From NCBI RefSeq assembly GCF_025232395.1, contig NZ_CP065938.1, forward strand, positions 1,364,001 to 1,428,000: a DNA stretch of 64,000 bases, written 5' to 3'. This DNA is from Taurinivorans muris. Lineage in GTDB: Bacteria > Desulfobacterota > Desulfovibrionia > Desulfovibrionales > Desulfovibrionaceae. Of the stretch, positions 1-64,000 are shown piece after piece. Each line of letters begins with the position of its first letter. The first letter of the stretch is position 1. The position numbers and the translations under genes are program-made. Below the pieces are notes generated by a model. The model searched no databases. It was given only the letters and a program-made list of their open reading frames with translations, and was not told the DNA's origin.

Positions 1-1326
1 GAGCTTTTTTGCAGGATTTTCTTTCATCAAAATATGCCGCGCCATTTCCCCGAAATCAAGGGACATGGGCATGAGTTCCTCGTCGGCTTTAGGACGGGCA
101 AGCAATAAACGGGCCTTATTTTTTTTCTTGTCTGACGGTACGGGATAAATATGCGTTTCCTGCCGCGCATTATTCGTACCGCTCCGCTCCTGAGGCAAAT
201 CTTCGTTTTTTATTTGGGCGCTTTTTACAGAATTTTCTTCGCCTGTACCGTTTTTTGCGGAATGTTCCGCAGCCAAGCTTTTTTCTGCGCCGCGTTCCAA
301 GCTGTTTTCATTTCGTATCGGCAACGCTGTATTATCGCTGATATTTCGTTTTTCGGCACTGTTTTTTCCCGAAGAGTTTTTTAACAGATTTTCATACTGC
401 AAGGACAAATAAGGCACTAAATCCGCAACAATGGCATAACTGTCATCAACAAGCAAAGCACCCTCTTCAAGCAGTTTTTGTCCGCCGAGGCTGTGTTTTT
501 CCGTCAAGGGACGGCAAACATAAACATTCTTATTTTGCTCCAAAGCAAGACGGGCTGTTATCAAACTGCCGCTTTTCAAAGCCGCCTCAACAATGAGGAC
601 GCCCTCCGAAATACCGGTGATAAGCCTGTTTCTGACAGGAAAATTTCGTGCACTCGCCTGCGCAAAAGGTGGAAACTCACTGATTAAAAGCCCGTGTTCG
701 GCTATGCTGTGATATAATTCCTCATGCTTTTGCGGATAGACAACATCAATGCCGGTGCCTAGAACCGCAATGGTTTTTCCCTGCGCTTCCAAAGCCCCTT
801 TATGGGCTGACCGGTCAATGCCGAGAGCCATTCCGGAAACAATGACAATGCCTAGACCGGACAATTCCCTTGCTATTTCCTCTGCTTTTGCTTCGCTTTG
901 CCAAGAAGCTTTTCTTGAGCCGACAACGGCGAGGGCGGGCGAAGAAAGCAAAGCACTGTCGCCTCTTGCGTAAAAAAAAGGCGGCGCATCGATAATCTGT
1001 TTTAATGCAAGCGGATAACGGTAATCCGTCCACAAAACAATTTCGCAATCAATCTTGCGGGCGTCCTGCCATTCCTGCAAAGCTTTTCCGCGCCATGTGC
1101 CGTTCTTAAGACACGTGCGGGCAGCTGATGGAATTTTTTGGGCGAACGTATCGATATTGGCAAGAGCCTGTTTTGAAGACAAACATTCATACGCCTGATA
1201 GGCAGACCCGTAATGCCGCAGCAGCTTTGCCGATAAACGGGGACTCATTCCCCCGCAATAGCGCAAAGCAAGGCTAGCCCAAAATTCCTTTTTGGCTTGC
1301 CCGGTCAGCCTATCAAGAGCGTTCAT
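1..1326 (-). CDS. dprA: DNA-processing protein DprA (Smf), 3' end outside window
   Basis: DprA binds incoming single-stranded DNA in the cytoplasm and loads RecA during natural transformation. I translated 442 residues from the ATG at 1326 with no stop before the window edge, so the C-terminus is missing. The Rossmann-like core is clear: VVGSRKAS, then SGMALGIDRSAHKGALEA, then FPVRNRLITGISEGVLIVEA followed by SGSLITARLALEQNKNVYV, which are the family signatures in the usual order. After the core there is a long polar linker rich in Glu, Asn and Ser (about 100 residues). Only 3 bases separate its start from the stop of the upstream lipoprotein gene, so the two are probably cotranscribed. Its partner comEC lies at the other end of the window. 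Confidence in family is high; competence in this organism is inference. Confidence 0.93.
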   Translation of the reverse strand, partial: MNALDRLTGQAKKEFWASLALRYCGGMSPRLSAKLLRHYGSAYQAYECLSSKQALANIDTFAQKIPSAARTCLKNGTWRGKALQEWQDARKIDCEIVLWTDYRYPLALKQIIDAPPFFYARGDSALLSSPALAVVGSRKASWQSEAKAEEIARELSGLGIVIVSGMALGIDRSAHKGALEAQGKTIAVLGTGIDVVYPQKHEELYHSIAEHGLLISEFPPFAQASARNFPVRNRLITGISEGVLIVEAALKSGSLITARLALEQNKNVYVCRPLTEKHSLGGQKLLEEGALLVDDSYAIVADLVPYLSLQYENLLKNSSGKNSAEKRNISDNTALPIRNENSLERGAEKSLAAEHSAKNGTGEENSVKSAQIKNEDLPQERSGTNNARQETHIYPVPSDKKKNKARLLLARPKADEELMPMSLDFGEMARHILMKENPAKKL

Positions 1327-1329
1327 GCC

Positions 1330-2457
1330 TTATTGCGCACCCATGGCTCTTGCTTTTTGCGCCGCGCCGGACTGCGGCCAATCCTCGATAAGCACGAGAT
1401 AATGCAGGCTCGCATTTTCCTTATCCCCGAGGCGTGCGTAGCTCATCGCTGTTTTCAATAAGGAATCCGCTGTCTTAGGGTGCTTCGGATACCTTGTCTG
1501 CACTTCTTTGAAAGAGAAAATCGCCTGCGGATAAATAGCCCTTGCATACAAGGTTTCTCCTTTCCAATACAAGGCATTCGGCGCAAGCACATCTTGCGGA
1601 TATTTAGCTAAAAACTCGTCAAAAACTTTTTCAGAAGCGGCATATTGCTTCTTCTGATACAAATTGTAAGCCTTATCGTATAATTGCCTGCTTGTCTGCG
1701 GCTGATCAGTTGTTTGAGCCGCCGTAGGAGGCTGATTCGCTTCAGCTTGAACCGTCGGTGCGGTTTGGTTTTGTACAGGCTGTGCCTGCTGCGCTTGAAC
1801 CGCTTGTCCTGTTCCAGATTGCGTTCCCTGTTGCGCCTGAGCTGTTTGCCCAATCGTTTCAACCGTTTTTTCGGAAGCTTGCGCTGAAGTTTCCGCTTTC
1901 AGCTCTTTGCCTGCAGGATTTTGCCCGGCATTTGCCTTTTGTTCCGGCTGAGTTGCTGTCTGAACCGCTGTTTCCTGCGGTTTGCCGGAAGCCGCAATTT
2001 GTTTTCCGGTTTCAGCCGCTTGTTCCTGCTTTGGCGCTTCCACGATATTTTCTGTCACTTGCAGCTGATTTTTTTCTTCCGCCTTTGTTAAAGGCTGGTT
2101 TGCCAAATCCTGACTTGTCAAATCCTGACCTGTCAGCGCTCCGACATTTTTTACCGCAGAAGCCTCTTGTTCGGGCAATGGCTGCGGCTCTTCATTCTTT
2201 ATTACCGCATGGGGCGAAGGCAAACTATCCACTGTGATATTTTTTTGCGGAACAGGCACGCCGCGGACTTTCGCGTCTTTTTCCAATTCGGAAATGCGCA
2301 GTTCGTTATCAACCATGATATCATAGGTTTTATTGTTGTAAACAAGCAGTGCGTCAACTTTTTCCTCTATACTTTCAAGGCGTTGGTTCTGCTGCGTATT
2401 GACAGAAGAACATGCGCTCAGCAACAGGACAGGCATAATATACAAAAATTTTTTCAT
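1330..2457 (-). CDS. CpoB/YbgF-like TPR lipoprotein (Tol-Pal associated)
   Basis: A 375-residue predicted lipoprotein: basic N-terminus, hydrophobic stretch and lipobox LSAC with Cys at about residue 16. Residues about 23-60 are a short coiled-coil-like segment (RLESIEEKVDALL), followed by about 180 residues of Gln/Ala/Thr-rich low complexity. The last 120 residues are a tetratricopeptide domain of the YbgF/CpoB kind (LYDKAYNLYQKKQYAASEKVF, then two more repeats). Known CpoB coordinates outer-membrane constriction by Tol-Pal with peptidoglycan synthesis in the periplasm. The low-complexity linker is much longer than in enteric CpoB. tolB is 16 kb away and tolQRA/pal are not in the window, so the Tol link rests on the domain order only. 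Upstream of dprA by 3 bases. Confidence 0.75.
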   Translation of the reverse strand: MKKFLYIMPVLLLSACSSVNTQQNQRLESIEEKVDALLVYNNKTYDIMVDNELRISELEKDAKVRGVPVPQKNITVDSLPSPHAVIKNEEPQPLPEQEASAVKNVGALTGQDLTSQDLANQPLTKAEEKNQLQVTENIVEAPKQEQAAETGKQIAASGKPQETAVQTATQPEQKANAGQNPAGKELKAETSAQASEKTVETIGQTAQAQQGTQSGTGQAVQAQQAQPVQNQTAPTVQAEANQPPTAAQTTDQPQTSRQLYDKAYNLYQKKQYAASEKVFDEFLAKYPQDVLAPNALYWKGETLYARAIYPQAIFSFKEVQTRYPKHPKTADSLLKTAMSYARLGDKENASLHYLVLIEDWPQSGAAQKARAMGAQ

Positions 2458-2622
2458 ATTCCCACACTCACACCAATAGCAATTTTTCTTATAAAATACC
2501 GTACAAGACCAACGCTGTCAAATAAAGAAATACCTTTTGGCTCCTTACTTGCTTTCAAGGTTACCGCCAAAAGCCCTAAACGTGAAGAATTGCTGAAAGC
2601 CCCCGCCCGTGCGGACCAATAA

Positions 2623-2647
2623 CAAAAAAAGCCCTACAAAGTAGGGC
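2623..2647 (-). terminator. Rho-independent terminator after rpmB
   Basis: Stem GCCCTAC / GTAGGGC (2631-2647) with a 3-base loop, followed on the minus strand by a T-run (complement of 2621-2630). It lies about 90 bases downstream of the rpmB stop and before cpoB, so it separates rpmB from the cpoB-dprA unit. Confidence 0.85.
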
Positions 2648-2735
2648 GAATTTTGGAATACTCGTAATTAAACAATATGATTTGCATGAAGCGCGCAAAG
2701 CGGACGCTTATCAAACATATACATCAAACGTTTAA

Positions 2736-2948
2736 TTATGCGTTGACATTTCTTGGGCTGGGTTTGCGAACAGCACCGGAACGGATGCAACGGGTGCAGC
2801 AAACGATTGTACGGACAGAGCCGTCGTCAAATTGATGGCGAACTGTTTGCAAATTTGGATTGAAACGACGTTTTGTTTTGATATTTGAGTGACTTACTAA
2901 ATTACCAACTTGTGCTTTTTTACCACAAACTTCACATTGCTTAGCCAT
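2736..2948 (-). CDS. rpmB: 50S ribosomal protein L28
   Basis: A 70-residue ribosomal protein of the large subunit. The start is set by [11 protein letters not shown], the conserved L28 N-terminus, with a strong AGGAGG Shine-Dalgarno 5-8 bases upstream; a longer in-frame extension to 2999 lacks support. Cys pairs CEVCGKK and CCTRC suggest a zinc-binding (C+) form. The conserved [11 protein letters not shown] segment is present. The gene stands alone between an unknown membrane protein and cpoB and has its own terminator. Confidence 0.97.
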
Positions 2949-2967
2949 GATATTCCTCCAAAATTTT

Positions 2968-2981
2968 ATACCATATGGTAT
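2968..2981. promoter_or_regulatory. 14-bp perfect palindrome in the rpmB leader
   Basis: ATACCATATGGTAT is a perfect palindrome 20 bases upstream of the rpmB start codon, just ahead of its Shine-Dalgarno. It could be an operator or chance in AT-rich sequence. No known regulator is recognised. Confidence 0.25.
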
Positions 2982-3093
2982 TCTCGTATTTTTTGCCAAT
3001 GGCGGATTATTTCCTCTATACCGTAAGGACTGTTAACTTTATACACTTATTTTATTAATTGCAAGCGATATTTAATGTTTTTCAAAAATTTAA

Positions 3094-4050
3094 TTAACGA
3101 GCCAAAGGATAAAACTGCCTGAACACAACTTCGCCGTCAACAACAATTTCAAGAACAAGCTGCGCTTTTTGCCCTATCTGTATGCCTGCAAGCGAAGCTG
3201 TACTGCTTACATTCTTAAGATTTTTGATTCTGAAAGAATTATCCGTCGCTTTGGGTAATTCCTGCTGAACCATTTTTCCGTTCATTTGGCTGCTTACATA
3301 ATATTTTTGCACGCCTTGCAAAAAGGCTTTCCTGCCTAAATTTTTCAACCGATATGATATGTTGACGTTTTGAGCGGCAACCCTCGCCTTCAATGCTTCA
3401 ATCTCAACATATCCCAAATCGATTTTTTGCAGGGAAGGCTTTTCTTCCGTTTCAGCGGCGTTTTCTTCCCCTGCGGCTGTGATTTCTTCGGTCTCTTTTT
3501 TTGTATCCTCCTTAACGGATTGTACTTCTTCTTTTATTCCTTCGGCTTCCTTCATTGTTTTTTCTTGTGAATTTATTTCAGCCGTAAGTTTTTGTTCCGC
3601 ATTTTCTCCGGTTTTTTCCCCCGCGCTCTCTTTTTCATCATCTTTTTCGATAATGTCGAAACTCATGGGTGAACCGGCTATGCTGTTCGCAAAATCGCTC
3701 ATAAGAATATTCTTGTCGCCGTCTATGACCGGCAGAGCGTCAATATCCACAGTATCGGTGGGAACAAGAAGTCCGAGCATGTTGGGTGAATATTTTTGTA
3801 AAAAACGTTCCAAATTCGCTAAGCGCGCAACCGTTTGCTTATGCTGTTCGATAGTATGTTTAAACGCGGCGGTTTCTTCAAGAAGGGAGACATATTTATT
3901 AAACGTTGACAAACCGAACCAAACACTCACCACAAATAAAATCGGCACAATAATAAGCGAAGAAACAATAATTCTGAACGTTGCGGGAGAAAACCGGAAA
4001 GAATACGATTTTCCTCTGTCACGCATGATAATAATATTAAAATCACTCAT
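3094..4050 (-). CDS. Unknown single-span membrane protein with acidic linker
   Basis: A 318-residue protein I cannot assign to a family. The ATG at 4050 (MSDFNIII) is chosen because GAGG sits 7 bases upstream; an ATG 33 bases further out has no proper ribosome site. Visible parts: about 30 cytoplasmic residues, one transmembrane helix (about residues 25-50, IIVSSLIIVPILFVVSVWFGL), a coiled-coil-like stretch (FNKYVSLLEETAAFKHTIEQH), about 90 residues rich in Glu and Lys, and a C-terminal domain of about 110 residues with beta-strand character (YVEIEALKARVAAQNVNISYRL). The topology, one N-terminal span with an extracytoplasmic tail, resembles cell-envelope scaffold proteins. It lies downstream of the L,D-transpeptidase gene on the same strand, so a cell-wall role is possible but unproven. 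Confidence 0.6.
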   Translation of the reverse strand: MSDFNIIIMRDRGKSYSFRFSPATFRIIVSSLIIVPILFVVSVWFGLSTFNKYVSLLEETAAFKHTIEQHKQTVARLANLERFLQKYSPNMLGLLVPTDTVDIDALPVIDGDKNILMSDFANSIAGSPMSFDIIEKDDEKESAGEKTGENAEQKLTAEINSQEKTMKEAEGIKEEVQSVKEDTKKETEEITAAGEENAAETEEKPSLQKIDLGYVEIEALKARVAAQNVNISYRLKNLGRKAFLQGVQKYYVSSQMNGKMVQQELPKATDNSFRIKNLKNVSSTASLAGIQIGQKAQLVLEIVVDGEVVFRQFYPLAR

Positions 4051-4124
4051 AAACGCCTCATAAAGGAATGTTCCCCCAAACAAGCCTTTTTAATACAATC
4101 TGTTTTCCAACTCTAACCTATTCA

Positions 4125-4139
4125 TTTTTTTTTTTTTTT
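4125..4139. repeat. Homopolymer of 15 T
   Basis: Fifteen consecutive T (A on the minus strand) lie about 75 bases upstream of the start of the unknown membrane protein and 20 bases after the stop of the L,D-transpeptidase gene. Runs this long are prone to slippage and to miscalling. Confidence 0.9.
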
Positions 4140-4158
4140 GCGAGCATACCGCAGACAC

Positions 4159-5886
4159 CTACAAACGCCGCCAGATTTCCTTATGTATCACCCAGCCGTC
4201 TCCTTTCGGATGCAGCGTCAATATTTTCATTCCTTTGTCCTTATACCCGGAAGAGTCTTCATAATCCTGCCGCATGGAAACTTTCAGCCCGTCTTTTTCC
4301 ATAGCCATGTTCAAATCGGAAAAAACAACTTTTTTCGGTTTTTTCACGCTCCAAATCTCATTCTTTTGCCCGACGATTTCGTTTAAGCCTCTCCGGTTGT
4401 CCTGTACGGAATGCTGCCCGTAAAAAGAGGCATATTTTTCAATATCGGCGCGCTCCCATGCCAAGCGCCATTCTTCGATAAATTTCGGAGCTTCATTTTT
4501 AATTTTATCGTTCAGCATGTTTTCCAAGCCGACAGCTTTCGGCAGCCATTCCATCGCGGCGATCTTATATTCGCCCGTTTCACCGTCTTTCAGCCAATAA
4601 AGACGGCGTATTCCCTCGGTTTTATGGTTTGGCGCGACATACCATTGTTTAAACCATGAAACGTAATAGTCAGGTCCCTGCAAAACTTCCACTTCGCCGG
4701 CGGCGATGTAAATCCATGACAACGTTTCAAAAAGCCCCTGTTTCTGCGCTTTGAATTTTTCAAAGCTGCCGGAAGTCTTAGAATAGTTTTCCTTATCGTA
4801 AAACGTAAAAAAATCCGCCGAACGTTCCGCCCATGCATTGTTCCAATCAAGAGTCGCTTGGCGGATATACAATTCACCGTCGGAAACTTCCACGGGCTCC
4901 GCAACATAAGGAGCACTTATGGCTTTTTCACCGTCTTGCCCTGCTTCGGCTGTATCAAAACGGGCTTGTTCATCTTTCCCGGCATGGAACGTTTCTTCTG
5001 TTTTATATGCCGGTACTGTCGGAGATGTTGCCGCCGAAACTGCCGCCGAGCCTGTTGGAGAAACGTTTCCCGCTTGCCCGTTTTGCCCGTTCATTTCAGC
5101 ATATTCAGCAGGTTCGAGAGGTTCGTCCGTTTCAACCGCTTTATTTTTTTCTGACGCATTACCGATATGTTCTTTTTCCTGCGGAAGAAAAAATTCGGAA
5201 AAAAGGCTTTTTTCCTCTTTTACTTCCAAGGCGCCTTTTTCAAGATTGTCAGTCTGCGAAACAATGTCGGCCTCCGCTTCGGTAAGAGCGGAAGCGGAGC
5301 TTTTCACGAAAGTTTCTCCGGAGAGTTTTTTCACGTTTTTTTTCTTTGCAAGCATTTTCTCTTTATGGAAACCGCTGTGAATGCCTTGGGCGATAACCAC
5401 GGGGGTTCCGGACTGCAAATACTTGCCGAGAAATTCGATATCCGCCAAATCAATGGCGACACAGCCCTGCGTCACTTGCCCTTCAATGGGATTGCCCTTG
5501 CTGTGTATCCAAATTCCGCCGCCTGTCTTGCCGCGGAGTTTGTCGATGGGATTGGGGTAGTTCAAAACATAAGCATGATTGCCGTACATTTCAAAATCAA
5601 GGGGAACTTGAATTTTGCCGCGCACGAAGTATACGCCCTCCGGTGTTTTCAAATCTCCCTCGACTTGCTTATCGCCCTCTTTTTCCCCATGTATACTGGG
5701 ATAATGCAGGCGGATAATTTCTCCGCCTTTTTTTTCCAAATAAAAAAATTCGTCTTCACCCTTGTCCACAAGAATCAGACTTTCATCCAAAGCCGTTTCC
5801 GGTAAGCGGGCTTCCCATGCCGCAGCAGGATTGCAGGCGGAAAAAACAAACACCAAGAAAAAAACAAGCAGTCTGCAAAACATCAT
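4159..5886 (-). CDS. L,D-transpeptidase (YkuD) with two C-terminal NTF2-like domains
   Basis: A 575-residue exported enzyme likely to cross-link or modify peptidoglycan in the periplasm. The N-terminus has a hydrophobic signal ending in FSAC, either a lipobox with an unusual first residue or a cleaved signal peptide. The YkuD domain (about residues 35-165) has the catalytic pattern: His in GGIWIHSKG (about 126) and Cys in TQGCVAI (about 141). Here Gln replaces the usual Ser/His before GC. A polar, low-complexity linker of about 160 residues follows. Then come two related SnoaL/NTF2-like domains (about 330-440 and 455-575), each opening with a W-rich helix (LDWNNAWAERSADFF and EEWRLAWERADIEKY). 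This is the Cds6-type arrangement known from deltaproteobacteria. Downstream of purB-pyrE by 10 bases, so probably in the same transcript. Confidence 0.85.
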   Translation of the reverse strand: MMFCRLLVFFLVFVFSACNPAAAWEARLPETALDESLILVDKGEDEFFYLEKKGGEIIRLHYPSIHGEKEGDKQVEGDLKTPEGVYFVRGKIQVPLDFEMYGNHAYVLNYPNPIDKLRGKTGGGIWIHSKGNPIEGQVTQGCVAIDLADIEFLGKYLQSGTPVVIAQGIHSGFHKEKMLAKKKNVKKLSGETFVKSSASALTEAEADIVSQTDNLEKGALEVKEEKSLFSEFFLPQEKEHIGNASEKNKAVETDEPLEPAEYAEMNGQNGQAGNVSPTGSAAVSAATSPTVPAYKTEETFHAGKDEQARFDTAEAGQDGEKAISAPYVAEPVEVSDGELYIRQATLDWNNAWAERSADFFTFYDKENYSKTSGSFEKFKAQKQGLFETLSWIYIAAGEVEVLQGPDYYVSWFKQWYVAPNHKTEGIRRLYWLKDGETGEYKIAAMEWLPKAVGLENMLNDKIKNEAPKFIEEWRLAWERADIEKYASFYGQHSVQDNRRGLNEIVGQKNEIWSVKKPKKVVFSDLNMAMEKDGLKVSMRQDYEDSSGYKDKGMKILTLHPKGDGWVIHKEIWRRL

Positions 5887-5896
5887 ACGTCCAATA

Positions 5897-6490
5897 TCAG
5901 CTTCCGGCTAACGCCAATAATTCACTGCGGCGGAAAAGGGAATGAAGCTCATACCCTGCCGCTTTTATCGCTTCGTTTCCGCCCTCTTCACGGTCAAGCA
6001 CAGTGCAAAGCATGCCGATTTCAAAGCCTGCCTCTTTAACCCGTTCGCAGGCTGTCAAAAGAGAACCGCCTGTCGTGACGACATCTTCCAGCATGGCGAC
6101 CGGTTTTCCCGTTTGCAAATTGGAAAGCCCCTCCAAATATTGGTTTGTACCATGCCCTTTCGGATTTTTCCGCACAATGAACGCGGGAAGCGGCCTGCCG
6201 AGCTGATAAGAGATCACGCTCGTTGCGGTCACAAGGGGATCCGCCCCCAATGTGAGCCCTCCGACAGCGGTAACAGACGGATTATCTTTTAATAAATGAT
6301 TGAAAAGGTGTCCGATTAAAAATGCTCCTTCAGGGTGCAAAGCGGTTTGTTTTCCGTCAAAATAAAAATCGCTTTTCCTGCCGGAAGTGAGCGTAAACTC
6401 ACCTTCCCTGTAAGAACGTTCATAGAGCAGCTTTGCAAGACGTACCCGCATTTCTTGGATATTGATGTTTTGGATGTCGAAATTTTGCAT
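5897..6490 (-). CDS. pyrE: Orotate phosphoribosyltransferase
   Basis: Cytoplasmic enzyme of pyrimidine synthesis that joins orotate to PRPP to give OMP. 197 residues, normal length. The PRPP-binding signature VAMLEDVVTTGGSLLTA and the substrate loop LTSGRKSDFYFDGK are both present. Start ATG has AGGTGGA 4-5 bases upstream. It follows purB by 7 bases and precedes the L,D-transpeptidase by 10 bases, making a tight minus-strand operon purB-pyrE-ldt. Confidence 0.96.
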   Translation of the reverse strand: MQNFDIQNINIQEMRVRLAKLLYERSYREGEFTLTSGRKSDFYFDGKQTALHPEGAFLIGHLFNHLLKDNPSVTAVGGLTLGADPLVTATSVISYQLGRPLPAFIVRKNPKGHGTNQYLEGLSNLQTGKPVAMLEDVVTTGGSLLTACERVKEAGFEIGMLCTVLDREEGGNEAIKAAGYELHSLFRRSELLALAGS

Positions 6491-6497
6491 ATTCCAC

Positions 6498-7790
6498 CTA
6501 TTCGAAAACCCTGTCTAAAATCATTTGTTCATAACGGGTATAATAACTCAAATCAAAAACAGTATCTAAAACTTCAGCGGATAAGACCTTTGAAATCTTT
6601 TCACTGCGGCGCACGATATCGGGAAACATTTCTTCGCTTTCCCAGCTTTGCATGGCGCATTCCTGCACCATCACATAGGATTCCTGACGGGGCATGCCGT
6701 GGTCGACCAAAGCGGTAAGCACGCGCTGGGAGAAAAACAATCCGTAACTTCCCCATAAATTTCTCTCCACATTACGGGGAATAACACGCAAGCCGTCAAG
6801 AAGATTTGTCAGACGGTGCAAAACATAATCCATCAAGATTGTGGAGTCCGGCATAATCACCCGTTCAACAGAAGAATGGCTGATATCCCTTTCATGCCAT
6901 AACGCTTGGTTTTCCATGCTTGCCAAAGCATTGGTGCGGATAAGGCGGGAAAGCCCGCACATATTTTCAGCGGAAATGGGATTTTTCTTATGAGGCATTG
7001 CGGAAGACCCTTTTTGCCCTTTGCCGAAGCCTTCTTCCACTTCATGAACTTCCGTCCTTTGCAAATGGCGAAGCTCGGTGCAAATCCTTTCAATACCGCC
7101 GGCAGCGAGTGCCAATGCCGTAAAATAATTCGCATATCTGTCACGCTGTACGATTTGGGAAGAAATACTGTCAGGACGAAGTCCCAAAATTTCACAGGCG
7201 CGTTCTTCAATATCGGGGGATAAAACCGTATATGTTCCGACAGCTCCGGAAAGTTTTCCCACACGCACATCTTCCAAAGCCTGCCCGAAACGTTCCTTAT
7301 GACGTTTAAATTCCGCATAAAACCCTGCGAATTTTAAAGAATAGGTGGTAGGTTCGGCATGAATACCATGCGTTCTGCCCATGCAAATCAATCCGCGGTA
7401 TTTTTCGACGCAATTTTTCAAGGTATTCAGCAGCTTGTCATAACCTGCCAAAATCATTTCTCCGGCTTCGACAAGCAAAAGCGCGTTTGCCGTGTCCACA
7501 ATGTCGGAAGACGTGCAGCCCAAATGAATGAAACGGGATGCGGGACCGACTTTTTCTTCCAAGGAAGAGATGAACGCTATCACATCATGCCTTGTCACTT
7601 CTTCAATTTCAGCAATGCGTTCAGCATCGACAGCCACTCTTTCCCGGATTTCTTTCATGCTTTGAGGGTCGATACGCCCTTTTTCAAACCATGCCTCGCA
7701 AACGGCAAGTTCCACTTTGAGCCACGCCTCATAACGATTTTCCAAAGACCATAAATCAGCCATGTCAGCCCGGCAATATCTCTCAATCAT
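6498..7790 (-). CDS. purB: Adenylosuccinate lyase
   Basis: 430-residue cytoplasmic enzyme that removes fumarate from SAICAR and from adenylosuccinate in purine synthesis. The fumarase/aspartase superfamily signature GSSAMPHKKNPI is intact, and the other conserved blocks are visible (TRHDVIAFI near residue 65, LGCTSSDIVDTA, GRTHGIHAEPTT with the catalytic His). Length is typical of the short bacterial form. First gene of the purB-pyrE-ldt unit; AGGA lies 9 bases before the ATG. Confidence 0.97.
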   Translation of the reverse strand: MIERYCRADMADLWSLENRYEAWLKVELAVCEAWFEKGRIDPQSMKEIRERVAVDAERIAEIEEVTRHDVIAFISSLEEKVGPASRFIHLGCTSSDIVDTANALLLVEAGEMILAGYDKLLNTLKNCVEKYRGLICMGRTHGIHAEPTTYSLKFAGFYAEFKRHKERFGQALEDVRVGKLSGAVGTYTVLSPDIEERACEILGLRPDSISSQIVQRDRYANYFTALALAAGGIERICTELRHLQRTEVHEVEEGFGKGQKGSSAMPHKKNPISAENMCGLSRLIRTNALASMENQALWHERDISHSSVERVIMPDSTILMDYVLHRLTNLLDGLRVIPRNVERNLWGSYGLFFSQRVLTALVDHGMPRQESYVMVQECAMQSWESEEMFPDIVRRSEKISKVLSAEVLDTVFDLSYYTRYEQMILDRVFE

Positions 7791-7910
7791 ACACGTATCC
7801 TACATTTATTTATGTGTTAACTTCTTTTCGGGAAATTTAAACTCACAGTTTCATTTAAATGCAAAAGCACACCTCAAAAGCCCTTCGTCATTCTTTGTGA
7901 GGCGGTTTAA

Positions 7911-7942
7911 AGAAAAAGGTTTTGCCCAAAAAGAGCAAACCC
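7911..7942 (-). terminator. Rho-independent terminator after the 36-residue gene
   Basis: On the minus strand GGTTTGC pairs with GCAAAACC (7918-7941) and is followed by TTTTTCTTT. It lies about 20 bases after the stop of the small basic protein gene. Confidence 0.75.
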
Positions 7943-7958
7943 CTTTCATACAAACATA

Positions 7959-8069
7959 CTATTTTTTCGCAGCTTTTTTTGCTTCGCGAATGCGTTCTTT
8001 CAAACGTGCGATACGGCGATGACGGCGGCGATCCAGTTCTTTTCTGCGTTCCACTTTTTTATGAGCCAT
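7959..8069 (-). CDS. Small highly basic protein, 36 residues
   Basis: Translated by hand from the ATG at 8069: begins MAHKKVERRKELDRRRHRR and ends in a Lys/Ala-rich tail. More than half the residues are Lys or Arg, and it would form a single amphipathic or basic helix. A strong GGAGG lies 6-7 bases upstream and a good terminator follows, so this is a real monocistronic gene and not chance. The composition recalls small ribosome-associated or RNA-binding proteins, and I believe similar short ORFs occur in other Desulfovibrionales, but I cannot name the family. The function is unknown. Confidence 0.8.
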   Translation of the reverse strand: MAHKKVERRKELDRRRHRRIARLKERIREAKKAAKK

Positions 8070-8187
8070 TCTAAACCTCCATAGATATCATAGCTGATTT
8101 GGTGCTATGCTTTAACAATTTTATTATCATAGCGTTATTTTCATATTAAGTAAAGCAATAAATCCGCTGACTTAAATCTTTTCATTT

Positions 8188-9528
8188 CTAATGCATCCTG
8201 CCGCCCCCGGCAAACTGGTTGGCGATAAAAGTCGCATAAGCGTCCGTCATGCCGGTAATGAAATCAATGACAATCAAATATGCCTGATAGGCTGTATACT
8301 TTTTCTTTAAAATATGATTGCCCATGAGGCTGATAGCCCTTGTTTCACGATAGGACAAATCCTTGCCGCCGACAAAATTGTGCACGGCGGGAACAAGCAC
8401 GTCCAGCAGCTGCTTGTACACGCTGTATGAGCCGATTTCCAAACTTGTTTTTTGCGGATGCTTTAAAATAATCTCATTGAAACATGTTTTTGCGTTTTTC
8501 ATGTATTCCCGCACAGGTTCGCTGGCGTAATCCATATACGGATTAAGAAATTCACCCTGCATGAGAGCCGCATACCGTTCTTTGCCAACTCTGAAAATGT
8601 CCTCCACCAAAACTTTGATGACAAGAGAACGCAAATAACTCATTCTCGCCCTGTCCGAATGCATGGACCGAAGCCTTTCCTTGTCGATATTCAGCAAGTC
8701 CCAGACAGGAGTAAGCACTTCGCATATTTCCTCATAACGCAAAATGCCGAGTTCCCGGGCATCTTCCATATCGATGATACGGTAACAAATGTCGTCGGCG
8801 GCTTCCATGAGATATGATAACGGATGACGCAGGAAAACATGTCCTTCTTTCAACAAGCCAAGTTCCGTGAAAATCTCCGCGAACAAATCCGCTTCGCTTT
8901 GATAATAATTGAATTTTTTAGACTTTTTTTCCTTTGCTTCATAAGAAGAACAAGGATATTTCACAACGCTTGCGACAGTGGGATAACTTAAACGGAACCC
9001 GCCTTGCTCCCGTTCGTTCTCCACAGCGTTGATAACACGGAACCCCTGCGCATTGCCGTCAAAACACTGAAAATCCAAAAGCTCGCCATGCGTCAAGCAG
9101 CTCACATATTTTTCGTTTTGCACAGCGCAAAACCAGTCTTGAACGGCATATTCCCCGGCGTGCCCGAAAGGCGGATTGCCGATATCATGGGCAAGACAGG
9201 CGGACTGCACAATTTCGCCTATATGGTAAGGCTCCGTAAAACACGGCAAATCGCCCCGTTCCGCTAAAAAATATCCGTACTGCGTGCCAAGCCCGCGCCC
9301 AACGGAAGCAACCTCCAAGGAATGGGCGAGCCGCGTATGCACATGGTCGTTCGTCGTCAAAGGGTGGACCTGCGTTTTTCCCGCCAAACGCCGAAAAGAA
9401 TCGGAAAAAATAATTCTGTCGTGGTCAACGATGAAAGGACTTCTCGCCTTATTTATTTCTTGGACGCAATTCTTGCCGTATCGTTTCGGCGATAATAATT
9501 TTTCCCATATATTTTGATATGTTCTCAT
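8188..9528 (-). CDS. dgt: Deoxyguanosinetriphosphate triphosphohydrolase-like protein
   Basis: HD-domain hydrolase that cleaves dGTP (or other dNTPs) to the nucleoside and triphosphate. The metal-binding pattern is clear: HTRLAHSLEVASVGR, then AHDIGNPPFGHAGE (the HD pair), then a Asp-containing helix MEAADDICYRIIDMED. The ATG at 9528 (MRTYQN) is preferred because AAGGAA lies just upstream; an ATG 21 bases earlier would add seven residues without a ribosome site. 446 residues, within family range. It stands alone, divergent from osmC. Confidence 0.93.
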   Translation of the reverse strand: MRTYQNIWEKLLSPKRYGKNCVQEINKARSPFIVDHDRIIFSDSFRRLAGKTQVHPLTTNDHVHTRLAHSLEVASVGRGLGTQYGYFLAERGDLPCFTEPYHIGEIVQSACLAHDIGNPPFGHAGEYAVQDWFCAVQNEKYVSCLTHGELLDFQCFDGNAQGFRVINAVENEREQGGFRLSYPTVASVVKYPCSSYEAKEKKSKKFNYYQSEADLFAEIFTELGLLKEGHVFLRHPLSYLMEAADDICYRIIDMEDARELGILRYEEICEVLTPVWDLLNIDKERLRSMHSDRARMSYLRSLVIKVLVEDIFRVGKERYAALMQGEFLNPYMDYASEPVREYMKNAKTCFNEIILKHPQKTSLEIGSYSVYKQLLDVLVPAVHNFVGGKDLSYRETRAISLMGNHILKKKYTAYQAYLIVIDFITGMTDAYATFIANQFAGGGRMH

Positions 9529-9630
9529 AAAATTCCTTTGTTCCTGCATGCAATAGCGCTTGCATTCTCCTGTCTTTCACCGTAAAAATATCTTAACTTT
9601 CAACTATATGCAACGATAAAGGAGAACCCT

Positions 9631-10035
9631 ATGCCAACAGTCATTTCTCTTTACAAAGGCGGATTGCGCTGCGCGAGCACCCATTTGCAAAGCAATGCGG
9701 AACTTGTCACGGACGCTCCGACGGATAACCAGGGAAAAGGGTCAAGCTTTTCACCTACCGATTTGGTTGCCACGGCTCTCGGCACATGCATCATGACCAT
9801 TATGGGCGCATATGCAAACAAAAACAACCTCGATTTTGAAGGTATGAAAATGGAAATCACCAAAACCATGCAAAGCGAGCCGCGCCGCATTAAAAAAATC
9901 GACATTCTCATCACCATGCCTGAAATCGAATTATCCGCCCTTCAAAAAGCTGATTTGGAAACCATCACCCGTTCCTGTCCCGTTTGCCTCAGCTTAAATC
10001 CCGAAATAGAAAAAAATATTTCTTTTGTTTGGTAA
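9631..10035 (+). CDS. OsmC family protein
   Basis: 134-residue cytoplasmic OsmC/Ohr-fold protein, likely a thiol-based hydroperoxide reductase or related thiol-handling protein. The conserved features are FSPTDLVATALGTC with the first Cys and ITRSCPVCLSLNP with the second. AAGGAG lies 6 bases before the ATG. About 70 bases separate it from yedE-tusA, all on the plus strand, so a link to reactive sulfur or selenium handling is possible. The exact substrate cannot be read from sequence. Confidence 0.85.
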   Translation: MPTVISLYKGGLRCASTHLQSNAELVTDAPTDNQGKGSSFSPTDLVATALGTCIMTIMGAYANKNNLDFEGMKMEITKTMQSEPRRIKKIDILITMPEIELSALQKADLETITRSCPVCLSLNPEIEKNISFVW

Positions 10036-10108
10036 ATTTTACCGACGACATCAGGTAAATTTGCCTCAAAAGATACATAAATTGTACAAGATAAGGAGGT
10101 TAAAATTA

Positions 10109-11191
10109 ATGTACAATTTTTTTAGTTCCTCAAAAGGAATTATTCTTACAGGCTTATTTATCGGAATTGGCGCTTTTTTGCTCCAATTTTTAGGCAATCC
10201 GGCAAACATGGGCATTTGCGTTGTTTGCTTCACCCGTGACACCACCGGCGGAATCGGTTTGCACAGAGCGGAAATCGTGCAGTATATCCGTCCGGAAATC
10301 ATTGGCTTTGTTCTCGGTTCTTTTGCAGCCGCTCTCGCCGCAAAAGAATTTCAACCCCAAAGCGGTTCTTCTCCGGTCATCCGCTTTGTGCTTGGAATAA
10401 TCACAGGAACAAGCGCCTTGGTTTTTCTTGGCTGTCCTTGGCGCATGGTCCTGCGTATCGCAGGCGGTGATTTAAACGCGGTGGTCGGATTATTCGGCTT
10501 CGCTTTTGGAATTTTTATCGGCACACGCTTTTTCAAACACGGTTATACCTTGGGAAAAAGCATGCCTATTTCCAAAAAAGCGGGCTATGTCTTCCCCCTG
10601 CTTATGCTCGGTTTGCTCCTTTTATTAATCTTCAGCCCCGAGAAAGACGGTTCCGTTTACAACGGACTGATTTACTACTCCCAAAAAGGTCCGGGTTCAA
10701 TGCACGCACCGCTCTTGATTTCTCTCGGTATTGCTTTTATTGTGGGCATTATCGCCCAAAGAAGCCGTTTTTGCACAATGGGAGCGTTCAGGGATATTTT
10801 CCTTTTTAAGGAAACACACCTTTTTTCCGGTCTTTTCGCTCTTTTCCTCGCAGTTTTCATTTTGAACATCATTGCGGGAAAATTCAGCCTTGGCTTTGAA
10901 AACCAACCCATTGCGCATACCGACCATGTTTGGAACTTCCTCAGCATGCTTACTGTCGGTTTTGCCGCCGCGCTCGCAGGCGGCTGCCCCGGTCGCCAAT
11001 TCTTCTCCAGCGGAGAAGGAAACAACGACTCCGCAACCTATATCATAGGTTTGTTCGTCGGCACCGCTTTCGCCCATAATTTCGGCATAGCCAGTTCCGC
11101 GGCGCAAATCGGACCGCACAGCATTTTCGCCGTTCTTTTCGGACTGTTTATTTGCTTTGCGATAGCATTTACCCACATTAAGAAGAATTAG
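10109..11191 (+). CDS. yedE: YedE-type sulfur/selenium membrane transporter
   Basis: 360-residue polytopic inner-membrane protein of the YeeE/YedE (TsuA-like) superfamily with about ten hydrophobic segments. The start at 10109 is set by AAGGAGGT 9 bases upstream; an in-frame extension to 10025 is not needed. Conserved small-residue and Cys motifs recur in both halves: NPANMGICVVCFTRDT, FLGCPWRMVLRIAGGD, QRSRFCTMGAFRD and AGGCPGRQFFSSGEGN. This full pattern matches the subfamily annotated as the selenium-linked YedE, which sits with YedF/TusA proteins. Family members move thiosulfate or other sulfur species, and selenium transport is proposed by genome context. A TusA gene follows 9 bases downstream, supporting transport coupled to a sulfur carrier. 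Confidence 0.88.
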   Translation: MYNFFSSSKGIILTGLFIGIGAFLLQFLGNPANMGICVVCFTRDTTGGIGLHRAEIVQYIRPEIIGFVLGSFAAALAAKEFQPQSGSSPVIRFVLGIITGTSALVFLGCPWRMVLRIAGGDLNAVVGLFGFAFGIFIGTRFFKHGYTLGKSMPISKKAGYVFPLLMLGLLLLLIFSPEKDGSVYNGLIYYSQKGPGSMHAPLLISLGIAFIVGIIAQRSRFCTMGAFRDIFLFKETHLFSGLFALFLAVFILNIIAGKFSLGFENQPIAHTDHVWNFLSMLTVGFAAALAGGCPGRQFFSSGEGNNDSATYIIGLFVGTAFAHNFGIASSAAQIGPHSIFAVLFGLFICFAIAFTHIKKN

Positions 11192-11200
11192 GAAGACCCT

Positions 11201-11434
11201 ATGGAAAAAACAAGAGAAAACACCATTGACACATGCGGGCTTTCCTGTCCGCAGCCTGCCTTGGAAGTGCTTAATTTCATCCAACAAAACGGTGCCGATA
11301 CATTCAGCGTCCTTACGGACAGCGTCACAAGCCGTGAAAATATTATCCGCACCGCTCAAAAACATCATTACAGGTTAGAAAATGAAGAAAAAGAACTTAT
11401 GATTACGGTTTTGCATTTTAGTAGAAATGCCTAA
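11201..11434 (+). CDS. TusA/SirA-family sulfur carrier (YedF-like)
   Basis: 77-residue TusA-fold protein. The CPxP signature is intact (DTCGLSCPQPALEVL), with the active Cys that carries persulfide sulfur or selenium. It matches the N-terminal half of YedF, but the C-terminal DsrE-like half found in selenium YedF is absent. It follows yedE by 9 bases and is its likely cytoplasmic acceptor. A large terminator hairpin follows. Confidence 0.88.
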   Translation: MEKTRENTIDTCGLSCPQPALEVLNFIQQNGADTFSVLTDSVTSRENIIRTAQKHHYRLENEEKELMITVLHFSRNA

Positions 11435-11453
11435 TCCCCCCTTAACGCTCTTG

Positions 11454-11514
11454 GCTTGCTTATAAAAACAAAATAAGGCATACTTCTGTCAGTTTTTATA
11501 AGCGAGCTTTTTTT
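11454..11514 (+). terminator. Strong rho-independent terminator, flush with next start codon
   Basis: The arms GCTTGCTTATAAAAAC (11454-11469) and GTTTTTATAAGCGAGC (11492-11507) pair over 16 bases with one G-U, with a 22-base loop, followed by seven T. The T-run ends directly at the ATG of the glycosyltransferase (11515). It should end the osmC/yedE-tusA transcript, but any read-through RNA would hide the ribosome site of the next gene. Confidence 0.88.
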
Positions 11515-12525
11515 ATGAAAATTCCTTTGCATACCAATACCGCCGTTGTTTTCCGCCTGAGCGCCATGGGCGATGTCGCCCTCATGTCCGGAGTTTTATC
11601 CTATTGGAACTCCCTCTACCGCACGAAATTCATTGTCATCACCCGTGAGGAATTCGCCCCTTTGTTTGAGAACCACCCTGCCATCGCAGGCATCGAAGCC
11701 CTTTCAAAAGAAAGTTTGGAATACAAAACATATTCCCAAACCTGCAAAAAACTTGCTGAAAAATACGCAGATTTTCCTTTATTCGACCTGCACGCCTCAA
11801 CCCGCTCCCGCCTGCTTGCCCACCAGTGGAAAACAAGCGTTTACCGCTACAATAAAATGCCCGTATTGCGCCGTCTTTTTCTTTGGTCTAAAGGCAAAAT
11901 CGGCAAAAATGCCCTGCTTGAGAAAGATGTCCGCCAACGCTATGCAAGCCTCTTATGCGAAGACCCCGTTGCGCCCCGTTTGCTCAAACCCAAAATTTAC
12001 CTTGATGAAGACGAACGAACGGATGCCCGAAATCTGCTTGCTGAACTTTTTCCGAACAATACGAAAAAAATTGTCGCCATCCACCCTTTCGCCACCCATA
12101 AAGCCAAAACCCTCCCCCTTGGCCACTGGCAAAAAATCAGCGCCGTTCTTAGCGGTGAATATCAAATCCTCTTTGTGGGCAAAGGCGATTTACCCGAAAA
12201 CATGTACGGAAAAAATCTTATCAACAAAACAAATTTGCGTGAACTTTGCGCGGTTCTCAGCCGATGTTCCCTGCTCATTACGGGCGATTCGGGTCCTATG
12301 CATCTGGCAGATGCCGTCGATACGCCTCTGCTCGCCCTTTTCGGGCCGACAACAAAGGAATGGGGATTTTTTCCCGTGGGTGAAAATGCGCATATCCTGC
12401 AAAAAGAAATGCCCTGCCGTCCCTGCTCCCTGCACGGCAAGCAAAAATGCAGACAAAAAGAATCCTGTTTGGAAAAAATCAGCACAGAAGAAATTATCGC
12501 CCATGCAAAAAAAATTCTCAGCTGA
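11515..12525 (+). CDS. Glycosyltransferase family 9 (heptosyltransferase-like)
   Basis: 336-residue GT9 enzyme, probably adding heptose or a similar sugar to lipopolysaccharide core on the cytoplasmic face of the inner membrane. The N-terminal VVFRLSAMGDVALMSGVL and the C-terminal nucleotide-sugar site LLITGDSGPMHLADAVDTPLLALFGPT are the family hallmarks. A Cys-rich tail (MPCRPCSLHGKQKCRQKESCL) resembles the metal-site-like Cys cluster seen at this place in WaaF-type enzymes. The start codon directly follows a terminator T-run and has only a weak GAG upstream, which is odd; no better start exists before the RLSAMGD motif. Confidence 0.88.
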   Translation: MKIPLHTNTAVVFRLSAMGDVALMSGVLSYWNSLYRTKFIVITREEFAPLFENHPAIAGIEALSKESLEYKTYSQTCKKLAEKYADFPLFDLHASTRSRLLAHQWKTSVYRYNKMPVLRRLFLWSKGKIGKNALLEKDVRQRYASLLCEDPVAPRLLKPKIYLDEDERTDARNLLAELFPNNTKKIVAIHPFATHKAKTLPLGHWQKISAVLSGEYQILFVGKGDLPENMYGKNLINKTNLRELCAVLSRCSLLITGDSGPMHLADAVDTPLLALFGPTTKEWGFFPVGENAHILQKEMPCRPCSLHGKQKCRQKESCLEKISTEEIIAHAKKILS

Positions 12526-12618
12526 ACTCATTTGCGCAGCCGATATTTTTCTTTGTGTTTTCATTGCAAAAAGCAAAAAAATCATATACTGTCATTCCAT
12601 TGTTCCAAAGGATATACA

Positions 12619-13554
12619 ATGAAAAAAATTTTTAACATATATTCTCTTTTTATTGCGGCATGCTTGATACTTTCCGTATGCGTGCACCCGCTTGCTTATG
12701 CAGTCACGTTCGACATACCCCAAAAAGTAAGCCAAGGCAGGGGTTTTCTTATAACAATACAAGATAATTCCGCATTTTCAGGGAAAATTCTCTGGCAAAA
12801 AAAAGAAATTCCTTTTCGGGCTGAAAAAAACGCCGAAAGTTTTGCAGTCCGGATCTTATTGGGCATGCCCATTGACGCGGCGGCTCCCCAAACCTTGACG
12901 CTTTTTATCAATGATGAGCAATTCACTCAAAAAATCACGCCCCTTGCGGTGAATTGGGTTACCCACAAGCTCACCGTCGCCCCGAAATATGTCGAACCTC
13001 CTAAGGAAGTTCTTGATAAAATACAAAAAGACCGCGCCGCCACAAAAAAAATTCTTGCAACCGTGAGCAATGTGCAAAACTGGAAACTTCCTTTCACCCG
13101 TCCCGTCAAAGGCACTATCAGCGGTTCTTTTGCCGCAAGACGGATTTTTAACAATGTTCCGCGTTCCCCCCATTTAGGCACGGACATGCGGGGAGCCGTC
13201 GGCACGCCGATTTTGGCTATGGCTGACGGCACAGTCCTTTTTGCGGAAGAACAGTATTATTCCGGTAATGCCGTTTGGATAGACCACGGACAAGGGGTGC
13301 TTTCCATGTACGGGCATTTATCGAAATTTTCCGTAAAAAAAGGGGATATGGTCAAACAAGGACAAAAAATCGGAGAAGTGGGGGCAACAGGCAGGGTTAC
13401 CGGTCCGCATTTGCATTTAAGCCTTTATATTCAAGGTGTTGCTGTTGACGCCGTTCCTTTTTTCCGCACCAATCCTTTGGAAATAATCGGCGGACCGACC
13501 AAGGAAGAACCGCGGCCGCAGCCTAAAAAAAATAAGACAAAACAGGCAAAATAG
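12619..13554 (+). CDS. M23 family metallopeptidase (LytM-type endopeptidase)
   Basis: 311-residue exported peptidase predicted to cut peptidoglycan cross-bridges in the periplasm. The start at 12619 (MKKIFNIYS) gives a proper signal peptide ending near AYA and has AAAGGA upstream. An N-terminal beta-rich domain (about residues 35-130) precedes the M23 domain. The zinc and catalytic residues are HLGTDMRG (about 184) and GPHLHLS (about 262), with ADGTVLFAEE and YGHLS between. The C-terminus is Lys-rich. It is followed 8 bases later by xseB. Confidence 0.92.
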   Translation: MKKIFNIYSLFIAACLILSVCVHPLAYAVTFDIPQKVSQGRGFLITIQDNSAFSGKILWQKKEIPFRAEKNAESFAVRILLGMPIDAAAPQTLTLFINDEQFTQKITPLAVNWVTHKLTVAPKYVEPPKEVLDKIQKDRAATKKILATVSNVQNWKLPFTRPVKGTISGSFAARRIFNNVPRSPHLGTDMRGAVGTPILAMADGTVLFAEEQYYSGNAVWIDHGQGVLSMYGHLSKFSVKKGDMVKQGQKIGEVGATGRVTGPHLHLSLYIQGVAVDAVPFFRTNPLEIIGGPTKEEPRPQPKKNKTKQAK

Positions 13555-13562
13555 AGGCAAGC

Positions 13563-13811
13563 ATGGCAAAAGAACTTTCCTTTGAAGACAAAATGAATAA
13601 ATTGCAGGAAATTGTCGATCTTCTTGAACAAGGTAAAATCACACTTGCGGAAAGCGTCAAACTCTATAAAGAGGGGCTTGAGCTCACGCAAAAATGCAAG
13701 GAAGAACTTGAAAAAGCGAAGCATGAAGTGAAAATTTTACAAAATGACACGCTTGAAGATTTTGAATCCAATATCGACCATTCCTATTCCGCCGATGAAA
13801 ACATCCTTTAA
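13563..13811 (+). CDS. xseB: Exodeoxyribonuclease VII small subunit
   Basis: 82-residue helical subunit that binds XseA to form the single-strand nuclease ExoVII. The family pattern is clear: LSFEDKMNKLQEIVDLLEQGKITLAESVKLYKEG (two helices and a turn). xseA is not in the window. The xseB-ispA-dxs order is a widespread proteobacterial arrangement. Confidence 0.95.
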   Translation: MAKELSFEDKMNKLQEIVDLLEQGKITLAESVKLYKEGLELTQKCKEELEKAKHEVKILQNDTLEDFESNIDHSYSADENIL

Positions 13812-13822
13812 ACGAGAACATT

Positions 13823-14854
13823 ATGCGAACCCTACAAAGCCTTTTTCTTGAAAATTTTGCCATTCCAAAGGAATATGACATACTCTTCGAACAGGTTTAC
13901 CAAAAAAATCAACTTGATAAAAAAGAAGAACTCGACACGCTCCATAAAAAAATTATGAAGCAGCGCCTGCAGGCTGTGGAAAAACAGCTTGAAACCATGC
14001 TTTTGGATACGGAAATTCCGCCCCGGCTGTCCGAAGCCATGCGGTACAGTTTGCTGGCGGGGGGCAAACGCCTGCGCCCGATTTTGTGTCTTTCCATGGC
14101 GAAGCTTTGCGCCCATGCCTGCGATAAGGAAAACGCGTGGCTTTCGGCTGTTCCCTTCGCCGTTTCCCTTGAAATGATCCATACCTATTCCCTTATCCAT
14201 GATGATTTGCCTGCCATGGACAACGACGATCTAAGGCGCGGAAAACCGACCTGCCATAAAGCTTTTGACGAAGCCACCGCCATTTTGGCAGGGGACGGAT
14301 TGCTTACCGACGCGTTTTACCATATGGCGGACTGCGATCTGCCCGCCCGAAACATACTCGAAAGTTTGCAAATCATAGCCAAAGCCGTGGGTTCCCAAGG
14401 CATGGTAGGCGGACAAATGCTTGATATGGAAGCCGAACAGCGCAAACTGAACCTTAAAGAATTATGCGTATTGAACGCAAAAAAAACAGGGGCATTAATT
14501 CAATGCGCCTGCCTTTCCGGGGCAAACCTCATGGGAATTTGCCCGTCTGCGCAAAACCATATAGGACAATACGGAACAGCGATAGGCATAGCCTTTCAAA
14601 TTATTGATGACGTCCTTGACATTATCGGTGATTCCGCCCTGCTTGGAAAAAATACGGGCAGTGACGAAGCCAATCAAAAATCAACATGGCCATCACTCAT
14701 GGGCATAGAAAAAAGCAAGAAAAAAGCCGTTGAATACTGCGAACAGGCGGTGCGTGCGCTTTCCGGGCTTGCCGAAAACGAAACGAAAATCAACAAAAGC
14801 GAACAACACTTTTTACAAAAAACAGCCAAAGACATGGCATACCGAGTTTACTAA
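13823..14854 (+). CDS. ispA: Polyprenyl synthetase (farnesyl/geranyl diphosphate synthase)
   Basis: Head-to-tail prenyltransferase that extends DMAPP/GPP with IPP, making C15 (or C20) diphosphate for quinones and undecaprenyl phosphate. The two Asp-rich sites are present: IHDDLPAMDNDDLRRGKPTCHK and IIDDVLDIIGD. Residues before the first Asp site (EMIHTYSLI) suggest a short-chain FPP-type enzyme, but the product length is inference. The open frame starts at 13823, giving a 44-residue N-terminal extension before MKQRLQAVEKQLE, where most homologues begin; neither start has a strong ribosome site. The stop TAA overlaps the dxs ATG by one base. Confidence 0.92.
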   Translation: MRTLQSLFLENFAIPKEYDILFEQVYQKNQLDKKEELDTLHKKIMKQRLQAVEKQLETMLLDTEIPPRLSEAMRYSLLAGGKRLRPILCLSMAKLCAHACDKENAWLSAVPFAVSLEMIHTYSLIHDDLPAMDNDDLRRGKPTCHKAFDEATAILAGDGLLTDAFYHMADCDLPARNILESLQIIAKAVGSQGMVGGQMLDMEAEQRKLNLKELCVLNAKKTGALIQCACLSGANLMGICPSAQNHIGQYGTAIGIAFQIIDDVLDIIGDSALLGKNTGSDEANQKSTWPSLMGIEKSKKKAVEYCEQAVRALSGLAENETKINKSEQHFLQKTAKDMAYRVY

Positions 14855-16773
14855 TGACAGATTTCAATATTCCCGCTTCCCTTCTTGATGAAAATTTGCC
14901 TCACAGTATCAGGCAGATGGACCTTGCGGAAAAAGAACGGCTTGCGCGTGATATCCGCCAAACCATTATTCAGGTTGTCGCAAAAAACGGCGGACATTTG
15001 GCACCCTCCCTCGGAGTTGTGGAACTGACGCTTGCGCTTCTTTCCGTTTTCAATCCTTCCCGCGACCACATCATCTGGGACGTCGGGCATCAATGCTATC
15101 CATGGAAACTGCTCACAAAAAGAGCGAAAGATTTTAAAACCCTACGGCAGTTCGGTGGCTTATCGGGTTTTCCTAAACGAAGCGAAAGCCCTGAATTTGA
15201 CCGTTTCGGCGGCGGGCATGCCTCAATCAGCATTTCCGCAGGTCTTGGAATGGCAATGGCAAGAGATTTGAACGACACGGATGAAAATATCGTTTCCGTC
15301 ATCGGAGACGGCGCTTTGACCGGCGGCATGGCGTTTGAAGCGCTGAACCAAGCCGGCGGACTGCATAAACGCATGATTGTCGTCTTAAATGACAATGAAA
15401 TGTCCATCTCCCGCAATGTCGGGGCATTATCCCAATTTTTAAGCCGCAATCTCGCCCATAAGCGGTTTTTGAATTTCAAAGACAGCACGGGCAATTTTTT
15501 GAAAAGCATTCCGAAAATAGGGGAAACTCTTTACAATATTGCGGATAAAGGCGAAAAAAGCTTAAAAACCCTTTTCACCCAAGGCATGATTTTTGAAGCG
15601 CTGGGCTTTAACTATATCGGGCCTATCGACGGCAATAACCTGGAAGAACTCATCCGCCACTTGGAAATAGCCAAAGAAGCGGAAAAACCCATATTGCTCC
15701 ATATCAGAACCAAGAAAGGTTTGGGCTATCCTCCTGCTGAAAACAATCCCTCCCGCTTCCACCGCGTTCCGGGGTTCGAACCTGAAACTGGGCTTGTGCC
15801 AACACCCAAAATCAACGCGGAACAAGGTCCGGGATTTACAAAAATTTTCGGAGCGAGCCTTTGCGAACTGGCAAGCGAAGATAAAAAAATCATCGCAGTA
15901 TGCGCAGCCATGCCTGACGGCACCGGACTCGGCGAGTTTCGTTCCCGTTTTCCCGAACGCTTCATTGACGCAGGGATTTGTGAAGAGCATGCCGTAACGT
16001 TCGCGGCAGGCATGGCGACCCGAGGTTTAAAACCCGTTGTCGCCATTTACTCGACTTTTTTGCAGCGCGCTTACGACCAAATCATTCATGATGTCTGCCT
16101 GCAAAATCTTCCCGTTGTTTTTTGCCTGGACAGGGCGGGACTTGTGGGAGAAGACGGAGCCAGCCACCATGGGGTTTTTGACTTGACCTACCTGCGTTCC
16201 ATTCCCAATATGACGGTACTTGCACCGAGAGATGAGGAAGATTTGCCCGACTGCCTTTATACAGCCCTGCAGCTCAATTCCCCTGTCGCCATCCGTTACC
16301 CGGCAATGCCGACGCATGCGAAAATCGCCAAGCATGAAGGATTTAAACTTTTGGAAACAGGCAAGGGCGATATGCTCATTGAAGCGGAACAAAAAGATGT
16401 TTGCGTTCTTGCCGTCGGTCATAGGGTGCACCCCTGCAAAACGGCTATCAAGGCTTTACCGAACAACAACATCAGTCTTTTTGACGCCCGTTGGATAAGC
16501 CCCGTGCCTGAAGAACAGTTGAAAAAGCTTGCGGCGGCTTACAAAGGGCTTGTTTTTGTCGAAGAAAACTGCCGTGCCGGCGGATTTTCCTCCGCTTGCC
16601 TTGAATTTCTTGCAGACAATGATTTGCTGGGTGCTTGCAAAATACTGCGTATCGGCTTGCCTGACAATACGTTTGCGGAACACGGACCGGTCGAAGAATT
16701 GCGCAAAGCCTATGGAATCGACACAGACAGCCTTGGCAAGCAATTCGTAAACTTTGCGGATACTATTAAATAA
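14854..16773 (+). CDS. dxs: 1-deoxy-D-xylulose-5-phosphate synthase
   Basis: 639-residue thiamine-diphosphate enzyme joining pyruvate and glyceraldehyde 3-phosphate, the first step of the MEP isoprenoid pathway. The ThDP site GDGALTGGMAFEALNQAG with NDNEMSIS is complete, and the transketolase-like FDRAGLVGEDGASHHGVFD (read here as LDRAGLVGEDGASHHG) and catalytic His residues (DVGHQCYPWKLL, GGGHASISISAGLG) are in place. The ATG overlaps the ispA stop (TAATG), implying coupled translation. A terminator follows about 60 bases downstream. Confidence 0.97.
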   Translation: MTDFNIPASLLDENLPHSIRQMDLAEKERLARDIRQTIIQVVAKNGGHLAPSLGVVELTLALLSVFNPSRDHIIWDVGHQCYPWKLLTKRAKDFKTLRQFGGLSGFPKRSESPEFDRFGGGHASISISAGLGMAMARDLNDTDENIVSVIGDGALTGGMAFEALNQAGGLHKRMIVVLNDNEMSISRNVGALSQFLSRNLAHKRFLNFKDSTGNFLKSIPKIGETLYNIADKGEKSLKTLFTQGMIFEALGFNYIGPIDGNNLEELIRHLEIAKEAEKPILLHIRTKKGLGYPPAENNPSRFHRVPGFEPETGLVPTPKINAEQGPGFTKIFGASLCELASEDKKIIAVCAAMPDGTGLGEFRSRFPERFIDAGICEEHAVTFAAGMATRGLKPVVAIYSTFLQRAYDQIIHDVCLQNLPVVFCLDRAGLVGEDGASHHGVFDLTYLRSIPNMTVLAPRDEEDLPDCLYTALQLNSPVAIRYPAMPTHAKIAKHEGFKLLETGKGDMLIEAEQKDVCVLAVGHRVHPCKTAIKALPNNNISLFDARWISPVPEEQLKKLAAAYKGLVFVEENCRAGGFSSACLEFLADNDLLGACKILRIGLPDNTFAEHGPVEELRKAYGIDTDSLGKQFVNFADTIK

Positions 16774-16830
16774 CTTTGCAATCCAATCGAGATATAAGAA
16801 ATTTTTTCTGTGTGCCTGCCAATAAATAAT

Positions 16831-16866
16831 AAAAACAGCATAGTTTTTCAGCCGTGCTGTTTTTTC
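16831..16866 (+). terminator. Rho-independent terminator after dxs
   Basis: AAAAACAGCA (16831-16840) pairs with TGCTGTTTTT (16855-16864) around a 14-base loop and runs into T. It lies about 60 bases after the dxs stop. Confidence 0.8.
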
Positions 16867-17199
16867 ATGTGGTCAGAATATTAAAATCACCTGTCCGCCA
16901 AGCAATTCTCCTTGTTCAAGAGCATTTCCGGATATTTTTTTATGTCGGTTCAGTATTGGTTATTATTTTTTGATGAGAATTATTTTTCCTTTTATGTGAA
17001 ACGTCATGGGCTTTGTCCGTAATGGTTTTCATATGATTTCAAAGCGGTTTCGTTTTGCTTTCATAATATTTTCTCATACAATTAAAACGTATGAAAAAAT
17101 ATACCGTTTCAACCAATCCATAAATCACTCTTGATTGCATTTACCGCTAAAAAACGGTTATCTGCCAGTTCATTTTATTAACTTTATGGTTTTTGTAAC
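16867..17199. other. AT-rich non-coding gap
   Basis: About 330 bases between the dxs terminator and the broken macrodomain gene. It is AT-rich with stops in all frames. I see no RNA gene, repeat or clear promoter in it. Confidence 0.6.
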
Positions 17200-17976
17200 T
17201 TATTCTCGCAATAATTCAATATAAATATCCATATCAATATCTTTATAAACATTGAAAACAACGTTCATGTCCTGAGCAAATTCTCTTTGGCATGCTTTGA
17301 CCGTTTGTACGGCAAGTTCTCCCGCCCTTTGATTGGGAAAATGAAACTCCCCTGTTGAAATACAGCAAAATGCGATACTTGTTAAACCTTGCTCAGCAGC
17401 GCAGCGCATGCAGGAGCGATAGCAAGAGCACAGCAACGCCTCGTCCTGCGCCGTCAATTTTTGCCCGACGATAGGACCTACGGTATGAATGACATATCGG
17501 CTGGGCAAATTATAAGCGGGCGTAATTTTTGCCTGCCCTGTTTCTTCTTCTCTTCCCTGTGCCTGCATAATTTCAAAGCATTTCGCCCTCAATTACAAAC
17601 CGGCGAAAGAGTGAACGGCATTGTCTATACATTTGTGCAAAGGCAAAAAACAACCCAATAAACTTTTATTGGCGGCATTGACTACCGCATCGGCCGCAAG
17701 CAAAGTGATGTCGCCTTGCCAAACAAACAAATTCTTTTGCACGGGTATTAAATCCTGCATTTTGCGCACGGGTTTCGACTTCAGTTCTTCTTGCAGATAC
17801 CTGTCTTGAATATTGAGAAATTCTTCCGTAAGCGGCTGAACTTCCCAAACATTCATAAGCGCCCTGAAATATGTTTTTTTCTCCTCAAGGGTTTTGGCTT
17901 CAGGCAAACGCAAGGCTGAACCGTGTTTCTGCAAATACCCTATCAAATAATCAAGCCGTTCTTCCTGCTCCATCAT
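17200..17976 (-). pseudogene. Zinc-dependent macrodomain ADP-ribose hydrolase, interrupted by an in-frame TAA
   Basis: Read through, this is a 258-residue protein-ADP-ribose hydrolase of the zinc-macrodomain class. The N-terminal helical part ([16 protein letters not shown]) is followed by the macrodomain: [23 protein letters not shown], the zinc motif [19 protein letters not shown], then after the break ETGQAKITPAYNLPSRYVIHTVGP and ISTGEFHFPNQRAGELAV. Codon 128 is TAA (17593-17595) between TTG and TTG AGG, exactly where homologues have Gln (GLQLR), so one C-to-T change (CAA to TAA) explains it. The frame is otherwise intact on both sides, with no other damage, so the event is recent, or is an error in the sequence. 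The TTG straight after the stop could allow weak restart but would split the zinc site from the rest. Confidence 0.85.
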
Positions 17977-17999
17977 TTTTCCTTCTTGTTCCGCATATA

Positions 18000-18038
18000 A
18001 AAAAATCCCCTTTTGCTCCAATCCGAACAAAAGGGGAT
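18000..18038 (-). terminator. Rho-independent terminator after tolB
   Basis: ATCCCCTTTTG (18006-18016) pairs with CAAAAGGGGAT with a 12-base loop. On the minus strand it is followed by a T-run (complement of the A-run at 17998-18005). It lies 15-50 bases after the tolB stop. It also overlaps the only longer N-terminal extension of the macrodomain frame, which supports the later start at 17976. Confidence 0.88.
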
Positions 18039-18051
18039 AAATTTTTCAAAC

Positions 18052-19365
18052 CTATTGAGGAATTTTTCCCCAACGAGGAAAATATGCATTTCCGTTGCCG
18101 GTCGGCACATGCTTCGCAGTTCCTCCATGGCGGGTGATCAAATAAATCTGTTTCACTCCCGTTCTGTTGGAAACAAAGGATAAGAAGTAACTGTCAGGAG
18201 CAAAAGAAGGCTGTTCGTCACGCCCCGGTCCGAAGCTTACTTGGCGTTCAATGCCGGTGACAAGGTCATGCACAAAAATCCTGTGCCCCTGCGCCGTTCC
18301 CTTTGTGTAAGCAACAACGGTGCCGTCGGGGCTGATTGCGGGTTCCGTATTGTATGTTCCTGTTTTGCTCACTCTTGTTACCGTCCCTGTGCTGAAGTCT
18401 TTCAGGAAAATTTGCGGTCCTCCCAAGCGGTTGGAAGTGAAAACCATTTTTGTTCCGCTATGGTCGAATGTAGGGGAAACATCAATGGAAGCGCTGTCTT
18501 CAAGCACACGTTCCCGTCTGAAACGATGATCAAGAAGATAGATATCCGGCTGCGAACCGGAAGAAAGGCTCACGGCAACTTTATTATCGGGCATAAAGCT
18601 CGGACCGATCACCGTATTCCCCGGAAAACGGATACGCTGGACTCTGCCGTTGGCGCTTTGCCAGACACCAAGGGCGTGCGAACCGTCATCAATATGGCTG
18701 AACACGATATAGCGCCCGTCCGGCGACCATGCCGGAGACATGGCTATGCCTTTCAGCGAAGTGATTTGCCTGAGGTTTTTTCCAGTAGGTGAAACAATCC
18801 AAATATCCCGTTTATTTTTATTTTCATCTTTCGCAAAAGTCAAAGTTGAAAGGAAGAAATCACCGCTTCCGGTTAAAGCTTTCATCAAATCCGCGCAAAA
18901 TTTATCCGCAACGGCTTCAACTTCTTTATCGGTGATGTTATTATAAGCATTCCCGAAAATAAATTTTCCTGAAAACGTTTCAAAAACCCGCAGTTCAACC
19001 TTGCTGCCGTTTTTATCGCCATTCGCCCAATACGCTGTAATCAGCAGATCGGCTCCGCCGATTTGGAAACGGCGGAAATCCAAATTCGCGCCGCTCCACG
19101 CGTCAAGCAAAGTTCCCCCTAAGATATTCACATCGGGAACCAAATTCATAAAAGGCAAAAACGACAGGTTATACCGGATCTTATTGTCGAGCACTGCCCC
19201 TAAGGCCTTTGCCTCCGTCATCGGGGCGGTTAAAGGCTTCGCCATGCTTAAATTCACAATATTTTGCCCCGGTCCGTAAATATCAACCATTGTCGCACTT
19301 CGGGCGGGTGTTTGGAACAAAACGCAAAACAAAAAAACAAAGAAAAGGATTTTTTTCATATTCAT
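18052..19365 (-). CDS. tolB: Tol-Pal system beta-propeller protein TolB
   Basis: 437-residue periplasmic protein of the Tol-Pal system that keeps the outer membrane attached during division. Signal peptide MKKILFFVFLFCVLFQTPARSA, then the TolB N-terminal domain (about 30-170) and a C-terminal six-bladed propeller with PD40-type repeats (SPAWSPDGRYIVFSH, SPTFDHSGTKMVFTSNRLGGPQIF, EPAISPDGTVVAYTK, QPSFAPDSYFLSFVSNRTGVKQIY). An AAGG sits 5 bases before the ATG at 19365 and 11 before the ATG at 19359; either could be used. No tolQRA or pal beside it in the window, which is unusual since tolB normally sits between them. Confidence 0.95.
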   Translation of the reverse strand: MNMKKILFFVFLFCVLFQTPARSATMVDIYGPGQNIVNLSMAKPLTAPMTEAKALGAVLDNKIRYNLSFLPFMNLVPDVNILGGTLLDAWSGANLDFRRFQIGGADLLITAYWANGDKNGSKVELRVFETFSGKFIFGNAYNNITDKEVEAVADKFCADLMKALTGSGDFFLSTLTFAKDENKNKRDIWIVSPTGKNLRQITSLKGIAMSPAWSPDGRYIVFSHIDDGSHALGVWQSANGRVQRIRFPGNTVIGPSFMPDNKVAVSLSSGSQPDIYLLDHRFRRERVLEDSASIDVSPTFDHSGTKMVFTSNRLGGPQIFLKDFSTGTVTRVSKTGTYNTEPAISPDGTVVAYTKGTAQGHRIFVHDLVTGIERQVSFGPGRDEQPSFAPDSYFLSFVSNRTGVKQIYLITRHGGTAKHVPTGNGNAYFPRWGKIPQ

Positions 19366-19511
19366 ATAAACCTTTTTGAAATTCAAGATACCTTATAGCA
19401 CATTTTTTTCCGTATTCAAATTAATTTATTTAACTATAATATATTGATTTTATTGGTTTATATTTTTATCCTTTTTATTTTCAACATCATGCGGCATTCC
19501 GCCCGGAACGT

Positions 19512-20378
19512 TTATTTTCCCGCGGGAACCTGCGGCACCAGCGGGTCTTGCGCCAACGGATTGGACGCTGAAGAATTTTGCCCTGAAATATTTTGCGCGG
19601 TTCCGAACAAAGAAGCGTTGGAAGCTGGTCCCGTTACGGCATTTGTATTTGCAGGACTTACGGTACTGGCGGAAGAAGCGGACCCCATATTCCGCATATT
19701 CCGATTGGTGGGATTTGTATCCGTCATACCGCTTACAGGACTTGGGGAGCTTGGGGTATAAAACGCGGAAGAATTTGAACCGCCCGCTTCCGGTGTCGGT
19801 TTTTGTTCGTTTTTTTGTTCAAATTGCGCAAGAGGAATACAAAGCTGTCCGTCTTTTTGTTCGACAAGTATTGTTTTTTGTGCAGCGGAATTTGCCTTCG
19901 GCGTTTGCGTATCGTTCAACTGCGCATTCACCGGCAGCGCTGCCGTTGACCGCACCTTTGCGGATTGTGCTGCTGATCCGGCACCCGAATAATACCGTGC
20001 AGGATATTTTCCCTTCGCAGGGTCCTGATACAGTTTTTTACGGGGAACAAGAGAGCCCCATACGGTATTGCGAAGCATTTCCACCCGAATATCGCTCTGA
20101 TAGGGTGAAGACGCATAATTTCCGAAGAGGGACGTGCCGGCGCTTGGATTTGCCGTATACAGCCCTTTCTGACTGACAGCGGTCGCACTTGCTCCGCTTT
20201 GATTTTGGGTATTGTCAATAGTTGTTGTTTGGGTATTTCCTTGTGCGGAAGTCGTATTATTGATATTGACCGTCACCTGCACGGGACTGTCCGCCGTTTT
20301 GACACCTTGGCTCGTTTGCGCTGAAACCGGAAACACGAAATAAAAACCTGCAAGAAAAAAAAGAACCGTTTTCTTCAT
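19512..20378 (-). CDS. Unknown secreted Ser/Asn/Pro-rich protein
   Basis: 288 residues, no family recognised. Signal peptide MKKTVLFFLAGFYFVFPVSAQ is clear. The mature protein is rich in Ser, Asn, Thr, Gln, Pro and Ala. It has a Thr/Asn-rich stretch near the start (TVNINNTTSAQGNTQTTTI) and a more ordered middle (IRVEMLRNTVWGSLVPRKKLYQDPAKGKYPARYY, about residues 95-130). A long disordered tail follows (SSPSPVSGMTDTNPTNRNMRN and onward). Only one short segment looks folded. It lies upstream of tolB with a gap of about 145 bases on the same strand. An envelope or surface role is plausible, but the function is unknown. Confidence 0.65.
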   Translation of the reverse strand: MKKTVLFFLAGFYFVFPVSAQTSQGVKTADSPVQVTVNINNTTSAQGNTQTTTIDNTQNQSGASATAVSQKGLYTANPSAGTSLFGNYASSPYQSDIRVEMLRNTVWGSLVPRKKLYQDPAKGKYPARYYSGAGSAAQSAKVRSTAALPVNAQLNDTQTPKANSAAQKTILVEQKDGQLCIPLAQFEQKNEQKPTPEAGGSNSSAFYTPSSPSPVSGMTDTNPTNRNMRNMGSASSASTVSPANTNAVTGPASNASLFGTAQNISGQNSSASNPLAQDPLVPQVPAGK

Positions 20379-20904
20379 AATCCACCAAACCTTTAATAAA
20401 AAAACTCATTATTCTTTTTCGGCTTGTTTTCAAAAAAGATTAGGCTGTTCCTTTTTCTGACCTCCACTCAAAACGAACGGTTAAAAAAAACGATAAGGCG
20501 CTTCGCACAAAACAAGAATGGATATTTTCATAATAAACCGGACAAGATCATCCCAATTTTGCGGTAAGCTCCTTAACGGACAGCCTTTTTGTCCAATTCC
20601 GGCAATAAGCGCCCGCCTGCATATTAAGCAGTGTCTGAAAAATCCCCATACTGTGAAAACCGTGAAAAACAAAGAGCATAATTCAGCCGAAAAACAGACG
20701 GACGCACTGAAAATAAAGGGAATGACAACATCAGCAACATGCTTGCACAATTCAATCCGTAGGCATGTTCACTGAAACCGCCCCGCCTGTAAAATAATTA
20801 GACGTGAAAAACACGCCCCTTTCCGGCACACAATAGCAATATCATACACCGCTTTTAAATTTTTTGTCTTTTTTTAAATTTTCTATGCTTTGGCGGGCAA
20901 GTTC
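20379..20904. other. Non-coding gap between the secreted protein gene and tmk
   Basis: About 525 bases. Two overlapping short frames of 85-89 residues on opposite strands exist here, but neither has a ribosome site or recognisable protein character. No tRNA, repeat or strong hairpin was found. It may hold the promoter for the minus-strand secreted-protein gene or degenerate remains of an old gene. Confidence 0.5.
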
Positions 20905-21555
20905 CTATTCGGACTCTTTTTCTTCCAGCAAACGCTCCAGCGCTTTTAATACATCGGCAAAAACAGCGTCTGCGTCCTGTGCGGCATTCACAACCAAAAA
21001 ACGTTTTTCCCGCCTGCTTATGGTCAAAAAGCCCGTCCGTATTTTTTGATGAAATTCCAGAGCTTCCGCCTCGAAACGCCCCTCGCTGACAGTGAGGTTC
21101 TGCGCGATATTTCTGGCTGTCGCACGAGCCAAACCGATTTCAGGGTCAAGATCCAGCAAAATGGTCAAATCAGGCTTCAAACCGTTTGTAGCAAGCGCAT
21201 TCAGCATATTAAGCCGATCAATGTCCATGCCCCGCCCGTAGCCCTGATAAGCAACGGTGCTGTCAATGAAACGGTCGCATAAAACGATTTTTCCCTGTGC
21301 CAGCGCAGGAGCGATGCAGGTTTCCGTATGTTCCGCCCTATCCGCCAAAAAAAGCAACAATTCCGCCGTAGGGCAAATTTTTTCTTCGGCATTTAAAATA
21401 ATGCCGCGGAGCTTTTTTCCCAGTTCGCTTCCGCCGGGTTCGCGGGTCAGCAGCACTTCTTTGCCGCAGCTCCCGAAATAAGCGACCATTTTTTGAATAA
21501 GCGTTGTTTTTCCTGCGCCTTCGACTCCTTCGAGGCTGATGAACAAACCTGCCAT
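20905..21555 (-). CDS. tmk: Thymidylate kinase
   Basis: 216-residue kinase that phosphorylates dTMP to dTDP. Walker A is SLEGVEGAGKTTLIQ; the dTMP-binding LTREPGGSELG and CDRFIDSTVAYQGYGRG motifs and the lid region LARATARN are present. Eight bases downstream of the HD nuclease gene, so cotranscribed with it. Confidence 0.96.
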   Translation of the reverse strand: MAGLFISLEGVEGAGKTTLIQKMVAYFGSCGKEVLLTREPGGSELGKKLRGIILNAEEKICPTAELLLFLADRAEHTETCIAPALAQGKIVLCDRFIDSTVAYQGYGRGMDIDRLNMLNALATNGLKPDLTILLDLDPEIGLARATARNIAQNLTVSEGRFEAEALEFHQKIRTGFLTISRREKRFLVVNAAQDADAVFADVLKALERLLEEKESE

Positions 21556-21563
21556 ACTATCCC

Positions 21564-22625
21564 CTATTCAGTAAAAAATCCCATTAAGGAACATTGTTTT
21601 TCTTTCGGTTCCTTCTTTGTTTTTTCCTTCTCTTTTTGTTTCGGGGTTTGCGGCATCCTGCACAAACTCCTGCCAAGCAGACCGACCCATGCGGACCATG
21701 CTATTTCCTGGTTCGCGCCTTCTTCTTTTTCCGGCGTCTGGCTGAACGCTTCACGGCACTGCGCCAATTTTGCGTCCATATTGTCGGCATAATGCAGACA
21801 AAACGCCTCGGGGCTGAGGGGAACGCGCGGCGCGCCGAACTCCGGCTCACCGTGATGGGATAAAATCAAGTGTTCAAAATGCAAAGCAAGGACGGGATCG
21901 ACTTTCGCCTTGTCCAAAAAAGGTTTCAGCATAAGTATGCCCTGAACGATATGCCCGAGCATTTTTCCCTCGTCAGTGTAATCATTGGCAATTCCGCCGG
22001 AAAGTTCATCCAGTTTGCCTATATCATGAAAAAGCGCCGCGACAAAAAGCGTTTGCCTGTCCAATTCGGGATAATGATCGGATAATTTCAGACAAAGACC
22101 CGCCACGGAAAACATATGTTCCAAAAGTCCGCCCGCATAGGCATGGTGGACGGATTTCGCGGCAGGAGCAAGCAGGAGTTTCGCCCGTATCCCTGCGTCG
22201 CCCAGCACATTTTTGCAAAAATCCCTCCAAGGGGCATAGCGTATTTCCTGATCGACGCATTCTTCGATTTGGGCTAAAATTTCAGAGGGCGGCGTTGCTG
22301 AAGTCTGCATAAACGCGCTCATATCCAATTCTTCCGGATCTTCCACGAAACGGAGCGCCTCAATCGTAAATTGCAGCTGTTCCCGAAAAAGGGAAGTCCT
22401 TCCCCTGACTTCGATAAAATCACCCGCTTTCAGTTCCCCGACATTCTGACTGAGAGGCGACCAAATTTTCGCTTCCAAAATTCCGCTTGCGTCGCGAAGC
22501 TTCACGGACCAAAAAGGTCCGTTGCGTCCTTCCGACTTCTGAGCGGAACCGACTAAAAAAACGGAACAGACACTTTCACCGATTTGGACATCTGTCTGAA
22601 TATTTTTTATGCAAATCCTCTGCAT
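21564..22625 (-). CDS. YhaM-like OB-fold/HD-domain 3'-5' exonuclease
   Basis: 353 residues. An N-terminal OB fold (about 15-95; KSEGRNGPFWSVKLRDASGILEAKIWS) binds single strands, and an HD domain (about 155-280) holds the metals: VHHAYAGGLLEHMFSV, then ALFHDIGKLDELS, then LILSHHGEPEFGAPRVPLSPEAFCLHYADNMDAK. This is the layout of Bacillus YhaM, a 3'-5' exoribonuclease. The C-terminal 60 residues are Lys/Glu-rich. Substrate (RNA or DNA) here is inferred from the family. Followed by tmk after 8 bases. Confidence 0.88.
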   Translation of the reverse strand: MQRICIKNIQTDVQIGESVCSVFLVGSAQKSEGRNGPFWSVKLRDASGILEAKIWSPLSQNVGELKAGDFIEVRGRTSLFREQLQFTIEALRFVEDPEELDMSAFMQTSATPPSEILAQIEECVDQEIRYAPWRDFCKNVLGDAGIRAKLLLAPAAKSVHHAYAGGLLEHMFSVAGLCLKLSDHYPELDRQTLFVAALFHDIGKLDELSGGIANDYTDEGKMLGHIVQGILMLKPFLDKAKVDPVLALHFEHLILSHHGEPEFGAPRVPLSPEAFCLHYADNMDAKLAQCREAFSQTPEKEEGANQEIAWSAWVGLLGRSLCRMPQTPKQKEKEKTKKEPKEKQCSLMGFFTE

Positions 22626-22744
22626 GCTTATTCCTCATGTATGCTTTTAAATGCTGAACAGACATTTTTGCATAGATGCCTGCTTTCGTCAAATCCTTAA
22701 AAATCGCCCCGTCCAAGGAAATTTTTATTTTTTCAGCTTTCACA

Positions 22745-22773
22745 TTGCCAAAAATTTCACTTTATAGTATGAT
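22745..22773 (+). promoter_or_regulatory. Sigma-70 promoter for fba-gapA
   Basis: TTGCCA (22745-22750), 17-base spacer, TATGAT (22768-22773). The start codon of fba is 35 bases further on, with GGAGGAACT before it. Confidence 0.6.
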
Positions 22774-22807
22774 TAATCATCATTTAATAAGTATTCTTGG
22801 AGGAACT

Positions 22808-23731
22808 ATGCCCTTAGTCGGACCAAAAGAAATGTTTGCCCGCGCGTATGCCGAGTCTTATGCTGTTGGTGCGTTCAACATCAATAACATGGAAATCATA
22901 CAAGGTATCATGCAGGCGGCATCGGAAGAAAAATCCCCTGTCATTCTGCAAGTTTCTGCGGGAGCAAGAAAATATGCGGGTCAGCCTTACATCATGAAAT
23001 TGGCGGAAGCCGCTCTTCAGGAAAATGATCTTCCCATGGTTGTCCATTTGGACCACGGCGCTGATTTTGAAATTTGCAAAGCCTGTATCGACGGCGGTTT
23101 CACGTCCGTTATGATAGACGGTTCCCACCACAGCTTTGAAGAGAACATCGCCATAACCAAAAAGGTTGTCGATTACGCCCATGACAAAGGGGTTTGGGTT
23201 GAAGCCGAACTTGGACAGCTGGCAGGCGTTGAAGAACATGTTTCCGCTGAAAAATCCGTTTACACGGACCCGGATCAGGCCGTTGAATTTGTTCAAAGAA
23301 GCGGCTGCGATTCCCTTGCCATCGCCATCGGCACAAGCCACGGCGCATACAAATTCAAAGGCGAAGCGAAACTTGATTTCGAACGTCTTGAAAAAATCAC
23401 TGAACTTCTTCCCGGCTATCCGCTTGTTCTGCACGGAGCATCTTCCGTTCCTCAGGAATTTGTCGAAATGGCGAACAAATACGGAGCGAAACTCGGCTCC
23501 GCCAAAGGCGTTCCCGAAGAAATGCTCAGAAAAGCGGCTTCCATGGGGGTTTGCAAAATCAATATCGACTCTGACATCCGCCTTGCCATGACGGCTTATA
23601 TCCGCCGCCAGCTTGCCGAATCACCGGAAGAGTTCGATCCCCGTTCCTATTTGAAACCCGCCCGTGAAGCGGTCCGTACCATGGTTCAACATAAAATCAA
23701 GAACGTTTTAGGTTCTTCCAACAAAATATAA
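22808..23731 (+). CDS. fba: Class II fructose-bisphosphate aldolase
   Basis: 307-residue zinc-dependent aldolase of glycolysis/gluconeogenesis. The ATG at 22808 follows GGAGG; a longer frame from 22676 overlaps the promoter and is rejected. The zinc ligands and signatures are visible: VHLDHGADFEICKACIDGGFTSVMIDGSHHSFEENI, then LGQLAGVEEH, IGTSHGAYKF and LHGASSVP. gapA follows after 18 bases, so two successive glycolytic enzymes share a transcript. Confidence 0.97.
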   Translation: MPLVGPKEMFARAYAESYAVGAFNINNMEIIQGIMQAASEEKSPVILQVSAGARKYAGQPYIMKLAEAALQENDLPMVVHLDHGADFEICKACIDGGFTSVMIDGSHHSFEENIAITKKVVDYAHDKGVWVEAELGQLAGVEEHVSAEKSVYTDPDQAVEFVQRSGCDSLAIAIGTSHGAYKFKGEAKLDFERLEKITELLPGYPLVLHGASSVPQEFVEMANKYGAKLGSAKGVPEEMLRKAASMGVCKINIDSDIRLAMTAYIRRQLAESPEEFDPRSYLKPAREAVRTMVQHKIKNVLGSSNKI

Positions 23732-23749
23732 TAAATTCCGGAGAAAATT

Positions 23750-24754
23750 ATGGCTGTTAAAAAAATTGGTATCAACGGTTTTGGCCGTATCGGCCGTTAT
23801 CTTGTCCGCCTCCTTGCGGACAGCAATGATCTTGAAGTCGCCGTTATCAACGCGCGTGCCGACAATGCCGGCTTGGCCCATCTTTTAAAATACGATTCCA
23901 CCCACGGGCATTTTCCTTATCCCGTTGAAGCCTGCGAAGAAGGGATCATTGTAAACGGCAAAACAATCAAAGTGACCCGCGACCCTCTCGGCGAATGGAA
24001 ATGGGGCGAACTCGGCATTGATTTGGTTATTGAAACCACCGGTAAGATGAAAGACAAAACCGCGGCGATGGACCACATCAAATGCGGCGCGAAAAAAGTC
24101 ATTGTTTCCGCACCGACCAAGGAAGCCGACGCGACAATCGTTATGGGAGTGAACGACAGCGATTATGACGTTGCTGCGCACCAAGTCATTTCCGCCGCTT
24201 CCTGCACGACAAACTGCCTCGCTCCCGCAACAAAAGTTATCGACGAAAACTTCGGCATCGTGAAAGGTCTCATGACCACGATCCACTCATATACCATGAG
24301 CCAGCGCATTTTAGACGGTTCCCACAAAGATTTGCGCCGAGCAAGATCCTGCGCCGTTTCCATGATCCCGACTTCAACCGGAGCCGCCCGCGCCATAGGT
24401 CTTGTTTATCCGAAGCTCAAAGGCAAAATCGACGGTATGGCTATCCGTGTTCCGACACCTAACGTAAGCATTGTCGATTTCACTGTCACCCTTGAAAAAC
24501 CGGCAACTGTCGAAGAAATCAATGCCGCGCTCAAAAAAGCTTCCCAAGGCGCGATGAAAGACAATCTCGGCTACACCGAAGAACCGCTCGTATCCATTGA
24601 CTTCAACGGCGATACCCACGGCGGGGTCGTTGACGCCGAATTGACTTCCGTTATTGAAGGCAATATGGCGAAAGTCATTATTTGGTACGATAACGAAGCA
24701 AGCTTCACCAACCAATTGGTACGTCTTACAAAAATGGTTGCCAAAAGCATGTAA
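23750..24754 (+). CDS. gapA: Glyceraldehyde-3-phosphate dehydrogenase
   Basis: 334-residue NAD-type GAPDH. N-terminal IGINGFGRIGRYLVR nucleotide fold and the catalytic SAASCTTNCLAP are intact, and the length is standard. Residues TSTGAARAIG and WYDNEASFTNQLVRL complete the family pattern. Ribosome site GGAGAA precedes the start. It ends at a strong terminator. Confidence 0.98.
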   Translation: MAVKKIGINGFGRIGRYLVRLLADSNDLEVAVINARADNAGLAHLLKYDSTHGHFPYPVEACEEGIIVNGKTIKVTRDPLGEWKWGELGIDLVIETTGKMKDKTAAMDHIKCGAKKVIVSAPTKEADATIVMGVNDSDYDVAAHQVISAASCTTNCLAPATKVIDENFGIVKGLMTTIHSYTMSQRILDGSHKDLRRARSCAVSMIPTSTGAARAIGLVYPKLKGKIDGMAIRVPTPNVSIVDFTVTLEKPATVEEINAALKKASQGAMKDNLGYTEEPLVSIDFNGDTHGGVVDAELTSVIEGNMAKVIIWYDNEASFTNQLVRLTKMVAKSM

Positions 24755-24777
24755 TTGAAAAATTCATAAAAAGCCTC

Positions 24778-24804
24778 AAAGACCGCTGTACAGCGGTCTT
24801 TCTT
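24778..24804 (+). terminator. Rho-independent terminator after gapA
   Basis: Perfect 24-base palindrome AAAGACCGCTG-TACAGCGGTCTTT (24778-24801) running into TTCTTATTT, about 25 bases after the gapA stop. Confidence 0.9.
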
Positions 24805-25015
24805 ATTTCAGGGGCGTTATCAAAAACCAGCGAAAAACAATCCGGCATACCGAAAAAAGAACGTTGGAACACCGAGGGAGATTTTTTTCTTAGCGAAACA
24901 AATAAATAAAAAACTTGCCTAATTTTTTTTGCAATGCTATTCTTCCCCTAAATGAAATGCGAGGGAACTGCCGCAGGCGGCGCTTCCTTTCATACCCGCT
25001 ATTCCGGAGAACACC

Positions 25016-26029
25016 ATGGATTTATTGTATTTTGGCATTGCGCTTCTTGTCGGCTTATATCTTCTTATGTGGAGCGCGGACAAATTCGTTGACGGCTCGT
25101 CCGCGGTGGCGACACGCTTGGGCATGCCTAAGCTTCTTGTCGGCATTATCATTGTGGGCTTCGGAACATCCGCCCCTGAAATGCTTGTTTCCGCCCTCGC
25201 CTCACTCGGAGGAAATCCCGGCATAGCCCTCGGAAACGCTTACGGCTCCAATATCGCCAATGTCGCTCTTATCTTAGGGCTTACTGTCATTATCCGCCCT
25301 ATCGTCATTGAACGCAATGTCATGGTGCGCGAAATCCCGATTTTGCTTTTTGCGACGCTTATTTCTTATTATTTGCTTTGGGACGGCTTCATTTCCCGCC
25401 CTGAAGCCGTTTTCATGCTCGTTCTTTTTGTCTGTATCATGTATTTCAGCATTACCGCAAGCATGCGCGAAGAAAAGCGCAACAAGCCCTGTCAGGAGGT
25501 TTTGCACCAAAAACAAGATGAGCCGGAAATTATGCCGATGAAAAATGCCGTGTTTTGGCTTCTTGCCGGCTTGATTTTGCTTATCGCCAGTTCCCGCCTG
25601 CTTATTTGGGGAGCTGTGGGCATTGCGACATTCATCGATATCAGCGACATCATCATCGGGCTGACCATTGTCGCCGTCGGCACAAGCTTGCCGGAACTCG
25701 CCTCAGCCATAGCCGCCACGAGAAAAAACGAACACGCCCTTGTCATCGGCAATATTATTGGTTCAAACTTTTTCAACGCCTTGGCTGTTGTCGGCATTGC
25801 CGGCGTTATCTGCCCCCTGCCCGTGGAGCACGGCGTCATTGTCCGCGATATGCCCCTCAATATCATCCTCACCCTTTCCCTTTTTCTTTTCGGAATGCGT
25901 GTCGGAAAACAACATCAAGGCATTATTTCCCGCTTCGAAGGCATTGTCATGCTCGGCATATACGGTCTGTACACCGCCCAGCTTGTCAGCATAGTCCTTG
26001 GCAAACCGCTTATCGATTTTCTCGTGTAA
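25016..26029 (+). CDS. Sodium/calcium exchanger family protein (YrbG-like)
   Basis: 337-residue inner-membrane antiporter of the CaCA family with about ten transmembrane helices. The two inverted alpha-repeats are plain: VGFGTSAPEMLVSALASLGGNPGIALGNAYGSNIANVALILG and VAVGTSLPELASAIAATRKNEHALVIGNIIGSNFFNALAVVG. The cation-liganding Glu and Asn residues are present in both. A GGAG lies before the ATG. Its stop overlaps the next start by one base (TAATG). Confidence 0.93.
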   Translation: MDLLYFGIALLVGLYLLMWSADKFVDGSSAVATRLGMPKLLVGIIIVGFGTSAPEMLVSALASLGGNPGIALGNAYGSNIANVALILGLTVIIRPIVIERNVMVREIPILLFATLISYYLLWDGFISRPEAVFMLVLFVCIMYFSITASMREEKRNKPCQEVLHQKQDEPEIMPMKNAVFWLLAGLILLIASSRLLIWGAVGIATFIDISDIIIGLTIVAVGTSLPELASAIAATRKNEHALVIGNIIGSNFFNALAVVGIAGVICPLPVEHGVIVRDMPLNIILTLSLFLFGMRVGKQHQGIISRFEGIVMLGIYGLYTAQLVSIVLGKPLIDFLV

Positions 26030-26985
26030 TGGCAAATTCCCTTCTTGTCACAGCACAAGCCGGCGGGCAAAAACTTTTTAATTTTTTAAAGCGCAGCCTG
26101 CATGCGGAAAATAATGAAATCCACCGCTGGATACGCACGGGGCAGGTGCGTATCAACAAAAAACGGGCGAAAGCTTTTGATATTGTCCATGAAAACGATG
26201 AAATCCGTATTCCGCCCTTTGCGCCGAACCGTGCAGACACACTTCCCAAAAAGACGGTAAAGGAATTTCCCTTTCCCGTTATCTATGAAAACGAGCATGT
26301 TCTCATTATCGACAAACCTCAGGGAATTGCCTGCCAAGGAGGCACAGGACAGAAAGAAAATATCGCGGACATATTGAAAGAATATTACAGCGCTGCAAAC
26401 TTTGTTCCCGCCCCCGCCCACAGGCTCGACAAAGAAACACAAGGCATTCTTCTTATCGGTAAGACCTATCAAAGTTTGCGCTTTCTCACGGAATGCATGA
26501 AAAGTGATGAAAACAGCCTGCGGCAGGCAGTCCGACATGAAGCCAAAAAAATATACCGGGCATGGGTTTACGGGGATATTGCCGATTTCGCGCGAAACAC
26601 CCCTTTTCTTTGCCACTATCTGTACCATAACGAGGAAAAACAAAAAGAAGAAGTGTTTTTCGTCCGCCATGCGGCAAATAGGAAGGAAACAGAGGATATC
26701 ATCAGCAAATACGGTACAAAGCCAATGCAAAAAGCCCAAATAGCCCTTGCAAGCCTCAAATGCCTTGAGGTGAAAAATGGCAAAAGTCTTGTTGAAATAG
26801 GTATATACACGGGACGCAAACATCAAATACGCGTTCAGCTCGCCTCTTCCGGCTTTCCCCTTGTCGGCGATACGAAATACGCCCCGAAAAAACTCCTGCG
26901 AAAGAAGGACGAGTTCTTCTTGCAGGCCTGCAAAATCACTTTGCCCCCTAACGATTTCACCGAACAATGCGTTTTCGGGATTTGA
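26029..26985 (+). CDS. RluC/RluD-type 23S rRNA pseudouridine synthase
   Basis: 318 residues. An S4 RNA-binding domain (FNFLKRSLHAENNEIHRWIRTGQVRINKKRAKAFDIVHENDEIRI) precedes the catalytic domain with the family motif HRLDKETQGILLIGK, containing the catalytic Asp. The later IYTGRKHQIRVQLASSGFPLVGD block is typical of RluA-family enzymes. The start is taken at the TAATG overlap with the exchanger gene; a longer frame from 25555 runs through the exchanger and is a shadow. RluC rather than RluD is suggested by overall pattern but not certain. Confidence 0.9.
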   Translation: MANSLLVTAQAGGQKLFNFLKRSLHAENNEIHRWIRTGQVRINKKRAKAFDIVHENDEIRIPPFAPNRADTLPKKTVKEFPFPVIYENEHVLIIDKPQGIACQGGTGQKENIADILKEYYSAANFVPAPAHRLDKETQGILLIGKTYQSLRFLTECMKSDENSLRQAVRHEAKKIYRAWVYGDIADFARNTPFLCHYLYHNEEKQKEEVFFVRHAANRKETEDIISKYGTKPMQKAQIALASLKCLEVKNGKSLVEIGIYTGRKHQIRVQLASSGFPLVGDTKYAPKKLLRKKDEFFLQACKITLPPNDFTEQCVFGI

Positions 26986-27320
26986 TTTTTCATTTCATAA
27001 CGGCAAAGGCTTTTATTGTTTGCTTTGCTCTAAAAAGAATAAGCGGATCTACCGCATAAGCAAATTTTCTTTCCATGGAGAAAATAATTTTTCCATACCC
27101 ACATTGCTTGCATTATTAATAGGTAAATGTAAGAAAAATCCCCGGTGCTTTCAGCAACACCGCTTTAGTTACAAAACCGGCAGGTTGTCTATTTTCCATA
27201 TAAAAGCCCATGCATAAAAACATACAAAAAAAATTTTGCCAAGCCCCTTTGCAGCAATAATCTTGCCAGCGGCAAACGCAAGCCCCAGCGCCTTTCAGTG
27301 AAGAAAAACAAAATCGCTTT
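26986..27320. other. Non-coding gap between convergent genes
   Basis: 335 bases between the RluC-like gene (plus) and the sigma-54 activator (minus). It has weak imperfect hairpins (for example GGTG..CACC near 27143-27160) but no convincing T-tailed terminator or gene. Confidence 0.5.
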
Positions 27321-30245
27321 TCATTGCACTGCCGTATTTTTCAACCTTATTCCATATTGTTCCAAGCGGTTATAAAAAGTCGATTTTTTCATTTTCAATA
27401 TTTCCAGCGCACCGCCGTTTCCGTAAATTTTTCCGTTTGTTTTTTCAAGCACATGGGCGATATACTGTTTTTCCAACTCTTCCAGCGATACCAATTTATC
27501 CCCGGCAAAAGGACTTACGCTTTTTTTCGGCAAACCAGGCGCAGCATCACAATCAATGTCCCTTTCCGTCCCTTCCTTATGAAATTCAATCTCTCCAAGC
27601 ACAACATACTTTTCAAGCACGCTGCACAATTCCCTAATATTTCCTTTCCAGTCGTATTCATAGAGTTTTTGATAATCGGTTTTGTTTATCCGCCCGATTT
27701 CCTTATTGTATTTCGTGCAATACCATGAATGGATATGCTGTACGAGCAACGGAAAATCTTTTTTCCGTTCGCGCAGAGGCGGAATCAATATGGTCACCAT
27801 GGAAATGCGGTAATATAAATCTTCCCTGAAATTACCCCGCGTGACTTCTTTCCATAAATCTTTATTGGTCGCCACAATTAAGCGGAAGTCAGAAAAAATA
27901 GGCTCATTGCCCCCGACACGGTTAAACTTCTTATTCTGCAGGACCCGCAATAGCTTTATCTGCATTTGCATCGGAACATCGGCAATTTCGTCCAAAAACA
28001 AGGTTCCGTTGTGCGCCAGCTCAAAAACGCCTTTTTTTTGCTGCAAGGCACCGGTAAAAGAGCCTTTTTCATGCCCGAAAAGTTCGCTTTCAAACAATTC
28101 CAAAGGAATTGACGCCAAATGCACGCAAATGAAAGGCATGTCCGCACGGCTGTTCTTATGAATGTATACAGCCAGCTGTTCCTTGCCGACGCCCGTTTCT
28201 CCGGTTATGAGAATGGAAATATCAGTATATGCGATATTGCGCACTCTTTCCAAAACCAAAACCATGTCATCGCCCCAAAAGGGTTCCAATTCCGTTTTGT
28301 ATTTGAACACCGAATGATAGGAGCTGGCAATGGAATTTTGCTGAAATCTGCTGACATTGCTCCGTATGTAACAATATAAAAACCATGAGAACGCTTTTTT
28401 CTCAATATCATTAAAACTCAAAAAAATGCCGTCTTTCAAATCATTTTCCAAATAAAGCACATAGGTTGAGCATTTGTTTTTTGAAAAACAAAAAATTCCG
28501 ATACAATCGGAAACCAAATAATATTCCGGACTTGACGTTTTGCTCGTCAAATATTCCATCACCTTGTTTTTGATAACGCTCAGCGAGAATTTCTCAATCT
28601 CAATGCTGCTGATATTTATTGTTCCCAAACAAAGTTCCTTTTGTTCATCCACCTCAAAAAAGGCTACGCGCTGCGCCCCCAATTCCTTTTGCAAAATAAG
28701 CAAAAAATGCTGGATATTAAAATAATTCTGCGCATTGTTCTTGCTTGCCAGCAACATATTGAGGCAATTGTACGTCGAATAAAAAGGGGCGTTGTCGGCT
28801 GAAGACGCGTAACTGTTTTTTTTCAATTGCCAATATTCAATTTTTTCCCGCACAGGAATTTTTTCATTATCGGAAAGGCAGGATAACAATGCAAAGCCGA
28901 TTTGTTCAATCAACCGAATGCAGCCGGTTTGGCAAATCTGTTCAAACGCCTTTTCCAAATTATTTTTTTTCTCTTTTTCCTCCTTTGCCAAAAGAGCGAG
29001 CCAATAATACGCAATTCCGCGGGTAACGCACGAAATATCCGCAAGGTAATAGTCTATTAAATTTTTAACATTGTAATTGCCCAAATCAAAACCTTTGGCT
29101 ATCTGCAAATCATACATCATTTCCATCACTCTCGGGTCCGTCATGGGAGCGATGAATTTTCCGTCGACAAAGGAACGCTCGGAATCTTCATTCAAAATCT
29201 GCACGGCTTTCTTGTAATCTTCCTGCAAATACCAGTAATAGGCTTTTGCACGGCGGATAAAACTCGCAGGAACATTCGCAAAAACATTTTTTACCAGTTT
29301 TTCGGTTTCCTGGATACATTGCCTTGCAATAACGAAATTACGCTTATGCAAAACCAAAAAAGCCAAATGGCTCAGCCAGCGGATGGCGACATGATTTCTT
29401 TCCTTATACTTGGCTGCAATCCTAAACGACTGGATAATGCCATAGGAAAAACTGAAATCAGACAGCGTCATGGCGCCAAGGCTGACTTTCAGGCAAAAAT
29501 ATTCATTCAAATAAACATACGAATGGGGCGAAAGCAAAACGTATTGCTCGTAAATATCTATCAGAATATTCATTTTTCCCCGATAATAATTCAATAATCC
29601 TTTGAGCAAGAGCAGAAACGACAATTCTTCCTGAGTTTCGGCCTCAATGCCGTTTAATTTCAATAAATAGGAATCGACGGCGGCAATATTTCTGAAATCA
29701 AAATTTTCAATCAAATGCAATAAAATTTCCAGAAACAATATATATGATTTTCTGATTTGCCCGCAGTGGCTCAATAAGATTTTCGCAAACCTTATTAAAC
29801 AGGCATGCTGCGTTATCCTGAAATATAAAATTATTCCGAAAATCCTATAAAGCATGTCCAAAATTTTTAATTTTTCACCGATATTGCAAACGGATAAGAC
29901 TATTCCAAACGCGTACAGCCTTTCCATGATTTCCTGCAAAAGCGAGTAACCGATATCCTGAAACGAACTGACGGCATTTTCAACCCGCACCAATAACTTT
30001 TCTATTTCCTCCAGTTCTTTCGCCATTATTTCATGAATCGACAAAATCAATACGTCAAATTCCGAATACTCCCTTTGCACAGGGCTGTTGAATTGCTTTA
30101 AAAACAATTCCGGAGTGCGGGCGTTGATCAATTCCATGTATTTTTCAATCAATACTTCCGCGTCCCTTGTTTCGTTCCGCGAAAATTCCGAGCAATTTTT
30201 AAAAAGCTCCACAATGCTCTCATTTATTTTTTTCAATTCCGCCAT
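27321..30245 (-). CDS. Sigma-54-dependent transcriptional activator with large N-terminal sensor
   Basis: 974-residue bacterial enhancer-binding protein. The start at 30245 (MAELKKINES) has GGAG 5 bases upstream; a 22-residue extension would run through the operator repeats. Residues 1 to about 500 are helical and repeat-like (TPR/MalT-like by eye, not certain). Residues about 510-640 look like a GAF domain. The AAA+ domain (about 650-880) has Walker A GETGVGKE (about 682-689), the sigma-54 contact loop as GSFTGA (Ser for Ala in GAFTGA), Walker B LFLDEIADVP and the arginine region. The C-terminus is a Fis-type helix-turn-helix (EELEKQYIAHVLEKTNGKIYG.. STFYNRLEQYGI). There is no receiver domain, so the signal is probably a ligand. 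Divergent from the transporter-amidohydrolase operon, which has a matching -24/-12 promoter, so it is almost surely its activator. Confidence 0.92.
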   Translation of the reverse strand: MAELKKINESIVELFKNCSEFSRNETRDAEVLIEKYMELINARTPELFLKQFNSPVQREYSEFDVLILSIHEIMAKELEEIEKLLVRVENAVSSFQDIGYSLLQEIMERLYAFGIVLSVCNIGEKLKILDMLYRIFGIILYFRITQHACLIRFAKILLSHCGQIRKSYILFLEILLHLIENFDFRNIAAVDSYLLKLNGIEAETQEELSFLLLLKGLLNYYRGKMNILIDIYEQYVLLSPHSYVYLNEYFCLKVSLGAMTLSDFSFSYGIIQSFRIAAKYKERNHVAIRWLSHLAFLVLHKRNFVIARQCIQETEKLVKNVFANVPASFIRRAKAYYWYLQEDYKKAVQILNEDSERSFVDGKFIAPMTDPRVMEMMYDLQIAKGFDLGNYNVKNLIDYYLADISCVTRGIAYYWLALLAKEEKEKKNNLEKAFEQICQTGCIRLIEQIGFALLSCLSDNEKIPVREKIEYWQLKKNSYASSADNAPFYSTYNCLNMLLASKNNAQNYFNIQHFLLILQKELGAQRVAFFEVDEQKELCLGTINISSIEIEKFSLSVIKNKVMEYLTSKTSSPEYYLVSDCIGIFCFSKNKCSTYVLYLENDLKDGIFLSFNDIEKKAFSWFLYCYIRSNVSRFQQNSIASSYHSVFKYKTELEPFWGDDMVLVLERVRNIAYTDISILITGETGVGKEQLAVYIHKNSRADMPFICVHLASIPLELFESELFGHEKGSFTGALQQKKGVFELAHNGTLFLDEIADVPMQMQIKLLRVLQNKKFNRVGGNEPIFSDFRLIVATNKDLWKEVTRGNFREDLYYRISMVTILIPPLRERKKDFPLLVQHIHSWYCTKYNKEIGRINKTDYQKLYEYDWKGNIRELCSVLEKYVVLGEIEFHKEGTERDIDCDAAPGLPKKSVSPFAGDKLVSLEELEKQYIAHVLEKTNGKIYGNGGALEILKMKKSTFYNRLEQYGIRLKNTAVQ

Positions 30246-30254
30246 ACGCACTCC

Positions 30255-30311
30255 ATATCCAAATATTGGACATATATATCCATTTTTTGGATATATCCAT
30301 ATTCCGGACAT
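30255..30311. promoter_or_regulatory. Three tandem palindromes ATATCC-N7-GGAYAT (activator binding sites)
   Basis: Three 19-bp inverted repeats start at 30255, 30276 and 30293: ATATCC..GGACAT, ATATCC..GGATAT and ATATCC..GGACAT, each with a 7-base spacer. They lie just upstream of the activator start and 65-120 bases upstream of the -24 element of the divergent operon, the right place for an enhancer of a sigma-54 activator and for autoregulation. Confidence 0.8.
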
Positions 30312-30374
30312 ATGTCAACAGCCGCATAAAAATATATTATCAAACAATTTCAATGTATTATATAACAAATAAAA

Positions 30375-30390
30375 TGGCACGCAAATTGCT
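30375..30390 (+). promoter_or_regulatory. Sigma-54 (-24/-12) promoter
   Basis: TGGCACGCAAATTGCT matches the RpoN consensus TGGCACG-N4-TTGCW at every fixed position; GG and GC are separated by exactly 10 bases. The predicted start point is near 30401, about 25 bases before the MFS start codon. Confidence 0.9.
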
Positions 30391-30425
30391 TTTATAAGAA
30401 ATATCCCACACACGCAGGTGACAAC

Positions 30426-31640
30426 ATGTTCTACGGTTGGAAAATAACCCTCCTGGGCTCGGCAGGAAATTTCCTGTTGCAGGGCTCCACCATTTACATC
30501 ATGAACGCTTTTATTGAACCTTTGAACGCGCTCTACGGCTGGACAAGGGCGGACATCAGCACAATCATGTTTTTTGCGGCATTGTTCGGGGCGTTCAGCA
30601 TGCCTGTATTTTCTTCGTTAGCCTTGCGTATTCCTTTACGGCTGATTATGTCCGCCGGCGCGCTGCTCGGCGGGCTCTGCGCAATAGGCATGGGAATAAC
30701 GGATAACTTGTATGTCTTCGGACTGCTGTTTATCTTGACATGGATATCCGGCCAAGCTTTCGGCGGTGTCAGCGCCAATATCTTAATAAACAAATGGTTC
30801 AGCCGGTTCCAGGGCAGGGCTTTCGGCATCTGCAATATCGGCAATTCGCTGGCGGGCGCGGTCCTTCCTTTTCTCTTAATGATTTCGATACAATACACGA
30901 ATGTTAAACTGACATGGATACTATACGGAATAATCATTTTATGTTTCGTGCCCGTTTGCCTTTTCCTCATCGTTGAAAAGCCGTCCGACATGGGACTGCA
31001 TGCGGACAACCTCGCAAACGGAAAAAAAGAAATCAGGAGTGAAGTTTTCATTCCCCTGAAAACGGTTTTGCAATATCCCGAAATATATTACATAGGGTTC
31101 ACGTTCGGTTTCATGCTCATGTCATCCAGCAGTGTTCTCAGTCAGCTGAAACTGCGCTTTACCGATGTCGGCATAGAATCGTTCACCGCCATGGCTTTGA
31201 TGTGTCTTACAGCCTTTTTTTGCGCCATTGCCAAATACCTTTGGGGCTGGCTTTGCGACAAAATCTGCCCTGTCCTCGTGACAAGGATTTTGGTTTTGTT
31301 CCATATCGGCGCGCTGTTTTTATTATTTATCCCCGCAAACCTTGCCGTCATCCTTATTTTTACGGTTTGCTTCGGACTTGCCGCCGGCGGTTCCTGGGCT
31401 GTCATGCCTTCAATAACGGCATATCTGTTCGGCAAAGAACGCTTCATCTGCACATACAGGGCTGTTTCCCCCTTTGTCATTCTGAAAGCGTTGGGATTTC
31501 TCATTGTCGGCTTCAGTTATTCATTTTTCGGGTCATACGATGCCGCCTATCTGATTTTTATCGTCATCCTTTCCTGCTGCTTCCTCTTGACCCTGCTTTT
31601 AAAACCTTTAACAACCCAAAATACGCTTACTGTCGCGTAA
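30426..31640 (+). CDS. MFS transporter
   Basis: 404-residue major facilitator with about 12 transmembrane helices, inner membrane. The N-terminus (YGWKITLLGSAGNFLLQGSTIYIMNAFI) is of the monocarboxylate/oxalate-formate antiporter-like type, and FGGVSANILINKWFSRFQGRAFGICNIGNSLAGAVLPFL is the typical helix 4-5 region. The substrate cannot be read. It is the first gene after the sigma-54 promoter and is followed 20 bases later by tctC, so one operon holds two unrelated uptake systems, or this one exports a product. Confidence 0.9.
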   Translation: MFYGWKITLLGSAGNFLLQGSTIYIMNAFIEPLNALYGWTRADISTIMFFAALFGAFSMPVFSSLALRIPLRLIMSAGALLGGLCAIGMGITDNLYVFGLLFILTWISGQAFGGVSANILINKWFSRFQGRAFGICNIGNSLAGAVLPFLLMISIQYTNVKLTWILYGIIILCFVPVCLFLIVEKPSDMGLHADNLANGKKEIRSEVFIPLKTVLQYPEIYYIGFTFGFMLMSSSSVLSQLKLRFTDVGIESFTAMALMCLTAFFCAIAKYLWGWLCDKICPVLVTRILVLFHIGALFLLFIPANLAVILIFTVCFGLAAGGSWAVMPSITAYLFGKERFICTYRAVSPFVILKALGFLIVGFSYSFFGSYDAAYLIFIVILSCCFLLTLLLKPLTTQNTLTVA

Positions 31641-31660
31641 AAAACAACATCGGAGGATTT

Positions 31661-32659
31661 ATGAAAAAACTTCTGGCAAGCGCCCTTTGCGGCTTGGCGA
31701 TCCTGTGTTCCGTTTCAGCAAACGAAGCAAAAGCCGCCTATCCCTATGACAGACCGATCAATATCGTCGTTCCTTTCGGTCCCGGCGGAAGCATGGACAT
31801 TGCGGCAAGAATCTTAGGCGATTACTTTTTGCAAAAACACAAAATAAATGTGAATGTCATCAACAAACCCGGAGGCTCCCAAGCTATCGGCATGAACGAC
31901 GTCCTGCGCGCAAGGCCTGACGGATACACCATCGCATTCCCGACATTCAGCGTCATTTCAACCACCCCTAAGATTTCCAACGTCGGTTATGACATCAACA
32001 GCATAAAACCTATCTGCCAAGTGACCACACTGCCGGCTACCATGGCTGTGCATAAGGATTCCGGCATCAAAACCTTAGCGGATTTCATGGAAAAGGCGAA
32101 AACAGATCCGCAAAATACGGTATTCGCCACAACTGCGGCTATTTCATATCAACGTTTGCTTTTTACAAAAATATTAAACCGTTTTCATAAAGATTTAAAA
32201 ATACGGCACATAGCATACAACAGCAACCATGAAGTAAGCACCGCCCTGCTTGGAAAACACATCACAGCGGGCATTGGCATTCCCGCCAATATCGCCCCTT
32301 ACGCGGAATCAGGAGATTTTACCGTAATCGCCATTGCCGGAACGGAACGCAATCCTGAATTTCCCGATACACCGACTTTTGAAGAAATTTATCGGGACCA
32401 AATGACTCCTGAAGACAAAAATTGGATCAGCGTTTCATCTTGGGGCGGATTTTTGGCTTCAAACAAAGTTTCCGATGACAAGATCGCAATCTTGGCGGAT
32501 TTAGTGAAAGAAGCCTTGGAAGACCCCGAAGTTATCGAAAAATTCAAAAAAGTTAAAATCGATATTGTCTACCTCGACCAAAAACAATTCAAAGAAGAAA
32601 TCATCAATGGCGTCAATTTGGTCGACAGCATTTTACAAGGTAAAAAAAGCTTAGACTAG
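31661..32659 (+). CDS. tctC: Tripartite tricarboxylate transporter substrate-binding protein (TctC)
   Basis: 332-residue periplasmic binding protein of the TTT family. The ATG at 31661 follows GGAGGA by 5 bases; a frame from 31202 overlaps the MFS gene and is a shadow. Signal peptide to about residue 26 (AKA-AYPYD). Conserved opening YPYDRPINIVVPFGPGGSMDIAARILGDYF and later VNVINKPGGSQAIGMNDVLRARPDGYTIAF are the family ligand-site loops. It feeds TctAB, encoded next. TTT proteins carry citrate, tricarballylate, aromatic acids and similar carboxylates; the ligand here is unknown. Confidence 0.95.
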   Translation: MKKLLASALCGLAILCSVSANEAKAAYPYDRPINIVVPFGPGGSMDIAARILGDYFLQKHKINVNVINKPGGSQAIGMNDVLRARPDGYTIAFPTFSVISTTPKISNVGYDINSIKPICQVTTLPATMAVHKDSGIKTLADFMEKAKTDPQNTVFATTAAISYQRLLFTKILNRFHKDLKIRHIAYNSNHEVSTALLGKHITAGIGIPANIAPYAESGDFTVIAIAGTERNPEFPDTPTFEEIYRDQMTPEDKNWISVSSWGGFLASNKVSDDKIAILADLVKEALEDPEVIEKFKKVKIDIVYLDQKQFKEEIINGVNLVDSILQGKKSLD

Positions 32660-32735
32660 CAGTGTGCGGATAAGGAAAGAAAACGCCCTTTCCTTATCCT
32701 TTTTCCTCAATTTCATTATTCATATTGGAAAGACT

Positions 32736-33212
32736 ATGAACAACAAAACCGATTTTTCAATAGGCATGGGAATCCTTTTGCTATGCGCCGTCATGTTTCA
32801 GCAAATCATGCTGTTGCCTCCCCCGGAGGGTTCGGAACCATTTTCCGCACGCTCGTTCCCTTTAGGAATAACCATTTTTCTTTCCATTCTTTCAATATTA
32901 TTGATATGCTCCTCCTTTAAAAAACAAGCCGCCGCTTCCGCATGGCCGGAATCCGCCATTTTGGCAAAAATCGGATTAATGGCCCTTGCCATTTTCCTCT
33001 ACGTTATGGCTTTCATGTTCATAGGCGAGTTTTCCATTCAGCATGCATGGCCCGTAGGTGTTGTTTTTATTGCGTCGACAATAGTATTCCTCTTTGCCGC
33101 GCAGCTTGTCACAGGATATAGGAACATTGCCAAAATATCTTTGATTTCGGTAACCGCGAGCGTATTATTTTACTTCATCTTCGTTCACTTTTTCAAAGTG
33201 CCGCTACCATAA
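32736..33212 (+). CDS. tctB: Tripartite tricarboxylate transporter small membrane subunit (TctB)
   Basis: 158 residues with four hydrophobic helices (FSIGMGILLLCAVMFQQIM; FPLGITIFLSILSILLIC; IGLMALAIFLYVMAFMFIGE; ISLISVTASVLFYFIFVHFF). Size, topology and position between tctC and tctA identify TctB; sequence motifs in this subunit are weak. The start at 32736 follows GGAAAG; a longer frame from 32664 is not supported. Confidence 0.88.
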   Translation: MNNKTDFSIGMGILLLCAVMFQQIMLLPPPEGSEPFSARSFPLGITIFLSILSILLICSSFKKQAAASAWPESAILAKIGLMALAIFLYVMAFMFIGEFSIQHAWPVGVVFIASTIVFLFAAQLVTGYRNIAKISLISVTASVLFYFIFVHFFKVPLP

Positions 33213-33226
33213 GGGAGGATACCGCC

Positions 33227-34732
33227 ATGTTTGACATGTTTATCAATGCCTTCAATTCCGCAACGACACTTGAAGCTCTTATCGCAAACTTCATCGGTGT
33301 TGCGTTGGGTATCGTTTTCGGCGCATTGCCGGGGCTGACAGCCGTCATGGGTGTTGCGCTCTTGATTCCGCTGACGTTCGGCTTTCCGCCTGTCACTGCA
33401 TTTTCAGCCCTTTTGGGAATGTACTGCGGAGCTATTTATGCAGGAAGCATCACGGCGATTTTGGTCAGCACGCCGGGAACCGCCGCCGCTGCCGCAACCA
33501 TGCTCGAAGGTCCGAAGCTCACGGAAAAAGGAGAATCCCTAAAAGCGCTTGAAATGACGACATGGGCTTCTTTCATCGGAGGTATCTTCTCTTGCTTCGT
33601 CCTTACGACCATTGCTCCGCAGTTGGCTGTTTTCGCGCTGGATTTCAGCGCTCCAGAATATTTCGCACTGGGACTTTTCGGATTGACCATTGTCGCTTCC
33701 CTTTCAGAGGGGGCTTTGCTGAAAGGCTGCATATCCGCTGCTCTCGGTCTTCTTATCGCAATGATAGGCATGGACCCTCTTTCCGGGGATATGCGGATGA
33801 CTTTCGGCAGTATCAATTTAATGAGCGGAGTCGCCTTGGTTCCCGCCCTTGTGGGGCTTTACGCCCTTTCCCAAGTTCTTGTGACCCTTGAATCGATTCT
33901 AAAAGGAACAACGCTCAATGCCGCAACAATTTCCCGCAAAGGTGTCACATTTTCCGAATTTTGGCTCTGCAAAAAAGCATTGCTGCTGGGTTCGGTCATC
34001 GGAACGTTCGTAGGTATCATTCCCGCCACCGGTTCGGGCACAGCGTCCTTTGCCGCATACAGTGAAACCAAAAGACATTCCAAACACCCTGAAAAATTCG
34101 GAAACGGCTCCATAGAAGGTCTTGCCGCAACAGAATCCGCCAATAACGCCGTAACCGGCGGAGCGTTGATTCCCCTTCTCACCTTGGGGGTTCCCGGTGA
34201 TGTCGTAACGGCTATCATATTAGGGGCATTGATGATTCAGGGCTTGACCCCCGGACCGCTTCTTTTCCACGAACAGGGAACCCTTGTTTACAGCATTTTC
34301 ACCGCACTGTTTCTTTCCAACCTTTTCATGCTCGTATGCGGTTTGTTTTCCGTAAGGATTTTTGCAAAAATCGTGCGGATTCCCGGCGGAATTTTAATGC
34401 CGATAGTGAGCACTCTTTGCGTTGTCGGGGCGTATGCTCTCAATAACAACAATTTTGATTTGATTTCCCTCATCTTTTTCGGCGGGCTCGGATACGTCCT
34501 TACAAAAGCGTCCATACCGTTGGCCCCGCTTCTTTTGGCAATGATCCTCTCAGGAATCATCGAAATAAATTTTAGAAGGACGATAGGCTTGTTCAATAAT
34601 GATTATACGGTGTTTTTCACCCGCCCGATCAGCGCTTTCTTCGTTATTGTCAGCATATTGATTGTAGCGAGGATTCTTTTCAAGGAATTGAAGAAATACC
34701 GTAACACCGTGCATGGGCAGGAGTCCTTATGA
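33227..34732 (+). CDS. tctA: Tripartite tricarboxylate transporter large membrane subunit (TctA)
   Basis: 501 residues with about 12 transmembrane segments. Signature glycine-rich stretch VALGIVFGALPGLTAVMGVALLIPLTFGFPPVTAFSALLGMYCGAIYAGSITAILVSTPGTAAAAATMLEG is typical of TctA, as is the mirrored GTFVGIIPATGSGTASFAAYSETKRHSKHPEKFGNG in the second half. GGGAGG precedes the ATG. The stop overlaps the amidohydrolase start by 4 bases (ATGA), so translation of transporter and enzyme is coupled. Confidence 0.96.
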   Translation: MFDMFINAFNSATTLEALIANFIGVALGIVFGALPGLTAVMGVALLIPLTFGFPPVTAFSALLGMYCGAIYAGSITAILVSTPGTAAAAATMLEGPKLTEKGESLKALEMTTWASFIGGIFSCFVLTTIAPQLAVFALDFSAPEYFALGLFGLTIVASLSEGALLKGCISAALGLLIAMIGMDPLSGDMRMTFGSINLMSGVALVPALVGLYALSQVLVTLESILKGTTLNAATISRKGVTFSEFWLCKKALLLGSVIGTFVGIIPATGSGTASFAAYSETKRHSKHPEKFGNGSIEGLAATESANNAVTGGALIPLLTLGVPGDVVTAIILGALMIQGLTPGPLLFHEQGTLVYSIFTALFLSNLFMLVCGLFSVRIFAKIVRIPGGILMPIVSTLCVVGAYALNNNNFDLISLIFFGGLGYVLTKASIPLAPLLLAMILSGIIEINFRRTIGLFNNDYTVFFTRPISAFFVIVSILIVARILFKELKKYRNTVHGQESL

Positions 34733-36375
34733 TTAAAGCAACAGAAATTTATTACAATGGAAATATCATCACCATGGACGGTAAAAAATCAACCGCCACC
34801 CATTTGGCGGTGAAAGGCGATACCATTCTTGCTGTCGGCCATGCTGAAGTGCTGCAATACAAAAATGAGGAAACCGCCTGTATCGACCTGCGCGGGAAAA
34901 CCATGCTTCCCGGATTTTATGACGGGCACAGCCATCTCATGCGCGCAGGACAGCAATACCTATATTTTTTGGACCTTTCCCCTTATCCTTTGGGAACATT
35001 GCGTTCGCTCCAAGATACTGCCCAAAAAATCAAGGAACACAGCAAAACCAAACAAAAAGGGGAATGGATCATCTGCGGAGGCTTTGACGAAACATCCATT
35101 CGGGAAGCAAGGCACTATACCTTACGGGAACTTGACGAAATCGCCCCCGAACATCCGCTCGTCATCCGCCATATTTCCGGACATATCCTTTTGGCGAACA
35201 GCCTCGCTTACCGGCTTGCGAACATAACCGAAAACACGCCCGACCCCGCAGGCGGCCGCTATCAGCGCGACGAACAGGGAAATTTCACCGGTATTGTCGA
35301 AGAACCTGTCGCCATGGAGCCTTTTTTCCAAAAAGGACTGCCCATGACGGAAGAAAAATGGCAAAAAGCCGTCGAACACGCCTCTTCAATCTATGTTTCA
35401 AAAGGCGTGACAACGGCACAGGACGGAAATGTCACCCAAAGCATGTGGGACAGTTTTTTCAAAGCCCATGAAAAAAACATGCTCAAATGCCGCGTACAGC
35501 TGCTACCCCGCTTTCCTTTGGGATACATGGACTTGGATAACTTCGGGAACACGAAGCCGGGGACGCAGCTGACCAAAGACAAGTATATTTCCCTGGGCGC
35601 TGTCAAACTCATTCAAGACGGAAGTCTGCAAGCCTATACGGGCTATTTGTCAAAACCGTATCATAAGATGATTTATCACGGTCTTCCGCACGATTCATGG
35701 ACTGGCTATCCCACCCGCTCCCGTGAAAGCCTCATGGAACTGGTGCTGAAATTTCATAAGCAAGGCTGGCAGATCGCCATACACGGAAACGGCGACAACG
35801 CCATAGAAGATATCATCGCAGCCTTTGAACACGCACAACAGAAATATCCCCGCCACGACGTCCGGCACATCATCATTCACTGCCAGACAGTCAGGGAAGA
35901 TCAGCTCGACCGTATGCAAAAAGCGAAACTCATTCCTTCATTCTTTGTCACGCATACGTATTTTTGGGGCGACAGGCATAAGAACATCTTTTTGGGAAAG
36001 GAGCGCGCCGAACGAATCAATCCCCTGCAAAGCGCGCTGCGCCGCAATATTCCCTTTACCTTGCACAACGATACCTATGTTACCCCGATAGACCCTCTTT
36101 TTTCCGTTTGGTCTGCCGTCAACAGAAAAACCGCTTCCGGCGAGATTCTGGGAGAAGAACAGCAAATCGATGTTTACAACGCCTTGAAAGCCGTCACGAT
36201 TTGGGGGGCGTATCAATTCCATGAAGAAAAAATAAAAGGCAGCCTTGAAAAAGGCAAACTTGCGGATTTTGTCATACTTGATAAAAATCCGCTCGAAACA
36301 CCGAAAGAAACCATTAAAGACATTGCCGTCCTTGCAGCCGTTATCGGCGGAAAATGCGTTTTCGGCATGCTTTAA
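34729..36375 (+). CDS. YtcJ-like metal-dependent amidohydrolase
   Basis: 548-residue enzyme of the amidohydrolase-3 (YtcJ/NfdA) family, hydrolysing a C-N bond. Metal ligands are visible: DGHSHLMRAG in strand 1, carboxylate region near VKLIQDGSLQ, IAIHGNGDNAIEDI and HIIIHCQTVREDQ for the later His residues, and FTLHNDTYVTPIDP for the last Asp. No signal peptide, so cytoplasmic. Translation is coupled to tctA by a 4-base overlap, which says the enzyme acts on what the transporter imports, or on a close derivative: perhaps an N-acyl or N-formyl compound. Substrate unknown. Confidence 0.9.
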   Translation: MIKATEIYYNGNIITMDGKKSTATHLAVKGDTILAVGHAEVLQYKNEETACIDLRGKTMLPGFYDGHSHLMRAGQQYLYFLDLSPYPLGTLRSLQDTAQKIKEHSKTKQKGEWIICGGFDETSIREARHYTLRELDEIAPEHPLVIRHISGHILLANSLAYRLANITENTPDPAGGRYQRDEQGNFTGIVEEPVAMEPFFQKGLPMTEEKWQKAVEHASSIYVSKGVTTAQDGNVTQSMWDSFFKAHEKNMLKCRVQLLPRFPLGYMDLDNFGNTKPGTQLTKDKYISLGAVKLIQDGSLQAYTGYLSKPYHKMIYHGLPHDSWTGYPTRSRESLMELVLKFHKQGWQIAIHGNGDNAIEDIIAAFEHAQQKYPRHDVRHIIIHCQTVREDQLDRMQKAKLIPSFFVTHTYFWGDRHKNIFLGKERAERINPLQSALRRNIPFTLHNDTYVTPIDPLFSVWSAVNRKTASGEILGEEQQIDVYNALKAVTIWGAYQFHEEKIKGSLEKGKLADFVILDKNPLETPKETIKDIAVLAAVIGGKCVFGML

Positions 36376-36399
36376 CCCTATCACCCCCATGGAGAACAT

Positions 36400-37479
36400 A
36401 TGAAATTTATTGACAAAATCAGCACTGCAATATTGGGTATCATGTTTTTTTCCGCTCCGGCGGCAGGTTATGCCGCAGTTTATGCCGATGAAGCCGAAAT
36501 AACGACGGCATGGCAAAGCGAACATGAAGCCTTCATTCCTTGGTACGCGAAAAAAATGCAATGGGATAAGGAACTCGGAATCAATTTGAAACTGCTGCAT
36601 TTCCAATCCGGCGATGAAATAGCGAAGTCCCTGCAATCCACCGATTGGGCGGTGGCGGGAATCGGCATGAAACCGGCATTGACCTCGGTCCATGCCCATA
36701 AAATGCTGCTTATCGGCATTGCGAATAACGAATCGGAAGCAAACGCCGTTTATGTTCATAAAGACAGCCCGATTGTATCCGTAAAGGGACAACTTGCTGA
36801 ATATCCCGGACTTTGCGGTTCCAAAGAATTGATTGCAAACAAAACCGTTTTGTACACGAAAAATACTTCCGCGGAGTTATTGCTTGATGTTTGGCTCGAC
36901 CGTTTCGATTTGACAAAAAGCGATTTAAAATTGAAAAGCTTTGACCCGAGAGCCGCCTCAGGAGCATTCAAAGCCGGCATGGGCGATATTTTCGCCACAT
37001 GGTCGCCTTATACGCTTGTTTCGGAAAAAAACGGATTTGTACAAATCGCCAACGGAAAAACGTGCGGCATTGAACAATATGTTTTTCTTGTCGCAAATTC
37101 GGACTACGCTTCCAGACATCCCGAACAAATTGAAAAAGTGATGCAGCTTTACTTCAGGGGCATTGAACGGATACTGCATGCGGATAAACAGGAAATCGCC
37201 AAGGAATATATACAGTTCTACAAAGAATGGATAGGGCAGGAGCTTGATATGGAAACGGCATTGCGTGATTTGGAACTTCACCGCATATATCCTTTGGCGG
37301 AACAAATCGGCATGTTCAGGCAAAATGACGCCAATCAAAGCACCGTGAAAAACTTCCTGCTGGAAATGATTGATTTTTATAACAGGCAAGGCGCAGTCAA
37401 AAGCGACGATCTGCCCCGCCTGCAACGTTTGGACAATGTTTCCGATACGTTTTTAAAAGCGGTGCGGCAGCTTCAATAA
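36400..37479 (+). CDS. ABC-type solute-binding protein, orphan (NMT1/SsuA-like)
   Basis: 359 residues with a signal peptide (FFSAPAAGYAAVYA). The fold pattern is that of nitrate/sulfonate/taurine-type periplasmic binding proteins: ITTAWQSEHEAFIPWYAKKMQWDKELGINLKLLHFQSGDEIAKSL, then DWAVAGIGMKPAL, then a conserved region KAGMGDIFATWSPYT. No ABC permease or ATPase lies nearby, so it is either served by subunits elsewhere or acts as a sensor or scavenger for the operon. It follows the amidohydrolase by 24 bases and ends the operon at a hairpin. Confidence 0.82.
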   Translation: MKFIDKISTAILGIMFFSAPAAGYAAVYADEAEITTAWQSEHEAFIPWYAKKMQWDKELGINLKLLHFQSGDEIAKSLQSTDWAVAGIGMKPALTSVHAHKMLLIGIANNESEANAVYVHKDSPIVSVKGQLAEYPGLCGSKELIANKTVLYTKNTSAELLLDVWLDRFDLTKSDLKLKSFDPRAASGAFKAGMGDIFATWSPYTLVSEKNGFVQIANGKTCGIEQYVFLVANSDYASRHPEQIEKVMQLYFRGIERILHADKQEIAKEYIQFYKEWIGQELDMETALRDLELHRIYPLAEQIGMFRQNDANQSTVKNFLLEMIDFYNRQGAVKSDDLPRLQRLDNVSDTFLKAVRQLQ

Positions 37480-37495
37480 CAAAAAACTTTCGCTC

Positions 37496-37535
37496 CATGG
37501 GGGAAACATTTTCCCCCATGCCCGCTATTTTTTTG
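37496..37535 (+). terminator. Hairpin terminator after the island operon
   Basis: CATGGGGGAAA (37496-37506) pairs with TTTTCCCCCATG (to 37520). A run of seven T follows about 8 bases later, so the spacing is looser than ideal. Confidence 0.65.
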
Positions 37536-37665
37536 TTCCGCAGCCGCAGAAGTAATTCAATTATCACCAATATATTAAAAAACATTGCAGGAAAGTGCGG
37601 AAAAAACGTTTCTGAAAATTTCCTCCGCAAAAAAACGAAAATTTAAAAATCAGATACAACAAAAT

Positions 37666-39084
37666 CTAACAATTGACCATGGAAACAGCCAAACCGCCGA
37701 GGGACGTTTCTTTGAATTTCGCATTCATTTCCCGTCCTGTTTCGCCCATAGCTTCGATAGCGGAATCAAGGCTCACCCTATGGCTTTTCGGGTCTTCGGA
37801 AATAGCGAGCAAAAAGGCGTTATACGCTTTCACAGCCCCGACGGCATTACGTTCAATGCAGGGAATTTGCACGTATCCGCCCACGGGGTCGCATGTCAGC
37901 CCCAAATGATGTTCAAGGGCGACTTCAGCGGCGTTTGCCGTATATTCGGCACTAAAACCGCGGGCATGGGTCAGCATGGCGGCGGACATGGCGGAAGCCA
38001 CCCCTATTTCCCCTTGGCACCCCACTTCCGCTCCGGCGATAGCGGCATTGTGTTTCGCCAAAAAACCAATGGCGACGGCGGCTAAAAATCCCTCGCGCAC
38101 AGCCCTGTCCCCGATATGCATATCATAACGCATAGCATACAGCAAAGCCGGCAAAACACCGGACGCACCACAAGTCGGCGTTGTGACAATAACTCCGCCG
38201 TCCGCATTTTCTTCAGCTGTCGCCATGGCGTAAGCGTTTAAATTCGTTAAAAAACGTTCATGAAAAATATTCAGCGTCTTCGCCCTTTCATACAAAACGC
38301 CCGCTTTTCTGTGCACGTTGAGCGTTCCAGGCAAAACGCCCTCTTTCGACAACCCCCTTTTCACCCCCATAATCATCGTTTCAATAAGCTCATCAAGATA
38401 CTGCAAAATTTCAACACGGGATTTCCCGGTTATGGCGGTTTCATTGTCAAGCAAAAGCTCATGCAAAGTAAGCCCTGTTTCCTCAAGACGGTTTTGCAAA
38501 TCTTTCATGGACTGATAGGGATGTACGGGCTTTCCGAATTCCGGAGCTTTCCAACCTTTCCATTGGATGAAGCCGCCGCCCACGGAATAATATTCCCTTT
38601 CGAAAAGCGCTTCGCCTTTCATGTCCATAAGCGAAATCACCAGCGTATTGTTATAAGGAAAATCATGCACGACGGTATCGTAAATAATATTGCGCAGTGA
38701 CAAGGTAATAGGAATATCCCCGAGCAGTTGCGTATAATGCTCGTCCGGATTATTGCCCAAATTCTTAAGCAAGCCTGCCGGACATTTTTCCGGGCTATGC
38801 CCCAAAAGACCCGCAAGCACAGCCGAACACGTGCCGTGTCCCTTGCCCGTGGCGCTCAGGGAGCCGTATAAACGCACAAGGAAATGATCGGGCTTTTGGG
38901 TAAATTCAGGAAGTTTTTCACGGCATAAGCATAAAAAATCATAGCCCGCTTTCATCGGGCCTATGGTATGGGAACTGGAAGGTCCCGGACCGCATTTGAG
39001 CAAATCGAAAATACTTGTTTCAACCGGGGAAACAATGAGGCTTCTCTTCTTATGTTCATGAAAAAGCGTGTTCAGGGTTGCCAT
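37666..39084 (-). CDS. sdaA: L-serine ammonia-lyase, iron-sulfur type, single chain
   Basis: 472-residue enzyme converting L-serine to pyruvate and ammonia with a 4Fe-4S cluster. The start at 39084 (MATLNTLFHEH) has GGAGG 7 bases upstream; ten further residues upstream lack support. The beta domain (SIFDLLKCGPGPSSSHTIGPMKAGY) and the alpha domain are fused. Cluster and substrate residues include VTTPTCGASGVLPALL, EVGCQGEIGVASAMSAAML and LTCDPVGGYVQIPCIERNA. Monocistronic, and convergent with the island operon. Confidence 0.96.
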   Translation of the reverse strand: MATLNTLFHEHKKRSLIVSPVETSIFDLLKCGPGPSSSHTIGPMKAGYDFLCLCREKLPEFTQKPDHFLVRLYGSLSATGKGHGTCSAVLAGLLGHSPEKCPAGLLKNLGNNPDEHYTQLLGDIPITLSLRNIIYDTVVHDFPYNNTLVISLMDMKGEALFEREYYSVGGGFIQWKGWKAPEFGKPVHPYQSMKDLQNRLEETGLTLHELLLDNETAITGKSRVEILQYLDELIETMIMGVKRGLSKEGVLPGTLNVHRKAGVLYERAKTLNIFHERFLTNLNAYAMATAEENADGGVIVTTPTCGASGVLPALLYAMRYDMHIGDRAVREGFLAAVAIGFLAKHNAAIAGAEVGCQGEIGVASAMSAAMLTHARGFSAEYTANAAEVALEHHLGLTCDPVGGYVQIPCIERNAVGAVKAYNAFLLAISEDPKSHRVSLDSAIEAMGETGREMNAKFKETSLGGLAVSMVNC

Positions 39085-39136
39085 AAGAACCTCCCAAAAG
39101 GCGTAGCGATACAAATTCGGCGTACTATGAGTATAT

Positions 39137-39169
39137 AAAAAAAAAGGTTATCCGTAAACAACCTTTTTT
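39137..39169 (-). terminator. Rho-independent terminator after ybaB
   Basis: On the minus strand AAAAAAGGTT pairs with AACCTTTTTT around an 11-base loop, followed by more T. It ends the ilvE-dnaX-ybaB transcript before sdaA begins. Confidence 0.8.
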
Positions 39170-39203
39170 CTTTTTTCAAGTTTTCTTTTTCAAAAACAAA
39201 ATA

Positions 39204-39509
39204 TCAGAACATTCCGGGAATTTTAATACCGCCGGTGATTCTTGAAACTTCCCTTTCCATGTCGGCTTTCGCAATACGGTTCGCTTCGTTGACGGCGCTG
39301 ACGATGAGGTCTTGCAACATTTCCACATCGTTTGTCACTTCGGGAGAAATAGTGATGGATTTCAATTCGTTCTTGCCATTGACACTCACTTTCACCATGC
39401 CGCCGCCGGCACTTGCGTCAACAACGCGTTCCGCCATTTCAGCCTGCAATTTCGCCATCTTATTTTGCATAACTTGTGCCTGACGCACTAAATCATTCAT
39501 GTTTTTCAA
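39204..39509 (-). CDS. ybaB: YbaB/EbfC nucleoid-associated protein
   Basis: About 101 residues; a dimeric DNA-binding protein commonly encoded after dnaX. The core GGGMVKVSVNGKNELKSITISPEV is the family signature. Start choice: TTG at 39509 (reading MKNMNDLVRQAQ) has AAGGAG 7 bases upstream. An ATG at 39515 sits only one base from that site, and the ATG at 39500 is 16 bases away, so TTG is preferred. It begins 11 bases after the tau stop codon. Confidence 0.93.
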   Translation of the reverse strand: MKNMNDLVRQAQVMQNKMAKLQAEMAERVVDASAGGGMVKVSVNGKNELKSITISPEVTNDVEMLQDLIVSAVNEANRIAKADMEREVSRITGGIKIPGMF

Positions 39510-39520
39510 AACCATACTCC

Positions 39521-41649
39521 TTAGTTTTTTCTCTCATGCTTGAGGTCGTAACACCTATATATCTCCGCCCCAAACTCTTTCATAAGCAATTGAATTTGCG
39601 CGTTATTTTCAGCCTTTTCACGCAATTCGTCATCACTTACCAGTTCATACGCAACAATGGTCGACTGTATTTTAACGGTTCTTTGCAAAAAAGTACAGAG
39701 CAAATTTTCAAGCTGGTTTTTCACTTTGCCAAAAATTGTCGCTTGAGGTCCGGAAGAAACTTTAATAAAACACCGTTCTTTAGTCAACACAACGTTCAGC
39801 CCCTGCAAAAGAGGAATATACTCCATAGGAAAGCCGTGTTCCTCGCAATAGGATAAGAACGCCGTCCAATCGAGCGCTTCTTTTTCTTCCCCGGCAAGCG
39901 CGTTTTCCGAAAACAAATCCAGAAAAACATCTCCGCCGTGGGCAGACACGGCAAGGCGGGCTTCCTCATCGGAATAATCGCCCGGTTCTTCCGCTTCCTG
40001 AAAACCTGACTCGGAAAAAGCGTTTGAAAACGCCGTCAAAGGTGTATTGATGATATTTTCAGCGTCAATGGGAATATTTTTTTCCGGGCTTGAACTTTTA
40101 AACGCCCGATTTTGGTTTTCAGCCTGCGCCTTTCGGGCTTCTTGGATTTTCTGCTTATAATCCGGAACAATTTCCTTTTTCGGCTGTGCCGCTAAAGGGT
40201 TTCCGACTGAAACATTTTCCGTATTTTCTCTTGTTTCAGCAGAAAAACTTTCTTTTGCAAGCGCGTTTTCTTTTGCAAAAACAGGGACGGCGAAACGTTT
40301 TTTTCCTTCTTCGCCAAGCCTGCCGGCATTATCCGCATCGCAAGGTTCTTTGGCTTTTTTAGCCTGCTCTATGATATTCTGAAATTCCCGCTTTTTGGCT
40401 TCGACAATCTCTGTTTCATCGGAATACGATTTGTGAGAAACTGTTTCCGCCCCCTTTTCCGCAAGAATGTTCTCGCAAGGGGCAGCTACTCCCCCGGCAT
40501 ACCGCCTTTCCGCGTATCCGGTACAAGAACTTTTTCAAGAGGAAGCAAACGGGGCAGCAGCGTTAAATTCAGGAGCAAAAGCTCAAGCGCGGCAGCAGGT
40601 TCGTAGCTCTGCAAAATACGGCGTTGGTTTTCCAAAACCATCTGCCATGCCGCATGCAGAAAAGCCGTGGAAAAATAGCTTGCGTTTTCTTCAAGACGCA
40701 CCACCTCACGCAAAGGCAAATCGGATAGAATTTCTTTTCCAGCTTCCTTAAGCATGAACAAATTACGCAGCAAACGCACAAGTTCCCCCAAAAAGAAACC
40801 GATATCAACACCTTCAGCCAGCACATCACGCACAAGCACAGTCGTTTTTGCGACATCTTGCTTCTGCATGGCCTGCAAGAGCCTGTCCATGACTTCAATG
40901 CCCGCAAGTCCCAAGGTCTGGCGCACAATGCGGCTCTCCAGCCTGTACCCCTCGACATCGTCGGGAGAAAGCGCCAAACACTGCCCGAGCAAAGACATGG
41001 AATCACGCACGCTGCCCATGGCGCGGCGAGCGATAAGGGACAGGGCTTCCTCTTCAAAGGCGATATGTTCTTTTTGCAGAACAGAAGCCAAATGTTTTTC
41101 AATGCTCTGTTCGGGCACTTGTTTAAAAACATAGAGCTGGCAGCGGCTCAAAATGGTAATGGGAAATTTATGCTGTTCCGTCGTGGCAAGAATGAAAACA
41201 ACGCCGCGGGGAGGTTCTTCCAACGTTTTCAATAACGCATTGAACGCTTCCTTTGTCAGCATGTGGGCTTCATCGATGATGATAACCTTATACCGCCCTT
41301 CCAAAGGCGAATAACCGATAGATTCCCTGAGCCTGCGCACATCGTCAATGCCCCGGTTCGACGCTCCGTCAATTTCAACGACATCGACAAACGCCCCCTG
41401 CGTGATACGTCTGCACGCTTCACACTCGTTGCAGGGTTCGGCTGTCGGGGCGTTTGCGCAATTCAATGCTTTGGCAAAAATTCTTGCAAGCGTGGTTTTT
41501 CCCACCCCTCTTGTTCCGCTCAGCAGATACGCGGGCGCGACCTTATCCTGCAAAGAAGCGAGGGAAAGCACCTTTTTTACGGTATCCTGCCCCACAACTT
41601 CGGCAAACGTTTGAGGACGGTATTTTGCTGCAAGGGAAATATTCGCCAT
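39521..41649 (-). CDS. dnaX: DNA polymerase III subunits tau and gamma, with probable programmed -1 frameshift
   Basis: Clamp-loader ATPase. Frame 0 runs from 41649 to a TAG at 40486 and gives 387 residues (gamma-sized). It has Walker A GTRGVGKTT, four zinc cysteines (CANAP..CNECEAC), IIDEAHML, and ILSRCQ, and ends at the collar domain III. The -1 frame is open from just before that TAG to 39521 and I translated it fully: a Lys/Glu/Ala-rich linker, then a folded C-terminal domain (LDWTAFLSYCEEHGFPMEYIPLLQG...), as expected for tau domains IV-V. A -1 shift gives a tau of about 709 residues. Without a shift only gamma is made. Either programmed frameshifting as in E. coli or a one-base indel in the G-run explains this. 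14 bases after ilvE. Confidence 0.88.
40449..40511 (-). promoter_or_regulatory. Candidate -1 ribosomal frameshift signal in dnaX
   Basis: Read on the minus strand in order: a Shine-Dalgarno-like GGAAAGG (40511-40505), nine bases, a run of five G in CCG-GGG-GAG (40495-40491), the frame-0 stop TAG (40488-40486), five bases after GAG, then a hairpin. The hairpin has GCCCCTT (from 40483) pairing with AAGGGGGC and inner arms GCGAG/CTTGC. The -1 frame is closed upstream by TGA overlapping CTT-GAA at about 40533, so the shift must occur within about 16 codons before the TAG. Confidence 0.6.
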
Positions 41650-41663
41650 GACAAAAACTCAAA

Positions 41664-42593
41664 TCAATAAGAATAAGGGGTAAGCCATTCTTTGTATTTA
41701 GGATTATTGCCCTGAACAATTTCAAAGAACGCTTTTTGCAAAACTTTCGTCACTTCGCCGGCTCTGCCCTGCCCGATAATGCGGTTGTCGATTTCGCGTA
41801 CGGGGGTGACTTCGGCGGCGGTACCGCTGAAGAAGACTTCATCGGCGCAGTAAACCTCGTCACGGGTGAACTGCGTTTCAACGACTTCATAGCCCAAGTC
41901 TTTGGCAAGAGTGATTACGCTCGCCCTGTTGATACCTTCCAAAATGGAAGTGAGAGGCGTTGTTTTAATGGTTTTGCCGCGCACGATGAAAACATTTTCG
42001 CCTGTGGCTTCGGAAACGAAACCATTCGTATCAAGCATGAGAGCTTCATCATAACCGTCGCGCACAGCTTCGATTTTCGCAAGCACGGAGTTCACATAGT
42101 TTCCGCTTGCTTTCGCTTTTCCCATATGGGTATTCGGATGCATACGGTTAAAAGAACTGGTTCTCACGCGCACGCCCATTTCGAGAGCTTCCGCTCCGAG
42201 ATACGCTCCCCAGTTCCAAACGGCGATAATGGTATTGATGGGGTTTTCTCCGGGATATACGCCAAGGCTTCCGAAGCCCACGAAACTGAGCGGACGGATA
42301 TACGCGGAGCTCATCTTGTTGGCGACAAGGGTATCGATGGTCGCCTTGCAAAGCTCATCAACATTATAAGGGCAGGGCAAAGCCAAAATTTTGGAAGAAT
42401 TCACCATGCGCTGCATATGCTCGCGAAGCCGGAATACGGCTGACTGCCCGTTGGCGCACTTATACGCGCGGATCCCCTCGAAATATCCTGTTCCGTAGTG
42501 CAACGCATGTGTCAAAACGTGAATCTTGGCGTCGCTCCAAGGAACAAGTTCACCGTCAAACCAAATAAATGGGGTAGGTTCCAAACCCGGCAT
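41664..42593 (-). CDS. ilvE: Branched-chain amino acid aminotransferase
   Basis: 309-residue PLP enzyme for the last step of leucine, isoleucine and valine synthesis. Family residues: HALHYGTGYFEGIRAY, the PLP Lys in HMGKAKASGNYVNSVLAK, DEALMLDTNGFVSEATGENVF, and DEVFFSGTAAEVTPV. Standard length. It is followed on the same strand by dnaX after 14 bases. Confidence 0.96.
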   Translation of the reverse strand: MPGLEPTPFIWFDGELVPWSDAKIHVLTHALHYGTGYFEGIRAYKCANGQSAVFRLREHMQRMVNSSKILALPCPYNVDELCKATIDTLVANKMSSAYIRPLSFVGFGSLGVYPGENPINTIIAVWNWGAYLGAEALEMGVRVRTSSFNRMHPNTHMGKAKASGNYVNSVLAKIEAVRDGYDEALMLDTNGFVSEATGENVFIVRGKTIKTTPLTSILEGINRASVITLAKDLGYEVVETQFTRDEVYCADEVFFSGTAAEVTPVREIDNRIIGQGRAGEVTKVLQKAFFEIVQGNNPKYKEWLTPYSY

Positions 42594-42887
42594 AGTATTC
42601 TCCTTTCACGGCATGATGCCTGTATGTTGATATCTTGTAACATAAAAGTATACGTATCTAAGCTCCAATGGTCAAGCATTATTAGGCATGCTTGGAAAAA
42701 TATTTATACGCATTTTTAATCTTTTCACAATTTTGTAAATTTTTGCCTGTCTCCGGCGAATGGCGGATTTCCGGCATAATGTTCCCCGCACCTTCCCGAT
42801 GTCTTTTTTTTCTTGCAACTTACTAAAACCTTTGCTAAAAATTTTCTTTCAACAATATCAACCTTAAACAATACGGAAGGGAAAAAC

Positions 42888-44192
42888 ATGGATATCAATG
42901 CCTATTTCAAAATCAAAGAAAAAGGTTCGACAATCAGAACGGAAGTTTTGGCAGGTATCACGACCTTTATGACTATGGCGTATATTTTGGCGGTCAACCC
43001 AAGTATTTTAAGCGCGGCGGGCATGGACGCAAGTTCTGTTTTTGCGGCAACAGCCCTGAGTTCCGCCATAGCAACCGCAATCATGGCGCTGTATGCCAAC
43101 CTGCCCGTAGGTCTTGCGCCGGGCATGGGGCTTAATGCTTTTTTCGCGTTCAGCGTTTGCCTCGGCATGGGATATTCCTGGCAATTCGCCCTAACCGCCG
43201 TTTTTCTGGAAGGTCTTATTTTCATTCTTCTGACAATCACCAATCTGCGCGAAGCTATTCTAAACTGCATACCTTTTGATTTAAAAAAAGCCATTTCAGC
43301 GGGTATCGGACTTTTTATCGCCTTTATCGGCCTGCAGGGGTCGGGCATTGTCATCGACAATCCGGCGACGCTTGTTTCCATGGGAAACATCACGAGCCCT
43401 AACGCCATTGTCACCATTATCGGACTTTTCGCCGTTTCCGTCATGTTGATATATAAAATCTGCGGCGCCTTGTTATACGGAATTTTATTCGCAACCGTTA
43501 TCGGAGCGTTCTTAGGCGTTACCAAATTGGACACATTGTCCGCTTCAAGTTTTTTAACCCTGCCGAGTTTTGCGCCGACATTCTGGCAATTTGATTTCTC
43601 ACAGGTTTTCACCACCGATATGCTCTTTGTTTTGACAACATTCCTTTTTGTCGACCTTTTCGATACGGTGGGAACGCTTGTCGGCGTCGCGACCAAAGGC
43701 AATCTCTTGGACAAGGACGGACGGCTTCCGGAAGCGAAGCAAGCTTTTCTGGCGGACGCGATGGGTACTTGCATAGGCGCGGTGCTCGGCACTTCCGCCG
43801 TCACTTCCTATGTTGAAAGCGCAAGCGGGGTTGCCGCAGGCGGCAGAACAGGTCTGACAGCTCTCGTCATCGCCGTTTTCTTCTTTATTTCTTTGCTCCT
43901 GGCGCCAATTTTTCTGCTTATCCCCTCAGCGGCGACGGCTCCTGCGCTTATCGTTGTCGGCTTGTTCATGATCAGCCCGATCAAAGAAATCGATTTTGAC
44001 AATTTTTCCGTTTCAATCCCTGTCTTTATCACCATTATCGGCATGCCCCTCACGTACAGCATAGCCCACGGCATTGCCTGGGGCGTGATCAGCTATGTGA
44101 TTATCAACATTTCCATGGGAAAATTCAAGGAAATCCACCCGCTGACTTACATCCTCGCCCTTCTCTTCATCGCAAAGTTCATTATTGAATAA
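42888..44192 (+). CDS. NCS2/AzgA-type purine permease
   Basis: 434-residue inner-membrane transporter, about 12-14 helices, of the adenine/guanine/hypoxanthine (AzgA-like) branch. The ATG at 42888 follows GGAAGGG; the longer frame from 42813 overlaps a likely promoter. Signatures: TEVLAGITTFMTMAYILAVNPSIL near the start, GLAPGMGLNAFFAFSV, VDLFDTVGTLVGVA and SAVTSYVESASGVAAGGRTGLTALV. Monocistronic with its own terminator. No purine riboswitch was recognised in the 290 bases upstream. Confidence 0.93.
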   Translation: MDINAYFKIKEKGSTIRTEVLAGITTFMTMAYILAVNPSILSAAGMDASSVFAATALSSAIATAIMALYANLPVGLAPGMGLNAFFAFSVCLGMGYSWQFALTAVFLEGLIFILLTITNLREAILNCIPFDLKKAISAGIGLFIAFIGLQGSGIVIDNPATLVSMGNITSPNAIVTIIGLFAVSVMLIYKICGALLYGILFATVIGAFLGVTKLDTLSASSFLTLPSFAPTFWQFDFSQVFTTDMLFVLTTFLFVDLFDTVGTLVGVATKGNLLDKDGRLPEAKQAFLADAMGTCIGAVLGTSAVTSYVESASGVAAGGRTGLTALVIAVFFFISLLLAPIFLLIPSAATAPALIVVGLFMISPIKEIDFDNFSVSIPVFITIIGMPLTYSIAHGIAWGVISYVIINISMGKFKEIHPLTYILALLFIAKFIIE

Positions 44193-44200
44193 ATGAAAAG

Positions 44201-44242
44201 AAAAAGCCCGGCAATACAAAATTGCCGGGCTTTTTCTTTTTT
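44201..44242 (+). terminator. Rho-independent terminator after the purine permease
   Basis: AAAAAGCCCGGCAAT (44201-44215) pairs perfectly with ATTGCCGGGCTTTTT (44221-44235), 5-base loop, then TCTTTTTT. Confidence 0.92.
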
Positions 44243-44372
44243 ATTAGGGGGTGTTCACATTAGTTAATATACGTTGCCATGATAACTATGAAACACACTT
44301 TAAAAAATAATGACAAACAGTTTTGACCGGAAGTTAACTAAATATTTTGGAAAACCTCCAGCACGTTATATA

Positions 44373-45797
44373 TTACTTATGAACCGGGGTCGGGTTGGTT
44401 ACATTTGTCGGAGCCGCGTTTCCATTTGGTGAAGGTTTAAAATCAAGCAACGCTTTCCAATCAGGACAATTTGGAGCAAGCTTGCGGATTGGCGTGAGAG
44501 CACGTCCTTTGAGCTGCGGGGAATCTGCAGCATAGCGGAAAGAGCGGTGGATTTGTGTCCAAGGGTTTTCATCTTTCTTTACACAATAAGGAACATCTCC
44601 GGACATTGGGTTGACAAATTCCCATACCACTTCACCTGCCGGGGTTACTTCGAACAAATGTCCATTGTTTGTTGAAGTGATTTGCCAGTTGCCATTTGGG
44701 AGTTTTTGCGCAGCACTTTGGTAGTCGGAATAAAAGCTGTTGGAATCATCGGTTTTGAAAGTCCAAACAATTTTACCGCCATTAAATGTTCCGTCACGTT
44801 CAATTTCATAAACAGCACTGTGGTTGCCGTCTGGACGCATAGTGCCATTATCGAAAATACTTACATTCCCGTTAGGCAGCCAGTTGCAGTCGTGGGAACC
44901 GAATAAAATTTGGTCGCCGCTGCGGGCATAACCTTGTACTTTTGTTCCTGCTCCATAGGCATAGGGATTGCCCCAACGCCAAACCATTTTTTTGGTTTTG
45001 CGGTCAACAATATACATTTCCCCCCAGTCCCGCGAATTGACAAGATATTGATCCGTTTCCGGATTATAACGGACAGAATTCCAATGTGTCCAGTCTGGAC
45101 CTGCAAAATAAGCCGGTTTATAGCCATATGGAAGATGATAATTTGGATTCCATTGGTCCTTTGCTGTACCAATATTGTCTTTTACATGAAATTCCCAAAC
45201 AACATTGCCTTTTTGGTCAACTTCAAGAATAGAATCTGGCCATACGCCTTCCAAAACTCTTCCGTCAGGATATTTAAAGCCATTTTTGTAAATAGTCGGA
45301 TCGTTAGGGTCGCGTCCTTTGGCAATCATGTCGTCCCATGACATTTTTTCCCATACAAGTATGGCTGTATTGCCATTAGGCAAACGGTCAAAACCATGGT
45401 GAGCAACCCTGTTTTTATCACGTACAGTATATTCCCATACAACATTGCCGTCCCAGTCATATTCACGCAAAGAACCATGCCAGCCGCCAAAGGTTACCGG
45501 AGTATCAGCCCCTTGTTCAGCACGGAGCAAATTACCATTGGGAAGAAGCTCTGCCATGAATGCCTGACGACCGTTATGATTCCATTCATGGACAACATTA
45601 CCTTCAAGATCAATGAGATAGGTTTTTGTTCCTCCTAAATGATTCGTATAAAGAACATATCCGCCATACGATTTGTCCTTTTCATACTGGAGAACCCCTA
45701 AAGGTCCGCAAATGGCTTCATATGCCAAAGATACAGATGGAACAAGATATAAAGCAGCCAACGCCGCACCGGCTAAAAATGAAACAAGTTTACGCAT
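44373..45797 (-). CDS. Arylsulfate sulfotransferase (AssT-like)
   Basis: 474-residue periplasmic protein. Signal peptide MRKLVSFLAGAALAALYLVPSVSLA. The rest is a beta-propeller of the ASST family with repeated VVHEWNHNGRQ / VVWEYTVRDK / VVWEFHVKD / IVWTFKTDD / VVWEFVNP blades. The region WTHWNSVRYNPETDQYLVNSRDWGEMYIVDRKT and LFGSHDCNWLPNGNVSIFDNG are the family blocks with the conserved His residues. Such enzymes move sulfate between phenolic compounds without PAPS. Four Cys remain in the mature protein. The DsbL/DsbI partners found in enterics are not adjacent. Monocistronic. Confidence 0.87.
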   Translation of the reverse strand: MRKLVSFLAGAALAALYLVPSVSLAYEAICGPLGVLQYEKDKSYGGYVLYTNHLGGTKTYLIDLEGNVVHEWNHNGRQAFMAELLPNGNLLRAEQGADTPVTFGGWHGSLREYDWDGNVVWEYTVRDKNRVAHHGFDRLPNGNTAILVWEKMSWDDMIAKGRDPNDPTIYKNGFKYPDGRVLEGVWPDSILEVDQKGNVVWEFHVKDNIGTAKDQWNPNYHLPYGYKPAYFAGPDWTHWNSVRYNPETDQYLVNSRDWGEMYIVDRKTKKMVWRWGNPYAYGAGTKVQGYARSGDQILFGSHDCNWLPNGNVSIFDNGTMRPDGNHSAVYEIERDGTFNGGKIVWTFKTDDSNSFYSDYQSAAQKLPNGNWQITSTNNGHLFEVTPAGEVVWEFVNPMSGDVPYCVKKDENPWTQIHRSFRYAADSPQLKGRALTPIRKLAPNCPDWKALLDFKPSPNGNAAPTNVTNPTPVHK

Positions 45798-46231
45798 TTT
45801 CTCTCCTTAATTTTATAAATTAAAGCTCAACAGCTCACCAAATATTACACGTTATCCGTCCAATGTATCAAACAAGAACTTCATTCAAGTACCCATTTTA
45901 TGAGCCGCACTTCATTGAAAAAAACATACAGCGAAGTTTTTCAGCTAAACTTTTTCTGAAAGAATGCTGTTTCATACTCCAGTTGCTGCCTGAATTTCTG
46001 CTGTGTTACGTATGCGCCAACATACGTATTGTTACCATACCGTTAATATAAAAGAAAAAATGTAATATACGCTACAAAAAATAAAACATCCTGCCTAAAA
46101 TAACGGGAGGATATTTCCAGAATGTTTCCGAAAATAACAGCAAATAAATTCATACCGCAAAAGCCCGTATGATACATTCTTTGCCCAAAATTGTGGAAAG
46201 AATACTTATAGATACTGCAAGAAAATATTTA
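45798..46231. other. Long leader region of the sulfotransferase gene
   Basis: About 430 AT-rich bases between the sulfotransferase and the hydroxyacid oxidase. A 62-codon frame at 45863-46051 has no ribosome site or protein character. The only clear structure is the inverted repeat at 46007-46028. Confidence 0.5.
46007..46028. promoter_or_regulatory. Perfect inverted repeat TACGTATG-N6-CATACGTA
   Basis: 22 bases, 8-base arms with no mismatch, about 210 bases upstream of the sulfotransferase start. The size and symmetry suit an operator for a dimeric regulator. No T-run follows, so it is not a terminator. The regulator is unknown. Confidence 0.45.
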
Positions 46232-46262
46232 TGCAAAAAGCCTGTCAAAAACGACAGGCTTT
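46232..46262 (-). terminator. Rho-independent terminator after the hydroxyacid oxidase gene
   Basis: AAAGCCTGTC (46237-46246) pairs with GACAGGCTTT (46253-46262); on the minus strand the hairpin is followed by T. Confidence 0.85.
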
Positions 46263-46289
46263 CTATATAACTATATGTAATAATATGAT

Positions 46290-47327
46290 TTAATAAATTT
46301 TTGGAATGCTGAGCAGGCGCATGCTGGTTTCCTGAACAGAAGGACAGCCCACCAAAACCATTGTGGATTTGAGCTGACCTTTAAGCATTTCAATATACGC
46401 TTTCACGCCTTCCTTTTCCCCGCCGACAGCGGCTATGCTGAAAGGTCTGCCAATCATGACGGCGTCAGCGCCAAGCGCCAGCATTTTCAAAATATCCACG
46501 CCGTCACGAATGCCGCCGTCAGCCAAAACCGTCAACTGCCCTTTGACGCGCTGGGCAATTTCGGGAAGCACGTCCGCAACTCCCATCGCATGGTCGAGAA
46601 CACGTCCGCCATGGTTGGAAACAACAATGGCGTCACATCCGACATCGGCGGCAGCCCGCGCATCGGCGGCGGTCATGATACCTTTCAAAATAAATTTTTT
46701 GCCTTTGGCATGAACTTTATCGACAATTGTTTTCAACTCTTCCGGACTTTTCGGAGAAACAGGGCGTCCCATTTTCGCAAGAGTGATAAGCCCTGCCGCG
46801 TCAATATCCATACCGATAATGGAACAGTTCGCTTCAATGGCTTTTTCCAATTTTTCATCAAATTCCTTGGAATCCCACGGCTTGATAAAAGGAATGCCGA
46901 AACCGCCCGCCTCGCTTATCGCCTTATATCCGCTTTCATGAATAAAAGCAGGCACGCCGTCCCCGGTACAGCCGATGGTTCCGCTTTCTTTACAGCCGTC
47001 AATCACGGCTTTCACATATTGCTCCTCGGTAATTTTTCCGCCCATATTGAAAGAAACACCGCCGATAGGCGCGGCAAGCACCGGAATTTCCAAATCCATG
47101 CCTAAAACGGAACAGCTGATTTCAGGGTTGCGCACTTCATGGATAAGGCGCATGTTGACATGAATATTTTTCAATGATTTCATATTATTATGAAAAGAAG
47201 AACCCGTTCCGCAGCCCCCCATTCCGGGAGTTTCCCCCGCGCAGGCCCTTCCGTCACAAACAGGACAAACCCTGCAAAAACCCTGCATACGCTCTTTTGC
47301 AATTTTCCGTACTTCTTGCATATCCAT
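46290..47327 (-). CDS. FMN-dependent alpha-hydroxy-acid oxidase/dehydrogenase with N-terminal Cys cluster
   Basis: 345-residue TIM-barrel flavoprotein of the lactate/glycolate oxidase family. FMN and catalytic blocks: PVLAAPIGGVSFNMGG, FILKGIMTAADARAAADVGCDAIVVSNHGGRVLDH (catalytic His and the Arg after it), and VLADGGIRDGVDILKMLALGADAVMIGRPF. The N-terminus carries five Cys (18, 21, 24, 29 and 39: CRVCPVCDGRAC..GGC), a pattern known in anaerobic homologues that could bind a metal or iron-sulfur cluster. No signal peptide, so cytoplasmic or membrane-associated. The substrate may be lactate or another 2-hydroxy acid; this is inference. Monocistronic. Confidence 0.85.
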   Translation of the reverse strand: MDMQEVRKIAKERMQGFCRVCPVCDGRACAGETPGMGGCGTGSSFHNNMKSLKNIHVNMRLIHEVRNPEISCSVLGMDLEIPVLAAPIGGVSFNMGGKITEEQYVKAVIDGCKESGTIGCTGDGVPAFIHESGYKAISEAGGFGIPFIKPWDSKEFDEKLEKAIEANCSIIGMDIDAAGLITLAKMGRPVSPKSPEELKTIVDKVHAKGKKFILKGIMTAADARAAADVGCDAIVVSNHGGRVLDHAMGVADVLPEIAQRVKGQLTVLADGGIRDGVDILKMLALGADAVMIGRPFSIAAVGGEKEGVKAYIEMLKGQLKSTMVLVGCPSVQETSMRLLSIPKIY

Positions 47328-47458
47328 AAAAAAATTCCTCTCTTAATAAGTTGACTAACAAGTAAGTTTTTAATAGCACAAGCATTTTCTCTTGTCACTT
47401 ATTCTTTTTTCAAAACGAGAATTTTCTTTTCGATTTTTAAATTCCTCATATTAATCCG

Positions 47459-47487
47459 TTGCATTAATAAAAATAATTACTTATAAA
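47459..47487 (+). promoter_or_regulatory. Sigma-70 promoter for dapL
   Basis: TTGCAT (47459-47464), 17-base spacer, TATAAA (47482-47487). The ATG follows 33 bases later with GTGAGG as ribosome site. Confidence 0.5.
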
Positions 47488-47520
47488 ACAAGAGAAATAT
47501 TTTATTTATAGTGAGGCATT

Positions 47521-48741
47521 ATGGCATTAGCAAATCATTTTTATCAAAACCTTGCAGGCAGTTATCTTTTTTCAGAAATAGCAAAAAGAGTGAATAAATA
47601 TTCCGCTGAAAATCCGGACAAAAAAATTATCCGTCTCGGTATCGGCGATGTGACAAAACCCCTTCCTCCCTCTGTTATCGCGGCACTGCATAAAGCCGTT
47701 GACGAACAGGCGACAGCCGAAGGCTTCCGCGGTTACGGTCCGGAACAAGGCTATGATTTTTTGCGTGAAACCATTGTCAATGATTGTTTCGCGCAGTTCG
47801 GCTTTGAAAAGGATGAAATTTTCGTCAGTGACGGCGCGAAAAGCGATATCGGCAATTTTCAGGAGCTTTTCGACATTTCCTGCAAAGTTGCCATTACCGA
47901 CCCCGTATATCCCGTTTATGCGGATTCCAACGTCATGGCGGGACGGGCGGAAGCTCAAAAAGACGGGCGTTTTCAAGGAATCATCTACCTTTCCTGCACG
48001 TCTGAAAACAATTTTGTGCCTGAACTTCCAAAGGAACGTCCCGATATCATTTATTTATGCTATCCCAACAACCCGACGGGAACTGTCCTGACCAAAGAAC
48101 AATTGAAAATATGGGTCGATTACGCAAGGGCGAACGAAAGCATTATTTTGTTCGACTCCGCCTATGAAGCCTTTATCCGCACCCCCGGCATCCCCCACAG
48201 CATTTATGAAATCGAGGGAGCCAAAGAATGCGCCGTTGAATTTAGAAGCTATTCCAAAATCGCAGGGTTTACCGGACTTCGCTGCGGTTATGTGGTTATT
48301 CCGAGAAACCTGTCTTTGAAAACCAAAAACGGCGGCAGCGCGGCTCTTCGTGATTTATGGCTCCGCCGCCAAACGACAAAATACAACGGCACGCCGTATG
48401 TGGTACAGCGCGCAGCCCAAGCCGTGCACGGCGAACAAGGCAAAAAAGAAGTCAAAGAACTGATTGACGCTTACCTGCTCAATGCAAAACATATCCGCGA
48501 GGGCTTCGCCAATATGGGGCTCACGGTTTATGGCGGAGTTGACGCTCCTTATGTGTGGCTCAAACTTCCGATCAACGATTCTTGGAAATTCTTTGACGAA
48601 CTGCTTAATCAGGTCAATATCGTGGGCACTCCGGGTCAGGGCTTCGGACTGTGCGGTGAAGGCTATTTCCGGCTGACGGCTTTCGGCAGTTATGAAAATA
48701 CCCTTGAAGCAGTGGAACGCCTTAAGAAATTCAAATTTTAA
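47521..48741 (+). CDS. dapL: LL-diaminopimelate aminotransferase
   Basis: 406-residue PLP enzyme that makes LL-diaminopimelate from tetrahydrodipicolinate in one step, for lysine and peptidoglycan. Diagnostic DapL blocks: LFSEIAKRVNKYSAENPDKKIIRLGIGDVTKPLP, FRGYGPEQGYDFLRETI, FVSDGAKSDIGNFQELF, IIYLCYPNNPTGTVL and FRSYSKIAGFTGLRCGY with the PLP Lys. DapL replaces the DapDCE route in Desulfovibrionales and some other phyla, which supports the taxonomy. Confidence 0.96.
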   Translation: MALANHFYQNLAGSYLFSEIAKRVNKYSAENPDKKIIRLGIGDVTKPLPPSVIAALHKAVDEQATAEGFRGYGPEQGYDFLRETIVNDCFAQFGFEKDEIFVSDGAKSDIGNFQELFDISCKVAITDPVYPVYADSNVMAGRAEAQKDGRFQGIIYLSCTSENNFVPELPKERPDIIYLCYPNNPTGTVLTKEQLKIWVDYARANESIILFDSAYEAFIRTPGIPHSIYEIEGAKECAVEFRSYSKIAGFTGLRCGYVVIPRNLSLKTKNGGSAALRDLWLRRQTTKYNGTPYVVQRAAQAVHGEQGKKEVKELIDAYLLNAKHIREGFANMGLTVYGGVDAPYVWLKLPINDSWKFFDELLNQVNIVGTPGQGFGLCGEGYFRLTAFGSYENTLEAVERLKKFKF

Positions 48742-48851
48742 TCCGTATGAATGACACTACAAAACGGTAAAAAAATATCCTGCAAATTCGGATAAGAGAA
48801 AACGCCCGGAACGCGCTTTTTTGATAATGCCCGCTAAAAACACAGCAGCAT

Positions 48852-48885
48852 AAAAAACGGAGAATTTTTTCTCCGTTTTTTTTTC
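48852..48885. terminator. Bidirectional terminator between dapL and znuB
   Basis: AAAAAACGGAGAA (48852-48864) pairs with TTCTCCGTTTTTT; a T-run follows on the plus strand and an A-rich tract precedes it. It sits between the converging dapL and znuB genes and can serve both. Confidence 0.82.
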
Positions 48886-48942
48886 GATTAATCGCGCCGT
48901 TATCAATATAACAATGCAAATTTCAAACAAAAGCCATGAATT

Positions 48943-49755
48943 TCACGCTCTGTTCCGCATAATGCCCAATAACGCCGAATAAAAACAAAAAGCGAAAACA
49001 ACAATGCAGGCCCCGGAAGAAATATCCAAAACATAAGAAAGCCACAGCCCTGAAAAACCGAACAAAAAAGAAAACAAAACGGAAACAACTATCCTGCCTT
49101 TAAAAGACCGCATGCAAAGCGCCGCACTGGCAGCCGGAGCGGAGAGCAAAGCCAAAACCAAAATTATGCCCACCACCCGGATCAATAAAATAATGCACAA
49201 CGTCACAAGCACATATAAAAAATAATGATAGAAAGTTACCGCTATGCCCTGCAAGCGTGCAAATTCCTCATCAAATAAAAACACCTGCCAATCTTTATAA
49301 AAAGCGAAAACACTCAGCACAATGAACACGGCAAGCCCGAACATTGCCCAAACATCGGTTTTTGAAACCGTTAAGAGATTACCGAAAAGATACGCTTCAA
49401 TATTCGGAGTGTAGTCCGGAATAAGCCCGATGAAAATAACGCCGAGAGCCATGCCGAGCGCCCAGAAAAGGGCGATGAAAATATCATGGGAAACATGGGA
49501 TTTCTTATACAAGAAAGCGATGAACAAAGCCGAGCAAAGGGAAAAGAAAAAGGCTCCGAGCATGGGATCAAATTCCAAAAAATACGCAAGCCCGATTCCG
49601 CCGTATGCGGTATGGGCAAGCCCGCCGCTTATCATGAGCATTTTTTTTTCAATGATCAAATTGCCGGCAATACCGCAGACAATACTGCTCAGCACAATGA
49701 CAATGAAAGCATATTGCAGGAATTGATATTCAAATAACGCAGAAAACATAAACAA
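48943..49755 (-). CDS. znuB: Zinc/metal ABC transporter permease
   Basis: 270 residues with about eight transmembrane helices of the ABC-3 (ZnuB/TroC) family. Typical segments: GNLIIEKKMLMISGGLAHTAYGGIGLAYFLEFDPMLGAFFFSLCSALFIAFLYKKS and RVVGIILVLALLSAPAASAALCMRSFKGR. Lies 6 bases after znuC and completes znuA-znuC-znuB. Zinc rather than manganese is inferred from the partner proteins. Confidence 0.92.
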   Translation of the reverse strand: MFMFSALFEYQFLQYAFIVIVLSSIVCGIAGNLIIEKKMLMISGGLAHTAYGGIGLAYFLEFDPMLGAFFFSLCSALFIAFLYKKSHVSHDIFIALFWALGMALGVIFIGLIPDYTPNIEAYLFGNLLTVSKTDVWAMFGLAVFIVLSVFAFYKDWQVFLFDEEFARLQGIAVTFYHYFLYVLVTLCIILLIRVVGIILVLALLSAPAASAALCMRSFKGRIVVSVLFSFLFGFSGLWLSYVLDISSGACIVVFAFCFYSALLGIMRNRA

Positions 49756-49761
49756 CCTTGA

Positions 49762-50577
49762 CTACAAAATATCATCCGCCTCACTACGGCGGTGTTCCAG
49801 TCCCATCTCACAACATCCGCCGTTTTCCCCGTCATGGACATGATAAGGCAAAACGCGGTGCGGGTGCCCATGGGCGATCAAATCAATGGGGCAGCCATAC
49901 ATTTTCGTTAAAATATCGGCATTGAGCCTGGGCTCTCCGTGATAAATCAGGGTTTGGCTCAAACAGGCTATGCTCTTCACACAGGAAGCGACGGCGGACA
50001 AATCATGCGTCACCATGATAATGGTCATTTTTTTATTCAATCCCGCCAAGACTTCAAAAATATGTTCGGAAGATCGGGGGTCGATATTGGCGGTAGGTTC
50101 ATCAAGAAGCAGCAGTTTCGGATCGGTCAAAATCGTGCGCACAAGAAGAAGTTTTTGAAATTCCCCTCCGCTCAGCTCCGCGATGGTCCGTTTCGCCAAA
50201 TGCTCAATGCCCAGCAAACAAAGACATTCCATCGCCTCTTCATGCATAGCTTTCGTATAACGATAAAAAAAATGCCGTTTTTTGCGCAAATAGGCGCTCA
50301 TGCAAACTTCAAGCACATTGATAGGAAATTTCCTGTTCAAATCACTAGATTGAGGCATATAGCCCAAACATGAGAAATTGCGGGGCGCTCCGAAGATTTT
50401 AATGGTTCCGGAATACGGAATGCTGCCGGCAACGGCTTTTATCAGCGTTGATTTTCCACCGCCATTGGGGCCTAAAATGCCTAAAAAAGCCCCTTCCTCC
50501 ACTTCCAGATTGACATTTTTCAATGCTTGATGCTGTGCGTAATAAACGTTTAAATTCTGAATGGATACTACGTTCAT
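49762..50577 (-). CDS. znuC: Zinc/metal ABC transporter ATP-binding protein
   Basis: 271 residues. Walker A GPNGGGKSTLIKA, signature LSGGEFQKLLLVR, Walker B LLLLDEPTANID and switch His VTHDLSAV are complete. The C-terminal 35 residues are rich in His and Cys (GHPHRVLPYHVHDGENGGCCEMG), which could sense or buffer cytoplasmic metal. The stop of znuA is one base before its start, so translation is tightly linked. Confidence 0.93.
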   Translation of the reverse strand: MNVVSIQNLNVYYAQHQALKNVNLEVEEGAFLGILGPNGGGKSTLIKAVAGSIPYSGTIKIFGAPRNFSCLGYMPQSSDLNRKFPINVLEVCMSAYLRKKRHFFYRYTKAMHEEAMECLCLLGIEHLAKRTIAELSGGEFQKLLLVRTILTDPKLLLLDEPTANIDPRSSEHIFEVLAGLNKKMTIIMVTHDLSAVASCVKSIACLSQTLIYHGEPRLNADILTKMYGCPIDLIAHGHPHRVLPYHVHDGENGGCCEMGLEHRRSEADDIL

Positions 50578-50578
50578 T

Positions 50579-51436
50579 TCACATGTTTTCTTGCATGGTT
50601 TTCGCTAACTGCAGCAAATTATCGGCATAATTCTTCGCCAAGGGATTCAGCATCACAGCTTTTCCGCCGATTTCCCGCGCGAAAGCCTGTACTTGCCGGC
50701 TTGCCGTCTGCTTTTGATAAAAAATCGCTTTCACATTATTTTTCTTTGCAATATCGATAAGTTCCTGCAAATATTTCACGCCTGCCTCTTTGCCGTGCTT
50801 TTCCAAGGCATACATGTCCAAGCCGTAATCATCGGCAAAATATCCGAAAGCAGGGTGAAACGCAATAAATATTTTTCGGGAGCCTGTCGTAAACATACCT
50901 TTAATTTCCGTGTCCGTTTTTTGCAGTTTTTCAATATACTTTTGCGCGTTTAAATAATATTCAGCACCGTGTTCAGGATCCACCCCGCTTACTTCTTCGG
51001 CAATTTTTTGAACCATTGCCATAACCCGCCGCGGAGAAAGCCAAATATGCGGGTCACGGCTCGCGCCTATGCTTAATTCCGGATATTTTTTTGCGGCTTC
51101 CTCATGCAAGGGCACCACGCGCAGCGATTCCGGCAGCATACCGAGAATATTCAATTTTTCCGCAAAAACACCGATGGTGAAATAAAGTTTCGCTTCTCTT
51201 ATACCGACCAATTCCTTGGGGCTCGGGGCATAGCTTGCAGGGCTTCCCCCTTCCGGAATAACACAGACGATTTTCGCCCGTTCCCCCACAACTTCCTGTA
51301 CAAACTCAATTTCAGGGGCGATACTCACAGCTATCGTAAAATCGTTTGCATAAGCCTGCCAAGGCAGCAGCACGCAAATGACATACAAAACAAACGGCAA
51401 TTTTTTCATCTTTTTCATTTTTCTCATCTTTTTCAC
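50579..51436 (-). CDS. znuA: Zinc/metal ABC transporter substrate-binding protein
   Basis: 285-residue periplasmic binding protein of the TroA/ZnuA class. Signal peptide follows a repetitive basic N-terminus (KKMRKMKKMKK, encoded by a repeated AAGATG/AAAATG tract). Metal ligands by position: RDPHIWLSP, IAFHPAFGYFADDYGLD, and the C-terminal YQKQTASRQVQAF. The usual His-rich loop of ZnuA is absent. The exact start is unclear: the frame opens with GTG at 51436, and three ATGs follow within 30 bases, none with a strong ribosome site. Divergent from lgt. Confidence 0.88.
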   Translation of the reverse strand: MKKMRKMKKMKKLPFVLYVICVLLPWQAYANDFTIAVSIAPEIEFVQEVVGERAKIVCVIPEGGSPASYAPSPKELVGIREAKLYFTIGVFAEKLNILGMLPESLRVVPLHEEAAKKYPELSIGASRDPHIWLSPRRVMAMVQKIAEEVSGVDPEHGAEYYLNAQKYIEKLQKTDTEIKGMFTTGSRKIFIAFHPAFGYFADDYGLDMYALEKHGKEAGVKYLQELIDIAKKNNVKAIFYQKQTASRQVQAFAREIGGKAVMLNPLAKNYADNLLQLAKTMQENM

Positions 51437-51450
51437 AATGGAGTCCGTAT

Positions 51451-51469
51451 TTTGAAACCTATTTTCAAA
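51451..51469. promoter_or_regulatory. Inverted repeat TTTGAAA-N5-TTTCAAA upstream of znuA
   Basis: A 19-base perfect palindrome (7-base arms) lies 15 bases before the znuA start and about 115 before lgt. The position fits a metal-responsive (Zur/Fur-type) operator, though it does not match the classic consensus. Confidence 0.4.
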
Positions 51470-51584
51470 TTAAAGCTTTATTTACGATTATTTCCGACGA
51501 ATTGCAATAAAAAAATTACCAAGGAGAAAAGCTTTGCAAAATATCCATTCTCTGCTAAAAAGAAGTGTCATAAAAGGAGTGGGT

Positions 51585-52433
51585 ATGTATTATCAGCACG
51601 ACATAAATCCTGTGTTTTTCTCTCTCGGACCTTTCATCAATATCCATTGGTACGGCATGATGTATGTGATCGCCTTTTTTTTGGGCTGGGCAATTGCCAG
51701 ATACCTTTCAAAACTTCCCTTTTCCAATTTCAGTAAAAATGATGTGGAAGACCTGATAACCTATGTCATTCTCGGCGTTATTTTAGGGGGAAGAATCGGT
51801 TATATTCTCTTCTATGATTTGTCTTATTACCTTTCCAACCCGTTGGACATGCTCAAAATTTGGCAGGGAGGCATGTCTTTTCACGGCGGCTTTGCAGGTG
51901 TTTTGCTTGTTTTGCTCTATTGGGCGCATAAAAATAAAAAAGATTATATTGAACTGACGGATTTCATAGCACCCTGCATTCCCATCGGACTTTTTTGCGG
52001 AAGAATAGGAAATTTTATCAACGGCGAACTTTGGGGACGTGAAACGGAACTTCCATGGGCTGTGATTTTTCCGAGCGGCGGAACAATTCCCCGCCACCCC
52101 AGCCAACTTTACGAGGCGGGGCTTGAGGGACTGCTTTTATTTTTAATCCTGTTTTTCCTCGCACGGAAAAATCCCCCCAAGGGGCTGTTATCCGCTGTTT
52201 TTTGTATCGGTTACGCCCTCGCCCGCTGTTTTGCGGAATTTTTCCGTATTCCCGACCCGCAGTACGGCTACTTTTCCGGCTGTTTCACCATGGGGCAAAT
52301 CCTCTGTTTACCCATGTTCCTCATCGGTTTTATTTTGCTTTATTTCTGTAAAAAATGGAAAGAACACCCCGATTATGACACCGTCCGGCTTAAAGACGGT
52401 TCCCTTATCCGGGTAAGGCGATATAAAAAATGA
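51585..52433 (+). CDS. lgt: Prolipoprotein diacylglyceryl transferase
   Basis: 282-residue inner-membrane enzyme that adds diacylglycerol to the lipobox Cys. The ATG at 51585 (MYYQHDINP) has AAAGGAG upstream; a frame from 51534 is not needed. Key motifs: WYGMMYVIAFFLGW, GGRIGYILFYD, WQGGMSFHGGFAG (essential His), and the Lgt signature GLFCGRIGNFINGELWGR. Seven membrane helices. Overlaps the next gene by 4 bases (ATGA). Confidence 0.97.
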   Translation: MYYQHDINPVFFSLGPFINIHWYGMMYVIAFFLGWAIARYLSKLPFSNFSKNDVEDLITYVILGVILGGRIGYILFYDLSYYLSNPLDMLKIWQGGMSFHGGFAGVLLVLLYWAHKNKKDYIELTDFIAPCIPIGLFCGRIGNFINGELWGRETELPWAVIFPSGGTIPRHPSQLYEAGLEGLLLFLILFFLARKNPPKGLLSAVFCIGYALARCFAEFFRIPDPQYGYFSGCFTMGQILCLPMFLIGFILLYFCKKWKEHPDYDTVRLKDGSLIRVRRYKK

Positions 52434-53230
52434 TTGCCGTAAGCGTTTATATCCTTTGCGGAATATTGTCAGGATTTTTTTCCGGACTTCTCGGCATAGG
52501 AGGCGGACTTGTCATTGTTCCGCTTCTTATCATCGTTTTTGAACACACGCAGCAAATTCCGCCTCACCATATCATGCACGTGGTTGTGGCGACATCGCTT
52601 TCCGCTTCAATTTTTACCTCATTTTCCAGTGCTTACGCCCAAACAAAACATAAATGCGTGCTTTGGGATCTTGTGCGTGTCATGAGTCCTTTCATTATTT
52701 TAGGCACGCTCATAGGCGCGGGACTTGCGAATTTTTTCTCTGCGGATTTCATGCGCTGGATTTTGCTTGTTTTTCTTTTTTGCGTCGCCACGCAGATATT
52801 TTTTGATATTTCCCCAAAAAGCTCCGCAAAATATTTCAGCCCTGCCGCCTATCGGATAACCGCTTTCATTATCGGAGCTTTTTCAAGTTTTGTCGGACTT
52901 GCCGGCGGCAGTATCTTCGTGCCGTTTTTAAAATACACCACAGGCGATATGCACAAAGCTATCGGCACTTCCTCCGCTTTGGCATGGAGTTTGGCTTTAG
53001 CCGGCGGTCTGGGCTATCTTATTTCCGGATATTCCGTTGCGGACCTGCCGCGCACAAATCTTGGCTATATCCATATCCAAGCCCTGCTTTGCATAGCTTT
53101 CACCAGTATGCTCATCGCCCCTTTAGGAGTGAAACTTTCCCATGCCCTGCCTGTGCAGATTTTGAAAAAAATCTTTGCGCTGCTCTTATATGCATCCGCA
53201 ATGCGCACGCTTATCACGGTCTTGTCCTGA
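52430..53230 (+). CDS. TauE/SafE family exporter
   Basis: 266-residue inner-membrane protein with about eight helices in two repeats. Motifs GLLGIGGGLVIVPLL and GAFSSFVGLAGGSIFVPFLKYTTGDMHKAIGTSSALAWSLALAGGLGYLISGY are typical. Family members export sulfite, sulfoacetate or other small sulfur anions. Translation is coupled to lgt by the ATGA overlap, which is an unusual partner. Substrate not known. Confidence 0.9.
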   Translation: MIAVSVYILCGILSGFFSGLLGIGGGLVIVPLLIIVFEHTQQIPPHHIMHVVVATSLSASIFTSFSSAYAQTKHKCVLWDLVRVMSPFIILGTLIGAGLANFFSADFMRWILLVFLFCVATQIFFDISPKSSAKYFSPAAYRITAFIIGAFSSFVGLAGGSIFVPFLKYTTGDMHKAIGTSSALAWSLALAGGLGYLISGYSVADLPRTNLGYIHIQALLCIAFTSMLIAPLGVKLSHALPVQILKKIFALLLYASAMRTLITVLS

Positions 53231-53246
53231 CATCAAATTCCGTGCA

Positions 53247-53450
53247 TTAAATTCTGTTTGAATAAAGATTTTCCAAAAATTCTTCCATCGCTGCGTCCAT
53301 TTGCGGAATAAAATCTTTCAATTCAAAAGATTTTTCGCAATGCCCGCAATACATATAGGCTTCATGGCAGGTCCTTTTTATGAGCAAGGCTTTCGCACAC
53401 TCCGGACACAAGACCGTTGTTTGCTTTTCACGGGAACTTCTAAAAAACAT
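53247..53450 (-). CDS. Small protein with two CXXC motifs
   Basis: 67 residues. Two CXXC pairs 20 residues apart (LCPECAK and YCGHCEK) plus a Cys between (KRTCHEA) form a likely zinc ribbon or redox pair, followed by an acidic helical tail (DAAMEEFLENLYSNRI). I believe this belongs to the small dual-CXXC (seleno)protein group seen in Desulfovibrionales, here with Cys throughout and no in-frame TGA. It is 9 bases downstream of the oligopeptide-type ATPase gene. Function not known. Confidence 0.75.
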   Translation of the reverse strand: MFFRSSREKQTTVLCPECAKALLIKRTCHEAYMYCGHCEKSFELKDFIPQMDAAMEEFLENLYSNRI

Positions 53451-53459
53451 GGTATCTCC

Positions 53460-54398
53460 TCAACCGATAAAATGACATGCCGCCTTATGATCCGCGCTGC
53501 CGGACAAACAAGGTTTTTCTTCCAGACATCTCTTTTGCGCCGAAGGACAGCGGCTTGCAAAAGCGCAGCCGAGCCGCCTTTGCAAAAGGCTTGGCATTTC
53601 CCCCTGCAAAACAAGTTCCTGCCGGGGCTTGCCAACATACGGAGCCGAGGCGATAAGAGCTTTCGTATACGGGTGCAAAGGGTTTTCAAACAACGCTTTC
53701 CGCGGCGCCTGTTCAACGATTTCACCCGCGTACATGACCATTATCTCATCGCACATGAAAGAAATGACTTGCAGATTATGCGAAATAAACAGATAGGTTA
53801 AATCGTATTTTTCTTTCAAATCCAAAAGCAGGTTCAAAACCTGCGCTTGGTGCGAAGCGTCCAAAGCGGAAACGGATTCATCGCAAACCAAAAGCTCCGG
53901 TTTTGTGATAATCGCCCTTGCAATGGCGATACGCTGACGCTGACCGCCTGAAAATTCATGGGGATACCGAAAATAATATTCTTTTTCAAGCCCCACTTCT
54001 TCCAAAATATTTTCCACAGCTTCCCGCAAAGCCTTGCGGGATATTTTCTGCGCCTTATTTTTGTTGATTTTCAATGGTTCGCCGATACTTTTTCCAACAC
54101 AAATCCGCGGATTTAACGAAGAAAAAGGGTCTTGAAAAATCATTTGCAGCGCATAGGGATTATAAAAATTCTCCTCAACGGGTCTTCCCTTATACAGAAT
54201 TTCCCCGCCGCTTTTCGGCAATAACCCCACAAGCATTTTCGCAAGCGTGGACTTGCCGCAGCCGGATTCTCCCACAAGTCCGAGGCATACGCCTTTTTTT
54301 AAGTGAAAATTCACCTCATGCACTGCGAAAAAATCTTGTTTTGCGCTTATTCCTGTTCTTATGCCGAAGCTTTTGCTTAACTTATTGACCGTCAGCAT
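53460..54398 (-). CDS. Oligopeptide/dipeptide-type ABC transporter ATP-binding protein
   Basis: 312-residue ATPase of the OppF/DppF/NikE class. Walker A GLVGESGCGKSTLAK, Q-loop MIFQDPFSSLNPR, signature FSGGQRQRIAIARAI, Walker B LLVCDESVSALD and the C-terminal oligopeptide-transporter extension PLHPYTKALIASAP with a Cys-rich end (CAFASRCPSAQKRC) that may hold an iron-sulfur cluster in this class. Its start lies 17 bases inside the 3' end of cobT. Permeases and binding protein are not in the window. Confidence 0.92.
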   Translation of the reverse strand: MLTVNKLSKSFGIRTGISAKQDFFAVHEVNFHLKKGVCLGLVGESGCGKSTLAKMLVGLLPKSGGEILYKGRPVEENFYNPYALQMIFQDPFSSLNPRICVGKSIGEPLKINKNKAQKISRKALREAVENILEEVGLEKEYYFRYPHEFSGGQRQRIAIARAIITKPELLVCDESVSALDASHQAQVLNLLLDLKEKYDLTYLFISHNLQVISFMCDEIMVMYAGEIVEQAPRKALFENPLHPYTKALIASAPYVGKPRQELVLQGEMPSLLQRRLGCAFASRCPSAQKRCLEEKPCLSGSADHKAACHFIG

Positions 54399-55479
54399 GG
54401 TATTTTGGCAGATACGTGTCTATTTCAATATTCGCGTCTGCAAATGTCGCCATTTCATTGTAAATGACCTTGGCGGAACGAAGAAGCTGCAAGGCGAGGC
54501 TCGCCCCCGTCCCCTCACCGAGACGCATGGATAAATCAAGCATGGGCTTTTCGCCCAGACACCGCATGATTTTCTGATATCCGGGTTCCGCTGAAGCGTG
54601 GCTTAAAAACGCATAATCCTTGACAATGGCATTGATGGAATATGCCGCCGCATAAGCCGCGGTTGAAATAAAACCGTCAATGATGACAGGATGTTTCAGC
54701 GCACTTGCCCCAAGAACAACCCCGCATAATGCCGCAATTTCAAAACCGCCCAAACTTGCCAATACTTGCAGCGCGTCCGCATTCGGATATGTGTTTTTGT
54801 GCCTGTGCAAAGCCTGACCGATGATTTTCGCCTTATGCGCGATCCTTTCTTTTGACAAGCCAGCCCCCGGCCCGGTAATTTCAAAAGGGTCAAGCCCGAA
54901 ATATTCGCAAAAAAGAGCGGTTGCCGGCGTGGTGTTCGCAATGCCCATTTCCCCGATGGAAAAAATCCCGTATCCTTTCCGCACGCCCTCGCAAACGGCA
55001 TTCGCCCCCGCTAAAACAAGCTGTTCGCAAAGCTCCAAACTCATGGCGTCCTCACGGGCGATATTTCCGCTCATTTCAAGAGCGTTGATTTTTCTTGCCC
55101 GCCCATGCTCCGGACAAACGCCTTTATGACCTGCATCGAGCAAAAGAATATCCATGGCATTTTGTTTTGCCAAAACGCTGATTGCGGCGCCTCCCGATAA
55201 AATATTCAAAATCATGAGGTGCGTCACTTCCTGCGGGTTTTGGGCGACCCCCTCCGCATACACGCCATGATCGGCGGCGGCAAGCACATGAAGCGCGGGG
55301 TCTGTTTCAAAAGGAAATTTTCCTTGATAAATGGTGAAAAGCTTAGCGGCAAATTCTTCCAAACGCCCGAGACTGCCGACCGGTTTTGTTAAATTATTCA
55401 AATGATTCTGCGCCACAGCCAGCAAACTCTTATCGCTGGCGGCAAGGGCCGAACACAATTCTTGAAAGGAACGGAACAT
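54382..55479 (-). CDS. cobT: Nicotinate-nucleotide--dimethylbenzimidazole phosphoribosyltransferase
   Basis: 365-residue enzyme that activates the lower ligand base for cobalamin assembly. Family blocks: LTKPVGSLGRLEEFAAKL, VLAAADHGVYAEGVAQNPQEVT, MGIANTTPATALF, GPGAGLSKERIAHKAKII, and LRLGEGTGASLALQLL with the catalytic Glu. Its 3' end overlaps the ABC ATPase gene. No cobalamin riboswitch was recognised upstream. Confidence 0.95.
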   Translation of the reverse strand: MFRSFQELCSALAASDKSLLAVAQNHLNNLTKPVGSLGRLEEFAAKLFTIYQGKFPFETDPALHVLAAADHGVYAEGVAQNPQEVTHLMILNILSGGAAISVLAKQNAMDILLLDAGHKGVCPEHGRARKINALEMSGNIAREDAMSLELCEQLVLAGANAVCEGVRKGYGIFSIGEMGIANTTPATALFCEYFGLDPFEITGPGAGLSKERIAHKAKIIGQALHRHKNTYPNADALQVLASLGGFEIAALCGVVLGASALKHPVIIDGFISTAAYAAAYSINAIVKDYAFLSHASAEPGYQKIMRCLGEKPMLDLSMRLGEGTGASLALQLLRSAKVIYNEMATFADANIEIDTYLPKYHADGQ

Positions 55480-55622
55480 ACGATACCTCGCATAAACATT
55501 GACAACTCATTCATACTGCAAAAACATAAAAAAATAAAGAGAAATGCGTTCCGCTAAAAAAGTATTTCCGCCGGCTGTTCCGCTCCGTTTATCTTGGTTT
55601 TTTTAAATTTTCATATTTTCCT

Positions 55623-55651
55623 TTGACAAAATCATTGTTTCTATGTATTTA
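55623..55651 (+). promoter_or_regulatory. Sigma-70 promoter for tRNA-Leu
   Basis: Perfect -35 TTGACA (55623-55628), 17-base spacer, TATTTA as -10 (55646-55651), with the tRNA starting 15 bases later. Confidence 0.75.
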
Positions 55652-55665
55652 TTTTTTGTGCTGAT

Positions 55666-55754
55666 GCCCGGATGGCGGAATTGGTAGACGCAAGGGACTT
55701 AAAATCCCTGGACCCGAAACGGTCGTGCGAGTTCAAGTCTCGCTCTGGGCACCA
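55666..55754 (+). tRNA. tRNA-Leu (anticodon UAA)
   Basis: Class II tRNA with long variable arm. Acceptor GCCCGGA (55666-55672) pairs with TCTGGGC (55744-55750, one G-U), discriminator A, and CCA is encoded. D-arm with AATTGGTAGACGC, anticodon stem AGGGA/TCCCT with loop CTTAAAA giving anticodon TAA, and the T-loop GTTCAAGTC. It reads UUA and UUG codons. Confidence 0.97.
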
Positions 55755-55772
55755 CCATTTTTTTGAAGAATG

Positions 55773-55798
55773 AAAGCGGCAGTCTGCCGTTTTTTTAT
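55773..55798 (+). terminator. Rho-independent terminator after tRNA-Leu
   Basis: AAGCGGCA pairs with TGCCGTTT across a 3-base loop and ends in a run of T (55790-55797), about 20 bases after the tRNA. Confidence 0.85.
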
Positions 55799-55913
55799 TT
55801 CCGCCTCTATTTTCTTATTTTTTCATTTTTCCGGTATTTTCCTGTTCTTTTAACTGTTGAATAATTCTTTTTTTTGTGCCATACTGACATAAATAATTTT
55901 TAGGTGAAGCATT

Positions 55914-57140
55914 ATGAATGAACAACGCTTTTTGTCACAGCTTGAAGAGTTTTCAACGGCATTTAATGATACCAAAGGCAACGGCGTGACCCGCTTTTCC
56001 TGGTCGCACACAGCCACATTGGCCCAGTCATGGCTTGAAAAAGAATTTTCCCGCATGGGAATTTCCTTACGGGCGGACGGTGCCGGCAATTTGCACGCCC
56101 ATATAAAAGGTAAAACCGACCTGCCCAGGGTCATTGTCGGTTCGCATTTGGACACGGTGCAAAACGGCGCAAAATACGACGGTTCTTTCGGACTTGTCGC
56201 CGCCCTCGAAACATTGCGCTCATTCCGCGAAGAAGGCTTCATTCCTAACCGCAGCATTGAATTTATCGCTTTCGCCGAAGAAGAAGGCGCAAATTTCGGA
56301 ACGACCTGCCTCGGCAGCAAGCTCATAACCGGCATTATTAAGCCAAACGATTTGAAATCCCTTTGCAATGATGAAACAAATGCATGGGATATGCTTGAAA
56401 AATTCGGTTTGGACCCTGCCAATCTTGAAAACGAACAAATAGTTCCCCATACTGTTTACGCCTATCTCGAAGCCCACGTCGAACAGGAAAGAAGGCTTTT
56501 TAAAAACAACTATAAGCTCGGCATTGTCAAAGCTATCAGCGCCATGCGGAGTTACAGGATCATTTATCACGGCGAATCCGTTTTTGCGGCGACCCCGCTC
56601 AAGGAACGCAGGGACCCGGTCGTCAGTTTTATCGAATGCCACACGGAAATACAAAAAGCTGTCGCGTCCGGCATATTCCCCGAAAACACAAGGTTCACCG
56701 TCGGACAAATCTGCTGTAATCCGGGAACGCCGATCATGGTTCCCGGCGAATGTATTTTTACCATTGACATAAGAAATTTGGAAATATCCAATTTGCCCGC
56801 CATCAGCGAAAAAATCAAGGAAATCATTGTCAAGGTCGCCGAAAAGAACGGCATTGGCGTTGATATCGTGCCTCTTTCCAGAAGCGGCGGCGTAAAAATG
56901 TCCGAATTGGTGCAAAACGCCTACAAAAACGCCACAAATGAACTTGGCTTCGAATATTTTGAAATGAACTGCGGAACGGCTCTTGACGCCGCTCCCATGG
57001 GAATGGTCGTGCCGGCGGGACTTTTGCTTGTCGCCAACCAAGTCAATTCGGAAACAGGCGAAAAATACGCTTTGCCGGAAGATTTGTGCAGCGGCGCTTT
57101 GGTTTATGAAAAAACCATACGCCAGCTGGTCAGCGAATAA
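55914..57140 (+). CDS. M20-family amidase/carbamoylase (Zn-dependent hydrolase)
   Basis: 408-residue cytoplasmic hydrolase of the hydantoinase/carbamoylase group (allantoate amidohydrolase, N-carbamoyl-L-amino-acid hydrolase, beta-ureidopropionase). Metal ligands: VIVGSHLDTVQNGAKYDGSFG, FIAFAEEEGANFGTTCLGS, YLEAHVEQE, and the last region GTALDAAPMG. The dimerisation lid domain is present (about 210-325). Usual length. AGGTG lies near the ATG. It is monocistronic between tRNA-Leu and a terminator; substrate not readable from sequence. Confidence 0.9.
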   Translation: MNEQRFLSQLEEFSTAFNDTKGNGVTRFSWSHTATLAQSWLEKEFSRMGISLRADGAGNLHAHIKGKTDLPRVIVGSHLDTVQNGAKYDGSFGLVAALETLRSFREEGFIPNRSIEFIAFAEEEGANFGTTCLGSKLITGIIKPNDLKSLCNDETNAWDMLEKFGLDPANLENEQIVPHTVYAYLEAHVEQERRLFKNNYKLGIVKAISAMRSYRIIYHGESVFAATPLKERRDPVVSFIECHTEIQKAVASGIFPENTRFTVGQICCNPGTPIMVPGECIFTIDIRNLEISNLPAISEKIKEIIVKVAEKNGIGVDIVPLSRSGGVKMSELVQNAYKNATNELGFEYFEMNCGTALDAAPMGMVVPAGLLLVANQVNSETGEKYALPEDLCSGALVYEKTIRQLVSE

Positions 57141-57215
57141 GCGGCAGCTCCGAAAAATCCTCCGCGGACAAAGGCTGACGGCATAGCAACACAGCAAAAA
57201 ATCAGCGAAACAAAT

Positions 57216-57253
57216 AAAAAACCGGTAGACATAAAAGAATTACCGGTTTTTTT
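57216..57253. terminator. Bidirectional terminator between the M20 gene and the Crp/Fnr gene
   Basis: AAAAACCGGTA (57216-57226) pairs with TACCGGTTTTT (57241-57251), 14-base loop, flanked by A on the left and T on the right. It serves both converging genes. Confidence 0.85.
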
Positions 57254-57259
57254 ATGCCG

Positions 57260-57928
57260 CTATCCGGCAATTTCCATAAGCTTTTCCCTATCGATTATTT
57301 TGACTGTTCCGCGGGATAGTTTAACGATTTCTTCGTCGCTGAAATATTTGAGCAAACGGCTGACCACCTCGCGGGCAGACCCCATATATTTGGCAATCTG
57401 CTCATGGGTGAGCTTTATTTCATCGCACCTGCTCTTTCTCATCTCTTCGCAAAGAAGCAATGCCAAACGCTTGTCCGCACGCATGAAAAGCACTTGCTGC
57501 AGTGTCCACATGGCGTCAGAAAGCCGTTTTGTGGCAAGTTCATAACCAAAGCATTTGACGAAAATATTTTTTTCGGAAACGGCATGAAATCTGCCCGGGC
57601 TTAAAATCATAAGCTCCGTGTCTTGCTCCGCTTCGACAATCACATCGAAAGAAATGGAATCAAGGACGCATTGAGCGGTGAAAATGCAGATATTTCCTTC
57701 TGAAAGCCTGTAAAGGGTGACTTCCCTGCCCTCTTCCGAAACAATATAAATGCGGATTTGCCCCGATTTTATAAGCACAAAACCTGCACACTCATCCGTC
57801 CTGTTGATATTTTCGCCTTTCTTAAATGTTTTCGTGCCCGAATAGGTTTTGAACTGTTCTTTTTCGCTTTCGGATAAATTGTTCCAAAAAGGATAATATT
57901 TTTGAAAAAGATTGTTTTTTGTCTGCAT
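57260..57928 (-). CDS. Crp/Fnr family transcriptional regulator
   Basis: 222 residues from the ATG at 57928 (MQTKNNLFQKY); a 24-residue upstream extension covers the intergenic operator and is rejected. A cyclic-nucleotide-type beta barrel (about 35-140; KKGENINRTDECAGFVLIKSGQIRIYIVSEEGREVTLYRLSEGNICIF) is followed by the dimer helix and a Crp winged helix (LTHEQIAKYMGSAREVVSRLLKYF). The cNMP-binding Arg/Ser pair is not obvious, and Cys residues are placed differently from Fnr, so the effector is not clear. Divergent from dsrE with a palindrome between, so likely its regulator and self-regulated. Confidence 0.92.
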   Translation of the reverse strand: MQTKNNLFQKYYPFWNNLSESEKEQFKTYSGTKTFKKGENINRTDECAGFVLIKSGQIRIYIVSEEGREVTLYRLSEGNICIFTAQCVLDSISFDVIVEAEQDTELMILSPGRFHAVSEKNIFVKCFGYELATKRLSDAMWTLQQVLFMRADKRLALLLCEEMRKSRCDEIKLTHEQIAKYMGSAREVVSRLLKYFSDEEIVKLSRGTVKIIDREKLMEIAG

Positions 57929-57991
57929 AAGCCCCCATTTGCCGTTTATTTTACATTTTATTTGCAATAATCTTGATTTTTCTTCATGTTT

Positions 57992-58006
57992 TGTGACCAA
58001 CTCACA
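57992..58006. promoter_or_regulatory. Crp-like palindrome TGTGA-N5-TCACA
   Basis: TGTGA (57992-57996) and TCACA (58002-58006) are the Crp half-sites but with a spacer of 5 rather than 6 bases. It lies between the divergent Crp/Fnr and dsrE genes, 60 bases before dsrE. Confidence 0.6.
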
Positions 58007-58066
58007 GATTTATTGTCTGCATTGTGGCATAAAGAAGTCATTAAATCAATTTTAAAAGGGGAAAAT

Positions 58067-58438
58067 ATGCAATTATCAGAATTTGTCGTGACGCTTTTTA
58101 CCGGTAAAGCCAATCAAAACAATATCACCGTGGCTGCCGTCATGGGGCTGAATGCATTGAAGCAAGGGCTTTCCGCAACCATTTTGCTTATGGTTGAAGC
58201 CGTGGAATTCAGCGTGCCGGACGCAACCAAAGGGATCGACATCGGCGCTCCTTTCAAAGAAGTCGGCGGAATTTGGGAACAATTTATGGAAATGGGCGGA
58301 CAAGTCTGCATTTGTGACGCGTGCTTGACCCACAACGGCTTTACAAAAGACCAAATTGACAAACGGTATGAAATCATCGGCGGCGGAGAAGTCATCGCCT
58401 TGCTTTCCGAAGCCAAGGGAACGCTGCAAATCACCTAG
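58067..58438 (+). CDS. DsrE-family sulfur-relay-like protein
   Basis: 123 residues with the DsrE/DsrF fold. ATG at 58067 follows AAAGGGGAAA. Conserved elements: TAVMGLNALKQGLSATILLMVEAVEF-type core strand and helix, and GGQVCICDACLTHNGFTKDQI, which places Cys residues where DsrE proteins carry the persulfide. Found alone, without tusBCD or dsrFH. Divergent from a Crp/Fnr regulator, so its expression probably follows redox or sulfur state. The precise partner is unknown. Confidence 0.87.
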   Translation: MQLSEFVVTLFTGKANQNNITVAAVMGLNALKQGLSATILLMVEAVEFSVPDATKGIDIGAPFKEVGGIWEQFMEMGGQVCICDACLTHNGFTKDQIDKRYEIIGGGEVIALLSEAKGTLQIT

Positions 58439-58483
58439 CCGCTTTTTTGAATTTCATTCAATATTTTTTAATGAGAAAGCGTT

Positions 58484-58523
58484 ATAAGCCTTGAACCTTG
58501 CGCTCACAAGGGTCAAGGCTTAT
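58484..58523. terminator. Long hairpin downstream of dsrE
   Basis: ATAAGCCTTGA (58484-58494) pairs with TCAAGGCTTAT (58513-58523), and inside it CCTTG pairs with CAAGG around CGCTCA, with one A/G mismatch. The 40-base stem is very stable, but no T-run follows on either strand. It lies between converging dsrE and copZ and may end both. Confidence 0.55.
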
Positions 58524-58633
58524 TCTTATCCATTAAAAAAATCAGGCAAAAACAAACATGCCCCGTACGTCCAAACGGTACGAACCGTTTTTTCCCTGAA
58601 TATGGCAGCGTATCGGAATACTCGCGAAGAAAA

Positions 58634-58825
58634 CTATAACACGGCGTCAAAGCCTTGATTGTCGATAATTTCCTTTGCCTGCTCCTTGGTAAGACAGCCT
58701 TCCCAAGATACGCATTTTTTTTCAAGGTCGACAACGATATTGTTCGCTCCGGCTTTTGCCATCGCCTCTTTCACGGAGTTGCTGCAATTTTGGCAGTGCA
58801 TGCCATTTACGGTTATTGTTGACAT
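58634..58825 (-). CDS. copZ: CopZ-like copper chaperone (HMA domain)
   Basis: 63-residue heavy-metal-associated domain. The metal-binding loop is GMHCQNCSNSVKEAM, and the later strand (VDLEKKCVSWEGCLTKEQAKEIIDNQGF) completes the ferredoxin-like fold. It would pass Cu(I) to the neighbouring CopA. GGAAG lies just before the ATG. Divergent from copA across a 270-base control region. Confidence 0.88.
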   Translation of the reverse strand: MSTITVNGMHCQNCSNSVKEAMAKAGANNIVVDLEKKCVSWEGCLTKEQAKEIIDNQGFDAVL

Positions 58826-58960
58826 AAGCGCTTCCTTTTTTGAGTTTTATTTCACCCATATAAGCTTTTTTTTGAATATGTGCAAGAGCCGTTTGCAGAT
58901 ATATGAAAAAACGCCGAAACAGCAAAAACACCATTTTCATAATATAGTAAAATCATTAAA

Positions 58961-59039
58961 TATTGATTTTAATATTCATATCAATAACAATATATAAGTT
59001 TTTTTGCGGCGTATGTGCAAGTACATTTATATTGCACAT
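58961..59039. promoter_or_regulatory. Two inverted repeats in the copZ-copA control region
   Basis: The first is TATTGAT (58961-58967) with ATCAATA (58980-58986), spacer 12. The second is ATGTGCAA (59013-59020) with TTGCACAT (59032-59039), spacer 11. Both are perfect and lie between the divergent copZ and copA genes. They may be binding sites for a copper-responsive or redox regulator, which I cannot name. Confidence 0.45.
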
Positions 59040-59096
59040 CCGTATTAAACGGCGTATATTCAAATAAATTTCAGAATAGCATATCGAGGTTACCCT

Positions 59097-61451
59097 ATGT
59101 TTGATTCAATAATAAAATTCAGACTTGAAGGCATGCATTGCTCCGCATGTTCAGCCCGTATCGAAAAAGTGATTTCCAAAATGCCGGAAGTGGAAAAAGT
59201 GAGCGTCAGCCTTGCGTCCGGCATGGCTGTGATACGTTTGCGGGAAAATGTTTCCAAGGAAGAAAGAAGCCGGCTCATTGAAAGCATGGCAGGCAAAATC
59301 GAAAATCTCGGATTTAGGGTTTTTCATATAGACAATTCCGTAAGCGCCGTGAATTTGTGGCAAGAACAGCAGGAAAGCATGCAAAAGGAACTGGCGGAAA
59401 AAAAACGCCGGGTTCTCATTGAAATTTTGTTCACATTGCCTGTGTTCATCCTTGCCATGGGGTGTCACGCAGGCTGGGTCGGAATTTCTCACGCATCTGC
59501 GGATTTCCATACTTCGGGCAAGGTGATTTTTTCCTTATCAGCCGGGCTTTTCATTTTGATACAATTCATTTGCACACTTATAGTCTTATGGTCCGGCAGG
59601 GATTTTTACATTAAAGGCATTCCGAGCCTATGGCACAAGTCGCCGAACATGGATACGCTTGTCGCCCTCGGAACCGGAGTTGCCTTTATTGTGAGCTTTT
59701 ATTACGCCATACAGTTTTTCCGTGCGGATTTCATGCTGAAAAACGGAGAAACGGAATACGCCCTTTTGCTGAAACATGCCGTGCATTATTTGTATTTCGA
59801 GTCTTCCGCCGTAATCATCGCCCTGATTTCCTTGGGAAAATATTTGGAATTAAAGGCGAAGAGCAGAACATCCCTCGCCATAAAATCGCTTATGGACCTC
59901 TCGCCCAAGACTGTCATCCGCATAAAGGAAAACGGCGGACAGGAACGTATCGGCACAGAACATGTTTTTCCGGAAGATACGCTTCTTATCCCCAAAGGTG
60001 AACAAATTCCCGTGGACGGCATACTTGTGAAAGGCGAAAGCAGTCTTGACACCTCGGCAATCACCGGAGAATATATGCCTTACCCGGTAAAAGAGGGGGA
60101 CAGTCTTATTTCAGGTTCGATCAATATCGGCACAGCGTTGACCATGCGTGCGGAAAAAACCGGCGAAGACAGCGTTCTTGCAAAAATCATCCGTCTTGTG
60201 CAGGAAGCGCAAAGTTCCAAAGCGCCCATTGCCAAATACGCCGACACGATCAGCCTTTATTTTGTTCCTGCCATATTGGGTATCGCTCTTCTGACGTTTG
60301 TTTACTGGTTTTTCATGCAGGAAAATTTCGGGCTCGCCATTTTGTTTACCGTATCCGTGCTTGTGGTGGCGTGCCCCTGCGCTTTGGGCTTGGCAACGCC
60401 CATGTCCATCATGGTTGCCACCGGCAGGGGGGCGAAGCTCGGCTTGCTTATAAAGAACGGAACGGCATTGGAGCTTGCGGGCAAAGCGGATACCGTGGTT
60501 TTCGATAAGACCGGCACCCTGACAAAAGGCAAGGCGGACGTTTCGCTCGAATATGTTTCACCAAGCGAAAATCCGCAGGAAATTATCTCTCTTGCTTACG
60601 CCATGGAGAAAAATTCCGCCCACCCATTGGCACAGGCGTTTTTAGAGAGTTTTTCCGCAAATGAATCGCTTTTGCCTTTGCTTGAAAATGTGCGGGAAAA
60701 AACCGGGCGGGGCATTTATGCCGAACATAAAGGCAAAAAATATGTTCTTGGCAATCAAAACTTCCTCTCGGAAGAAGGAATCACAATAAACGCTGAAGAG
60801 CAAAACCGCATTGACGTCATTACGGAACAAGCCAAAAGCCCTTTGTTCTTCGCTGAAATCGATGAAGCGAAAATAATAGCCCTGTTTTCCATTGAAGACA
60901 GCATACGCGAAGCAAGTTTCGCCCTTATCGGACAATTGAAAAAACAAAATATCCGTCCTGTGCTTTTGAGCGGCGACAATAAAAAGACCGTGCTTGCCGT
61001 GGCGAAAAAAATCGGCATTGCGGAAGAATCTTGCTTTTATGAAGTGCTGCCGACGGAAAAGGAAGCTTGCATTGCCAAGCTGAAAGAGCAGGGGCACATT
61101 GTGGCTATGGCAGGTGACGGCATTAACGACGCACCCGCCTTGGCTTCCGCCCATGTGGGAATTGTCATGGGCGGCGGAATGGATATAGCCCTTGAAGCGG
61201 GCGATATTGTTCTTCTGCATGGTATCGAAGGACTTGACACGGCATTGCGCCTGAGCAAAGCGACCATGAACAATATCAAATTAAGCCTTTTTTGGGCGTT
61301 TTGTTATAATATCATTCTTATACCGGTGGCGTGCGGACTTTTTTATTTCTCCCACGGCATAAGTTTTTCGCCCATGTTTGCGGGAGCCGCCATGGCGCTT
61401 TCTTCCGTTTCCGTGGTGACAAACGCTTTGAGGCTGCGTACGTTCAAATAA
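59097..61451 (+). CDS. copA: Copper-translocating P1B-type ATPase
   Basis: 784-residue inner-membrane Cu(I) exporter. One N-terminal HMA domain (GMHCSACSARIEK, about 12-75), eight predicted helices, the CPC metal motif in VVACPCALGLATPMS (about 427), phosphorylation site DKTGTLTKG (about 470), nucleotide-binding HP pair (NSAHPLAQA) and hinge AGDGINDAPALASAHVGIVMGGG (about 673). The last helices carry conserved NNIKLSLFWAFCYNI and MALSSVSVVTNALRLR, all typical of CopA. GAGG precedes the ATG. The next gene starts 2 bases after its stop. Confidence 0.96.
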   Translation: MFDSIIKFRLEGMHCSACSARIEKVISKMPEVEKVSVSLASGMAVIRLRENVSKEERSRLIESMAGKIENLGFRVFHIDNSVSAVNLWQEQQESMQKELAEKKRRVLIEILFTLPVFILAMGCHAGWVGISHASADFHTSGKVIFSLSAGLFILIQFICTLIVLWSGRDFYIKGIPSLWHKSPNMDTLVALGTGVAFIVSFYYAIQFFRADFMLKNGETEYALLLKHAVHYLYFESSAVIIALISLGKYLELKAKSRTSLAIKSLMDLSPKTVIRIKENGGQERIGTEHVFPEDTLLIPKGEQIPVDGILVKGESSLDTSAITGEYMPYPVKEGDSLISGSINIGTALTMRAEKTGEDSVLAKIIRLVQEAQSSKAPIAKYADTISLYFVPAILGIALLTFVYWFFMQENFGLAILFTVSVLVVACPCALGLATPMSIMVATGRGAKLGLLIKNGTALELAGKADTVVFDKTGTLTKGKADVSLEYVSPSENPQEIISLAYAMEKNSAHPLAQAFLESFSANESLLPLLENVREKTGRGIYAEHKGKKYVLGNQNFLSEEGITINAEEQNRIDVITEQAKSPLFFAEIDEAKIIALFSIEDSIREASFALIGQLKKQNIRPVLLSGDNKKTVLAVAKKIGIAEESCFYEVLPTEKEACIAKLKEQGHIVAMAGDGINDAPALASAHVGIVMGGGMDIALEAGDIVLLHGIEGLDTALRLSKATMNNIKLSLFWAFCYNIILIPVACGLFYFSHGISFSPMFAGAAMALSSVSVVTNALRLRTFK

Positions 61452-61452
61452 T

Positions 61453-64000
61453 ATGCGAGAAGATTTTCAAAAGCAATATCAACCTGTTACCTTGCTTTTT
61501 TGGCAATATTCGGTTTTGAGTGCCGTGCTCGGCATTTTTGCTTTGGTCTATCCTTTCCATGCTGTTTTTTGTTTCATTCTTTTAACGCTTTTCATTTTTT
61601 TACAGTATCCCGATAAACGTTTTCTGCGGATTTTGATTTTATGCGTTGTTTTTGCAGGGGCGTATCTGTATGCGCAATGGCGGGAACCGAAACAAAACGC
61701 AGAAAGCGAGGCGTATTACCAAACAAATTTCAATCCGTCTGAAAAACGGGAATTTTGCGGAAAAATTGAAAGTGTGCAAGGTTTGCCGGACGGGCGTTTA
61801 CGCATCGCCCTTTCCGAAGTGCATAAAAAAACGCATAGAATTTGTCTGCATAACGATAAAAAACTCCAAGGAAAGCTGATTTACACATGCACCTATGACT
61901 TTTTTGCAAAGCGGCCGAGTGTCGGGCAATATCTGCAGGCGAACGCCGCGATCCGCCCTTTTCACCGCAGTTTGCGGCAATATTATCAATTCCAAGGGGC
62001 ATGGTACGGAGCTTGGAATTATGACTATGAAAATGCGGTCAATGTGCAGGGCGAGGGAAAGTATTGGAGCAGGCAGCGGGAAAACCTGCGGTACGGATTT
62101 GTTTCAGTGCTTTTTGCCGAAGCAATGAAAAAACAAAATACAAAAAACAATCCCGAAAAAATTAAAACATATTTGAACAGCCCGCAAGGGCAGGCAAAAG
62201 CCATTCTTCCCGCTTTGCTTTTCGGGGATAAATTTTATTTGACGCAAAACACCCTCGATCTTTTCACCGCGCATAATCTATCCCATTCCTTGGCGTTATC
62301 CGGACAGCATTTGACTTTTGCGGGCATTTTGGCTTGTTTCCTCATCTTTTCAATTTCCTGCTTATACCCCCGCTGTTCTTTGCATATTTCAAGACCCCAG
62401 TTATCGGTTTCACTCGGACTTGTTTTAGGATTTTTATATTGCTGGCTCGGCGATTCGCCTTATTCACTGCTCAGAGCGTATACCATGCTTTTTTTTGCAG
62501 GCATAATTTATGTTAACGCCAAGCAGTTGACTTTACTTGATTTACTGTTTTATGCTCTGGCATTTTTTATTTTCATTCAACCGCTGTCACTGTATTTTTT
62601 GGGCGTTCAGCTTTCTTTTTCGTGCGTATTCGTCATTGCTCTGCTTTTGCCGTTTTTGCGTTTTATGTATGATACGCATTTCAGGCACGGAAATTTTTAT
62701 ATGCGGAAATTTTGTTTTCCGCTTTTTTCGGTGTTTGTTGTTTCCTTTGCTGTCCAACTTGCGATTATTCCTATTCTTTTGCTTTATTTCGGACAAATAA
62801 GCTGGTCTTTTTTCCTCAATGCCGCATGGCTGCCGCTTTTGACTTTTTGGGTGATGCCCGCCGCTTTTGCAGGATTTTTATGTTCGGCTTTTCCTTTCGC
62901 CCAAACGCTTTTGGACTTCGCCTGCCTGCCTGTTTCCTCTTTTATCCTTTGTTTGGAAAAACTTTCCGTTTTTTTGCCTGATTTCTTAATATCGGCACAC
63001 GGAATACGCCCTTTGGGATTGTCATTCATCGGTTTTTATTTATTGATATTCCTTTTGTTCTTTTCATGGAAAAAACAAAATCCGAAAAACGATTTTTTTC
63101 TTCGCATAGCAATTTTTTGCCTTTTCATGCCGGTTTTTTTGCGTTTTATCCCTCTGAAACCCTATGTGCAAATTTCCCTGTTTGAAGTGGGGCACGGACA
63201 GGCAATTCATTTGCGGACCAACAATGCGGATATGTTGCTTGATGCCGGCGGAACACGCTCAAAGCGTTTCAATGTGGGAAAAGATATTGTTGCGAAAGCA
63301 ATAACGCAAAACCGATTTCCAAAACTCGATTACATCGTGGCAAGCCATGACGATTACGACCATATCAACGGTATTGCTCCTCTTTTAAACATCTTTTCAG
63401 TGAAAAAATATGCGGAAACAAGTATCGGTATTGAAAAAAGAAGTTATGCGAAAAAATTTCTGGATAAAGAATTAACCATGCGAAATCTGCCGGCTGTGAA
63501 ATTAGGCAGAGGGGATTTTCTCGATTTGGGAAACGGCTACGGCTTGGAAGTTTTGTATCCTCCTAAAAAGCCGGGTCCTTGGTCTTTGGAAAAATATACC
63601 GCCAACAACAGTTCGCTTGTTTTGCGATTAGTCAAAGACAGCCAAGGAATAGCATTGTTTTGCGGGGACAGCGAATCGCCTGTTTTGGAAAAACTTGCTG
63701 CCATGCACAATGCCAAACTCCATTCCCTGGAAGCCGATATTTTGATTTTGCCCCACCACGGTTCCGAAAGCAGCTATGCTGAAGATTTTTACGCTTCTGT
63801 CAACCCGCGGTATGTGGCTGTATCCTGCGGCAAATTCGACAGATTTAATTTTCCCTCCCAAAAAATCGTCACGTATTTTCAAAAGAAAAATATTCCTGTT
63901 TTGTCTACGGCAGACTGCGGGAATATTTCTTTTTTACATGAAGAAGAACGAATTTTTTTCAACAGGAAAATGGTTTTACAAGAATTTTATTCTATATTAT
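61453..64000 (+). CDS. comEC: DNA uptake channel ComEC/Rec2, 3' end outside window
   Basis: Translated from the ATG at 61453 to the window edge, 849 residues with no stop. Layout is that of ComEC: N-terminal helices and an OB-like domain, the competence membrane domain (from about 235; LLFGDKFYLTQNTLDLFTAHNLSHSLALSGQHLTFAG, then GDSPYSLLRAYTMLFF), and a C-terminal metallo-beta-lactamase-like domain with SLFEVGHGQAIHLR, DAGGT, ASHDDYDHINGI (about 629) and LPHHGSESS. ComEC carries single-stranded DNA across the inner membrane during transformation, with the C-terminal domain as a possible nuclease. It has no clear ribosome site and starts 1 base after copA's stop, so it probably depends on coupling with copA. 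Confidence 0.93.
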   Translation, partial: MREDFQKQYQPVTLLFWQYSVLSAVLGIFALVYPFHAVFCFILLTLFIFLQYPDKRFLRILILCVVFAGAYLYAQWREPKQNAESEAYYQTNFNPSEKREFCGKIESVQGLPDGRLRIALSEVHKKTHRICLHNDKKLQGKLIYTCTYDFFAKRPSVGQYLQANAAIRPFHRSLRQYYQFQGAWYGAWNYDYENAVNVQGEGKYWSRQRENLRYGFVSVLFAEAMKKQNTKNNPEKIKTYLNSPQGQAKAILPALLFGDKFYLTQNTLDLFTAHNLSHSLALSGQHLTFAGILACFLIFSISCLYPRCSLHISRPQLSVSLGLVLGFLYCWLGDSPYSLLRAYTMLFFAGIIYVNAKQLTLLDLLFYALAFFIFIQPLSLYFLGVQLSFSCVFVIALLLPFLRFMYDTHFRHGNFYMRKFCFPLFSVFVVSFAVQLAIIPILLLYFGQISWSFFLNAAWLPLLTFWVMPAAFAGFLCSAFPFAQTLLDFACLPVSSFILCLEKLSVFLPDFLISAHGIRPLGLSFIGFYLLIFLLFFSWKKQNPKNDFFLRIAIFCLFMPVFLRFIPLKPYVQISLFEVGHGQAIHLRTNNADMLLDAGGTRSKRFNVGKDIVAKAITQNRFPKLDYIVASHDDYDHINGIAPLLNIFSVKKYAETSIGIEKRSYAKKFLDKELTMRNLPAVKLGRGDFLDLGNGYGLEVLYPPKKPGPWSLEKYTANNSSLVLRLVKDSQGIALFCGDSESPVLEKLAAMHNAKLHSLEADILILPHHGSESSYAEDFYASVNPRYVAVSCGKFDRFNFPSQKIVTYFQKKNIPVLSTADCGNISFLHEEERIFFNRKMVLQEFYSIL

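Follow-up and report, generated by a model that had tools for sequence, protein, structure and literature searches.

The dnaX gene of Taurinivorans muris is divided between two reading frames: the initial frame stops after a gamma-sized product, and the region that would be specific to tau continues in the -1 frame. This raises the question of whether the gene has been wrongly sequenced, is decaying, has become two genes, or is decoded by a change of frame that yields tau. The matter concerns replication directly: the helicase and the polymerase core are both in contact with tau in E. coli (PMC11470591, in the part of that paper used here). A sequence-only reading of the locus had favoured programmed frameshifting. 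We compared the locus with dnaX genes of the same genus and of the family. By the window we mean the whole analysed stretch of 64,000 nucleotides, and positions refer to it unless another reference is given.

Organization of dnaX in the window

The gene lies on the minus strand and starts with the ATG at 41649. Its 0 frame (40486..41649) comprises 387 codons and ends with ATG CCG GGG GAG TAG, the TAG (40488-40486) terminating gamma. The putative shift site G_GGG_GAG occupies 40489..40495 (minus strand), with a run of exactly five Gs at 40495-40491. From the slip site the -1 frame (GGG GGA GTA GCT GCC ...; 39521..40495, minus strand) is open for 324 codons up to the TAA at 39523-39521, and it would encode a tau-specific linker and C-terminal domain. 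In the gamma region 22 of the 379 codons of the -1 frame are stops, so 324 stop-free codons would not be expected by chance. The predicted products are a gamma of 387 aa (43.0 kDa) and a -1 shifted tau of 709 aa (78.9 kDa), and the predicted tryptic peptide across the shifted junction is GGMPGGVAAPCENILAEK. The coordinates and the translation thus agree with the two-frame layout of the sequence-only reading and with its sizes of about 43 and 78 kDa.

The short product has the domains of a clamp-loader ATPase: PF13177, PF22608 and PF12169, i.e., the AAA+ ATPase, the lid and domain III, the last of which ends at residue 372. In the NCBI gamma/tau model NF011520 (624 positions) it matches positions 1-371. 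The -1 frame matches positions 484-612 of the same model, weakly (E 0.0018) and in the correct order. If annotation takes no account of the shift, such a dnaX would presumably be called truncated.

The tau stop sits within TAAGGAGTATG (39513-39523) and overlaps what is probably the Shine-Dalgarno sequence of the following ORF, presumably YbaB. Because of this overlap, coupling of the next gene to the translation of tau is conceivable.

Conservation of the junction within the genus

The genus was represented by six genomes of five species: the window genome (G000, a single 2.17-Mb contig), another genome of that species, and one genome each of four other species (G005, G002, G003, G004). Five of the six are in 20-250 contigs and are probably drafts or MAGs. 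All six show the frame break in one and the same direction and a run of exactly five Gs, although in G003 the gene is spread over two contigs. In each genome the 0-frame stop and the open -1 frame overlap at a single site.

The junction follows one pattern throughout: NNG GGG GAG, a 0-frame stop within one more codon, exactly 6 nt, and CCCC. The 0-frame junctions of the five species are CCG GGG GAG TAG, CAG GGG GAG TAG, CTG GGG GAG TAA, TCG GGG GAG CGT TAG and TTG GGG GAG TAG, the one with the extra codon CGT belonging to G003. The heptamer, the 6-nt spacer and the CCCC are constant in all five species, over a range of locus GC from 31 to 49%. Upstream of the shift site the -1 frame is open for only 13 codons in G000, 3 in G005, 6 in G002, 2 in G003 and 1 in G004. 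As it opens only one codon upstream in G004, the shift in that species is pinned to TTG GGG GAG.

The composite GGGGGAG-N6-CCCC occurs at dnaX in all six genomes. Its sole other place, in four of the six, is antisense to tmRNA in every case; in the window genome this copy lies outside the window, at 1446489-1446505 of G000, where the tmRNA has the tag ANDDYAYAYAA.

These comparisons bear on the simplest explanation of the split, a sequencing or assembly error in which six Gs were read as five, or else a recent loss-of-function mutation. One added G would indeed restore a single frame in the window, and the sequence-only reading had kept a missing G as its alternative. However, five Gs are present in all six genomes of five species, so a sequencing error is rejected; moreover, the tau part is under purifying selection (see below). 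With 38 differences in 4161 bases, the two genomes of the window species are not copies of one assembly. Single-frame relatives with six Gs are absent from the genus, and the single-frame sister sequences outside it whose linkers were printed have a different linker rather than a six-G version of this one. We regard error or recent mutation as having a practically negligible probability.

The hairpin and the upstream element

Downstream of the shift site a hairpin is predicted at 40451..40482 (minus strand), with an outer stem CCCCTT/AAGGGG, an inner stem GCGAGA/TCTTGC and a folding energy of -15.6 kcal/mol. It had been placed five bases after the site; the hairpin itself stands, and the distance between GAG and 40482 is corrected to 6 nt. 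Structures that stimulate -1 frameshifting are found 5-9 nt downstream, and the hairpin of E. coli dnaX lies at a similarly short distance. In the genus a downstream structure is conserved at 6 nt in 6/6 genomes. Folded from the CCCC, the other species give -14.7 (G005), -14.5 (G002), -14.9 (G003) and -13.1 kcal/mol (G004).

The arms of the hairpin vary between species with pairing retained. The outer arms are CCCCC/GGGGG in G005 and G003 and an eight-pair CCCCTTTC/GAAAGGGG in G004, and the inner arms found besides that of the window are GCAAG/CTTGC and GGTAAG/CTTGCC. In the MAFFT alignment of the hairpin the inner stems of G002 and G004 were judged to be misplaced; compensatory changes were therefore assessed by inspection of the folds. 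When the -1 frame was resampled synonymously, an equally stable fold appeared in 6 (G000), 105 (G005), 2 (G002), 108 (G003) and 47 (G004) of 2000 draws. The hairpin is thus strongly supported in two species but only modestly in the other three, since resampling matches it in about 5% of draws in G003 and G005 and in 2% in G004.

The window also has a candidate Shine-Dalgarno-like element, AAGGCGG, at 40502..40508 (minus strand). Each species has a stretch able to pair with the anti-Shine-Dalgarno sequence that starts 11-17 nt before the site, so its position is only loosely kept. In G000 the best 8-mer pairs with -7.0 kcal/mol, which is matched by 11% of windows of that size within the gene; the corresponding values are 31% in G005, 37% in G003, under 1% in G002 and 3% in G004. 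We are less sure of this element than of the hairpin: a purine-rich stretch is present, as had been claimed, and its pairing rises above the background in two of the five species, is a borderline case in that of the window and is weak in the remaining two.

The -1 frame as the end of tau

A profile of the -1 frames of the genus matches a profile of the tau C-termini of nine single-frame relatives with a probability of 98.5 and E 2.9e-15. Its start is conserved as well, with GGVxAP and LAxxGA in four of the five species. The AlphaFold model of the tau-only part is mostly of good confidence at about residues 205-321, whereas the linker is modelled with low confidence (mean pLDDT 57.7). Other searches gave nothing: the tau part has no Pfam match above the cut-off, PDB sequence and fold searches with it returned nothing significant, and domain V of E. 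coli tau is absent among the best 50 of 716 PDB search rows. The delta-subunit model PF06144 had no match in the six genus genomes; it also missed 7 of 14 controls and is therefore uninformative.

One could suppose that only gamma is made and that the tau part is decaying behind a vestigial site. As a whole the tau-only part is poorly conserved, with 24-58% identity between species, as decay would have it. Against this, pN is lower than pS in 15 of 15 genome pairs, the C-terminal 125 aa are 72-77% identical among G000, G005 and G003, and the frame is open for 299-416 codons in the five species. The differences within the tau-only part between the two genomes of the window species number 0, 1 and 5 at codon positions 1, 2 and 3. 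We give the vestigial explanation scarcely any weight. Judged by profile similarity and by the pattern of substitutions, the -1 frame is a genuine tau end under purifying selection.

A genuine tau end could also be made without any shift, if the gene had undergone fission into gamma and a separate C-terminal protein started internally. Four of the five species do have a possible start (ATG, ATG, TTG or GTG) after 13-15 codons of the -1 frame, within the 3' arm of the hairpin or adjoining it, though by eye none of these is preceded by a Shine-Dalgarno sequence. In both genomes of the window species, however, none of the first 152 codons counted from the slip site is ATG, GTG or TTG, while the start of the tau part is conserved. 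By the usual start codons, therefore, the conserved beginning of tau can be reached there only via the shift, and an internal start is ruled out as a general explanation. Fission would also leave unexplained the invariant heptamer, the constant spacing and a -1 frame that is open up to the shift site. We consider fission very unlikely.

Probable programmed -1 frameshifting

In our assessment, the dnaX of this genus very probably relies on programmed -1 ribosomal frameshifting at G_GGG_GAG, the products being inverted relative to E. coli. The earlier programmed-frameshift interpretation is thus supported, together with the five-G run, the 0-frame stop and the -1 direction on which it was based, all of which are seen in the window and recur throughout the genus along with the hairpin. 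We infer from the genomes that the shift takes place during translation and that both proteins are produced, and the efficiency of the shift belongs to the same category.

The decoding may be pictured as follows. Ribosomes that stay in frame would read NNG GGG GAG and stop at once (in G003 after one more codon), releasing gamma. A fraction of ribosomes would be slowed by the hairpin 6 nt downstream, perhaps aided by the Shine-Dalgarno-like element upstream, and would slip back by one base. The tRNA-Gly on GGG could then re-pair fully with the GGG that overlaps it one base upstream. In the -1 frame this codon is followed by GGA, which would be a perfect match for tRNA-Gly(UCC), or on which tRNA-Glu(UUC) could be held by a central G:U pair. 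Shifted ribosomes would continue through the linker and the C-terminal domain, giving tau.

The site departs from the heptamer rule X_XXZ_ZZN, as full re-pairing is available on GGG only and tRNA-Glu is left with a central G:U pair. Rules measured in E. coli would rate G_GGG_GAG a poor site. In the measurements, as far as the available part of the source goes, a G_GG.G tetramer was above background, which was ascribed to Shine-Dalgarno-like initiation and not to frameshifting. All six genus genomes nevertheless appear to obtain tau only by frameshifting, at a G-run that is poor by these rules.

The same two products could arise if RNA polymerase added a sixth G in part of the messages, so that tau would be translated in one frame. 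Such transcriptional slippage has been shown for the dnaX of Thermus, and it has been proposed for inverted dnaX genes with poly-A runs, arguably down to seven As. However, the runs reported to cause it often have at least eight identical bases or combine two shorter runs, whereas here the run is five Gs, and never longer, in 6/6 genomes. In addition, a conserved hairpin at a fixed 6 nt downstream would not yet have been made while the polymerase is on the G-run, and hence it could not act on a polymerase slipping there. Transcriptional slippage seems unlikely to us, and programmed ribosomal frameshifting is the reading that we carry forward.

Comparison with known systems

The likeness to E. 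coli dnaX, which has an A_AAA_AAG site, a Shine-Dalgarno-like element and a hairpin, extends to the gene, the direction of the shift, the combination of shift site and hairpin, and the gamma and tau products (PMC5009743 and PMC3711429, in the parts used here). Common to both systems is also a second site codon with a final G, decoded by a U34 tRNA. Of the three-part layout claimed by the sequence-only reading, the shift site, with G in place of A, and the hairpin are shared with E. coli. Two features set it apart from that model: the heptamer is non-canonical (five Gs and AG against six As and G), and the logic of the products is inverted. E. coli makes tau by unshifted reading and gamma by the shift, whereas in the genus the 0 frame gives gamma and tau would come from the shift. 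The upstream element is also weaker in the genus.

Inverted dnaX genes have already been published. Antonov et al. 2013 (PMC3711429, consulted in part) described two-ORF dnaX genes that need a -1 event for tau (17 genes in 12 genera), and the inverted arrangement was reviewed by Atkins et al. 2016 (PMC5009743, likewise in part). As in the genus, -1 recoding is needed for tau and the gamma stop comes right after the site. Unlike in the genus, which has five Gs and a hairpin, 12 of the 17 genes have poly-A runs of 7-10, ascribed to transcriptional slippage (for the shorter runs only "arguably"); the other five have motifs that are not described in the parts of the paper used here and may be of other kinds. 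Thermus thermophilus dnaX likewise gives two products, but there the run is of nine As, RNA polymerase slips and the 0 frame encodes tau, according to the sources in the portions used.

The closest motif found is the -1 motif GGGGGAA of phages, called "fivetwo" in PRFect (PMC10885494), at which, in the part of that paper used here, tRNA-Glu is proposed to re-pair on GGA by G:U. A GGGGGAA site is also reported in the tail assembly genes of corynephage phi16 (PMC5506516, in the part used). These sites share with G_GGG_GAG the G_GGG_GA layout, the slip of tRNA-Gly and the placement of tRNA-Glu on GGA by G:U. They differ in being phage genes with GAA, whereas the genus has a cellular replication gene with GAG. 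If our reading is true, a cellular gene joins a type of site reported in phages.

No dnaX with a G-run was found in the recoding literature as represented by the accessible parts of PMC5009743, PMC3711429, PMC4066793, PMC10507020, PMC10885494 and PMC5506516. Inverted dnaX being known, mostly with poly-A, what appears to be new here, judging from the genomes, is a G-run site with a hairpin at a fixed spacing.

Distribution in the family

We searched 288 genomes of the family and found dnaX at E 1e-60 or better in 267, the loci of at least 12 genomes lying outside the matches listed. Among the matches listed, complete dnaX frames outside the genus have about 495-940 codons in a single frame. In a tree of 67 DnaX rows (59 different) the genus is recovered as a single clade (100/99). 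Its sister group consists of 22 rows of Mailhella type, 16 of them distinct, and each of these reads through this place in one frame. Mailhella is also the nearest named kin of the window genome.

Short DnaX frames outside the genus were considered as possible further splits. L027, L030, L151 and 11 of 13 further ones end at contig ends; L358 and L359 are pieces that run from a contig end to the natural end of the gene; L146-L148, L150, L152 and L153 are short single-frame genes; and the dnaX of G314 was found unsplit. Thus the fetched short frames are contig ends, partial pieces or short single-frame genes, with two exceptions.

The first exception is G022, of another genus (L037:2600-3240), in which the 0 frame ends with GCA AAA AAG CCC TAA and the -1 frame has 197 codons from the site. 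Its candidate site A_AAA_AAG is followed after 8 nt by a hairpin (-17.0), and an upstream GGGGGAT could act as a Shine-Dalgarno sequence. The second is the uncultured Desulfovibrio RUG514 (L049:4179-4739, the same sequence as L149), with GCG GGG AAC TGA and a -1 frame that leads through 187 codons to an end resembling that of tau. Here CCCC occurs 9 nt after the site, and folding gave no stable hairpin starting there. Both lie elsewhere in the tree than the genus, on branches flagged as long, and their splits likely have separate origins, to judge by these sequences. Two further Desulfovibrionaceae may thus have split dnaX on their own, at A_AAA_AAG and G_GGG_AAC; since each is represented by one genome, an error is possible.

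A G_GGG_GAG in the same phase occurs at codon 454 of L138 (G240), a single-frame dnaX of Mailhella type. There the -1 frame closes after 6 codons, and some G+C-rich folding is predicted in the vicinity (-15.5 and -12.8 for windows of 40 nt). Neither the neighbour L139 nor any other sister row that was scanned has this heptamer, which is probably due to chance. Single-frame dnaX genes of L024, L044, L146, L147 and L148 contain an in-frame A_AAA_AAA with a -1 stop within 3-9 codons; these are candidate sites of the E. coli or Thermus type, at which gamma would be made by shifting.

The shift site and the tRNA pool

The tRNA genes were compared in two genomes of the genus, one outgroup (G254) and G022. 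Among 55 tRNA places in the window genome, the only Gly anticodons are GCC and UCC and the only Glu anticodon is UUC, and both tRNA-Lys are present. The T. muris paper counts 56 tRNA genes (PMC10507020, in the part used), so one may be missed here. G005, which is 91% complete, has the same Gly and Glu set. Both genus genomes thus come without tRNA-Gly(CCC) and tRNA-Glu(CUC), and GGG and GAG are seemingly read only by U34 wobble tRNAs, which would presumably make the site slippery. The single-frame Mailhella-type genome G254 has both tRNA-Gly(CCC) and tRNA-Glu(CUC). This difference in tRNA pools is suggestive extra support.

We propose, tentatively and with rather more doubt than confidence, that the shift site follows the tRNA pool: U34-only decoding may have made G_GGG_GAG slippery enough for an obligatory -1 shift that would supply the replisome with all its tau. 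Such a mechanism would be the G-run equivalent of an explanation already in print (Atkins et al., PMC5009743, in the part used), in which the E. coli site depends on a sole tRNA-Lys that is weak on AAG, and Thermus, with two tRNA-Lys, uses transcriptional slippage. G022 is also without tRNA-Gly(CCC) and tRNA-Glu(CUC), yet its candidate site is A_AAA_AAG. The expectation that this genome lacks tRNA-Lys(CUU) proved wrong, and the presence of that tRNA alongside an A_AAA_AAG site argues against a simple tRNA rule. If the proposal is true, the role of tRNA gene content in deciding the route of dnaX recoding becomes directly testable. The window genome also contains an xsc gene and four Ile-Ala tRNA pairs.
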